A stretch of 32,603 nt of DNA from IMG/VR virus record IMGVR_UViG_3300013137_002972, positions 1-32,603 of that record. One strand, written 5' to 3'. The notes under the pieces are model-generated. The model was not told the origin of the DNA, did not search any database, and saw only the letters and a program-made list of their open reading frames with translations. This document shows positions 1 through 32,603 of this stretch, piece by piece. The stretch is from a virus. The translations under genes and the position numbers were made by a program. How positions within the stretch are numbered: position 1 is the first letter of the stretch; each line of letters opens with the position of its first letter.

Positions 1-777
1 CTACAAGTTATGAATCAAGACTTCCGCTCTCTTCCTGGTGCGATCAGATCCTGGGCATCTTCCATTGCCGGCGGAGTAGGTTGTTAAGACTCTCTTTATT
101 TTGAAGCCTTTGAAAATCGACCGGACTTCCGGAGTATCGTTCAGGCTCAGAATAAACCGTCCGGATATCTTGTCGAGACATTCTCTCAGCCTGGAATAAT
201 CCGCATCTCCAAACGCCGGCGCATAACCAGCCGTGTGCCAATAAGGAGGATCCATATAGAAAAGGGTATCCTCCCGATCGTATCGACGCACGCATTCGCA
301 AGCGTCCAGATGTTCAATCGTTACTCGCTCCAAGCGCCAGTGGACTTCAAGCAGCGTCTCTTCTAATGTCGTGAGATTTAATCGCGGTCCTGAAGTTGCG
401 CCGGTTCCGAAAGTGCGGTCAACAGTTTTGCCGCCGAATCCCATCTTCTGTAAATAGAAATATCGTACGGCCCGCTGGACGTCGGTTAAAGTCTCGGGAT
501 TCATTTTGTTTGCCAAATCGAAGAGCTGCCTGGACACAAGAGCGAATCGATAATACCGCAGGAACTCTTCCAGGTGATTTTGGATTACCCTCCAGAACGT
601 GATCAACTCACCGTCCCTGTCGTTTATGATTTCACACTTTGACGGATTCTTCTTAAAGAAGACCCAGGCCGCACCGCAAAACGGTTCGCAATAGCAAACG
701 TGATCGGACGGAATTAAGGTGATAATTTTTTCAGCGAGCCGACTTTTGCCACCGAGATAACTCAAAGGACTGTTCAT
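1..777 (-). CDS. D12-class DNA N6-adenine methyltransferase (Dam-like)
   Basis: Transfers a methyl group from S-adenosylmethionine to adenine in DNA. Seen in the 258-aa protein: YLGGKSRL at residues 7-14 (the family's N-terminal SAM-binding signature), EPFCGA at 31-36 (motif I), and DPPYW at 176-180 (motif IV, catalytic). The ATG at 777 is chosen over an upstream ATG at 840 because a GAAAGGCAG ribosome site lies just before it and the residues before it match nothing in the family. It is the last gene of the leftward operon, next to an HNH nuclease. In phages such enzymes usually protect viral DNA from host restriction or alter regulation. Target sequence cannot be read from the protein. The family is certain, the biological role is inferred. 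Confidence 0.93.
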   Translation of the reverse strand: MNSPLSYLGGKSRLAEKIITLIPSDHVCYCEPFCGAAWVFFKKNPSKCEIINDRDGELITFWRVIQNHLEEFLRYYRFALVSRQLFDLANKMNPETLTDVQRAVRYFYLQKMGFGGKTVDRTFGTGATSGPRLNLTTLEETLLEVHWRLERVTIEHLDACECVRRYDREDTLFYMDPPYWHTAGYAPAFGDADYSRLRECLDKISGRFILSLNDTPEVRSIFKGFKIKRVLTTYSAGNGRCPGSDRTRKRAEVLIHNL

Positions 778-798
778 ATTACTCTGCCTTTCGTATGC

Positions 799-839
799 TG
801 CCACAGTTCTGAGATGCCAGCTGGCGCGCAACTGTGGCA
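799..839. repeat. Nested palindrome upstream of the methylase gene
   Basis: Perfect 10-bp arms TGCCACAGTT (799-808) and AACTGTGGCA (830-839) enclose a second perfect palindrome, GCCAGCTGGC (816-825). The element lies in the 147-bp gap between the HNH gene and the methylase gene. It shares TGCCAG and AACTG..GCA words with three better-conserved palindromes elsewhere in the window (8361, 22052, 31851) and may be a diverged relative. Confidence 0.7.
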
Positions 840-866
840 CAGTGATGGACAGTCCTTTGTCTATCG

Positions 867-916
867 GTTGAGTCGCTAGAACGACTCGACTTGTTCGCCG
901 GCACTCCTCGTGCCGG
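867..916. other. Two adjacent hairpins between HNH and methylase genes
   Basis: First stem: 867-875 pairs with 882-890 (one G-T pair). Second stem: CCGGCAC (898-904) pairs with GTGCCGG (910-916). Both fall between two leftward genes. Neither is followed by a T-run on the minus strand, so intrinsic termination is not supported. They could be a processing or pausing structure, or another short dispersed repeat. Confidence 0.5.
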
Positions 917-924
917 ACAATTTA

Positions 925-1287
925 TTAAACGTCCGGCATTCCGTGAGAATTATGATTTCCACTTGAAGCCAGATGTTTAAAGGCATATTGGATTCCGCGA
1001 ATGGTCTCTGTCAGGCAGACATTCCAATCTTTCCAATCGCGAAGGTGACCGAATAACCAGTGACAGTGCCGGCACAAGGTAATCAAGTTGTCCGGGCTGC
1101 AGGCTTCCTCCGGATAAATATGTACCGGGAGTAAATGATGAACGTCGTTTGCTCTGCCCCAGAAGGAAGGTTTTGTTTTACAACATTCGCAATCCGGATG
1201 GTTCTTTCTGTATTCACTCTTTGCCCGGTCAATCTTCCAGGAGAGTAAAGGGTGTTTAAGGAAAAGAAATATGTTCCGGAAATTCAT
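925..1287 (-). CDS. HNH endonuclease
   Basis: Metal-dependent DNA nuclease of the HNH (beta-beta-alpha-metal) family. In the 120-aa protein a CxxC pair (C33, C36) precedes the DVHH core (H50-H51), followed by the PDNLITLC strand with N67 and a second CxxC (C72, C75) and further His residues. This is the layout of zinc-stabilised phage HNH nucleases. The start at 1287 is preceded by GGAAGA and lies one base after the stop of the upstream gene. Phage HNH proteins near terminase genes often assist DNA packaging, and this one is two genes downstream of portal and terminase. It may instead be a homing or accessory nuclease. Confidence 0.88.
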   Translation of the reverse strand: MNFRNIFLFLKHPLLSWKIDRAKSEYRKNHPDCECCKTKPSFWGRANDVHHLLPVHIYPEEACSPDNLITLCRHCHWLFGHLRDWKDWNVCLTETIRGIQYAFKHLASSGNHNSHGMPDV

Positions 1288-1288
1288 C

Positions 1289-1687
1289 TTAATCTTCCGT
1301 CGCCCACCAGGGAATAGGAGGATCATTTGGAGCTGCCCAGCCGCATTTGTGCATCAAAGTTTCGATGAACAGACAGGCTGATCGAGCTTCGGCAATAGTC
1401 TCGGTTGTTTTCAGTGCCGACTTTCGCCAGGGGAAGATGTTATCCAAGAAAGAGTGGTTTGTTGTGGAGATAACCTTCGCATATCGATAACGAGCCTTCT
1501 GAAGAAAAGCGCACAATCCAGACAGATCCATTATTACTTTCGGTATCCCGTCTTCGACATTGGGATTCATATTACACGTTGAGCAAAAGGTAGGATCAAA
1601 GTCGATCGGTTGATCGTGTGCATCGACAATGTTCAGTGTACATTCCTTTTGGTCGCAGGGGACATCTATGTATATGGAACCTTTCAT
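1289..1687 (-). CDS. Uncharacterised cysteine-rich phage protein
   Basis: A 132-aa protein that I do not recognise. The start at 1687 is firm: GGAGGT precedes it and its ATG overlaps the portal stop as ATGA. Cysteines at 11, 16, 35 and 38 (the last two as CSTC) suggest a small metal-binding site near the N-terminus. The rest looks helical with no membrane segment. Translational coupling to the portal gene suggests co-expression with the packaging genes, but no function can be assigned. Confidence 0.75.
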   Translation of the reverse strand: MKGSIYIDVPCDQKECTLNIVDAHDQPIDFDPTFCSTCNMNPNVEDGIPKVIMDLSGLCAFLQKARYRYAKVISTTNHSFLDNIFPWRKSALKTTETIAEARSACLFIETLMHKCGWAAPNDPPIPWWATED

Positions 1688-3213
1688 CTTACCTCCGTCC
1701 CGTTGATCGCATAGGCGGTCAGGGCGTCGGCGACCAGGACATTGACTTTCTTGGGATCCCAATCGGCAAAGAAATGCCGGATCTGCAGTTCGCACTCTTC
1801 CGGTGATTTGCTATCGCGGATGATCTGCGCTATCGGCGCGAGGCTTCCGCGAAACGCTTTCGCAAGGTCAGGCGCAGCAGTTTGAGCAACCCGGTCCATC
1901 TGCTCGACCGGGATCCTGCCAGGGCGATTCAACCTGGTGGGCGAATATGCTGCAGCAAACGGAACCGGCGGCCCGGCTGAAGCGTCACGCTCAATCGGCA
2001 GGCCAACCTTTTCCGAAAGGGCATACAGGCCATCGTCCGTAACCCGGAGGCCGGCTTGTTTCAGTGAAGTGAGCAATGATATTGCTGAACTTACTTTGGC
2101 ATCCGATTCCGAGCCAAGCGAGATCAGGGGCACATTACCCGGTAATCTGTTTATTGCCACAAGCTGAGTAATCAACTGATCCCTCAGAGTCTCTGCCAGC
2201 ATCTTGCCATCGAAGCGCCTTATATCCTGGCGGACGCCTTCCTGGACATTTGCCTGACCAGATCCCAGGCCCGACGGCTGAGCCTCCGTCGTCATTGTTT
2301 GACCCAGAACCAACTTTGACATTTCCCGTTCACAAATCGTAATAAACTGCTGATAGGCGGTGCCGGAGTTTGCTGCTGCCGCTTCTTTAAGTTCGACGCT
2401 TGTGCCTTCGGAGATCACGAGACCGCCGAGCCGGCATGAAAGCGCGAATGCTCTTTCCAGAATTGAACGACCCTCTTCGTCCCGGAATTTACCAACCATG
2501 AAAGGCGTGCCATATTTCTCAAGAAACTTAGCCCACCATTCCCTATCCATCGCGGCCAACAGCCACCAGAACAGAATGGAGCGCATGGGGCCGCCCCAAT
2601 TATCAGGAGTGCTTAACAAGTGACCCCGATGAACTATGTATCTGTTCGGATCGACGTCATGCTTTGTGAGCAATGGTTGTCCATTCGTAGGATTAACGTC
2701 ATAGATCATCATCCGTCCGGAGGTGAAGTCGAGAAGTTGATATGGCACTGGAGTAAGGCCGGCGATTCGATAACCCTTTCCGACAGCAACGAAGGTCTTT
2801 TCGATTACCGCAACAGGATAAAGAGTTGAGTCGAGAAGAAATGAAGCAGCCCTCAGCCAACCTTTACAGGCTGAAACCTCTGCATCTATCGCGTTGGCTG
2901 TGTCGATATCGGCCTGCAGCTTCCGGTCAAACGGCATAAACGACATCGCATCGCCCAGGACAGCCAGCTTTCGCTTCATCAGTTCGCTCTGCAGATGCGA
3001 ATTGGTCAATACCACGTCCCGGTAAAGAGAGAACAGATCCCTTGTCTCGCCTGATTCCGCAGCCGATATACAACCCATGACTCTTTCCTGCGTCATGCCC
3101 TGGGCGATCGCCGGCGTCTCCCATCGTGTATCATTGACCGTTAACTGTTTTGTCGGAACTCTGAGATCCAGAATCCTCGCAACAAGTGGCCGAAGGTAAT
3201 CTTTAATATTCAT
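1684..3213 (-). CDS. Mu gp29-like portal protein (DUF935)
   Basis: Forms the dodecameric ring at one capsid vertex through which DNA enters and leaves. The 509-aa protein has the expected length and the DUF935 pattern: an N-terminal segment on DTRWETP and TSV-like motifs, a central region reading PYQLLDFTSGRM and IVHRGHLLSTP, then W-rich WWLLAAMDREWWAKFLEKYGTP, typical of Mu gp29. It overlaps the terminase stop by ATGA and feeds directly into the gene below it. Unlike Mu, the downstream neighbour is not the MuF head gene, which lies on the other strand near 19.7 kb. Confidence 0.93.
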   Translation of the reverse strand: MNIKDYLRPLVARILDLRVPTKQLTVNDTRWETPAIAQGMTQERVMGCISAAESGETRDLFSLYRDVVLTNSHLQSELMKRKLAVLGDAMSFMPFDRKLQADIDTANAIDAEVSACKGWLRAASFLLDSTLYPVAVIEKTFVAVGKGYRIAGLTPVPYQLLDFTSGRMMIYDVNPTNGQPLLTKHDVDPNRYIVHRGHLLSTPDNWGGPMRSILFWWLLAAMDREWWAKFLEKYGTPFMVGKFRDEEGRSILERAFALSCRLGGLVISEGTSVELKEAAAANSGTAYQQFITICEREMSKLVLGQTMTTEAQPSGLGSGQANVQEGVRQDIRRFDGKMLAETLRDQLITQLVAINRLPGNVPLISLGSESDAKVSSAISLLTSLKQAGLRVTDDGLYALSEKVGLPIERDASAGPPVPFAAAYSPTRLNRPGRIPVEQMDRVAQTAAPDLAKAFRGSLAPIAQIIRDSKSPEECELQIRHFFADWDPKKVNVLVADALTAYAINGTEVR

Positions 3214-4883
3214 ATTAGTGATACTCCTGTCATCTTATTCTTGTGGTCTGAACTATGATCGGGCCGCATGTTATTCTTTGGAAGATTTGAGGCTGTGCTG
3301 TATTGCCCGACTTGTGCGCCTGATGCCTGCAGCGGGCCGAATGGACTGACCAGGCCATGCAGGGAATTTTTCGTTGAATCGAATGTATCGCCGTGATTGC
3401 CGGCGCTGTCTATTAGATTGTCGAAACTGCCGCGACTCCGCATGACCAATCGGAAATCATCTTTTATCCAGCGATACTCGGGCAGACAAAGTTTCCCGTC
3501 GTCCATGGTATTGACCAGGAGATTTCCCAGATAGGCTTTATAGAGTATGTTCTCGCCCTGGTAGGTAATCTTCTCTGAAGAAACAACAAGTTCAACCGGG
3601 CAGATTTGAGCAAACTCCTTCCTAACTTCAGCCGCCCAGAACTTTTCAGAAGTCGCGTCTATCACCAGCCGGCGCGGTTTACGGTTCGGGCCCAGATCGC
3701 AGGCTTCCTTAAGATATGCCTTGGCCTTGTCAGGATCCTGCGTCTTGAACCTGATAATCAGCCGCGCAAAAAAAAGCATTCCGATCTGTTCGGTTATGGT
3801 AATGGCGAATGGATTGGATTTCTCCTTTTCCGTTGTGGCTGGATCCGCGCCGACGGCAATCGTGCCAGGTCCGAGTATATTGCGCCAGTTGGGCGGGAAA
3901 TCGTCTTCTGCTGCCAGGCATTTGTTGCGGCCCATTATCATGGCATTGCTGATCGACTGCAGACTCACTGCGGCAGTTCCGCCGGTCTTGAAAATCAAGG
4001 CATAGTTTCGATCCCAGGCATCACGGTCCAGCGATTTTGCCCGGTGTTCAACCGGTGACATTGGTTTCCTGGTCTTCGTGTCGAACAGATGCACGCCGGC
4101 GAGCGCAGTATCCCAGGCATCCGCCCGATGCACCATCACGCCGGATTCCGACTCGTACCAGTGACCTGCTGCGTTTGCCTTTTCAGGCCCGAACTCAACC
4201 CCCAACGGAGGCACGGCCAATTCGTAAGAATAATGACTGTCATCGTTTGGCGGCGTGGTAGCCATGATGCAGCGGAACTTCTCATCGCTCGACATGATCG
4301 GCTCCATCGCTTCCCACAAATCCTTGAAGTCGCGAATAAACCCGATCTCATCAATATAGACATGTCCGGAATAACTCCTGGCAGTTGCGGGGTTCGGAGC
4401 AATAACGAGCGAGCGGCTGTACTTCGACCGGCTATGGTAGATCTTCGTTTCCAATTTCTGATGCTCGAAGACATCGCAGAAATCGTCGAAGTTGAGGCCG
4501 TCGACAGAAGTTTCCATTCTCTGGCCATTGGCCTGAACAGCCTTTCTAAAATTATCCAGAACCTCATTCCATATCTGCGCTTCCTTAACAACAAACTCCC
4601 GGCCAAGAGGAAGAGAGGCAGAGGCATAAGTTACCAGCAGGCCAGGCATCTCCATCATGCTGCGCAGGGCCTTACTTGCCAGGGTTCGGGATTTTCCAGA
4701 TTGCCGTCTCCACAGGAGCAGCATGAGTCCCAAGTCATCCCGCCAAAACGGCGGGGCCTGGTATGACCTTAATTTAAGCAGAGGTTCAGGCTTGCCTGAT
4801 CCGGGTTCAGGAGCCAACCTGCCCTCCGAAGGGAGCTGGCAGGGGCGGTCAGACTTGTTTGCTGTTGTTTTTTTTGGAGACAT
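3210..4883 (-). CDS. Terminase large subunit (Mu gp28-like)
   Basis: ATP-driven DNA packaging motor and headful nuclease. In 557 aa: a Walker A-like WRRQSGKSR (58-66), Walker B HVYIDEIGF (D178-E179) and the coupling motif MATTPP (208-213) make up the ATPase. The nuclease half begins at GADPATTEKE (D347) with a second acidic strand at VIDAT (D409) and a late GDTFDS segment, as in the RNase H-fold terminase nuclease. Order DUF3486, TerL, portal is as in Mu gp27-gp28-gp29. The start lies two bases after the DUF3486 stop with only a weak ribosome site, so translation is probably coupled. Confidence 0.95.
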   Translation of the reverse strand: MSPKKTTANKSDRPCQLPSEGRLAPEPGSGKPEPLLKLRSYQAPPFWRDDLGLMLLLWRRQSGKSRTLASKALRSMMEMPGLLVTYASASLPLGREFVVKEAQIWNEVLDNFRKAVQANGQRMETSVDGLNFDDFCDVFEHQKLETKIYHSRSKYSRSLVIAPNPATARSYSGHVYIDEIGFIRDFKDLWEAMEPIMSSDEKFRCIMATTPPNDDSHYSYELAVPPLGVEFGPEKANAAGHWYESESGVMVHRADAWDTALAGVHLFDTKTRKPMSPVEHRAKSLDRDAWDRNYALIFKTGGTAAVSLQSISNAMIMGRNKCLAAEDDFPPNWRNILGPGTIAVGADPATTEKEKSNPFAITITEQIGMLFFARLIIRFKTQDPDKAKAYLKEACDLGPNRKPRRLVIDATSEKFWAAEVRKEFAQICPVELVVSSEKITYQGENILYKAYLGNLLVNTMDDGKLCLPEYRWIKDDFRLVMRSRGSFDNLIDSAGNHGDTFDSTKNSLHGLVSPFGPLQASGAQVGQYSTASNLPKNNMRPDHSSDHKNKMTGVSLI

Positions 4884-4885
4884 GG

Positions 4886-5479
4886 TTAGAGATTCTCAGG
4901 CCGTTCGCCCCAGATTGCTTTGACCAGGCGATCCATCTTAACTTCCTTATCGCCCTTGCCCTCCACAATCTTCCGAACCTGTTCATTCTCGAAATATTTC
5001 AGGATGTATTCTGCCGTATCGCGGTGGAATTTATCCCGCGTAATGGCTATCACTTCATCCTTCTGGGACAATTTCCGCTTTTCGAGTTTGAGCTTTTCGG
5101 CAAAAAGAATTGAATCAAGCAAAGGTCGAAGTTTCAGCAGATCGTTTTCAGCCAGGGCATCGAGCTTTTCGTCAAGATCTCCGGCAATCCTGGTTACTAT
5201 GCTTTGTCCCAACGAATCGCCGCCGGCTGCCTGGGCCATGCGCATAGCCAGTTCGGCCCGCTCCCTGATCTTTGCCATTTGCCCTTCGGACTTCAGCCAG
5301 TCCTGATAACCGCCCTTGCGCCATTCGGAGAGATTCTGTTCGGTGAGATCCATGAAGCCATTGGTTTTGAGCCAGGCAAGAATCGAAGGACCGCTCTTGC
5401 CGTCGAGAAGCTGTTTATTAACTTCTTCCCGGATCTTTGCCGGTAGCCTTGCAAATTTTCCCTGGCGTGCGCGGCTCAC
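4886..5479 (-). CDS. Mu gp27-like protein (DUF3486), putative small terminase
   Basis: DUF3486 proteins precede TerL in Mu-like phages and are thought to act as the DNA-recognising small terminase. The 197-aa protein begins with an HTH-like region (KFARLPAKIREEVNKQLLDG..LAWLKTNGF), has LSEWRKGGYQDW as expected, and then a long helical, charged stretch likely to form a coiled coil. It starts with GTG, preceded by AAGGAG, and overlaps the upstream stop as GTGA. Family assignment is good; the small-terminase role is inferred from position. Confidence 0.87.
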   Translation of the reverse strand: MSRARQGKFARLPAKIREEVNKQLLDGKSGPSILAWLKTNGFMDLTEQNLSEWRKGGYQDWLKSEGQMAKIRERAELAMRMAQAAGGDSLGQSIVTRIAGDLDEKLDALAENDLLKLRPLLDSILFAEKLKLEKRKLSQKDEVIAITRDKFHRDTAEYILKYFENEQVRKIVEGKGDKEVKMDRLVKAIWGERPENL

Positions 5480-5778
5480 AATTCGGACTCCTTTGGATTC
5501 TTTAGCACCTCACCGCGCTGATAGAATAAGACTCCTTCGCTGGTAGCCTGCCAGGCTGGGATCGCATGCAGGCAATCAATCAGGGAAACTACAAATCCTT
5601 TATCTTTCAGGAAGGCCAAGGTTGCTACGATTTCGGATTCCGTGATTTGGAAATCGACTCTTTGTCTGCGGATCAACATTCGTTTCATCGCATCCGCGGT
5701 ATAAGAGTTCGGATATCTGACTGCCAGAAATTCAAGGCAGACAATTCTGAGTTCTTCCTGTTGAGCAATTGTGAGCAT
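5476..5778 (-). CDS. Small winged-helix-like phage protein (VpaChn25_0724-like)
   Basis: A 100-aa protein whose pattern fits the small winged-helix-like proteins that sit just before DUF3486 in many Mu-like phages: an N-terminal EELRIVCLEFLA helix, TADAMKRML, then ITESEIVATLAFLKDKGFV and a short beta wing ending in a TSEG turn. The start at 5778 is preceded by GAGAAA and follows the peptidase gene by eight bases. An upstream in-frame ATG at 5889 would overlap the peptidase and is not favoured. Role unknown, perhaps a DNA-binding helper for packaging or regulation. Confidence 0.7.
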   Translation of the reverse strand: MLTIAQQEELRIVCLEFLAVRYPNSYTADAMKRMLIRRQRVDFQITESEIVATLAFLKDKGFVVSLIDCLHAIPAWQATSEGVLFYQRGEVLKNPKESEL

Positions 5779-5786
5779 AATATTTC

Positions 5787-6485
5787 TCAAGATACTCGCA
5801 GCAGAAAACCTTTGGCTCCCATCATCTGCTGCTGAACCTGTTTCCATGACAATTTCACGTGTCCTTTGAACCCATAACCCAAACCCCATGAGTTACAGTT
5901 ATCTACTCCATAGGGATCAAATAAATCTCCGGCAACACAATGCCCTCCGACAAACTTATTACTGTCAGCGATTGTTCCGTCCGCTCGCGGGCGCATCCAT
6001 GCCTGGGTAATATTGAATCCGAAGAGAACAACAGGACACCGATGAAAAGCATATTTAAGTTCATTGATCGTGCGGATGTCGTACACGTCAACAGTGACGG
6101 TTAAACCTTCTGGGTTCTTAAAGGTAAGCCATTTTAAAGTCTGCGCCGCCTTAATGGCTGTTTCAAGCGAGGATCCTTCCTGGTTGTCATTGTCAATTCG
6201 TTTCTCCACATCGTAGAACAGATCGGCGTCATAACTCTGTTTTACACCAGTCGCCCACCAGCGAAGCGCTTCACAAACTGCCGTCATCCCGTAAGCTGTG
6301 CATTTAGGCGTTTGCATTTGATCATCGGCAGCCATTAAGAGAGGCCGTCCATCCACGTAATCTGGAGCGGTCCATTTTTTGGGAAGTAGTATGCGTTCAT
6401 GGGGTGAAGCCCCAATGCGCATGCGCAATCCGGAATGGAAGTTTATAAAGCGTTGCTTAACGGTTTTGATGTCTTGTGCGTTCAT
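5787..6485 (-). CDS. Papain-like (C1 family) cysteine peptidase
   Basis: Predicted cysteine peptidase of 232 aa. The papain active site is visible in order: oxyanion Gln56 six residues before nucleophile Cys62 (QMQTPKC), then Gly-Gly-His182 (VGGHC) and Asn198 in CNSWGLGYG, followed by KGHVKLSW as in papain's NSWG..WG..GY region. The central EGSSLETAIKAAQ matches the segment of bacterial C1 peptidases that precedes the His. No signal peptide is seen, so it acts in the cytoplasm or in the virion unless released by lysis. Start overlaps the lipoprotein stop (TAATG). In phages of this type this place usually holds lysis or accessory genes; a peptidase of this family there is unusual. Substrate unknown. 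Confidence 0.85.
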   Translation of the reverse strand: MNAQDIKTVKQRFINFHSGLRMRIGASPHERILLPKKWTAPDYVDGRPLLMAADDQMQTPKCTAYGMTAVCEALRWWATGVKQSYDADLFYDVEKRIDNDNQEGSSLETAIKAAQTLKWLTFKNPEGLTVTVDVYDIRTINELKYAFHRCPVVLFGFNITQAWMRPRADGTIADSNKFVGGHCVAGDLFDPYGVDNCNSWGLGYGFKGHVKLSWKQVQQQMMGAKGFLLRVS

Positions 6486-6991
6486 TACTTTGCTCCTTTG
6501 CCTGTGCTGTTGTCCTGGGAATGCGATTGGCTTGCCCCGGCGCTGCCGGCCTGGATTGACGAATTGTTTACTGGTCCCTGGAACGTGAAATTATAGGATG
6601 GCTCACTACTGCCACCTCCGCTGCTTATCTCCGAGATGCCGTAACCTGCGCCGGCATAGATCGCCGAATCAGCCAGGACGCCGAAGAAGTTCTTCGCCAC
6701 TTCTCCCCAAGTCATTGACGTCTCTGGTAGGGCAAGCAGATCGATGCCAACTGCAAAAGCAAACTCGCCCGGACGCATCCCAAGATTCACCGCCTTGAAT
6801 AATTGCCGTTTCTCTTCCGGCTTAATTTGAGGGGCAGCCGAAATAGCTCTTTGATTCATGGCAATCTCATTCCTGGATGCCATGTAATAACTCACAGGTC
6901 CGATCGTGAGTCCACCTGGCGAAGCACAGCCCGTAAGACAGATCACCAAGGACAGGCAGCAGAGCGTAAAGATAGAACGTACTGATTTCAT
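6485..6991 (-). CDS. Predicted outer-membrane lipoprotein
   Basis: A 168-aa lipoprotein. The signal peptide has a basic start (MKSVR), a hydrophobic core and a clear lipobox LTGC with the lipidated Cys at residue 22, followed by Ala-Ser. The start at 6991 is chosen because AAGGAAGG precedes it; longer versions lack a signal. The C-terminal third is rich in Gly, Ser, Asn and Gln (low complexity). It lies between patatin and papain-like peptidase genes. It could be an o-spanin-like lysis factor, though it is long for one, or a conversion or exclusion protein on the cell surface. Confidence 0.8.
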   Translation of the reverse strand: MKSVRSIFTLCCLSLVICLTGCASPGGLTIGPVSYYMASRNEIAMNQRAISAAPQIKPEEKRQLFKAVNLGMRPGEFAFAVGIDLLALPETSMTWGEVAKNFFGVLADSAIYAGAGYGISEISSGGGSSEPSYNFTFQGPVNNSSIQAGSAGASQSHSQDNSTGKGAK

Positions 6992-6992
6992 A

Positions 6993-7172
6993 TTAACCTT
7001 CCTTTCTTGTGTTATCCTTTCGTAGATACTCGACGCTTTCTTCCAATGCGCGGCAGTCTGCAAGCAAGCAGTCCCTTGCTTCCGTTGCCGTCGAAATCGG
7101 TAGAGCAGCCCTCTCTTCATACCAGACGAGAATCTGTTTGCTTAGAATATCGATTGCCAGGTCATGGTTCAT
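6993..7172 (-). CDS. Small uncharacterised protein (59 aa)
   Basis: A 59-aa helical, acidic protein without a recognisable family. The start at 7172 overlaps the patatin stop as ATGA and has AAGGA upstream, so it is probably translated with patatin. The stop lies one base before the lipoprotein ATG, and this gene's 3' end carries the lipoprotein's ribosome site. It might bind or regulate a neighbour; no function can be given. Confidence 0.6.
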   Translation of the reverse strand: MNHDLAIDILSKQILVWYEERAALPISTATEARDCLLADCRALEESVEYLRKDNTRKEG

Positions 7173-7981
7173 TTCGATTGATCCTTCTTGAGTCTGGCCA
7201 GAGTCCAGTCGTAGCATTTCCTTATAAGAGAGTGATCGAAATGCATCATTCCCTTGTCGGTCGGCACATCCGGCCAAATTACGGTGACGTTGGGTTCATC
7301 AGCCATGGCCGCAACGAGATCGAGCTTTTCGTCGTTGCACTTGATATTCATTGCCCGGATAGCCGAAGTGATAAGGTTATCGCGGCCCTTGTAATCGTGA
7401 GGGCTGTCAGAAGGGATCACAACATAGACATGTTCGCATTCGCGCCAATCGCCGATCATTGGAACACTGGCCCGCAGGCCGCCGTCCCAATAAGGACAAC
7501 CATCAAGCAATTCCACTGGCGGGAAGATGCAGGGAATCGACAAACTGGCGAGAACGGCCTTTGCCGGAGATTCGGCCAGTTCCGGGCGCATGGTATTAAC
7601 GAGATCATTGGTCCGTTTATTCACTGCCCAGGTTGACAGGGGGATCGTCATTTCGTCGAAGTTTGCCGGCAGAAGAGTGTCGAGAAGCCTTTCAATCTTT
7701 TCTGTCTTGAAGATATGATCGACCCAGTGCATTCGAATTTGCCAGAGAAACAATTTCTCCCGTAAGTCGGAATCCTCAAGGTTGTTGATGATATTGGCCA
7801 GTATCACAGGCGAATAACCTGCCGACAGCAAGGCCCCGGCGATCGCGCCGGCGCTGGTGCCATGGATGGAAGTGTATTGAATGCCCAATTTCTCGAACGC
7901 CAGGAGAACGCCGGTCAACCTGCAAAGGCCGGTAATTCCGCCGCCGCCAAGAACAAGAGGGATTTCTTTCTGGTTATTCAT
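7169..7981 (-). CDS. Patatin-like phospholipase
   Basis: Predicted lipid acyl hydrolase using a Ser-Asp dyad. The 270-aa protein shows all three patatin landmarks: the glycine-rich oxyanion loop LGGGGITG (11-18), the nucleophile elbow GTSAG with Ser43, and the DGG motif with Asp166. Length is that of a stand-alone catalytic domain with no signal peptide. It would act on the inner face of the cytoplasmic membrane. The start overlaps the stop of the upstream DUF2730-like gene (TAATG). In a phage this could help dissolve membranes at lysis, act as an abortive or superinfection weapon, or remodel host lipids. The enzyme family is certain, the role is inferred. Confidence 0.92.
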   Translation of the reverse strand: MNNQKEIPLVLGGGGITGLCRLTGVLLAFEKLGIQYTSIHGTSAGAIAGALLSAGYSPVILANIINNLEDSDLREKLFLWQIRMHWVDHIFKTEKIERLLDTLLPANFDEMTIPLSTWAVNKRTNDLVNTMRPELAESPAKAVLASLSIPCIFPPVELLDGCPYWDGGLRASVPMIGDWRECEHVYVVIPSDSPHDYKGRDNLITSAIRAMNIKCNDEKLDLVAAMADEPNVTVIWPDVPTDKGMMHFDHSLIRKCYDWTLARLKKDQSK

Positions 7982-8304
7982 TACTGCTTTCTTATTTGTT
8001 CAATGATGCCTTCCAGTTTGCCCACGGCACGTTCGATAACCTTGAGATCCTCTGAATGGGCAAGTTGCATCTGTCGGGTGAGACTGAATAATTTGTCGTG
8101 AACTTCCTCGTTATGCTGCTTGAGTATGGCAATTTCCTGATCGCGTTTCTGGCAGATATCGCTTAAGTCACCCTTGCTCACGAAGTCCTTATAGAGTTCT
8201 TCCGGTATGGTAGGTTTGCGGCGGAACGAATAAAACATCGCGACCAGGCAAGTCACATTTGAAATTACTGCGATCAATTTCCAGAGAAAGTCCCCGTCAG
8301 ACAT
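7981..8304 (-). CDS. DUF2730-like membrane-anchored coiled-coil protein
   Basis: A 107-aa protein with one N-terminal membrane helix (about residues 7-27, LWKLIAVISNVTCLVAMFYSF), a short basic stop-transfer (RRK), a proline hinge and then a long charged coiled coil to the C-terminus. This matches the architecture of DUF2730 proteins found upstream of DUF3486 in Mu-like phages, although I cannot confirm homology by search. The start at 8304 has GGGAG eight bases upstream. It may belong to the lysis functions or serve as a membrane platform. Confidence 0.65.
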   Translation of the reverse strand: MSDGDFLWKLIAVISNVTCLVAMFYSFRRKPTIPEELYKDFVSKGDLSDICQKRDQEIAILKQHNEEVHDKLFSLTRQMQLAHSEDLKVIERAVGKLEGIIEQIRKQ

Positions 8305-8360
8305 AGTATGCTCCCATGTTTCTTTTCCGGGAGCGTAACTGATGGGGAAGAATGCAGACA

Positions 8361-8386
8361 GGCGTTCTGGCAATAGTGCCAGTTAA
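8361..8386 (-). repeat. Copy 1 of a dispersed 25-bp palindromic element
   Basis: On the minus strand it reads TTAACTGGCA-CTAT-TGCCAGAACGCC. Arms CTGGCA and TGCCAG form a hairpin. Apart from its four-base loop it is identical over 21 bases to the element at 31851-31875, and nearly so to that at 22052-22076. It sits in the 140-bp gap between the membrane-protein gene and the DUF2730-like gene. Nothing else is evident in that gap. Confidence 0.8.
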
Positions 8387-8444
8387 AAGGAAGGAAAGAC
8401 TACCAGATCAGTTTACTGCAAATCTCGAATGTAATTAATCTCGC

Positions 8445-9290
8445 TTATCTATCTGTATAAACCGTCAATTTGTCTGAAGATGGATCATATTCAGACTTAA
8501 CATAAGAAATCACAAGAGCCCCCAGGGCATTCTTTCCACGATAGGTCATATAAAATTCAGCCACGGTTCCTTTGTCAACGAAACGAGTCTCCACATGTTC
8601 AAAACTCCTGGGATCATTCATATTCTTTTTGACGAATGATACAAGTCGAGGCACTGAACCGTCGGTATCAATAACCGCCAGAATCTGTCTCATGCGCATC
8701 TTTGCTTTCTCATCTTTAACTCGGTCGGCCTCTCTTGTATAATATTCCCGCAGCTGTTTCTCGTATAACATCCGCTCCTCTGAGATTCTAATGATGCTTT
8801 GTTCGTAAATATAAGCATCCTCAAACAATTTGATTTCGATATCATGACGAATCCTACTCCTCTTAATCGGGATGGTTGCGCATCCATTACCATAGGATAC
8901 CTCCATGGAAATGGAATCATTCTTTATTTCGAGCAATTTCCCTGTTTGACTCTCTCCATCATTATAATAAACCGTAATTTGCTGCCCTATTTTCGGTCGA
9001 GAGAACTTCTGTAAATAGACATTGTTCCAGTAGTTTGAACGCTCATTCCAATTTGGCTCCACAGGGGCTGCCTCTTTTGTTTCGACAGGTTCGATCTTTA
9101 CTGGCTTTGGACTTGGTTTTGCGTGCACGGAAAGAGATGTCGTACGGGGTTCAGCAACCTGTTGCTTCTTTTCTGGCATCCACAAACCGTAGATCGATAG
9201 CAGAAGAATGATTATCAGAAAAGCTGTTCCACAGCCACAACCGGTTCTTTTATAGCGATGTTCAATAATAATTTTCTGTGGTTCACTCAC
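8445..9290 (-). CDS. Single-pass membrane protein coupled to the repressor
   Basis: A 281-aa protein starting with GTG at 9290, which overlaps the repressor stop as GTGA and has GGAGG in front. A cytoplasmic basic N-terminus precedes one membrane helix (about 20-38, GTAFLIIILLLSIYGLWMP). Then follow a Pro/Lys/Glu-rich spacer, an SH3-like beta region (about 100-150), a charged helix, and a C-terminal domain with VSFVKKNMNDPRSFEHVETR and TYRGKNALGALVISY. I have seen that last motif in phage and bacterial membrane proteins but know no function for it. Co-translation with the repressor means it should be made in the lysogen; superinfection exclusion is a reasonable guess. Confidence 0.75.
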   Translation of the reverse strand: MSEPQKIIIEHRYKRTGCGCGTAFLIIILLLSIYGLWMPEKKQQVAEPRTTSLSVHAKPSPKPVKIEPVETKEAAPVEPNWNERSNYWNNVYLQKFSRPKIGQQITVYYNDGESQTGKLLEIKNDSISMEVSYGNGCATIPIKRSRIRHDIEIKLFEDAYIYEQSIIRISEERMLYEKQLREYYTREADRVKDEKAKMRMRQILAVIDTDGSVPRLVSFVKKNMNDPRSFEHVETRFVDKGTVAEFYMTYRGKNALGALVISYVKSEYDPSSDKLTVYTDR

Positions 9291-9784
9291 CCCCCGCCTC
9301 CATTCGCCTTCTGATCCTCTTCTAGCATCTTTCGCGATTCGTGTTTTTGCCGTTTTACCTCGTTTGGATAATTCGCAATACACCATTTCCGATATTCTTC
9401 TATAAGAAAATCAATCTGTCTCTTAAAGGCATCAAAATCTTCGGGTGCCCTACAAATGGAATTAGCCTGATGACGAAGATCATCCATCAGTTTTTGAGTT
9501 CTCTTGTCCGTTTGTAGTTCAGTTTCTTTTATAAAGCTGACCTCATCTGAAGCGAGCACTATCGAGTCTTCCCGTCCGAGCAGCCAGTCAACAGTAACAC
9601 CGCAGCGGTTAGCAATTTCTTGTAATATAACCGCATCGGGTATTCTCCCGTCTTCGTAACGCTGATAATTCTGCGGATTGGAAATGCCCAGAAAACGAGC
9701 AAATGAGGCTTTTTTCATGTCTTTTCTTAGACTTCTGAGCCTTAATGAAAAAATACTTTTATCACCAATTTGGTGTTGACTCAT
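9287..9784 (-). CDS. XRE-family phage repressor
   Basis: Lysogeny-type repressor. The 165-aa protein has an N-terminal helix-turn-helix of the XRE/Cro-CI class (about 14-70): LRSLRKDMKKASFARFLGI, then NPQNYQRYEDGRIPDAVILQEIANRCGVTVDWLLG, which is diagnostic. The C-terminal half is helical and lacks an autoproteolysis (LexA/CI) site, so induction would need another trigger. The start at 9784 has GGAG six bases upstream. It is divergent from the Ner-like gene with only 28 bases between the start codons, so both are controlled from one short region. Confidence 0.88.
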   Translation of the reverse strand: MSQHQIGDKSIFSLRLRSLRKDMKKASFARFLGISNPQNYQRYEDGRIPDAVILQEIANRCGVTVDWLLGREDSIVLASDEVSFIKETELQTDKRTQKLMDDLRHQANSICRAPEDFDAFKRQIDFLIEEYRKWCIANYPNEVKRQKHESRKMLEEDQKANGGGG

Positions 9785-9822
9785 AACCGCTCCGGTGTTA
9801 ATTGTATCACTAATGAATCAAG
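9761..9822. promoter_or_regulatory. Divergent repressor/early switch with candidate operators
   Basis: The two divergent start codons (9784 leftward, 9813 rightward) are 28 bases apart. Visible elements: perfect inverted repeat CACCAA-T-TTGGTG (9763-9775) within the first codons of the repressor; direct repeats GGTGTTGA (9772-9779) and GGTGTTAA (9794-9801), 22 bp or about two helical turns apart; imperfect dyad TTGTATCA-CTAA-TGAATCAA (9802-9821). A rightward -35-like TTGACT at 9776-9781 has only poor -10 candidates near 9797-9804. A leftward -10-like TACAAT is the complement of 9801-9806. Assignment as operators is inference from symmetry and position. Confidence 0.6.
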
Positions 9823-10028
9823 ACGTACAAAAATTTAATCCGATAGAAGTTCAGATAGCCCTTCTGAAAAACGGTTATCGATCTCTCAGGTCCTGGTCTC
9901 AGCTTCATGGTTTTCAACAGCCCACAGTCTGGCGTGCTATTCATGCAGATCATCAGGGCCGCCTTTCAAGATTAATCCGTAAAACTCTACGCCGGGAACT
10001 TGGTCTAACACAAGGAGAAAAAGAATGA
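9813..10028 (+). CDS. Ner-like / BcepMu gp16-like HTH regulator
   Basis: First gene of the rightward early operon, 71 aa. The segment IQIALLKNGY-type start followed by SLRSWSQLHGFQQPTVWRAIH and a basic tail resembles the small HTH proteins (Ner, BcepMu gp16) that turn down the early and repressor promoters in transposable phages. No ribosome site precedes the ATG at 9813, or the in-frame GTG at 9795. With the possible promoter at 9776-9804 the transcript might be leaderless. It is followed by a strongly coupled gene (ATGA overlap). Confidence 0.72.
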   Translation: MNQDVQKFNPIEVQIALLKNGYRSLRSWSQLHGFQQPTVWRAIHADHQGRLSRLIRKTLRRELGLTQGEKE

Positions 10029-10276
10029 AGTTATCAACAGGCCGGAAATCAATGGTCATAAAGGCAGGTCAGATTGAGGTTTTGCCTCCATCTGCACCGG
10101 TAACGGTGACTGGTAAAGTCACCGTTGCCGCGCAGCAGATTCGCAGCCTTATGGAGAATCCTCATGCATGGGAAGACGTTAAGCTGTCAGAGCTTCCCAA
10201 TTTGATCCGCCTTTTTGCTCAAATTGAATCCGATCTGCTTGTTCTCAGAAAGCGTCATTTCGTAAGCCAGCGTTAG
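10025..10276 (+). CDS. Small early protein, unknown function
   Basis: An 83-aa protein with strong translation signals (AAGGAG seven bases before an ATG that overlaps the previous stop). The N-terminus is basic and Val/Thr-rich (VTVTGKVTVAAQQI), followed by two helices with acidic and Leu residues ending in a basic tail. I do not recognise a family. Its position between the Ner-like regulator and ParB-like genes suggests an early role in regulation or transposition. Confidence 0.7.
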   Translation: MKLSTGRKSMVIKAGQIEVLPPSAPVTVTGKVTVAAQQIRSLMENPHAWEDVKLSELPNLIRLFAQIESDLLVLRKRHFVSQR

Positions 10277-10292
10277 AGAAAGGAGAATTAAC

Positions 10293-10664
10293 ATGTCCAG
10301 CTCTGCGATAAAGTTCGCCATCATTGGGTTGCAAAAACTAGCTGCCGAAAAAGGAGAGTTCAAAGCAGAATATCGCGGATTGATTTTCGTCTCTCCGTCA
10401 CAATTAGAAGTCCATCCTGATTTCGGAAACCTTCCGAAAAATCATTCCGTAGGCGATCTTGTCGAATCTATCAACACGCTGGGCTTTTTGAAGCCGATAA
10501 TAGTTGTCTCAAATCCGGATAAGCCGGGCAATTTCTTCGTGGTTGACGGCAAGCGCAGACTTTCTGCCGCAAGACGCTTTAAGAAAATTCCCTGTTACCA
10601 TTATATGACAAATAACCCAAGAAGGCTCGGACACACACTTCATTTTCAAAACATCATCGGTTAA
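10293..10664 (+). CDS. ParB/Sulfiredoxin-fold protein, first of two
   Basis: A 123-aa stand-alone ParB N-terminal-like domain. FVSPSQLEVHPDFGNLP (32-48), then DLVESINTLGFLKPIIVV and the nucleotide-binding box VVDGKRRLSAARR (83-95) follow the ParB order. Family members bind CTP or act as nucleases. There is no HTH or dimerisation domain. The ATG has AAAGGAG upstream. It precedes a second, longer ParB-like gene and the transposase. The role may be to support transposition target or segregation steps; this is not known for Mu itself. Confidence 0.85.
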   Translation: MSSSAIKFAIIGLQKLAAEKGEFKAEYRGLIFVSPSQLEVHPDFGNLPKNHSVGDLVESINTLGFLKPIIVVSNPDKPGNFFVVDGKRRLSAARRFKKIPCYHYMTNNPRRLGHTLHFQNIIG

Positions 10665-10673
10665 GGAGAAATC

Positions 10674-11540
10674 ATGAAACACGAAACAAGAAAAATAAAC
10701 GAACTCTCAATCCATCCATTGCTCAAAGAATCACCCATGTTGGACAGTTCGCATCCGGATTGCCTGGCAATCCGTGAGTGTATTCAAGCGAATGGGCTTA
10801 ATGATTCTCCGATTAAAATTAACGGTGATAATCAAATCATCGACGGGCGTCATCGGGTCAGAGAAGCCGAAGTCTTGGGACTCGAACATGTTCCGGTAAT
10901 AATGGTCTCAAATGACAAGATTTGTGATGTAATTACCGACTCTCTTTTTGCGCGCCGGCATCTTTTAAAATGGCAGATTGCTTACTGTCTTTTCCCGATA
11001 ATCGAAGCCAAATTTGGTGATGGTAAAGCCCGTCGGCTGGAAAATCTGAAAAAAGGCATTAAGCCTGGGAAAAGTTCAAAAAGCCCAATGAATCCCCGAA
11101 CCCCGTGCGGCGCGGGTTCGGGAGAATTTCTCTCCCCCTTTGAGGCATTTCTCCGGACACACGACATCTCCGAAGATATATGGGAACGTATCCTGAAAAT
11201 CCGCATAGCCTTCAAAAGCCATCCTGAACTGCGCGACAAATTGGAACACAGAATGTTCTCTCATGACGCGAAAATATTCATAGGCCCGGAAGGTGTCATG
11301 AAAGCCATCGGCACAATAACTGGAGCGTACGGATCCGACGAAAAGCCAGATCTCGTTGCAGCTCGAAATGACTATCCGCGCCTCATTAACCAATGGCTCG
11401 GAAAAACGACCGCGCAATTCAAGTTCTGGGAAAAGATTTCATCTTCACAGCGTGAGAAAGTGACGATGGAAATCGCCGAAACCATCAGTCTCTGGCCAAA
11501 GGAAGTTCTCTCCGTGCTCAAGCGTTCATTGAAAGGTTGA
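10674..11540 (+). CDS. ParB-like protein, second of two
   Basis: A 288-aa ParB-like protein. The N-terminal domain reads LSIHPLL, then AIRECIQANGLNDSPIKI and the box IIDGRHRVREAEVLGLEHVPVIMV (about 55-78). This is the DGRHR variant of the ParB box, followed by a helical region (SLFARRHLLKWQIAYCLFPI) that may bind DNA. A linker at residues 139-152 is Pro/Gly/Ser-rich and is encoded by a 9-bp-arm palindrome (11095-11122), probably an inserted repeat. Good AAGGAG start. It ends three bases before the transposase gene, so the two are surely co-expressed. A DNA-binding helper of the transpososome is possible. Confidence 0.85.
   Translation: MKHETRKINELSIHPLLKESPMLDSSHPDCLAIRECIQANGLNDSPIKINGDNQIIDGRHRVREAEVLGLEHVPVIMVSNDKICDVITDSLFARRHLLKWQIAYCLFPIIEAKFGDGKARRLENLKKGIKPGKSSKSPMNPRTPCGAGSGEFLSPFEAFLRTHDISEDIWERILKIRIAFKSHPELRDKLEHRMFSHDAKIFIGPEGVMKAIGTITGAYGSDEKPDLVAARNDYPRLINQWLGKTTAQFKFWEKISSSQREKVTMEIAETISLWPKEVLSVLKRSLKG
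11095..11122. repeat. Palindrome inside the second parB-like gene
   Basis: Perfect 9-bp arms CCCGAACCC (11095-11103) and GGGTTCGGG (11114-11122) around a GC-rich ten-base loop. It encodes Pro/Gly/Ser-rich residues about 141-150, which look like a linker between the ParB domain and the helical C-terminal region. This is consistent with in-frame insertion of a short palindromic repeat. Confidence 0.65.
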
Positions 11541-11543
11541 GTA

Positions 11544-13427
11544 ATGTTCGAGGGCTGGAAAGAAGCTGAAATATCGGAATATCAAGCGCGGCGACGTATT
11601 CTGGAAAAAGCCGACAGCGTCTCCGGCAGCTCCAAGAAGAAGGCCGCGGCTGCTGGAGTTTCTTATGCAACACTCTACCGGTTGCGGGAACTCTGGCAGA
11701 TGGTTGTTGATTCCGGTAATCATCGTCTTCTCTTACGCTCCAAGTCTCCTGGCCGCCCGGCTGTTGCAAAGCATCTCTCCCAGGACGCTGTTAATCGGTT
11801 GCGCAGGCAGCGGATCAAGTGCGGATCCACGGCGTTGACAATCCAGCATTTTGCCGACGATCCGCTCTGTCCGGATTCGATCCGGGAAAAGATTCTTGCA
11901 ATGAAGGACCCGCACACGATTCCAATCTCGCTTCGTCGCGCCTGCAACGTAACGCCGGAAATGGAAGCCCTCTATCGCGGACCGGTTGCCTATCAGCATG
12001 TCGCGTTCAAATGCCGGCACGAGCCAATTGTGATTGATCCCGTAACCCAGCTGAAGCGGGATCTCATGGCCGGCGATATCTACATTTCTGATGATATGTC
12101 CCGAAACAGATATTTCTGGTTTGAACTGGACGATCCGGACATGGAGACCAGGTCAAATCGCGGCGATAAACTCGCCCAGAAATACGGCGTCGCCCTGGGC
12201 CGCCAGGGTCTCTATACAATGGATGGCCGGGGCAAGTGGCTAGGTTTGACTCTCATCGGCTGCGCCCGCGATGCCTATACCTCTGCCGATGTCCTGCGCC
12301 ACATGCGCGAGATCCTTGCCGAATACGGCAAGCCCCGCCTCGGCTGGATCCTGGAGAAAGGCTGCTGGGCTGCGCGTAAGGTGGACGGTGAGGAAATCTG
12401 GGCAACGGAAGAAGAGCGCATGAATGTTGTAGGCGGTTTGCGCTCCCTCGGTTTCTCTGTTGATCACGTTCATACATCCGAAGGCAAGGCGCTGATCGAA
12501 GTCGGCTTCAATCAACTCCAGAGAGTTCAAGCCCTTCAAGAAGGCGCTCCGGATATCGGTCGCAAACGCGGCGAGATGGAGCGCGAAACAAAATTGATTC
12601 TGCGGATCCAGGCCGGAGTCATGCACCCTGCGGAAGCCGGCCTGGAACATTTTACCGAAGCACTCGGGCTCGATCGCAAAGCCTGCAGCTGGATGAATGC
12701 CAGGAAGAAATTCGGACGCATTCAAAACGGCATCCCGGATGAAAACTGGGTGCGGGACACAACGCGCTTTGCTTTGAAAAAACTGGAACCTCAAGACATG
12801 GGAGTCTTTATGCCGATAAAATTCGAGACAGAAATCAGGCACGGCTGCGTCGAAAAGAAAATCGCCGGTCGGTCTTTCAGATTCACAATGCCGGAACTCT
12901 TCGGCGAGCTTGGTGCCGAGTACAGGCTTTATGTCATGTTCGACGATTCCAATCCCGCCGCCGGCGCGGAGATATACAACCTGGAAACAGGGACCCGGAA
13001 CATTCGCAACTGGAAGTTTATGGAACATCTGGGCAATGCCGAATGGGAAAAGGAACGTCCGCTGTTCGGCTATTCAGACGAAGTCGCCGAAAGTTCCGAA
13101 CGCCGGCGCAGAAATGCGCGGGCATTCAAGGCTGCTTATGCCGGCACGGGCATCTTTGGCAAGCGTGCCGCAACCGCAATCGAAACCAGGGACGGTCGCG
13201 GCAATCTATCTTCCATCTCAGTTTCCGGCATGTCCGCCGTAGCCCCGGCGAAAGCGGACGAGGCAACCCGCCCCGCGAAAGCCTCCTTCATCCGGCAAGG
13301 CCGTAGCGGGGTTGGTTTGCTTCCCAATGAGGATGCTTCGACAGATTCGACAAGCTCACCGCGAACTGATTTCAGGTCGAAACGGAGTCGGAAAATCTTG
13401 AACAGGCTGGATTTGGTGGAGGCGTAA
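11544..13427 (+). CDS. MuA-like DDE transposase
   Basis: Catalyses the strand transfer by which the phage inserts and replicates. 627 aa: an HTH at about 32-52 (KKAAAAGVSYATLYRLRELW), a second DNA-binding region, then an RNase H-fold core from about 170 to 340. First catalytic Asp is D183 or D184 (GDIYISDDMS), and the last acidic residue is E319 (KALIEVGFNQLQRV). Where the second Asp is expected (PxxxxxDNG) the protein has ILEKGCW, with Glu271. A beta-barrel and basic region follow to about residue 545. The tail (550-627) is low-complexity and is encoded by two short repeats. The start follows AAAGG. Followed by MuB. Confidence 0.92.
   Translation: MFEGWKEAEISEYQARRRILEKADSVSGSSKKKAAAAGVSYATLYRLRELWQMVVDSGNHRLLLRSKSPGRPAVAKHLSQDAVNRLRRQRIKCGSTALTIQHFADDPLCPDSIREKILAMKDPHTIPISLRRACNVTPEMEALYRGPVAYQHVAFKCRHEPIVIDPVTQLKRDLMAGDIYISDDMSRNRYFWFELDDPDMETRSNRGDKLAQKYGVALGRQGLYTMDGRGKWLGLTLIGCARDAYTSADVLRHMREILAEYGKPRLGWILEKGCWAARKVDGEEIWATEEERMNVVGGLRSLGFSVDHVHTSEGKALIEVGFNQLQRVQALQEGAPDIGRKRGEMERETKLILRIQAGVMHPAEAGLEHFTEALGLDRKACSWMNARKKFGRIQNGIPDENWVRDTTRFALKKLEPQDMGVFMPIKFETEIRHGCVEKKIAGRSFRFTMPELFGELGAEYRLYVMFDDSNPAAGAEIYNLETGTRNIRNWKFMEHLGNAEWEKERPLFGYSDEVAESSERRRRNARAFKAAYAGTGIFGKRAATAIETRDGRGNLSSISVSGMSAVAPAKADEATRPAKASFIRQGRSGVGLLPNEDASTDSTSSPRTDFRSKRSRKILNRLDLVEA
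13232..13259. repeat. Inverted repeat in the transposase C-terminal coding region
   Basis: Arms GTCCGC (13232-13237) and GCGGAC (13254-13259) flank GTAGCCCCGGCGAAA-type sequence. The pattern TCCGCCGTAG...GGCGAAAGCGGA resembles short palindromic repeats dispersed in many environmental bacterial genomes. Here it is read in frame as residues 563-572 of the transposase. Confidence 0.6.
13336..13367. repeat. Second invasive-type repeat in the transposase tail
   Basis: CTTCGACAGATTCGACAAGC followed by TCACCGCGAAC. It resembles the widespread TTCGACAAGCTCAxxxCGAAC short repeats. It encodes Ser/Thr-rich residues about 598-609 of the transposase, outside any recognisable domain. Confidence 0.55.
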
Positions 13428-13460
13428 GAAAGAAGTCAGAAACAAAAAGGAGATAGCGTC

Positions 13461-14447
13461 ATGACAGAACAGCAGAAAAGAGTCAGTGAATTGATAGACC
13501 GGATCGAGAAACATCAGAGAGCGCTTAGATTGTCGGACAACCAGTTTGTTGCCAGGTATCAGCGTTACCTCGGCTCAACAAAGACCTGGAGAGAGAGACT
13601 GTGCGGACGGTCCTGGAACGAGTTCGGTTCGCGGCTGGATAAGTGGGAGAAGAAGCTCAATGCGTTCGTTGCCGATCTCGATGGCGGCACGGCGATGGAT
13701 GAATTTTATCGCGAGTTGCCCATAGCCCGTTACGGTTTTGCCGTCTACGATGCGCTCCAGGGAGCCAGGACGGATCGCCGCTGCGCAATTCTGCCGGGCG
13801 GTTACGGCATTGGCAAAACCTGGACACTGCGCCGCATTGCCCAGGAGAATCCGGCCAGCGCGGTCTTTATGTCTGCAAACGAGACCTGGAAGGACAGCCG
13901 CATGGCGATAGTAAGAGGCATGGCCTTTGCGCTGGGTTGTCCAGAAGGTCTGTCGGCAGCAGCCACCTTCCGGAACATAATCGAGTTCCTCAAAGCAAAC
14001 CCGATGACGCTCCTGATTGACGAAGTCCACGAGGGCGGCGTCCTTCTCATGAAACTCGTGAAGGCCCTCATAAACGAAACTCCCGCCAAGTTCCTGCTTG
14101 GGACATATCCAACCGCCTGGAACCGGCTTGTCTCGGGATCGACCGATGCAACCGCCGAGGCGCAGCAGCTTCTTGGCCGGACCATGAAGCCAATCAAAAC
14201 AGAATGGATCAAAGGTTTGAACCTCAAGGATGTTGAAAAATATCTGGAGTTGTCCACCGGGCTTAACGGGGAATGCAAACTCCTGGCGGAACAGATCCTG
14301 CCCGACATCCGGCGCGGCGGCAATTTCCGCGTTCTCGCGGACGCCATTGAACTGGCGAAAATGAACGCCGATGAAACCGGCGAAGAGATTGATGCGGAAT
14401 TTATCCAGGCGGCAGTTCACGAGCTTCTGCCCAGCGAAAGGAAATAG
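13461..14447 (+). CDS. MuB-like transposition AAA+ ATPase
   Basis: ATP-dependent DNA-binding protein that selects target DNA and activates the transposase. 328 aa. An N-terminal HTH-like region (about 20-65, LRLSDNQFVARYQRYLGSTKTW) is followed by Walker A GGYGIGKT (113-120), Walker B TLLIDE (183-188), sensor-like FLLGTYP and a C-terminal helical bundle (about 250-328) as in MuB/TniB-type proteins. An AAGGAG site precedes the ATG. It lies 33 bases downstream of the transposase, in the Mu A-B order. Confidence 0.93.
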   Translation: MTEQQKRVSELIDRIEKHQRALRLSDNQFVARYQRYLGSTKTWRERLCGRSWNEFGSRLDKWEKKLNAFVADLDGGTAMDEFYRELPIARYGFAVYDALQGARTDRRCAILPGGYGIGKTWTLRRIAQENPASAVFMSANETWKDSRMAIVRGMAFALGCPEGLSAAATFRNIIEFLKANPMTLLIDEVHEGGVLLMKLVKALINETPAKFLLGTYPTAWNRLVSGSTDATAEAQQLLGRTMKPIKTEWIKGLNLKDVEKYLELSTGLNGECKLLAEQILPDIRRGGNFRVLADAIELAKMNADETGEEIDAEFIQAAVHELLPSERK

Positions 14448-14450
14448 GCA

Positions 14451-14651
14451 ATGATAACACGATGCAAAGGTTGCGGCGCTGAAATCATGTTCGTGCAGAC
14501 TGTTGCCGGAAGAATGCATCCGGTGAATCTCCCTGCGGAGAAACGCTGGGTCAAGGATCCGGACGCGCACATTTATGCCTTGTGCGACACGCATACCAGT
14601 CATTTCGCGACATGTCCGAAGAGCGCGGAGTTCCGCGGACAGAAAGAATAA
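14451..14651 (+). CDS. Small zinc-ribbon protein
   Basis: A 66-aa protein beginning CKGCGAEI (C5, C8), with Cys45 and Cys55 plus two nearby His in the C-terminal half (ALCDTHTSHFATC), consistent with a single zinc site. AAAGGA precedes the ATG and the gene begins three bases after the MuB stop. Such ribbons commonly bind nucleic acid, but the partner is unknown. Confidence 0.75.
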   Translation: MITRCKGCGAEIMFVQTVAGRMHPVNLPAEKRWVKDPDAHIYALCDTHTSHFATCPKSAEFRGQKE

Positions 14652-14706
14652 TCCAACGTCACCGGGAAGAGGATCCTGGAAGAACACATGGAAGGAATAA
14701 TACGTC

Positions 14707-15267
14707 ATGGCTAAGAAAATTAAAATTCACAGCGAAGATTTCACACCTGCAGAGATCGGTTTCCTTGTCGGCGAACTTGCCGAACAGGAAATACAGTCGG
14801 CCCAGATTATTGCCGATATGAATGCCGAACTCGACAGCGTCCGGGCGCGGTACGAAAGCAAACTTCAGATCCTGCGAAGCAATATCAATCTCCGCCGCGA
14901 GGCATTGGAGCAGTGGGCGGAAGCGCATGCAGAACTGTTTATCTCTCCCAACCCGCGATCGATGGAGTTTGAACGCGGGACGATCGGGTTCCGCACCGGC
15001 ATGCCGAAGCTGAAACTACTTCCCAGGCGCACCTGGGAATCGGTGAAAGAGTACCTCGAAAAATCAAAGCAGCTTGAATACACCCGCGCCGAAATCTCCG
15101 TCGCCAGGGATTTACTGATTGCCGATGCGGATACGCTGGGTGAGGAAAAGCTCAAGGCAATCGGAGTCAAGGTTGTCCAGGACGATGCCTTCTTCTGTGA
15201 CATTAAGGCCGACCGTGCGGTTAAGCAGGACGTTGCAAAAAATGAAGACGTACGAAATAAAAACTAA
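14707..15267 (+). CDS. gam: Host-nuclease inhibitor Gam
   Basis: Binds DNA ends and protects them from host RecBCD-type exonucleases (a Ku-like family). The 186-aa protein has the expected size and Mu Gam layout: a long N-terminal coiled coil (about 10-80, IGELAEQE-like and INLRREALEQWAEAHAELF), then RSMEFERGTIGFRTGMPKL, which is the Gam signature, and a basic region followed by the EEKLKAIGVKVVQDD strand. AAGGA precedes the start. It sits in the early operon as in Mu. Confidence 0.92.
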   Translation: MAKKIKIHSEDFTPAEIGFLVGELAEQEIQSAQIIADMNAELDSVRARYESKLQILRSNINLRREALEQWAEAHAELFISPNPRSMEFERGTIGFRTGMPKLKLLPRRTWESVKEYLEKSKQLEYTRAEISVARDLLIADADTLGEEKLKAIGVKVVQDDAFFCDIKADRAVKQDVAKNEDVRNKN

Positions 15268-15802
15268 GATCTGCGGAGTGGAACCCGGCCTGTTGATGCA
15301 CCGGTTCTCCTCCAGGGATGCGGCGGCGCTTGCCGGGACCTCATGCAAGGCGGGCAAGGTTCAGCCTTCTCCGGAAGAGGAAGCCAGGGAAAGCGCCTAT
15401 ACGCTCCCGGATGGAGAGTTGTATCAACCTGCGGAACACATTTACCAGGCTATGTGCAAAGCCGGCAGTCAGTTCCAGGTGAAGGGACGCGGCAAAATCA
15501 CTTTCAAAACCATCGTTGCCGGCAACCTTCTTATTTTGCCGGAACAGATTCCGCACGGAACAAAGTCATACGAGATCGACATCAGGCCCGTTGTTATCCG
15601 GGCGACCAGGGGCCGCATCATGAGAGCCCGTCCGCTTCTAAAGGAATGGTCTCTTGAGTTCACAATGAAGGTCCTGGACGCGGATGTTCTTTCGAGCATC
15701 ACGCTCAATGAGATTCTCTGGAAGGCAGGCGAATCAATCGGCATTGGCGATTACAGGCCGAGGTTTGGCCGGTTCACGATCAAGAGTTTTTTAACGGTTT
15801 AA
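15242..15802 (+). CDS. Uncharacterised early protein with RAMP-like C-terminal motif
   Basis: A 186-aa protein starting inside the end of gam (26-base overlap) with AGGA upstream. It opens ICGVEPGLLMHRFS, has a central beta-rich part (GRGKITFKTIVAGNLLIL) and ends with IGIGDYRPRFGRFTIKSF. The layout 'small-molecule-like MHRF, then IRATRGRIMRARPLLKEW, then glycine-rich GDYRPRFGRF' recalls RAMP/Cas7-type ferredoxin folds, but this is a visual impression only. Position beside gam suggests a DNA- or RNA-binding early role. Confidence 0.7.
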   Translation: MKTYEIKTKICGVEPGLLMHRFSSRDAAALAGTSCKAGKVQPSPEEEARESAYTLPDGELYQPAEHIYQAMCKAGSQFQVKGRGKITFKTIVAGNLLILPEQIPHGTKSYEIDIRPVVIRATRGRIMRARPLLKEWSLEFTMKVLDADVLSSITLNEILWKAGESIGIGDYRPRFGRFTIKSFLTV

Positions 15803-15810
15803 TTGGCACC

Positions 15811-15841
15811 GCCTGGCGCGGCGAGGCATGGCAAGGCATGG
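15811..15841 (+). repeat. Short tandem repeat (GGCATGGCAAGGCATGG type)
   Basis: Near-tandem ten-base units GCGAGGCATG and GCAAGGCATG, preceded by GCCTGGCGCG. The pattern resembles degenerate GGCATGGCAAGGC arrays found dispersed between genes in many bacteria. It fills the gap between the gene ending at 15802 and the small membrane protein gene. Confidence 0.6.
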
Positions 15842-15864
15842 GTTTTTAAACGGAGGAGATGAAA

Positions 15865-16041
15865 ATGGACATACTCGTATTCAGCGCATTGTTCGCGACG
15901 CTCGGATTTGGCGGCGGCTTGATCGTTGGCCGCTGGGCGCACAAACAGGACAGGATCGCCCGCCTGCGGAGAGATGCCATGACAACAGCCGGCGGCAAGG
16001 ATCATCAGGCCGGAAAGCTGATTAACGTTCTGAAATCATAA
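15865..16041 (+). CDS. Small single-pass membrane protein (58 aa)
   Basis: MDILVFSALFATLGFGGGLI begins a single membrane helix from residue 2 to about 22, followed by a basic cytoplasmic tail (RWAHKQDRIARLRR). The ATG at 15865 is chosen because GGAGGAG lies six bases before it; the ATG at 15859 would be too close to that site. No family recognised. Confidence 0.65.
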   Translation: MDILVFSALFATLGFGGGLIVGRWAHKQDRIARLRRDAMTTAGGKDHQAGKLINVLKS

Positions 16042-16051
16042 AGAGACAGCC

Positions 16052-16651
16052 ATGGACAAGCATACAGAAAAGGCGATACACGGGGCGGCACTGGCTCCCC
16101 TTACAAACGAACAGAAGAAGAGACTCATTCTCCTGGCTCGCCGCGCCTTTGCGAAACAATCTGAGATTTCAAATCTGAAATCTGAAATCTCCTTCGACGC
16201 ATGGCGGCATGCCCAGCAGGTCCAGGCTGTGGAACGTTCGTCGCTCTGCAGCTGCACGAACGAAGATTACCTGTTCCTGAAAGCTCATTACCTGCGGCTA
16301 CTCGGCGAAGAAGAGAAAGCCGAAGTTCTGCAGGTTAAGGCCGTCTGTGAACCCCGTCTCTGGGCTCTCTCAAGACTTCATAAGGAATGCGAAGCAGCTG
16401 CGGACGTCATACCCGGAGCCTTGAAGTATGCGGAAGGCTTTCTCCGGAATTGCCGGAAGATAAATCTCGACCAGGCGTCCGAGAAACAACTCTGGCATGC
16501 CATTTATGTTGTGCGGCGCAGGGCCAGCCAGCTGCGGCGATCCGGAACGGCATTATGGAGATCCAGACAGAAAGAAAAGGCTTTCAACGCAAAGGTCGCA
16601 AAGGAAGAAACGCAACATTCTTCTGACGATTCAGATCTCAGTTTTCCGTGA
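16052..16651 (+). CDS. Uncharacterised phage protein carrying two repeat insertions
   Basis: A 199-aa protein with LTNEQKKRLILLARRAF at the N-terminus, FDAWRHAQQVQAVERSSL and TNEDYLFLKAHYLRLLGE in the middle. I think this is a family found in Mu-like prophages of environmental bacteria, with LTxEQKKRL, FDxWRHxQ and NEDY landmarks, but no function is known to me. Residues 36-46 (QSEISNLKSEI) and about 178-188 (FNAKVAKEETQ) are encoded by short invasive-type repeats, one in a linker and one in the tail. Helical throughout. Follows the membrane-protein gene by ten bases. Confidence 0.72.
   Translation: MDKHTEKAIHGAALAPLTNEQKKRLILLARRAFAKQSEISNLKSEISFDAWRHAQQVQAVERSSLCSCTNEDYLFLKAHYLRLLGEEEKAEVLQVKAVCEPRLWALSRLHKECEAAADVIPGALKYAEGFLRNCRKINLDQASEKQLWHAIYVVRRRASQLRRSGTALWRSRQKEKAFNAKVAKEETQHSSDDSDLSFP
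16158..16190 (+). repeat. GAAATCT tandem repeat inside a coding sequence
   Basis: AATCTGAGATTTCAAATCTG followed by two AAATCTG-type units. It is translated in frame to SEISNLKSEI, a peptide typical of these repeats when they invade genes. It separates the N-terminal helix from the FDAWRH core of the host protein. Confidence 0.7.
16582..16614 (+). repeat. AACGCAAAGG-type repeat inside a coding sequence
   Basis: TTTCAACGCAAAGG, then TCGCAAAGGAAG and AAACGCAA. It resembles the common ACGCAAAGGCGCAAAG repeat and is translated as FNAKVAKEETQ near the C-terminus of the gene at 16052-16651. Confidence 0.65.
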
Positions 16652-16663
16652 AAGGAGAAAGAC

Positions 16664-17017
16664 ATGAAATCCATTGATTACAGAAACGCCACCTGGGAAG
16701 AGATAAAGAATAACCTGGTCGGACTTCGCATGGAGGTTTACCGGGCCTGGTGTCATTTCGGGCCAGGCACAACGCGGCAGATTGCCGAGAGATCCGGACT
16801 GAGCATTCTTACCTTATGCCCCAGGTCCACGGAACTGTATCAAATGGGATTGCTCCGCGAAGTTTCAGAAACCGAGCGCAAGCAAATTGCGCCAGCCGGT
16901 TATCGCGGCGGAGTTTATGAAGTGGTATCGGAGCTTGACGCTGAAACCCTTTTTAGAAAACGGCAGGTCGAAATGGTCGAACAGCCGGAACTAAAACTTC
17001 AATCGGAGGCCGTCTAA
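16664..17017 (+). CDS. Winged-helix DNA-binding protein
   Basis: A 117-aa protein with a winged-helix core at about 25-90: VYRAWCHFGPGTTRQIAERSGLSILTLCPRSTELYQMGLLRE, in which TTRQIAERSGLSILTLCPR is the helix-turn-helix, followed by a beta wing and an acidic/Leu tail. AAAGGAG precedes the start. Probably a regulator or replication accessory of the early-middle region. Related proteins in phages are annotated only as winged helix. Confidence 0.8.
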   Translation: MKSIDYRNATWEEIKNNLVGLRMEVYRAWCHFGPGTTRQIAERSGLSILTLCPRSTELYQMGLLREVSETERKQIAPAGYRGGVYEVVSELDAETLFRKRQVEMVEQPELKLQSEAV

Positions 17018-17018
17018 A

Positions 17019-17525
17019 ATGCCCCAGAACGCATTAATCTGCCGCGAAGCCGACAGGAAGCCGTCTGAACATATATCGCAATTTCGCCGCGCTTCGCCGG
17101 GCCTTCCTGACGAAGATAAAGCCAATTGTCTGGCGGCCAGGCTTAAGAAGGCAACCAAGCCTATAATGGTTCAGATAGCTCCTTATAAATATGTGCCGTT
17201 TGATCAGAATAAGACGACTGTGCCGGAAGTCTCGCTTTGCCGGTGGCAGCCCAACACTGATGGCACATATTTCCCTTTGCCGTTTGAAGAGCGGATGATT
17301 CGCCTGGATAAGAAACTTCTCAAGTGTCTTGGCCTTGCCGGCCAGTACCGGACCATCCGCCGGCTTGGGCAGATGGGTTGCATTGAAATTGTCCAGATCG
17401 CGCCCAGGGTGATCCTGCTTAATCTTTCATCCTGGTTCAACCATCTCCGCCGCTGTGCTGAGAACCCGTTTCTTTGGGACGAAGACGGAGCCTATATAAA
17501 GGAATATCGGAAGATTCTGGATTGA
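17019..17525 (+). CDS. Uncharacterised phage protein (168 aa)
   Basis: No family recognised. The basic N-terminus (about 1-50) is followed by a beta/alpha body (VQIAPYKYVPF, then VSLCRWQPNTDGTYFPLP) and a C-terminal helical region ending DEDGAYIKEYRKIL. GGAGG lies nine bases before the ATG. Basic patches and the motif YRTIRRLGQMGCIEIVQIAPRVILL, resembling a winged helix, suggest nucleic-acid binding. Confidence 0.65.
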   Translation: MPQNALICREADRKPSEHISQFRRASPGLPDEDKANCLAARLKKATKPIMVQIAPYKYVPFDQNKTTVPEVSLCRWQPNTDGTYFPLPFEERMIRLDKKLLKCLGLAGQYRTIRRLGQMGCIEIVQIAPRVILLNLSSWFNHLRRCAENPFLWDEDGAYIKEYRKILD

Positions 17526-17547
17526 GGAAATAAGAAAGGAAGAAAGA

Positions 17548-17739
17548 ATGCAAATTACAATCTCGGCAACTGAAGCGCAGCGATTGATTCGCATCTGGAA
17601 ACAGAGGGCATTGTCGCAGTTACGTTGCGAACAAGAAACCACGGACGAAACCGGGAAGCGCCTGGTCTCCCACGGAGCCGCCTGTTACGCAAACTGCGCC
17701 CTGGAGCTGGAAGAACTTCTGAAAGGGAATGAACGATGA
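17548..17739 (+). CDS. Small uncharacterised helical protein (63 aa)
   Basis: A 63-aa helical protein (ISATEAQRLIRIWKQRALSQ...ALELEELLKG). AAAGGAAG precedes the ATG and the stop overlaps the next gene's start (ATGA), so it is translated with the Spo11-like gene. No family known. Confidence 0.65.
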   Translation: MQITISATEAQRLIRIWKQRALSQLRCEQETTDETGKRLVSHGAACYANCALELEELLKGNER

Positions 17740-18662
17740 AAGAGATCTTTATCGAAAAGAATTTCGGAAGAGATGCAATCCAGATGATCGACATGATCAA
17801 TCGGATTCTAGATGACTATTCACGGCAAGGTTATGATCTCTCGTTGCGTCAACTCTATTATCAACTCGTGAGTAGGAATATTGTTCCGAATACTGAAAAA
17901 AGTTACAAGAACGTTGGAAGTCTTGTTTCCGATGCACGCCTTGCCGGAATGGTAGATTGGGATATGATAAAAGACCGTGGCCGTGAAATGATTTCAAATC
18001 CACACTGGGGAGATCCGGCGGATTTTGTAAAATCTGTTGCGCCGCAATATCGTTTTGACTTGTGGGAAGATCAGCCATCTTACGTTGAAGTGATGGTGGA
18101 AAAACAGGCTTTAGAAGGCGTGCTCTTGCCAGTCTGTCGAAGTCTCGATGTGCCGTTCACAGCCAACAAGGGGTACTCTTCTTCGTCGGCAATGTATGAA
18201 GCAAGTAAACGCTTCTTGGAACGCGCTGAGGCTGGGAAAAAACTCTACGTTGTCTATCTCGGCGACCATGATCCGTCCGGAATAGATATGTCTCGCGATG
18301 TCGAACAACGCCTGGATCTCTTTCTAAAAACATCGCTTTGCCGTCATGACGAAATCGGACCTGAAGAAATTCCGATTATCGAAGTGAATCGTGCGGCACT
18401 GAACATGAATCAAATTCGCAAACTAAATCCTCCTGAGAATCCAGCGAAAATAACTGATAGCCGAGCCGCAAATTACATCTCACGCTTTGGGCGTTCATCG
18501 TGGGAACTGGATGCAATTGAACCGCGTCAACTTGCCGACCTGGTGCGGCGTGCTGTAGTTAAAATCATGGACTATCCGCTTTTCAAAAAGAACGAACAGA
18601 AACAGAAAACAGGCCGCGCACAACTTCTGGAATTTGCAAATACTTATCTTGAGAAGGAGTGA
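17736..18662 (+). CDS. Spo11/Topo VI-A-like (Mini-A-like) protein with Toprim domain
   Basis: A 308-aa protein that follows the Spo11/Topo VI subunit A order. A winged helix carries LSLRQLYYQLV (35-45, candidate catalytic Tyr41/Tyr42; Spo11 has RDIYY here) and a second motif VGSLVSDARLAGMVDWDM. A Toprim fold then shows VMVEKQALEGVL (Glu122), KGYSSSSAMY (where Spo11 has GxPD..TR) and YLGDHDPSGIDM (Asp177, Asp179). These acidic residues bind Mg2+ and the tyrosine would attack DNA. Top6A-like proteins of this short form (Mini-A) have been reported in bacteria and mobile elements. Activity and partner are not known here; no B-subunit gene is in the window. Confidence 0.85.
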   Translation: MKEIFIEKNFGRDAIQMIDMINRILDDYSRQGYDLSLRQLYYQLVSRNIVPNTEKSYKNVGSLVSDARLAGMVDWDMIKDRGREMISNPHWGDPADFVKSVAPQYRFDLWEDQPSYVEVMVEKQALEGVLLPVCRSLDVPFTANKGYSSSSAMYEASKRFLERAEAGKKLYVVYLGDHDPSGIDMSRDVEQRLDLFLKTSLCRHDEIGPEEIPIIEVNRAALNMNQIRKLNPPENPAKITDSRAANYISRFGRSSWELDAIEPRQLADLVRRAVVKIMDYPLFKKNEQKQKTGRAQLLEFANTYLEKE

Positions 18663-18665
18663 ATA

Positions 18666-18839
18666 GTGAAGGTCTTCTTACGCTGCCCGAAATGTCGGAA
18701 ATTGTTATGGCGAACTCTCGCTCTCGATTATGTTAGCGTTGAGACAAGTCTTTCTTGTCAATGCTTCTTGTGTCTGCACGTTTGGAGGCCGCGCCTCAAG
18801 TCTCTGGTAAAACAGATCCTTAAAAAGGACGGGGCCTAA
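18666..18839 (+). CDS. Small zinc-ribbon protein resembling Mu Com
   Basis: A 57-aa reading frame starting with GTG, with AAGGAG upstream inside the end of the previous gene. It reads VKVFLRCPKCRKLLWRT..., then CQCFLC, so Cys7, 10, 31, 33 and 36 can form a zinc site. The N-terminal FLRCPKCRKLLWR resembles Mu Com (RCxxCxKLLFR), a zinc-finger RNA-binding protein that activates translation of the mom gene. No mom gene is evident nearby. Confidence is for the gene; equivalence to Com is only suggestive. Confidence 0.6.
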   Translation: MKVFLRCPKCRKLLWRTLALDYVSVETSLSCQCFLCLHVWRPRLKSLVKQILKKDGA

Positions 18840-18842
18840 AAT

Positions 18843-19214
18843 ATGACTTTCATATTCACATTTCTTTTGGCCGTGCTCCCGCCGAACGAGACCAAAATGC
18901 TGGAGCATGTGGCCCGGCAATATGGTTTATCACAGGAACAGGTCCTGCTGTTGGCGGCGATCCGGAAAGTGGAGAATGGCGGACCGGGTCTTGAGTTCGG
19001 GGTTGGGCAGGATCAGCCTGGCCACAAGGCAAGGCGGTATAAACATTCGCCGGTGCGTTCGTTCCTGGTTCAGTGCAAGTGGGCGGCGGGCACAGTTCAA
19101 AAGCGCTACACCGGCGATGTCGCCGAGTTCTCGAAAATCTATTGTCCGAAGAACTCGGAATCGTGGCAGAAGAATGTCGAATACTGGATGGCAAAGATGC
19201 GGACGGAAAAATGA
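18843..19214 (+). CDS. Lysozyme-like endolysin (transglycosylase type)
   Basis: A 123-aa protein for degrading peptidoglycan. It begins with a hydrophobic stretch (MTFIFTFLLAVLPP), like a short signal or signal-anchor, then LLLAAIRKVENGGPGLEFGV, where Glu44 is the likely catalytic acid of the lysozyme-like fold, and ends with KNSESWQKNVEYWMAKM. The family appears in phage lysis modules. GGAC-rich sequence precedes the ATG. Followed by a small membrane protein with ATGA overlap, as in lysis cassettes. It lies just before the head genes. Confidence 0.78.
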   Translation: MTFIFTFLLAVLPPNETKMLEHVARQYGLSQEQVLLLAAIRKVENGGPGLEFGVGQDQPGHKARRYKHSPVRSFLVQCKWAAGTVQKRYTGDVAEFSKIYCPKNSESWQKNVEYWMAKMRTEK

Positions 19215-19339
19215 AATATATTCGGCTAACATTCATCTTCCTGAAATTGACCTGGTTTGCGGTCTACTGGCTGCCGGTGACATGCATGCATCTTGCCTGG
19301 CAAAGTTTCCGGAGGAACAGGAGAAACAGTCATGCTTAA
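19211..19339 (+). CDS. Small membrane protein, candidate lysis accessory
   Basis: A 42-aa protein with one or possibly two hydrophobic stretches (YIRLTFIFLKLTWFAVYWLP, then TCMHLAWQ) and a basic tail (RRNRRN). Start ATG overlaps the lysozyme stop (ATGA). It is shorter than normal holins but could act as a holin, pinholin or spanin-like factor. Confidence 0.5.
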   Translation: MKYIRLTFIFLKLTWFAVYWLPVTCMHLAWQSFRRNRRNSHA

Positions 19340-19685
19340 AATTCTTTCAACTCTTAATATGGTGAGCTGTGACGATACTGGCTGCTTCATTGACAGACTG
19401 GAGGAGCAGGATCGAAAGAATAATAGTGATGTAGTGACCATGGCAAAGAAAATCTTTACTGAAATAGATGCTTCAGCCCGGCAGGTGCGCTCATGCGTCG
19501 AGATATTTCCGCAAAAAAAGAAAGAAGCAATCGAGTTGCATAATCGTACGGTTCTGAAATGGATGGCTGAATTAATGTGCTACTGTAGAGCCTCAACCTG
19601 TAATGAATGTCACATGTATTTCCTGCCTGCAAAACGCGGAGATATTTTCTGCGATTCATGCTGGTGGGTTGTGAGAGAAAAATAA
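19332..19685 (+). CDS. Zinc-ribbon-tailed protein, unknown function
   Basis: A 117-aa protein, start at 19332 preceded by AGGAG and overlapping the previous stop. Helical body, then a C-terminal CxxC (C90, C93) and CxxC (C107, C110), typical of a zinc ribbon. Stop overlaps the MuF start (TAATG), so the two are translated together. It may be a chaperone or regulator of the head gene; no family recognised. Confidence 0.65.
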   Translation: MLKILSTLNMVSCDDTGCFIDRLEEQDRKNNSDVVTMAKKIFTEIDASARQVRSCVEIFPQKKKEAIELHNRTVLKWMAELMCYCRASTCNECHMYFLPAKRGDIFCDSCWWVVREK

Positions 19686-21313
19686 TGAATGATTCGACCA
19701 GATTTTTATTCAAGGCGGTTCCTAATGAAGAAGCAATGGCCTTCATCAGGAATAAGCCGGTTGTTACCCGTGATGTGATGGATCATCTGCTGCCTTCGTT
19801 GCGGGCACGGGCGTTTACCGTCTCCGGCATTGAGTGCGCGAATACGTTGCAGCGCCTGCGCGATAAGATTGCGGAACTGCCGGGCGGAGCCGATTGGAAT
19901 AAAATCAAGGCGGACATTGTCAGCGACATATCACCTTACCTGGTGGATCCCGAGGCGGATCCCGAAACCCAGGCTGCCCAGGTTGCGGCCAGCGAACGCC
20001 GCGCCGATCTGCTTTTGCGGACCCACGGTTTTGAGGCATACCAGGCAGCATCGTATGAAGTCATGGATCGACAGCGCGACGTTTTCCCCTTCTGGCAATA
20101 TATGACGATGGAAGACGAAGCGGTAAGAGATACGCATGCCGCTCTTGACGGTCTTATTCTGCCGGCTGATTCGTCCTTCTGGGAGGATCACTATCCGCCC
20201 TGGGACTGGGGCTGCCGTTGCCAGGTAGCGCCTTTAATGGAAGAAGAGAAGCAGGCAGTCGAAGAATCTCAGAGTTCAAAAAGTGAAGAGCAAGGTTACG
20301 GAAGAGTTTTGTCCGACATTCAGCAGCAGCGCCTGGAACAGGAAGGCACGCTTGATCTTGGAAATGGACACCAGGTAAATGTTTCAAGTCCGACAGCATC
20401 CGGCAAGGAAGGCGCATTCTCCTGGAACCCTGGTGATCTTCGAATACCGATCGATGAACTGGAGCAGCGTTATGAACCCGCAATCTGGCAGACGTTCCGC
20501 GCCTGGGCGACAGCACAGAAGATCGACGATGAAGGATTAACGGTCTGGGGCTGGCTGCACCAGGAAGAAGATCTCAAACAGGTTATTAAAGCGGCTCCTG
20601 CAGGGCCTGCTGCTCCTGTCAAAGCTGCGCTTCCCGGAAAAGCAGCTGCTGTCGTAAAAGAAGCACCCGGCAGCAATGCAATGGTTCAACCTTCTTTGCC
20701 GGAGACAAAACCCGAGCGCGAAAGTCCGGTCAGCAAGGCATTGGACTTGCAGTATCTCAAAGGCAACCTGGCAGAAACGGTCAAGCATGCGCTTGCAACA
20801 ATCGACAAGGTCCATGACGACGGCAAACTTCCCCAGATACCGGTTCTGCGGACTCAATCCCGTTCGTATGTTGGCCAGTATGCATCAAGACGTTCAACGG
20901 GACAACCGATTGGAATTGAAGTCAAGAATACCGGCCCCTGGCCGGCTCTCACAACCTGTCATGAAATCGGTCATTTCATCGATCATGTTGCTTTCGGTAA
21001 TGGCCCAGAGTTCGGATCGGATCTCGGCGTTCTAAAGGCGTGGAAAACGGCAGTTGATAAAAGCTCAGTGCTGCAGCAGATAAACTTTGCCAAGCTGCCC
21101 GACGACCTAGTAAAATATTATTCGTCAGATAAGGAACTGTGGGCGCGTAGTTATGCTCAGTACATTGCCGAGAAATCCGGCGATCAGAGGCTATTGACGG
21201 ACCTGGCTAATGTGCGTAACAGTCCCGCGCCATGGCGGCAGTGGAGCACGGAGGAATTTGCGCCGATTAAAGAGGCCATGGATTCGATATTCAAGAAAGA
21301 AGGCTGGCTATGA
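19685..21313 (+). CDS. MuF head morphogenesis protein fused to a zinc metallopeptidase domain
   Basis: 542 aa. Residues about 120-185 carry the MuF/SPP1 gp7 signature (RDTHAALDG, then WEDHYPPWDWGCRCQVAP), a minor head protein that bridges portal and capsid. A long Ala/Pro/Glu-rich linker (300-350) is followed by a second domain: IPVLRTQSRSYVGQY..., then TTCHEIGHFIDH with HEIGH at 426-430, and SDKELWARSYAQYIAEKSGD with Glu484 as likely third ligand. This is a zincin active site, seen as C-terminal cargo in MuF polymorphic proteins. Good evidence for both domains; whether the peptidase matures the capsid or is injected as an effector is unknown. Confidence 0.9.
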   Translation: MNDSTRFLFKAVPNEEAMAFIRNKPVVTRDVMDHLLPSLRARAFTVSGIECANTLQRLRDKIAELPGGADWNKIKADIVSDISPYLVDPEADPETQAAQVAASERRADLLLRTHGFEAYQAASYEVMDRQRDVFPFWQYMTMEDEAVRDTHAALDGLILPADSSFWEDHYPPWDWGCRCQVAPLMEEEKQAVEESQSSKSEEQGYGRVLSDIQQQRLEQEGTLDLGNGHQVNVSSPTASGKEGAFSWNPGDLRIPIDELEQRYEPAIWQTFRAWATAQKIDDEGLTVWGWLHQEEDLKQVIKAAPAGPAAPVKAALPGKAAAVVKEAPGSNAMVQPSLPETKPERESPVSKALDLQYLKGNLAETVKHALATIDKVHDDGKLPQIPVLRTQSRSYVGQYASRRSTGQPIGIEVKNTGPWPALTTCHEIGHFIDHVAFGNGPEFGSDLGVLKAWKTAVDKSSVLQQINFAKLPDDLVKYYSSDKELWARSYAQYIAEKSGDQRLLTDLANVRNSPAPWRQWSTEEFAPIKEAMDSIFKKEGWL

Positions 21314-21468
21314 AAAACATGAGCGAGGTAATCAATGCAGTGGCCGAAGGGAAGATGAAAGTTACCGATGGCATTGAAGAACTTGTTAAACTCGGCTTTA
21401 ACCGTGCTGATGCCGAAGACATGCTCAGTATTCTCGAAACTGGCGGCGACGTTCAGATAGTTGATTGA
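21310..21468 (+). CDS. Small protein after MuF (52 aa)
   Basis: ATG overlaps the MuF stop as ATGA, with AAGAAGG six bases upstream. The 52-aa product is short, acidic and helical, with GIEELVKLGFNRADAEDMLSILETG resembling a UBA-like three-helix fold. No family is recognised. Co-translation with MuF suggests an immunity, chaperone or assembly role, possibly toward the metallopeptidase domain. Confidence 0.6.
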   Translation: MKNMSEVINAVAEGKMKVTDGIEELVKLGFNRADAEDMLSILETGGDVQIVD

Positions 21469-21470
21469 TC

Positions 21471-21977
21471 ATGAGTTTCTCAGTCCATGTAATTAAAGAT
21501 ACCATCTCGCCGAAACTGGCGAAGTTAATCCGCGAGTGTTCCAACCCCCGAAAGGTCCTGGAAGCGATGGGACTCAGCCTTGTTTCATCAACAAAGAGAG
21601 CTTTTAATGATCAATCATTGAGGCCGTTGCCCTGGCCGGAACTGAAGAAGTCTTCCGGCGCTCCGCTCAAAAAATCAGGAGCGCTCCGGCAAAGCCCTCG
21701 CGTTACCGAAACAACGAGCAATTCCGTGACCGTCGGGACGGACCGGCCTTATGCCGTTTATCATCAGTTCGGGACCGGACCTTATGTCATACGTCCTACA
21801 ACAAAGAAGGCGCTCTTCTGGCCCGGCGCACGGCACCCTGTCAGGATGGTTAATCATCCAGGTTTGCCGGCACGTCCATTCTTTCCCTTCGATGCCAGTG
21901 GTAAGATGATACCAGCGGCCATGCGGCTTGTCGAAGCTGCGGCAAATAAAGCCCTCTCCGCACTCCTAAAGCAATGA
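21471..21977 (+). CDS. Mu gpG-like virion morphogenesis protein
   Basis: 168 aa. The family (phage virion morphogenesis, Mu gpG) acts in tail assembly and head-tail joining. The sequence shows the expected layout: an N-terminal helical region, WPELKKSSG with PLKKSGALRQS, the beta-rich VTVGTDRPYAVYHQFGTGPYVIRP, and the LPARPFFPFDASGKM ending. Start at 21471 has only a weak ribosome site and lies two bases after the small-protein stop. It follows MuF, as in Mu (F then G). Confidence 0.88.
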   Translation: MSFSVHVIKDTISPKLAKLIRECSNPRKVLEAMGLSLVSSTKRAFNDQSLRPLPWPELKKSSGAPLKKSGALRQSPRVTETTSNSVTVGTDRPYAVYHQFGTGPYVIRPTTKKALFWPGARHPVRMVNHPGLPARPFFPFDASGKMIPAAMRLVEAAANKALSALLKQ

Positions 21978-21980
21978 AAG

Positions 21981-22000
21981 ACAGGATAACGGGATCCTGT
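21981..22000 (+). other. Hairpin after gpG
   Basis: ACAGGAT (21981-21987) pairs with ATCCTGT (21994-22000), loop AACGGG. It is just past the gpG stop, but no T-run follows directly, so it is not a canonical terminator. The rest of the 140-bp gap holds GTCTCCGCGTCTC-like repeats (22014-22045) and the palindrome listed next. Confidence 0.5.
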
Positions 22001-22051
22001 TGATTCCGTCTAAAGTCTCCGCGTCTCACGGTCTCCAGGTCGTTTTTCTTC

Positions 22052-22076
22052 TAAGTGGCATAACTGCCAGAACTCC
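22052..22076 (+). repeat. Copy 2 of the dispersed 25-bp palindromic element
   Basis: Reads TAAGTGGCA-TAAC-TGCCAGAACTCC. It differs from the copy at 31851 at one arm base, in the loop and at one downstream base. It sits in the gap between gpG and the protease gene. Confidence 0.72.
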
Positions 22077-22117
22077 TACGCGCCAAACTGCCAATCTTTT
22101 ATTGTGGTGCCGCTTAA

Positions 22118-23191
22118 ATGAAACACGGGAAGAAAGATATTCGTCTGGTGATGCTGATCTCGGATTCCGGAAAGCAGAATTTCTCTGGAGAGAATCTTCC
22201 TACGGAATTGCGGGTGCTGAAGTTTGGAGAGAACAATTCGACAAAGGGCATTATTCGCGTCGGCAGCAAAACGCGGTCCCTGCTTCCTCTCAACCAGAGA
22301 GACCTGGGCTTTGACCGCATCGCGATCGACTACGAACACAATACAGTGCCGGGAACCAGAGCATACAAGGAAAGTTCTGAACCCCGTCAGGTTGCCGCTC
22401 ACGGAGTGCCGCAAGTCAGGACCGATGGTCTCTGGCTCTGCAACATTGAATGGACTCCTTCCGGCAAAGTGAATGCCCGGAACTATATCGATCTCTCTCC
22501 GGCTCCATCGCTCGATGAGAATGGAGAGGTTGTATTTCTCCATTCCGTTGCTCTGTGTCAGCAGGGTGCCGTTGACGACCTTTATATTTTTTCCGTGGAC
22601 ATGAACAACTCAACATCAACATTGGAGACCGAAATCATGGACAAACTACTCGCAGCACTTCGCAAGGCATTCAACCTGGCAGACACCGCCGACGAGAACG
22701 CGATTGCCGCAGCGCTTACTGCGCCGGCAACATTCTCGGCAAAGCTCACCGACCTCGAAGGTAAAATCACAACCCTCACCGCTGCCATAGAAAAGGGTAA
22801 GACAGCGGACCCGGCGAAAGACGGCAAGGCCGATGATCTGACCGCCAAGATCACAACCCTGTCAACTGATCTCGCAGCGCTGAAGACCTCATTGACGGCA
22901 ATGCAGGCCGATGTTGAGAAGCGCGATCGCGACGCCCTGGTTGCCCAGGCATGCCGTGAAGGCAAGGTCATTCCGCTTTCGGCGGAAGATATCGCCAAGC
23001 AGCCTGTCAAGACGCTCAGCGAGATGATTTCGAAGTTGCCAGTGATGGTACCGGTGTCGCAGAGGACCCCGGAAAATGTCCAGCAGTTTTCCGTTGATGG
23101 CGCAGGCTGCCTGACAGAGGCCGACAAGGCCCTGGCCAGGAAGTACGGTTTCTCGGAGGAAGACGTTAAGAAGGCAAACGGTCTTAAGTAA
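22118..23191 (+). CDS. Mu gpI-like head maturation protease/scaffold
   Basis: 357 aa. The N-terminal half is the Mu I protease domain: DRIAIDYEHNTVPGTRAY with the ser/thr region, then NARNYIDLSPAP and FLHSVALCQQGAVDDLYIF, typical of the family. The C-terminal half (about 174-357) is Ala/Lys/Asp-rich coiled coil with ITTLTAAIEKGK repeats, then a conserved KYGFSEEDVKK end. In Mu this half is also made alone as the Z scaffold from an internal start. An in-frame ATG at 22637 with GGAGA upstream gives that start here. The ATG at 22118 has a weak site. Confidence 0.92.
   Translation: MKHGKKDIRLVMLISDSGKQNFSGENLPTELRVLKFGENNSTKGIIRVGSKTRSLLPLNQRDLGFDRIAIDYEHNTVPGTRAYKESSEPRQVAAHGVPQVRTDGLWLCNIEWTPSGKVNARNYIDLSPAPSLDENGEVVFLHSVALCQQGAVDDLYIFSVDMNNSTSTLETEIMDKLLAALRKAFNLADTADENAIAAALTAPATFSAKLTDLEGKITTLTAAIEKGKTADPAKDGKADDLTAKITTLSTDLAALKTSLTAMQADVEKRDRDALVAQACREGKVIPLSAEDIAKQPVKTLSEMISKLPVMVPVSQRTPENVQQFSVDGAGCLTEADKALARKYGFSEEDVKKANGLK
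22637..23191 (+). CDS. Nested scaffold protein (Mu Z-like, internal start)
   Basis: In-frame internal ATG at 22637 with GGAGA eight bases before it. Product 184 aa, the helical C-terminal half of the protease gene (MDKLLAALRKAF onward). Mu makes scaffold Z this way from gene I. The start is supported by sequence and by that precedent; expression is not proven. Confidence 0.65.
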   Translation: MDKLLAALRKAFNLADTADENAIAAALTAPATFSAKLTDLEGKITTLTAAIEKGKTADPAKDGKADDLTAKITTLSTDLAALKTSLTAMQADVEKRDRDALVAQACREGKVIPLSAEDIAKQPVKTLSEMISKLPVMVPVSQRTPENVQQFSVDGAGCLTEADKALARKYGFSEEDVKKANGLK

Positions 23192-23244
23192 GGAAAAACA
23201 ACCGCAGTTTAAACAGAATCAAACAGCACGAAGGAGAATCAAAT

Positions 23245-24075
23245 ATGAAGAATCGAATCAAAATATGGGCACTGACGGCTGGGATCGCGTTTCTGGTTTC
23301 CGCAGTTCTCATTCAGCCTCAGAACCTTTTCGCAACGGCCTGCTCGGCAGCGCGTAACACCCCTGAAAAGGACCCGCCCAAGGTTGTATCCCTCACGGTG
23401 GCCTCAAATGTCGTAATCTACGCCGGCTCGATCGTCTGCGTTAATTCAGCTGGCAAGGCAGTGCCTGGGGCCGATTCCTCCGGTTATGCTGTTGTGGGCA
23501 GGGCGGAGTCAACTGTTGACAACCGTACAGCAGTATATTCGGCCACTGCGAAAATCTCAGCGCGTAAAGGTGTCTTCCGCTGGGCCAATGCCGATGCAAT
23601 CACGATCGCTGATGTTGGCAAACTGGTATATGTGACGGACGATGCGACTGTAAACAAAACAGGCGGCGGCCAGAACATCATTGCCGGCACGGTATATGAC
23701 ATTGATTCCGATGGAGTCTGGGTTGATACCGGCAAGATCGGACCGAGCGGAGCAGCAACTCCAGCCAGCCTGGCAGTCTCGGGCAATAGCGCTCTCACGG
23801 GCACCCTGGCAGTTACGGGCGCGTCCACCCTCACCGGCAACACTTATGAGCATGGCACGCTTGTTGTCAATGACGCTGTCACCCATTCGAACGTCCTGAC
23901 ACAAGTTGGAGCGGCCACAATGAACAGCACGCTTGCAGTGCAGGGCACAACTACGCTGACGAACCTCACAGTTCACAGCGCGGCAGTTACCTTTACCGGG
24001 CTGCCGACGGCAACAAACGGACTGACCTCCGGTCAGATTTGGCTGAACAGCAATGTTCTCACAGTAATTCCTTAA
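23245..24075 (+). CDS. Secreted-type DUF2190-like capsid/fibre protein
   Basis: 276 aa with a clear N-terminal signal peptide (KNRIKIWALTAGIAFLVSAV, then an ATA cleavage region at about 30-33). Residues about 45-165 follow the DUF2190 (head decoration) pattern: VNSAGKAVPGADSSGYAVVGRAE, GVFRWANADAITIADVGKLVYVTDDATV, GTVYDIDSDGVWVDTG. Then come Ser/Thr/Gly/Leu-rich repeats (LAVSGNSALTGTLAVTGAST..., TLTNLTVHSAAV) and GLTSGQIWLNSNVLTV, typical of a fibre end. Start has AAGGAG upstream. It occupies the DUF2190 position between protease and major head genes. A signal peptide on a capsid-region protein is odd; it may mean surface display or a leader cleaved at assembly. Confidence 0.78.
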   Translation: MKNRIKIWALTAGIAFLVSAVLIQPQNLFATACSAARNTPEKDPPKVVSLTVASNVVIYAGSIVCVNSAGKAVPGADSSGYAVVGRAESTVDNRTAVYSATAKISARKGVFRWANADAITIADVGKLVYVTDDATVNKTGGGQNIIAGTVYDIDSDGVWVDTGKIGPSGAATPASLAVSGNSALTGTLAVTGASTLTGNTYEHGTLVVNDAVTHSNVLTQVGAATMNSTLAVQGTTTLTNLTVHSAAVTFTGLPTATNGLTSGQIWLNSNVLTVIP

Positions 24076-24119
24076 TTTCGAAACTCGCAGCAACAAAAAC
24101 CTAAACGGGAGAAAGAATC

Positions 24120-25007
24120 ATGGAAATCAGTAACGTAAATCTGCAGGCGCTCAGGAGAATGATCAACGTTGCATGGCAGAAGGGCCTTGAATGGAAACCG
24201 CCGGTTGATATCAGTTTCCTGTTCTCTGACTTCACCAGCGACGGCGCGAGTAACTTCTATCCCTGGATGGATTTTACTCCGAAGTACAGGGAATGGCTCG
24301 GCGATCGCGTGTTCAACAACATCTCTCTGCAGGCGTACGAAGTATTCAACCGTGACTTCGAAAAGAGTGAGCGCCTGAAGGCGACCGCTCTCAAGGACGA
24401 CCGCTTCTCGGTCTTCGTGAACATGATCGGAATGCACGGCTCTGCATGGAACCAGCAGCTTTATGATCTGGTCATCGAAGTAATCACCGGCAACCCGCTT
24501 TGCTACACGGGCAAGGCTCTCTTTGCCGACGACCACGCTTACGGCGAAAACACGATCGATAACCTGGTTACCGATGCCCTCTCGGTGACTTCCTACGAGG
24601 CAGCCTGGACTGGTGCCGGCAACTGGAAGTTTGCGAACGGCGTCCTGGTACGTCCGAACTGGACCCACTTGATTCACGGTCCGAAACTCCGGAACACGGC
24701 TTTCAACATTGTTGAGGCGAAGCAGGTCAGCGATGACAATGACAACCTCGTTGACAACCCGAACTTTGGCCGGTCCAAGCGGGTAGAGCTTCCGGACCTC
24801 GCCGGCACGTACGATGACTACTGGTGCCTGGTGGACGCCAGCCAGCCGATCCACGCGGTCGCGAGGCAGATCCGTGAGACGCCGAATCCGATCATGGACA
24901 ATGATCCGATACACGTCGAGCGCACGGGCAACTTTGACTGGATGAGTTCAGGCCGCGCTGCTGCAGCGCCCAGCTTCCCTCATCTGATCTACGGCGGCAG
25001 ACTGTAA
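24120..25007 (+). CDS. Major head protein (Mu gpT-like)
   Basis: 295 aa, the HK97-type capsid subunit of Mu phages. Sequence shows QKGLEWKPPVDISFLFSDFTSDGASNFYPWMDFTPKYREWLGDRVFNNISLQAYEV-type start (key words W, P, DF, WLG), then FADDHAYGENTIDNL and YDDYWCLVDASQPI, matching the gpT pattern (LFADxH and LxxxWYL). Strong GGGAG ribosome site. Codon use is the most uniform of the window, as expected for the most abundant protein. A long hairpin follows the gene. Confidence 0.93.
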   Translation: MEISNVNLQALRRMINVAWQKGLEWKPPVDISFLFSDFTSDGASNFYPWMDFTPKYREWLGDRVFNNISLQAYEVFNRDFEKSERLKATALKDDRFSVFVNMIGMHGSAWNQQLYDLVIEVITGNPLCYTGKALFADDHAYGENTIDNLVTDALSVTSYEAAWTGAGNWKFANGVLVRPNWTHLIHGPKLRNTAFNIVEAKQVSDDNDNLVDNPNFGRSKRVELPDLAGTYDDYWCLVDASQPIHAVARQIRETPNPIMDNDPIHVERTGNFDWMSSGRAAAAPSFPHLIYGGRL

Positions 25008-25034
25008 TTTCGAGTGCATGGTAATACGTTGCGA

Positions 25035-25072
25035 CCTTTCTCCTGTCCCAGGATAGATGGACAGGGGAAAGG
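25035..25072 (+). other. Long hairpin after the major head gene
   Basis: CCTTTCTCCTGTCC (25035-25048) pairs with GGACAGGGGAAAGG (25059-25072), 14 pairs with one T-G wobble, loop of ten bases. It lies 28 bases past the capsid stop, with no T-run after it. It may stabilise the capsid transcript's 3' end or act as a processing site before the next gene (RBS AAGGAGA at 25098-25104). Confidence 0.75.
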
Positions 25073-25108
25073 AAACAGCAAAGCGACTCTTAACTAAGGA
25101 GACAAAAC

Positions 25109-25363
25109 ATGGCTGAGAAAGTTGACATCAAGACATTGCTTGCCGGCGTCGTGCTGGTTCAGCGCGGCAAAGTGGTAACGACTCCTGGCGAGGATAACTA
25201 TGCGGTTCATCCTGCGCCCTCTTCCCCTCTGGCTTTGATGCCAGGGCAGGAAATTGTGAGACAGCTCAAGGTTGCTTTTCCGAAGGCTGTATTCACCTGG
25301 CGTGCCAGGCCGTTTGTGGCCAAAGCGGCTGCGGCTGAAGAGAAAAAAGAAGACAAGAAATAG
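25109..25363 (+). CDS. Small protein after the major head gene, unknown function
   Basis: 84 aa, AAGGAGA upstream. A beta-rich start (VDIKTLLAGVVLVQRGKVVTTPGEDNYAVH) ends with AVFTWRARPFV and a charged Lys/Glu/Asp-rich tail. I do not recognise a family. It sits between the major head and DUF1320 genes, where head-completion or decoration factors occur. An intrinsic terminator follows. Confidence 0.7.
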   Translation: MAEKVDIKTLLAGVVLVQRGKVVTTPGEDNYAVHPAPSSPLALMPGQEIVRQLKVAFPKAVFTWRARPFVAKAAAAEEKKEDKK

Positions 25364-25382
25364 TTTATTTTACTCCACACGG

Positions 25383-25433
25383 AGCCGCGGGTTGCCCAAC
25401 TGATACATGACGCTAGGTGGCCCGCGGCTTTTT
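25383..25433 (+). terminator. Intrinsic terminator abutting the DUF1320 start
   Basis: AGCCGCGGG (25383-25391) pairs with CCCGCGGCT (25421-25429), nine GC-rich pairs, followed directly by a run of five T (25429-25433). It is a classic rho-independent structure. The DUF1320 ATG begins four bases later, so this gene is read either from readthrough or from another promoter. Confidence 0.8.
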
Positions 25434-25436
25434 AAT

Positions 25437-25856
25437 ATGGCATACGTTGTACAGAGCGATCTTGAAGGGATGATCCCTTCTGACTTTCTTGTCCAGGCGC
25501 TGAATGACAGCGGCGAAGAAGGTGGCGATGCCGCCGGCTGGGAGAAGGTTGCCCAGGCTGTCCAGGATCAACTGGATGCCCTTCTAAGCGTATCCTACAG
25601 CGTACCGCTGGCTGAACCCTATCCTGCGCTGGTTAAACAGGCTGCAAAGGTCCTGGCAGCGTCCCTGTGCTACAAGCGCAGGGGTAAGACAGGCGACGGC
25701 AATCCCTGGGAAACCGAGGCCGGTAACTGGCTCAAACGTTTTGAGAAGATAGGCAATGGATCTGAACCGCTCATGCCTGATCAGGCGATCGGAGGCGGAT
25801 CCGTGATTTCCGAAGATTCCAAACTGCACAATTCAAACGGGGAGTTAATGATATGA
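25437..25856 (+). CDS. DUF1320 protein (Mu gp36-like)
   Basis: 139 aa, a head-tail connector or neck factor of Mu phages. It begins MAYVVQSDLEGMIPSDFLVQALNDSG and has QDQLDALLSVSYSVPLAEPYPALVKQAAKVLAASLCYKRRG, which match DUF1320. The ATG at 25437 is preferred over 25407 because the family begins AYVxxxDLE. No ribosome site is adjacent: the sequence before it is the terminator stem. AGGTGG (25415-25420) lies 16 bases upstream inside the hairpin region. Its C-terminus overlaps the next gene (ATGA). Confidence 0.88.
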   Translation: MAYVVQSDLEGMIPSDFLVQALNDSGEEGGDAAGWEKVAQAVQDQLDALLSVSYSVPLAEPYPALVKQAAKVLAASLCYKRRGKTGDGNPWETEAGNWLKRFEKIGNGSEPLMPDQAIGGGSVISEDSKLHNSNGELMI

Positions 25857-26050
25857 GCATAGCGATTAAATTCTTCAAGCATGGCAAGCCGGTGGAGGTC
25901 CCTGAGAAGGGCAGTTACTACGTTGCAGCAGTTCCTGCCGGCACAAACAAGGCTGAGGCCGCGAAGCAGCTCCGTAAAGAGTACAAGGGCAGCTATTTTG
26001 TGATCCGTGAAACCAAGGTCGAAGCCGGAACCGATAAAGCAAAATCATGA
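25853..26050 (+). CDS. Small protein, neck region (65 aa)
   Basis: 65-aa basic protein, start overlapping the DUF1320 stop as ATGA with GGGGAG before it. Reads IAIKFFKHGKPVEVPEKGSYYVAAVPAGTNKAEAAKQLRKEYKGSYFVIRE; a small beta-alpha fold. No family recognised. Coupled to the next gene by ATGA. Confidence 0.65.
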   Translation: MSIAIKFFKHGKPVEVPEKGSYYVAAVPAGTNKAEAAKQLRKEYKGSYFVIRETKVEAGTDKAKS

Positions 26051-26547
26051 GACTTGACGAAATACTTGAAGCGCTGCGAGCCGATCTCGAACCCTGGGTG
26101 AAGACCAAGAGAGGGCAGCTGTCCATTGCCCTGGACCCATGGAACGTCCTTGAGCTGCTGGTAAACGGTCCGCAAGGTTTCCAGGTTATACTCCATTGGG
26201 GCGGAGATGATGCCACAGGAGATCAGCCTGCCGAACCGCTTGCCGATAATACCCTGGAAGTCATAGTTGGCTATAACCTCGGCCTTAACGCCAGGCCGGA
26301 TCTTGCTCTTGTAAAGAATCTTCCGGAGCGGCCCAGCTTGCTGAAACTTGTCAACGATGTTCGCGCCAGGGTTCTTTCCTACGTTTTTCCGCCGGACGTT
26401 ACCATGCAGACGCCGGAATATGCTGGCTGTAAACCTGTAACCCTGCCGGAAGGCATTCCCCTGGCTGCGTACAAGTTCCAGGTGAAATTGACCGCGCTGG
26501 TCGAGCGTGACGAACAATTGAGAGGTTCTGTTGAAACTGAAAATTAA
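26047..26547 (+). CDS. Tail completion / gp37-position protein
   Basis: 166 aa with a helix at the start, then PWNVLELLVNGPQGFQVILHWGGDD and VGYNLGLNARPDLAL followed by SLLKLVNDVRARVLSYVFPP. Position after DUF1320 corresponds to Mu gp37, and the mixed alpha/beta layout fits tail-terminator or tail-completion folds. Sequence similarity cannot be confirmed by eye. Start overlaps the previous stop (ATGA). Confidence 0.6.
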   Translation: MRLDEILEALRADLEPWVKTKRGQLSIALDPWNVLELLVNGPQGFQVILHWGGDDATGDQPAEPLADNTLEVIVGYNLGLNARPDLALVKNLPERPSLLKLVNDVRARVLSYVFPPDVTMQTPEYAGCKPVTLPEGIPLAAYKFQVKLTALVERDEQLRGSVETEN

Positions 26548-26568
26548 GACGCGATCGGAGGAATAATC

Positions 26569-26919
26569 ATGACAACGAATGCATTGATAAAAGGCAGACA
26601 GGCGATTTGGGGGCTCACTCCCGAGGCAGGCGATACGTTTGCCGCAGGTATAATCGTCAACCAGACGAAGGATATTAATGGCGATACCGACTTTATCCTG
26701 GACGGCCAGGGCTTTGTGATCGCCGAGGTCTTTTTCAACGACAAGAACGAATGCGATATAAACATCATCTGCGAGTCGGAGACAGCCGAGCCGGAGCGCG
26801 GTGATGACATGCAGATTGTCGGGATCGACTGCATTGCCCAGACCTGCCAGGTTAAGTGGGATCAGAAGGGCTGGAAGATGCTGAACGTTAAAGCCACAAA
26901 GTTTGTGAACCTGGTTTAA
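26569..26919 (+). CDS. Candidate tail tube protein
   Basis: 116 aa with strong GGAGG site. Beta-rich, with KDINGDTDFILDGQGFVIAEVFFNDKNECDINIICES, a pattern like a small tail-tube beta-barrel (Mu gpM is 118 aa). No sheath gene precedes it. It lies upstream of the tail chaperone and tape measure, where tube genes sit. Function inferred from size and position. Confidence 0.55.
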   Translation: MTTNALIKGRQAIWGLTPEAGDTFAAGIIVNQTKDINGDTDFILDGQGFVIAEVFFNDKNECDINIICESETAEPERGDDMQIVGIDCIAQTCQVKWDQKGWKMLNVKATKFVNLV

Positions 26920-26941
26920 CCTGGAGCGAAAGGATTCGACC

Positions 26942-27376
26942 ATGAAAACACTCACGAAAAAACTTCTGGTTTCAGGGCTTACCGCAATCGCGGTTATCCT
27001 GGCTGTGGCTCGGGCCGATTCCGTTGACCCCGCGACAATTACCTGCACGAATAACCGGAATGACACGCTGACCTATCTTTCCGATGCGATCTATTTCAAG
27101 GGCGCAAGTCTGCTTTGGACGAACTGCTCTCTGCAGACGACCGGGACTGTTGCCCAGGGATTGAGCGGTGTTACGATACAGATGAAGTGGGGCTCGGCTT
27201 CTTCGAACGTGACTTTCTCGCCGGTTGTCACAAGCACCAATCTGGGGAAATGGTCGCTCAATATGACTGTTCCGACAAACTGGGATCAGCCGGCAATCCA
27301 GATCAAAATCACCGACGCCCAGACCAACAGCTTCATTTATCCCTGGCGGTTGATTCACGTCAAAGACGCAATGTAA
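26942..27376 (+). CDS. Secreted-type protein in the tail module
   Basis: 144 aa. A typical signal peptide (KTLTKKLLVSGLTAIAVILA, then VARA-DS cleavage) is followed by a beta-sandwich-like body with TITCTNNRNDTLTYLSDAIYFKGASLLWTNCSLQTT and VTIQMKWGSASSNVTFSPVV. AAAGGA precedes the ATG. A secreted protein between tube and chaperone genes is unexpected; it may be exposed on host surface or on the virion. The pattern of an N-terminal leader repeats that of the DUF2190-like gene. Unknown family. Confidence 0.65.
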   Translation: MKTLTKKLLVSGLTAIAVILAVARADSVDPATITCTNNRNDTLTYLSDAIYFKGASLLWTNCSLQTTGTVAQGLSGVTIQMKWGSASSNVTFSPVVTSTNLGKWSLNMTVPTNWDQPAIQIKITDAQTNSFIYPWRLIHVKDAM

Positions 27377-27393
27377 GCGAGAAGGAGTTCTCC

Positions 27394-27831
27394 ATGTCCA
27401 GGCAACCTAAAAAAGTCGTCGAAGCCTTTACAGCCACAGGTATTCAGATCGGCAAACTTCATCTTCATGAGTTTACTGCCGCAACGCTGCTTATAATGCA
27501 GAAGATCAATAGTCCGCTTATCGGGACCGATAAGAGCAAAATGACTGATATGGATATTCTTAATTTGGTCTTCATCCTAGCCCATCCAGCACAAGAATCG
27601 TACAGGCTTCTCGTTGGCGGGAAAATAGTTTTTGAGGAAGCCGTGATTAAATTCGCAGATGAAATCTCGATTAAGGATATACAAAGCGTGGGTAGCGCAA
27701 TAAACAAACTTTTTGAACGTGCGATGTCAACAGCTCCAGGATCCTCTTCTACTGAAAAAAAACGGCAGCGACCCCTTCGCCGCGATCCCGCGAAGAGGAA
27801 GCGGCCTCGGCTGGCTCCTGACGCTGATTGA
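27394..27831 (+). CDS. Tail assembly chaperone, short form (Mu gp41-like)
   Basis: 145 aa, AAGGAG before the ATG. It reads PKKVVEAFTATGIQIGKLHLHEFTAATLLIMQKINSPLI...ILNLVFILAHPAQES, a tail-chaperone-like helical protein. The last 22 residues after the A8 run are basic and low in structure, as expected if the real protein continues in another frame. Position before the tape measure supports the role. Confidence 0.75.
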   Translation: MSRQPKKVVEAFTATGIQIGKLHLHEFTAATLLIMQKINSPLIGTDKSKMTDMDILNLVFILAHPAQESYRLLVGGKIVFEEAVIKFADEISIKDIQSVGSAINKLFERAMSTAPGSSSTEKKRQRPLRRDPAKRKRPRLAPDAD

Positions 27832-28081
27832 CTGCCTGGCTTCAGAATACAAATGGAGCCTGGAATATGTTTGCGAGCAGCTTCCGCTTTGCCAGGCATT
27901 CGCATTATATCGAGCAGTGGTTGTGAGGTATGACACAGATGGTTTGAATGGGCCGTCGTTCGAAGAGGAAGACATGCTGGAAAATATGATCGCGGTCCGG
28001 AAAGAACTCAGGAAGTTCCGCAGAGAGTTTAAACGGAAGTGGAAAAAGGACAGGGCTAAAAGGACACAGGTGCGACAATGA
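27713..28081 (+). CDS. Tail chaperone frameshift extension (T domain)
   Basis: Open frame of 122 codons in the +1/-2 frame, with TTG as its only upstream start and no ribosome site. It reads NGSDPFAAIPRRGSGLGWLL, then WSLEYVCEQLPLCQAFALYRAV and FEEEDMLENMIAVRKELRKF, the layout of a GT-type extension (SxEYxxxxLPLCQAxAL). It is probably made only by frameshift at 27755-27762, giving a fusion of about 229 aa. Ends with ATGA overlap to the tape measure. Confidence 0.7.
   Translation: MNVRCQQLQDPLLLKKNGSDPFAAIPRRGSGLGWLLTLIDCLASEYKWSLEYVCEQLPLCQAFALYRAVVVRYDTDGLNGPSFEEEDMLENMIAVRKELRKFRREFKRKWKKDRAKRTQVRQ
27754..27763 (+). promoter_or_regulatory. Candidate programmed frameshift site (GAAAAAAAAC)
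   Basis: Codons GAA-AAA-AAA-C in the chaperone frame contain eight A (27755-27762). A -2 (or +1) shift joins the short form to the overlapping downstream frame; a -1 shift meets a stop within about 60 bases. Mu itself is reported to use a -2 shift for the matching gene pair. Confidence 0.65.
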
Positions 28082-29388
28082 GCGATATGATGCTGCAGGC
28101 GATAATGAAGCTCGACACCGACCAGGCCCAGAAGTCGCTTGGCGGACTCCACGACAAGTTTGCCTCCACGATGAAGAAGATGATCGGCATCGCCGCCGGT
28201 GCTTTCGCAATCAATAAGTTGATTTCCAGCGGCATGAATGTTGTCGAAATGGGAGCGAAACTTTCCGAGCTGTCCACACGGACCGGGGTTACCGTTCAGG
28301 ATCTCACAGTTCTTCGAGAAGCGTTCGAGACAACAGGTGTCGGGGCAGACGAAGGGACAAGCGCCATCGGAAAGATGCAAAGGGCATTAGGAGGAATCAG
28401 CGAAGATGGCTTGCCTACAAATAAGACCTTCGAAAAACTTGGTCTAAATATGGAGGAATTAAAGAAAGCAAGGCCAGAAGAAGCCTTGAATAAAATTGGG
28501 GATGCTATTTCCGAGTTCGGCGATATAAATGAGCGTGCTTCTCTCGCTTGTAACATTTTCGGAAAAACGGGCCAGACCATGCTGCAATATTTTGATGAAA
28601 CCGGCGCAATCGAAAAGGTCAAGAAAAGCATGGGTGACCTGCCTGATATCATGCAGAAGAACGCCGGACTTTTTCGCGAGATATCAGATAACCTGCAACT
28701 AATTAAGCACAAAGGTGCGGGTTTCTTTGCGGGCATTATGGAAGGTCTTGCGCCCGCGATAAAGAAAATGACCGATTACCTTGATTCGATCGATTTATCG
28801 GGCAAGGGCCGCAGTATTGGTCAATTCTTTGGGACGGTTATAGAGGCGTTTAATCAAGGGAAGCTAGGCGAATTGATCGGACTCAGCCTGCAGGTTGGTT
28901 TGGGAAAAGCTCTTCAGTGGTTCTTCGAAGCGTTCATAAAACTCATCGGAATAATTGCCACCGGGTTGGGCAGGATGCTGAAAGCAGCCTTGACGTTCAA
29001 AGACACCGATGAAGTTGTAAAGAACATGACCGAAGAAGCCAAGAAAAGCAGCGGCATGGGATCTGAAGTAAAGACTGCAAGTGAAAAGCTGACAGAATTA
29101 TGGGGCGGATTAAGAGAAGCTGCGCAGAAAAAGGCCGAAGAATTGCAAACTCAAAGCAACGAAAGACGTGTGTATGGCGATAAATCTCTCGGCGGAACAC
29201 CGGTCTTAAAAACTGGATTTGATATTGCATCAGACCGGCTTTCAAAGATCGGCGGTTTTGTGGGCGGCGGCGGTCCCCAGCTCGATTATTCCAAGCGGAC
29301 TGCTTCTGCTACCGAACGTGCCGCGAAATATCTGCATAAACTTGCGAACACAAACACTCACGTATCGGCAATGCAATGGGCGGATTAA
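28078..29388 (+). CDS. Tail tape measure protein (short)
   Basis: 436 aa. Begins AIMKLDTDQAQKSLGGLHDKF, with an Ala/Gly-rich membrane-like stretch (about 35-60, IGIAAGAFAINKLISSGMNV), then VGADEGTSAIGKMQRALGGISEDG and ASLACNIFGKTGQTMLQ, which match tape measure N-termini. A hydrophobic segment near 270-300 and a helical tail follow. The length is at the low end for tape measures, implying a short tail. Start overlaps the chaperone stop as ATGA. Confidence 0.85.
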   Translation: MSDMMLQAIMKLDTDQAQKSLGGLHDKFASTMKKMIGIAAGAFAINKLISSGMNVVEMGAKLSELSTRTGVTVQDLTVLREAFETTGVGADEGTSAIGKMQRALGGISEDGLPTNKTFEKLGLNMEELKKARPEEALNKIGDAISEFGDINERASLACNIFGKTGQTMLQYFDETGAIEKVKKSMGDLPDIMQKNAGLFREISDNLQLIKHKGAGFFAGIMEGLAPAIKKMTDYLDSIDLSGKGRSIGQFFGTVIEAFNQGKLGELIGLSLQVGLGKALQWFFEAFIKLIGIIATGLGRMLKAALTFKDTDEVVKNMTEEAKKSSGMGSEVKTASEKLTELWGGLREAAQKKAEELQTQSNERRVYGDKSLGGTPVLKTGFDIASDRLSKIGGFVGGGGPQLDYSKRTASATERAAKYLHKLANTNTHVSAMQWAD

Positions 29389-30176
29389 GGAAAACTGTTA
29401 GATGGCGCGGATCCAGGGACCTTACGGAGACTCCCGAGTCCGGCGAGTTTTCTTTCAAGAATAACGAGAGCACTGGCATCGTTATTCTTGAAGGGCCTTA
29501 TGAGACCTGTCTAAAGAACAGACCGCTACGCGGATCCGAAATCAAGGGTTATGCGGGTTTTATCGTCGATACTGTCGGGCTCAAAAGAAAAGCAGGATCC
29601 ATAGGGACCCTTACAATCACTCTGTCCGCTGATCCTGAAGCTCCGGTTGCGCAGGATATCAGGCCGGAAGTGAAGCACGAGGTTGAGTGGGTTCAGATTG
29701 AAAAGGCGTTGATCACCCATCCGCGTTATGTGTACGAAGGCGCAACACAAGGGCCGAAAGAACTCGATCTCGAAGCGCGGGTTGCCATAAAGTTCTGGGA
29801 AGATTGCCCCAATGCCCGACTCAAAGCCGCATTCAAGTATTTTGAGGATCCCAATAAGATAAAGGAAGAGGATGCCAAAACTCTCACTGCCAATGCGCAA
29901 GACTATGCGACAAAAATCTTAAAAGGCGAAGATTCATACATCATATTCATTCCGGTCTGTCGTCGCACAACGACAACGATGAATGAGCCTGTTACCTCAA
30001 AGGCCGGCCATCGAGAAGATCCTCCTTCAGGAAAATTCCCGAAGGCTTTAATAGATGCTTGGAAATGGTTGAAGACTGCGGACCGGCTTTCGCAATCCGG
30101 AAAAAGCAGTAAATGGGAACAGATCGAAGAATGGACCGGTGCCAATTTGTGGGACACCGATCTTTACTCGACTTAA
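29376..30176 (+). CDS. Minor tail protein (tail tip), unknown family
   Basis: 266 aa. The ATG overlaps the tape measure end by 13 bases. Beta-rich N-terminus (FSFKNNESTGIVILEGPYETCLKNRPLRGSEIKGYAGF), SIGTLTITLSADPEAP, later basic/Trp-rich C-terminus ending WTGANLWDTDLYST. By place it is the tail tip or distal tail protein. No diagnostic motif seen. Confidence 0.7.
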   Translation: MGGLRKTVRWRGSRDLTETPESGEFSFKNNESTGIVILEGPYETCLKNRPLRGSEIKGYAGFIVDTVGLKRKAGSIGTLTITLSADPEAPVAQDIRPEVKHEVEWVQIEKALITHPRYVYEGATQGPKELDLEARVAIKFWEDCPNARLKAAFKYFEDPNKIKEEDAKTLTANAQDYATKILKGEDSYIIFIPVCRRTTTTMNEPVTSKAGHREDPPSGKFPKALIDAWKWLKTADRLSQSGKSSKWEQIEEWTGANLWDTDLYST

Positions 30177-30182
30177 TTCATC

Positions 30183-30827
30183 ATGAGACTTCCACCATAT
30201 CCAGTACCTGGCGATCCGATCAGGGCAGCTTGGGGCCGTGAGGTTATAGATTATCTGAGGTCGATTACCCCGCAATCCAGCGAAGACATTTTCCATAACA
30301 GAACGGCTAACGGTACAACTTCCCGCATCCGGAGTAATACAAGTCTGGGCCAGAATCGAATCATCAACTTTTCCAAACCGTTCGATCTGATCGATATCGG
30401 CGATGATTCATATTCCCTGGCCGATAATCTGACAACTGCTGGAGGGCTCTGGCTTGACGGAAAGAAAGTGGACTCTATCGACGTCGACGGAGCGACTTAC
30501 GAGACAGATCGCTGGACCATCGAAGCTGTAGCTGCCGCTCAATACGTTTATCTCCTGCGGGATTATTCAGATGAAACAACCACGTTGACCGTTGATTCTG
30601 AATTACCTGATGGCGCTTTTGATGACGAACCACAACAGGAAATCATGCCTCTGTGGTTTATAGATTGGGATCCGGAGGAAGATATTATTGAGCCGGGCGG
30701 CATAATCGATCTGCGCGGGGCATTCCGGATCTACACGCCAATTCCTGGTGGCGATACCAAGAATAAGGTCCTTAGCTTGGACGCTGAGCTTAAGAAGAAG
30801 TGGGACTGGGTGCGGGCGCATGGCTAA
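30183..30827 (+). CDS. Minor tail protein, unknown family
   Basis: 214 aa. Begins MRLPPYPVPGDPIRAAWGRE, a start seen on phage tail-tip and fibre proteins, then beta-rich sequence (FDLIDIGDDSYSLADNLTTAGGLWLDGKKVDSIDVDGATY) and PGGDTKNKVLSLDAELKKKWDWVRAHG. Follows the previous gene by six bases with a weak ribosome site. Confidence 0.65.
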   Translation: MRLPPYPVPGDPIRAAWGREVIDYLRSITPQSSEDIFHNRTANGTTSRIRSNTSLGQNRIINFSKPFDLIDIGDDSYSLADNLTTAGGLWLDGKKVDSIDVDGATYETDRWTIEAVAAAQYVYLLRDYSDETTTLTVDSELPDGAFDDEPQQEIMPLWFIDWDPEEDIIEPGGIIDLRGAFRIYTPIPGGDTKNKVLSLDAELKKKWDWVRAHG

Positions 30828-31848
30828 TTTTTCAAATATCGTTGATGATATCGACTGGCAGTATGTTTCGTTCATCAATGAACTGATTAACGCCTATTCA
30901 GAAAGACGCCAGGCGCTGGGATACTCCTCCGTAGCCAATAAAGCTGTCGATACTGATATTCATGCTACCTCCTTCTGGACAACAATGCAGAATTGGCTGG
31001 AAACGTATTGCGTTTATTTTGTGGATCACACGATCCCGATCGCCGGTTCGAACGGTCCGACGCTTTATACCCTTGCATCGTGGAGGGCGGCGGCTGGCCT
31101 CAATTCGTCTGGTTTCAGGCGGGCGACTGCCTGGACTCCTGGCAATCCGGCGAACTGGGTAACGGATGTTTCATTTTCCTACGGGCAGATGCAGAACGAT
31201 GACATTATCGGTCCCTGGATCTTTGCGGAGCTGCAGGCCGGCCTGAAAGCCCTGAAATGGACAACGATGTCATCCACAGCTTATGTTCCGGATTCCGTAG
31301 AACAGAAGGTCGTTACAACCCAGGCAACGGAATCGCCGCCTGATGGAAACGCGCTGCTGGCGCAGCATATCAATGTCGACTGGCCAGCCGGATCCTGGGA
31401 AACGGTACCAGGCACGCCTACCAGGCTTTATATGGTTTATGCAAAGCAGGATCCTGACGGTTATTACGGCGAGACCGCATTTTTTAATTCCATGCGGATT
31501 CGCGGCAAACCGAGATTGACGAATGTTCCGACCTTCCGCCCATGCGCCTGTGCGCTCTATTTCGAAGCAACCGTCGATTACATGTACAGTTTTAAAGACA
31601 TAGATAGTCTCGGCCTGGAATACGGGAAACTCGGCCTGGGCGAAGAACTGGCTGCAGCTCAGACCGCAACCAGGGATGGCTCCCAGTTTGGAGATTATCC
31701 GGGTTGCCCTGTTGATCTTGCCGGCATCGTTCCTTGGACTCAGCCCTGGTGGGTGCCGCCCTATAACGGAGGAGACTGGACCGCTTACAGTGCGCAAGGT
31801 TCGTATTCTGTAACGTGGATTCTTAAATGGGTTTTCTCGTATGCATGA
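30820..31848 (+). CDS. Structural tail protein, unknown family
   Basis: 342 aa, starting at the ATG at 30820 inside the end of the previous gene; no strong ribosome site. Trp- and Tyr-rich with SFWTTMQNWLETYCVYFVDHTIPIAG and FRRATAWTPGNPANW. Ends PWTQPWWVPPYNGGDWTAYS and SVTWILKWVFSYA. Probably a tail-tip or receptor-binding structural protein. The Trp richness resembles carbohydrate-binding surfaces, but no fold is proven. Confidence 0.65.
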   Translation: MANFSNIVDDIDWQYVSFINELINAYSERRQALGYSSVANKAVDTDIHATSFWTTMQNWLETYCVYFVDHTIPIAGSNGPTLYTLASWRAAAGLNSSGFRRATAWTPGNPANWVTDVSFSYGQMQNDDIIGPWIFAELQAGLKALKWTTMSSTAYVPDSVEQKVVTTQATESPPDGNALLAQHINVDWPAGSWETVPGTPTRLYMVYAKQDPDGYYGETAFFNSMRIRGKPRLTNVPTFRPCACALYFEATVDYMYSFKDIDSLGLEYGKLGLGEELAAAQTATRDGSQFGDYPGCPVDLAGIVPWTQPWWVPPYNGGDWTAYSAQGSYSVTWILKWVFSYA

Positions 31849-31850
31849 AA

Positions 31851-31875
31851 TAACTGGCAGAACTGCCAGAACGCC
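31851..31875 (+). repeat. Copy 3 of the dispersed 25-bp palindromic element
   Basis: TAACTGGCA-GAAC-TGCCAGAACGCC, just past the stop of the gene ending at 31848. It matches the copy at 8361-8386 (opposite strand) except in the four-base loop. Confidence 0.82.
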
Positions 31876-31916
31876 CTGCATGCGTAAGGTGTTTGTGAGA
31901 TTCTTATAACGAAATT

Positions 31917-32603
31917 ATGACAACGTGGAATAAAGAACTGGCCCTGTATATCGACGCTGATGCCCCGGAAGGTGCGCTTTGTCTTCTTGACGGTTTAAGT
32001 TCAACAACCAGACAAGCCTCTCTTTATCTGCTGCAGGGCGACAAGTTGACCATTAAATTGGTTTTCCAGCGCCGGGCAGATTCTTTGCTCAATGCCGCCG
32101 AGAATGTCGAATTGCCCATGGGCGCTGTCATCGTTCTTGCCGGCAATCCCAGTCCTTCTCTGGATAGCGAAGACTTGCTATTTTCTGCCACCGATTTTGT
32201 CCGGGCTGTATCCGATGACATTGTTTATTATTCGGCAACTCTTGATCTCAATACGCTGGAAATCCGAGAACTGTTTCTGCAGGAAGAAGCGACTGAACTT
32301 CCGATCAAGATAGATATCGAAATCGAGAATGCAGACAACACGGAACGCGTAACATTTCAGTTTGATGCCGTTCTCAAGCAGCAAGTTTACAGTGGACAGG
32401 CCAATCCCACGCCTGGCACTCCGGTATATCCCCAGCCTGGCGCGATCGTGCTGAAGCAGGCCGATGGTTCCTTTGTCCGGTTCATGGGCGCTGAACAACA
32501 GATTTACCTCTTCCACCAGGGAACGAATAAATTCTATCCGCTGATTCTTAAAGAAGTTGACGGCATTATCACCGTTGCCCCCGGAGAAGGAGTTGATCCA
32601 TGA
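31917..32603 (+). CDS. Tail protein, unknown family (end of window)
   Basis: 228 aa, stop at the window's last base. Beta-rich: LALYIDADAPEGALCLLDGLSSTTRQASLYLLQGDKLTIKLVFQRR then EIRELFLQEEATELPIKIDIEIENADNTERVTFQFDAVLKQQVYSG, ending QADGSFVRFMGAEQQIYLFHQGTNKFYPLILKE. The LYLLQGDKLTIKLVFQRR pattern is seen in phage baseplate/tail-tip proteins. The final ATGA suggests that the next gene starts in overlap. No strong ribosome site precedes the ATG, and the 68-bp gap upstream holds the palindrome. Confidence 0.72.
   Translation: MTTWNKELALYIDADAPEGALCLLDGLSSTTRQASLYLLQGDKLTIKLVFQRRADSLLNAAENVELPMGAVIVLAGNPSPSLDSEDLLFSATDFVRAVSDDIVYYSATLDLNTLEIRELFLQEEATELPIKIDIEIENADNTERVTFQFDAVLKQQVYSGQANPTPGTPVYPQPGAIVLKQADGSFVRFMGAEQQIYLFHQGTNKFYPLILKEVDGIITVAPGEGVDP

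Follow-up and report, generated by a model that had tools for sequence, protein, structure and literature searches.

Mini-A, which is smaller than every other known version of the Topo VI-A/Spo11 cutting module, was reportedly defined by Takahashi et al. in 2020, and a C-terminal motif is said to separate it from Topo VI and Topo VIII. No activity of Mini-A was reported in the reviews consulted on the topic. One example, given in the legend of Fig. 4A of a review, is a protein of Pseudomonas phage NP1 (PMC7614492). In the Top6A subunit of M. mazei, the catalytic tyrosine is Y106, the metal triad is formed by E202/D254/D256 and the clasp by R102/E342 (PMC13040014). The Top6A site is bipartite, the tyrosine of one subunit meeting the Toprim domain of the other, and prior to cleavage the tyrosine is still about 10 A distant (PMC13040014). 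Residues 44-67 of M. mazei Top6A make up an N-terminal latch, and a triple mutation in this segment abolishes relaxation by Top6. Here, a window of 32,603 nucleotides, the whole stretch of viral DNA analysed, was found to encode a protein of this type. The protein type is already known, but its location, within a Mu-like phage, is uncommon for a Mini-A.

Family assignment and distribution

The gene of the type IIB topoisomerase A-subunit-like protein (P0001, 308 aa) was located at 17736..18662 on the plus strand, from the ATG at 17736 to the TGA stop ending at 18662, and was assigned from PHROG, tblastn and AlphaFold2 matches. A sequence-only reading of this DNA had given the ORF, strand, length and motif positions (Y41-Y42, E122 and G-D177-H-D179-P-S-G) correctly. 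The start of the gene overlapped the stop of a 63-aa ORF without a family (17548..17739, plus strand) by 4 nt (ATGA), and a 57-aa ORF (18666..18839, plus strand), Cys-rich and zinc-ribbon-like as read from its sequence, began 3 nt past the Mini-A stop. The latter gave no Pfam match and is reminiscent of Mu Com. The overlap and the ORF that follows suggested that Mini-A is translated as part of the long same-strand gene run, beginning near 9795, in which it lies.

PHROG 6247 ("DNA topoisomerase"), a large phage family annotated before this analysis, matched residues 1-304 with E = 7e-108, and the NP1 protein showed 42% identity over 99% coverage with E 1e-74 (tblastn). Based on this homology, the tyrosine-bearing winged helix, the Toprim glutamate and DxD motif and the viral carriage without a B subunit, the 308-aa protein is Mini-A. 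The name had been suggested from the sequence, and it agreed with the PHROG family, the NP1 homology and the Top6A-like models; family, fold and motif evidence likewise supported an enzyme of Topo VI-A/Spo11 type that has no B subunit. The Pfam search of the protein yielded nothing useful and no significant TP6A_N match, and neither did searches of PDB sequences and single-sequence searches yield anything useful.

Mini-A was found in 76 phage records (tblastn), and relatives were encoded by at least 547 IMG/VR stretches and by 115 stretches of bacterial and archaeal genome contigs, the carriers of the latter including Chloroflexota, Bacillota, Pseudomonadota, Actinomycetota, Planctomycetota, Bacteroidota and one Methanimicrococcus MAG. 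Three IMG/VR sequences joined the window protein in one group (99/80) of a 91-protein tree; L002 was its nearest neighbour, and NP1 was distant. In the MAG of the archaeon Methanimicrococcus (G085), Mini-A was encoded at positions 10001-10858 of L142 and the TP6A_N search found no Top6A; Top6A was present in 30 other genomes of the same class, and its lack in the MAG may reflect incompleteness.

Predicted fold and active site

The whole protein was modelled by AlphaFold2 from 61 sequences with a mean pLDDT of 92.9, and the N-terminal 112 residues were predicted separately with a pLDDT of 86. Structural candidates from Foldseek were then re-scored by VIA-align, and the relation to Top6A was seen only after this re-scoring: Foldseek alone gave no PDB match for the model at E <= 0.001, and no Topo VI was among the matches listed against PDB and BFVD. 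When profiles were compared, the match to 30 archaeal Top6A fell short of significance (E 0.029, 27 columns around the DxD motif).

The Toprim half (residues 97-277; 18024..18566, plus strand) matched Top6A, MksG/JetD and Spo11 structures at Z 8.7-10.7. Its best match was Top6A 1d3y (Z 10.7, rmsd 5.3, 154 residues), and it also matched Top6A 9o0g (Z 10.5) and 2q2e (Z 9.5, rmsd 3.3), MksG 8b7f (Z 10.2), JetD 7til (Z 8.9) and Spo11 8urq (Z 8.8), all four families spanning residues 88-278 of the model. The winged-helix (5Y-CAP) domain (residues 12-82; 17769..17981, plus strand), taken alone, also matched 1d3y best (Z 8.6, rmsd 2.4, 69 residues), with positions 11-82 of the model on 72-143 of the chain. 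Since both spans are equal, the offset is a constant 61 and Tyr42 falls on residue 103, reportedly the catalytic tyrosine of M. jannaschii Top6A (Nichols et al. 1999). On M. mazei Top6A 9o0g, with model 9-81 on 72-145, Tyr42 landed at 105-106. The structure check that the sequence-only reading had proposed thus came out for Top6A in the winged-helix half as well as the Toprim half. A C-terminal helix (residues 280-307; 18573..18656, plus strand) lies past the end of the Top6A match at 277, and such an extension occurs in the relatives, with 27-84 residues after that position.

R38, Y42, E122, D177, D179 and E257 were invariant in 61-64 Mini-A relatives, and the invariance of Y42, E122, D177 and D179 in 64 of them indicated that these motifs are not due to chance. 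Y41 was replaced by Phe in 4 of the 64, so that, judged from sequence conservation, Tyr42 (codon 17859-17861, plus strand; inside the winged-helix domain, as is R38) and not Tyr41 is the catalytic candidate. In 30 archaeal Top6A, the equivalents of R102/Y106/E202/D254/D256/E342 did not vary and were all shifted by the same offset of 9, and the order of residues in Mini-A (R38-x3-Y42, E122, D177-x-D179, E257) matched the M. mazei set. The two proteins agreed exactly in the distance from R to Y (4) and within D-x-D, and differed by 3 to 16 residues in the other spacings. The putative pairing of E257 with M. mazei E342 rests on this order and spacing, without a significant sequence alignment. A model that places the tyrosine at a distance from the Toprim acids had been named as a refuting result, a test which is unsound for this fold because the Top6A site is bipartite and its tyrosine lies at a distance before cleavage.

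Predicted cleavage and possible relaxation without a B subunit

The window, one linear and possibly fragmentary record, gave no match to HATPase_c, Topo-VIb_trans or TP6A_N; the earlier statement that it holds no B subunit was therefore upheld for HATPase_c and Topo-VIb_trans. HATPase_c was also absent from 50 other records carrying Mini-A, and no constant neighbour able to replace the B subunit was found, the commonest being a primase-like family at 15 of 77 Mini-A loci. Only 3-11 residues precede the winged helix in every relative, which leaves no room for the latch of Top6A. Mini-A has thus kept the active site and the cleavage clasp, and the strand-passage elements, B subunit and latch, are gone, so that cutting of DNA is predicted, and relaxation in the Topo VI manner is not. 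This prediction bears on how Spo11 arose from a topoisomerase.

These results made it probable that Mini-A is the DNA-cleaving half of a type IIB topoisomerase, carried without the B subunit as an accessory protein, and likelier a controlled break-maker than an ATP-driven topoisomerase, since the B subunit and the latch needed for relaxation by Top6 are both missing. DNA breakage by Mini-A is accordingly a prediction. By analogy with Top6A, the active form would be a homodimer, with Tyr42 of each subunit attacking the strand held by the metal site of its partner (E122, D177, D179), and a double-strand break with two 5'-phosphotyrosyl links would be left, as in Top6 and Spo11. R38 and E257 may form a clasp that keeps cleavage low, and controlled Spo11-like breaks could then feed recombination or replication. 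The association of the NP1 Mini-A with annealase, Cas4-type exonuclease, ligase, primase or helicase genes fits such a role. We infer the break-making role with moderate confidence, and it is likelier than relaxation independent of a B subunit or hydrolysis without the tyrosine.

Less likely, though the likeliest of the alternatives, is a true topoisomerase: a type IIB enzyme lacking the B subunit, by which phage DNA would be relaxed or decatenated either independently of ATP or with the help of an ATPase that comes from the host or has escaped recognition. It accounts for the conservation of all catalytic residues together with the R/E clasp, for the family annotation as DNA topoisomerase and for the position of the NP1 gene amid primase, ligase and helicase genes, and Topo VIII of Microscilla marina was reported to relax DNA without ATP (PMC7614492). 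Against this, the latch that relaxation by Top6 requires is absent, the 50 carrier records lack a GHKL ATPase, and no family accompanies the gene constantly. A Toprim nuclease like JetD or MksG, hydrolysing DNA by metal ions and leaving the winged-helix tyrosine unused, is improbable. MksG and JetD were indeed among the best structural matches of the Toprim half, and 9 of 61 relatives matched DUF2399 weakly and 2 matched JetD_C, but MksG is without a tyrosine candidate in its 5Y-CAP-equivalent domain (PMC10123090), whereas Y42 and R38 of Mini-A are invariant in 64 sequences and the winged helix fits Top6A best, in the register that places Y42 on residue 103.

The slot in a transposable phage and comparison with known systems

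The transposable-phage setting assumed in the sequence-only reading was confirmed by a MuB-like transposition ATPase (13461..14447, plus strand; phrog_296 8e-16; AAA_22, Phage-MuB_C (below cut-off)) and a Mu Gam-like protein (14707..15267, plus strand; PF07352 1.2e-21). A 627-aa ORF in the MuA position (11544..13427, plus strand), between ParB and MuB, is the presumed transposase by position; Pfam and PHROG gave no match for it, and its hhalign comparison with Mu/B3 MuA was not significant. No relatives were found by a scan of 84,980 genomes with this protein, or by scans of IMG/VR with the Gam and MuB proteins of the window. By eye, D178, E271 and E319 of the MuA-position protein form a possible triad, E271 lying within an invariant GWILEKGCW, with Glu in place of the middle Asp of DDE transposases. 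Two ParB-like proteins and portal, terminase, head and tail genes are also encoded in the window. Its minus-strand part at 1-9784 holds portal and terminase to the left of the repressor, apart from the head genes, and a patatin-like phospholipase (7169-7981, minus strand; PF01734, E 3e-25) lies amid the phage genes.

The nearest available relatives were two related transposable-phage fragments, L082 and L083. Their MuA-position proteins (L082 3411-5255; L083 10001-11938), adjoining MuB, showed 62-65% identity to that of the window over the alignment, and their MuB proteins 65-67%. Both kept the gene order of the window, with genes for 199, 117 and 168 aa and then a MuF-like head gene. In L082, unlike in the window, TerS- and 137-aa-like genes came after the neck gene and shared the strand of MuA and MuB. 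The slot between the 168-aa gene and MuF, which holds Mini-A in the window, was occupied in these fragments (L082 8693-10075; L083 17443-19003) by DUF5131/radical-SAM-like and small ASCH-type genes, the matches lying below the Pfam cut-offs and the ASCH match coming from L083 only. Mini-A was absent from both records. Among 50 Mini-A phage records, none had a convincing MuB or Gam, and the GC3 of the Mini-A gene was 0.43, compared with 0.55-0.67 in the flanking genes. Among 47 genomes with Mini-A, Gam was found nearby only in L093, a Clostridia prophage with a Gam-family gene at 13447-13899, about 2.6 kb downstream of Mini-A. L093 was rejected as a second transposable case, its surrounding genes resembling an ordinary prophage replication module, and a Gam match in G063 was rejected as a neighbour of Mini-A, being on a different contig from L106.

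L082 and L083 have other genes in the slot, and 50 Mini-A phages lack convincing Mu genes. The best reading of Mini-A is therefore that of an accessory gene, recently gained by this phage and placed at a variable position that separates its early region from the head genes; it probably does not belong to the transposition machine. In the transposable-phage case Mini-A moves as cargo between phages that replicate differently, which argues for a function independent of any one replication mode. The idea of help with transposition or target cleavage, put forward from the sequence, was not sustained, since L082 and L083 lack the gene, 50 Mini-A phage records gave no convincing MuB or Gam and the GC3 is low. 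An action of Mini-A in replicative transposition here, by target cleavage or by resolving the topology of transposition, is very unlikely: Mini-A does lie in the same-strand gene run after MuB and Gam, but unrelated cassette genes fill its slot in the two relatives and its carriers in general are not Mu-like. No likelier is the recruitment of a Spo11-like break-maker by a replicative-transposition phage in order to cut DNA of the phage or its host and so resolve or redirect the products of transposition; if true, this bacterial virus would have two DNA-breaking systems, unrelated to each other, that act jointly.

Compared with the exemplar NP1, the window protein is homologous over its full length, is likewise borne by a virus without a B subunit and has the same catalytic residues. 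In NP1, the gene lies between DNA ligase and Sak4-like annealase genes, whereas the host here is a transposable phage. With Top6A, Mini-A shares the winged-helix and Toprim folds and the order of R, Tyr, E, DxD and E at similar spacing; it differs in having no B subunit, no N-terminal extension or latch and no significant TP6A_N match, and in its extra C-terminal helix. Topo VIII is also a type IIB enzyme of mobile elements but includes a B part, which Mini-A is without. JetD and MksG, of the Wadjet and MksBEFG systems, have a Toprim half of the same type (Z 8.9-10.2), but MksG has no winged-helix tyrosine (PMC10123090), and Mini-A keeps Y42. Spo11 has its cleavage core in common with Mini-A (8urq) and makes breaks without strand passage; it is eukaryotic and needs B-like partners, none of which was seen for the Mini-A of the window.
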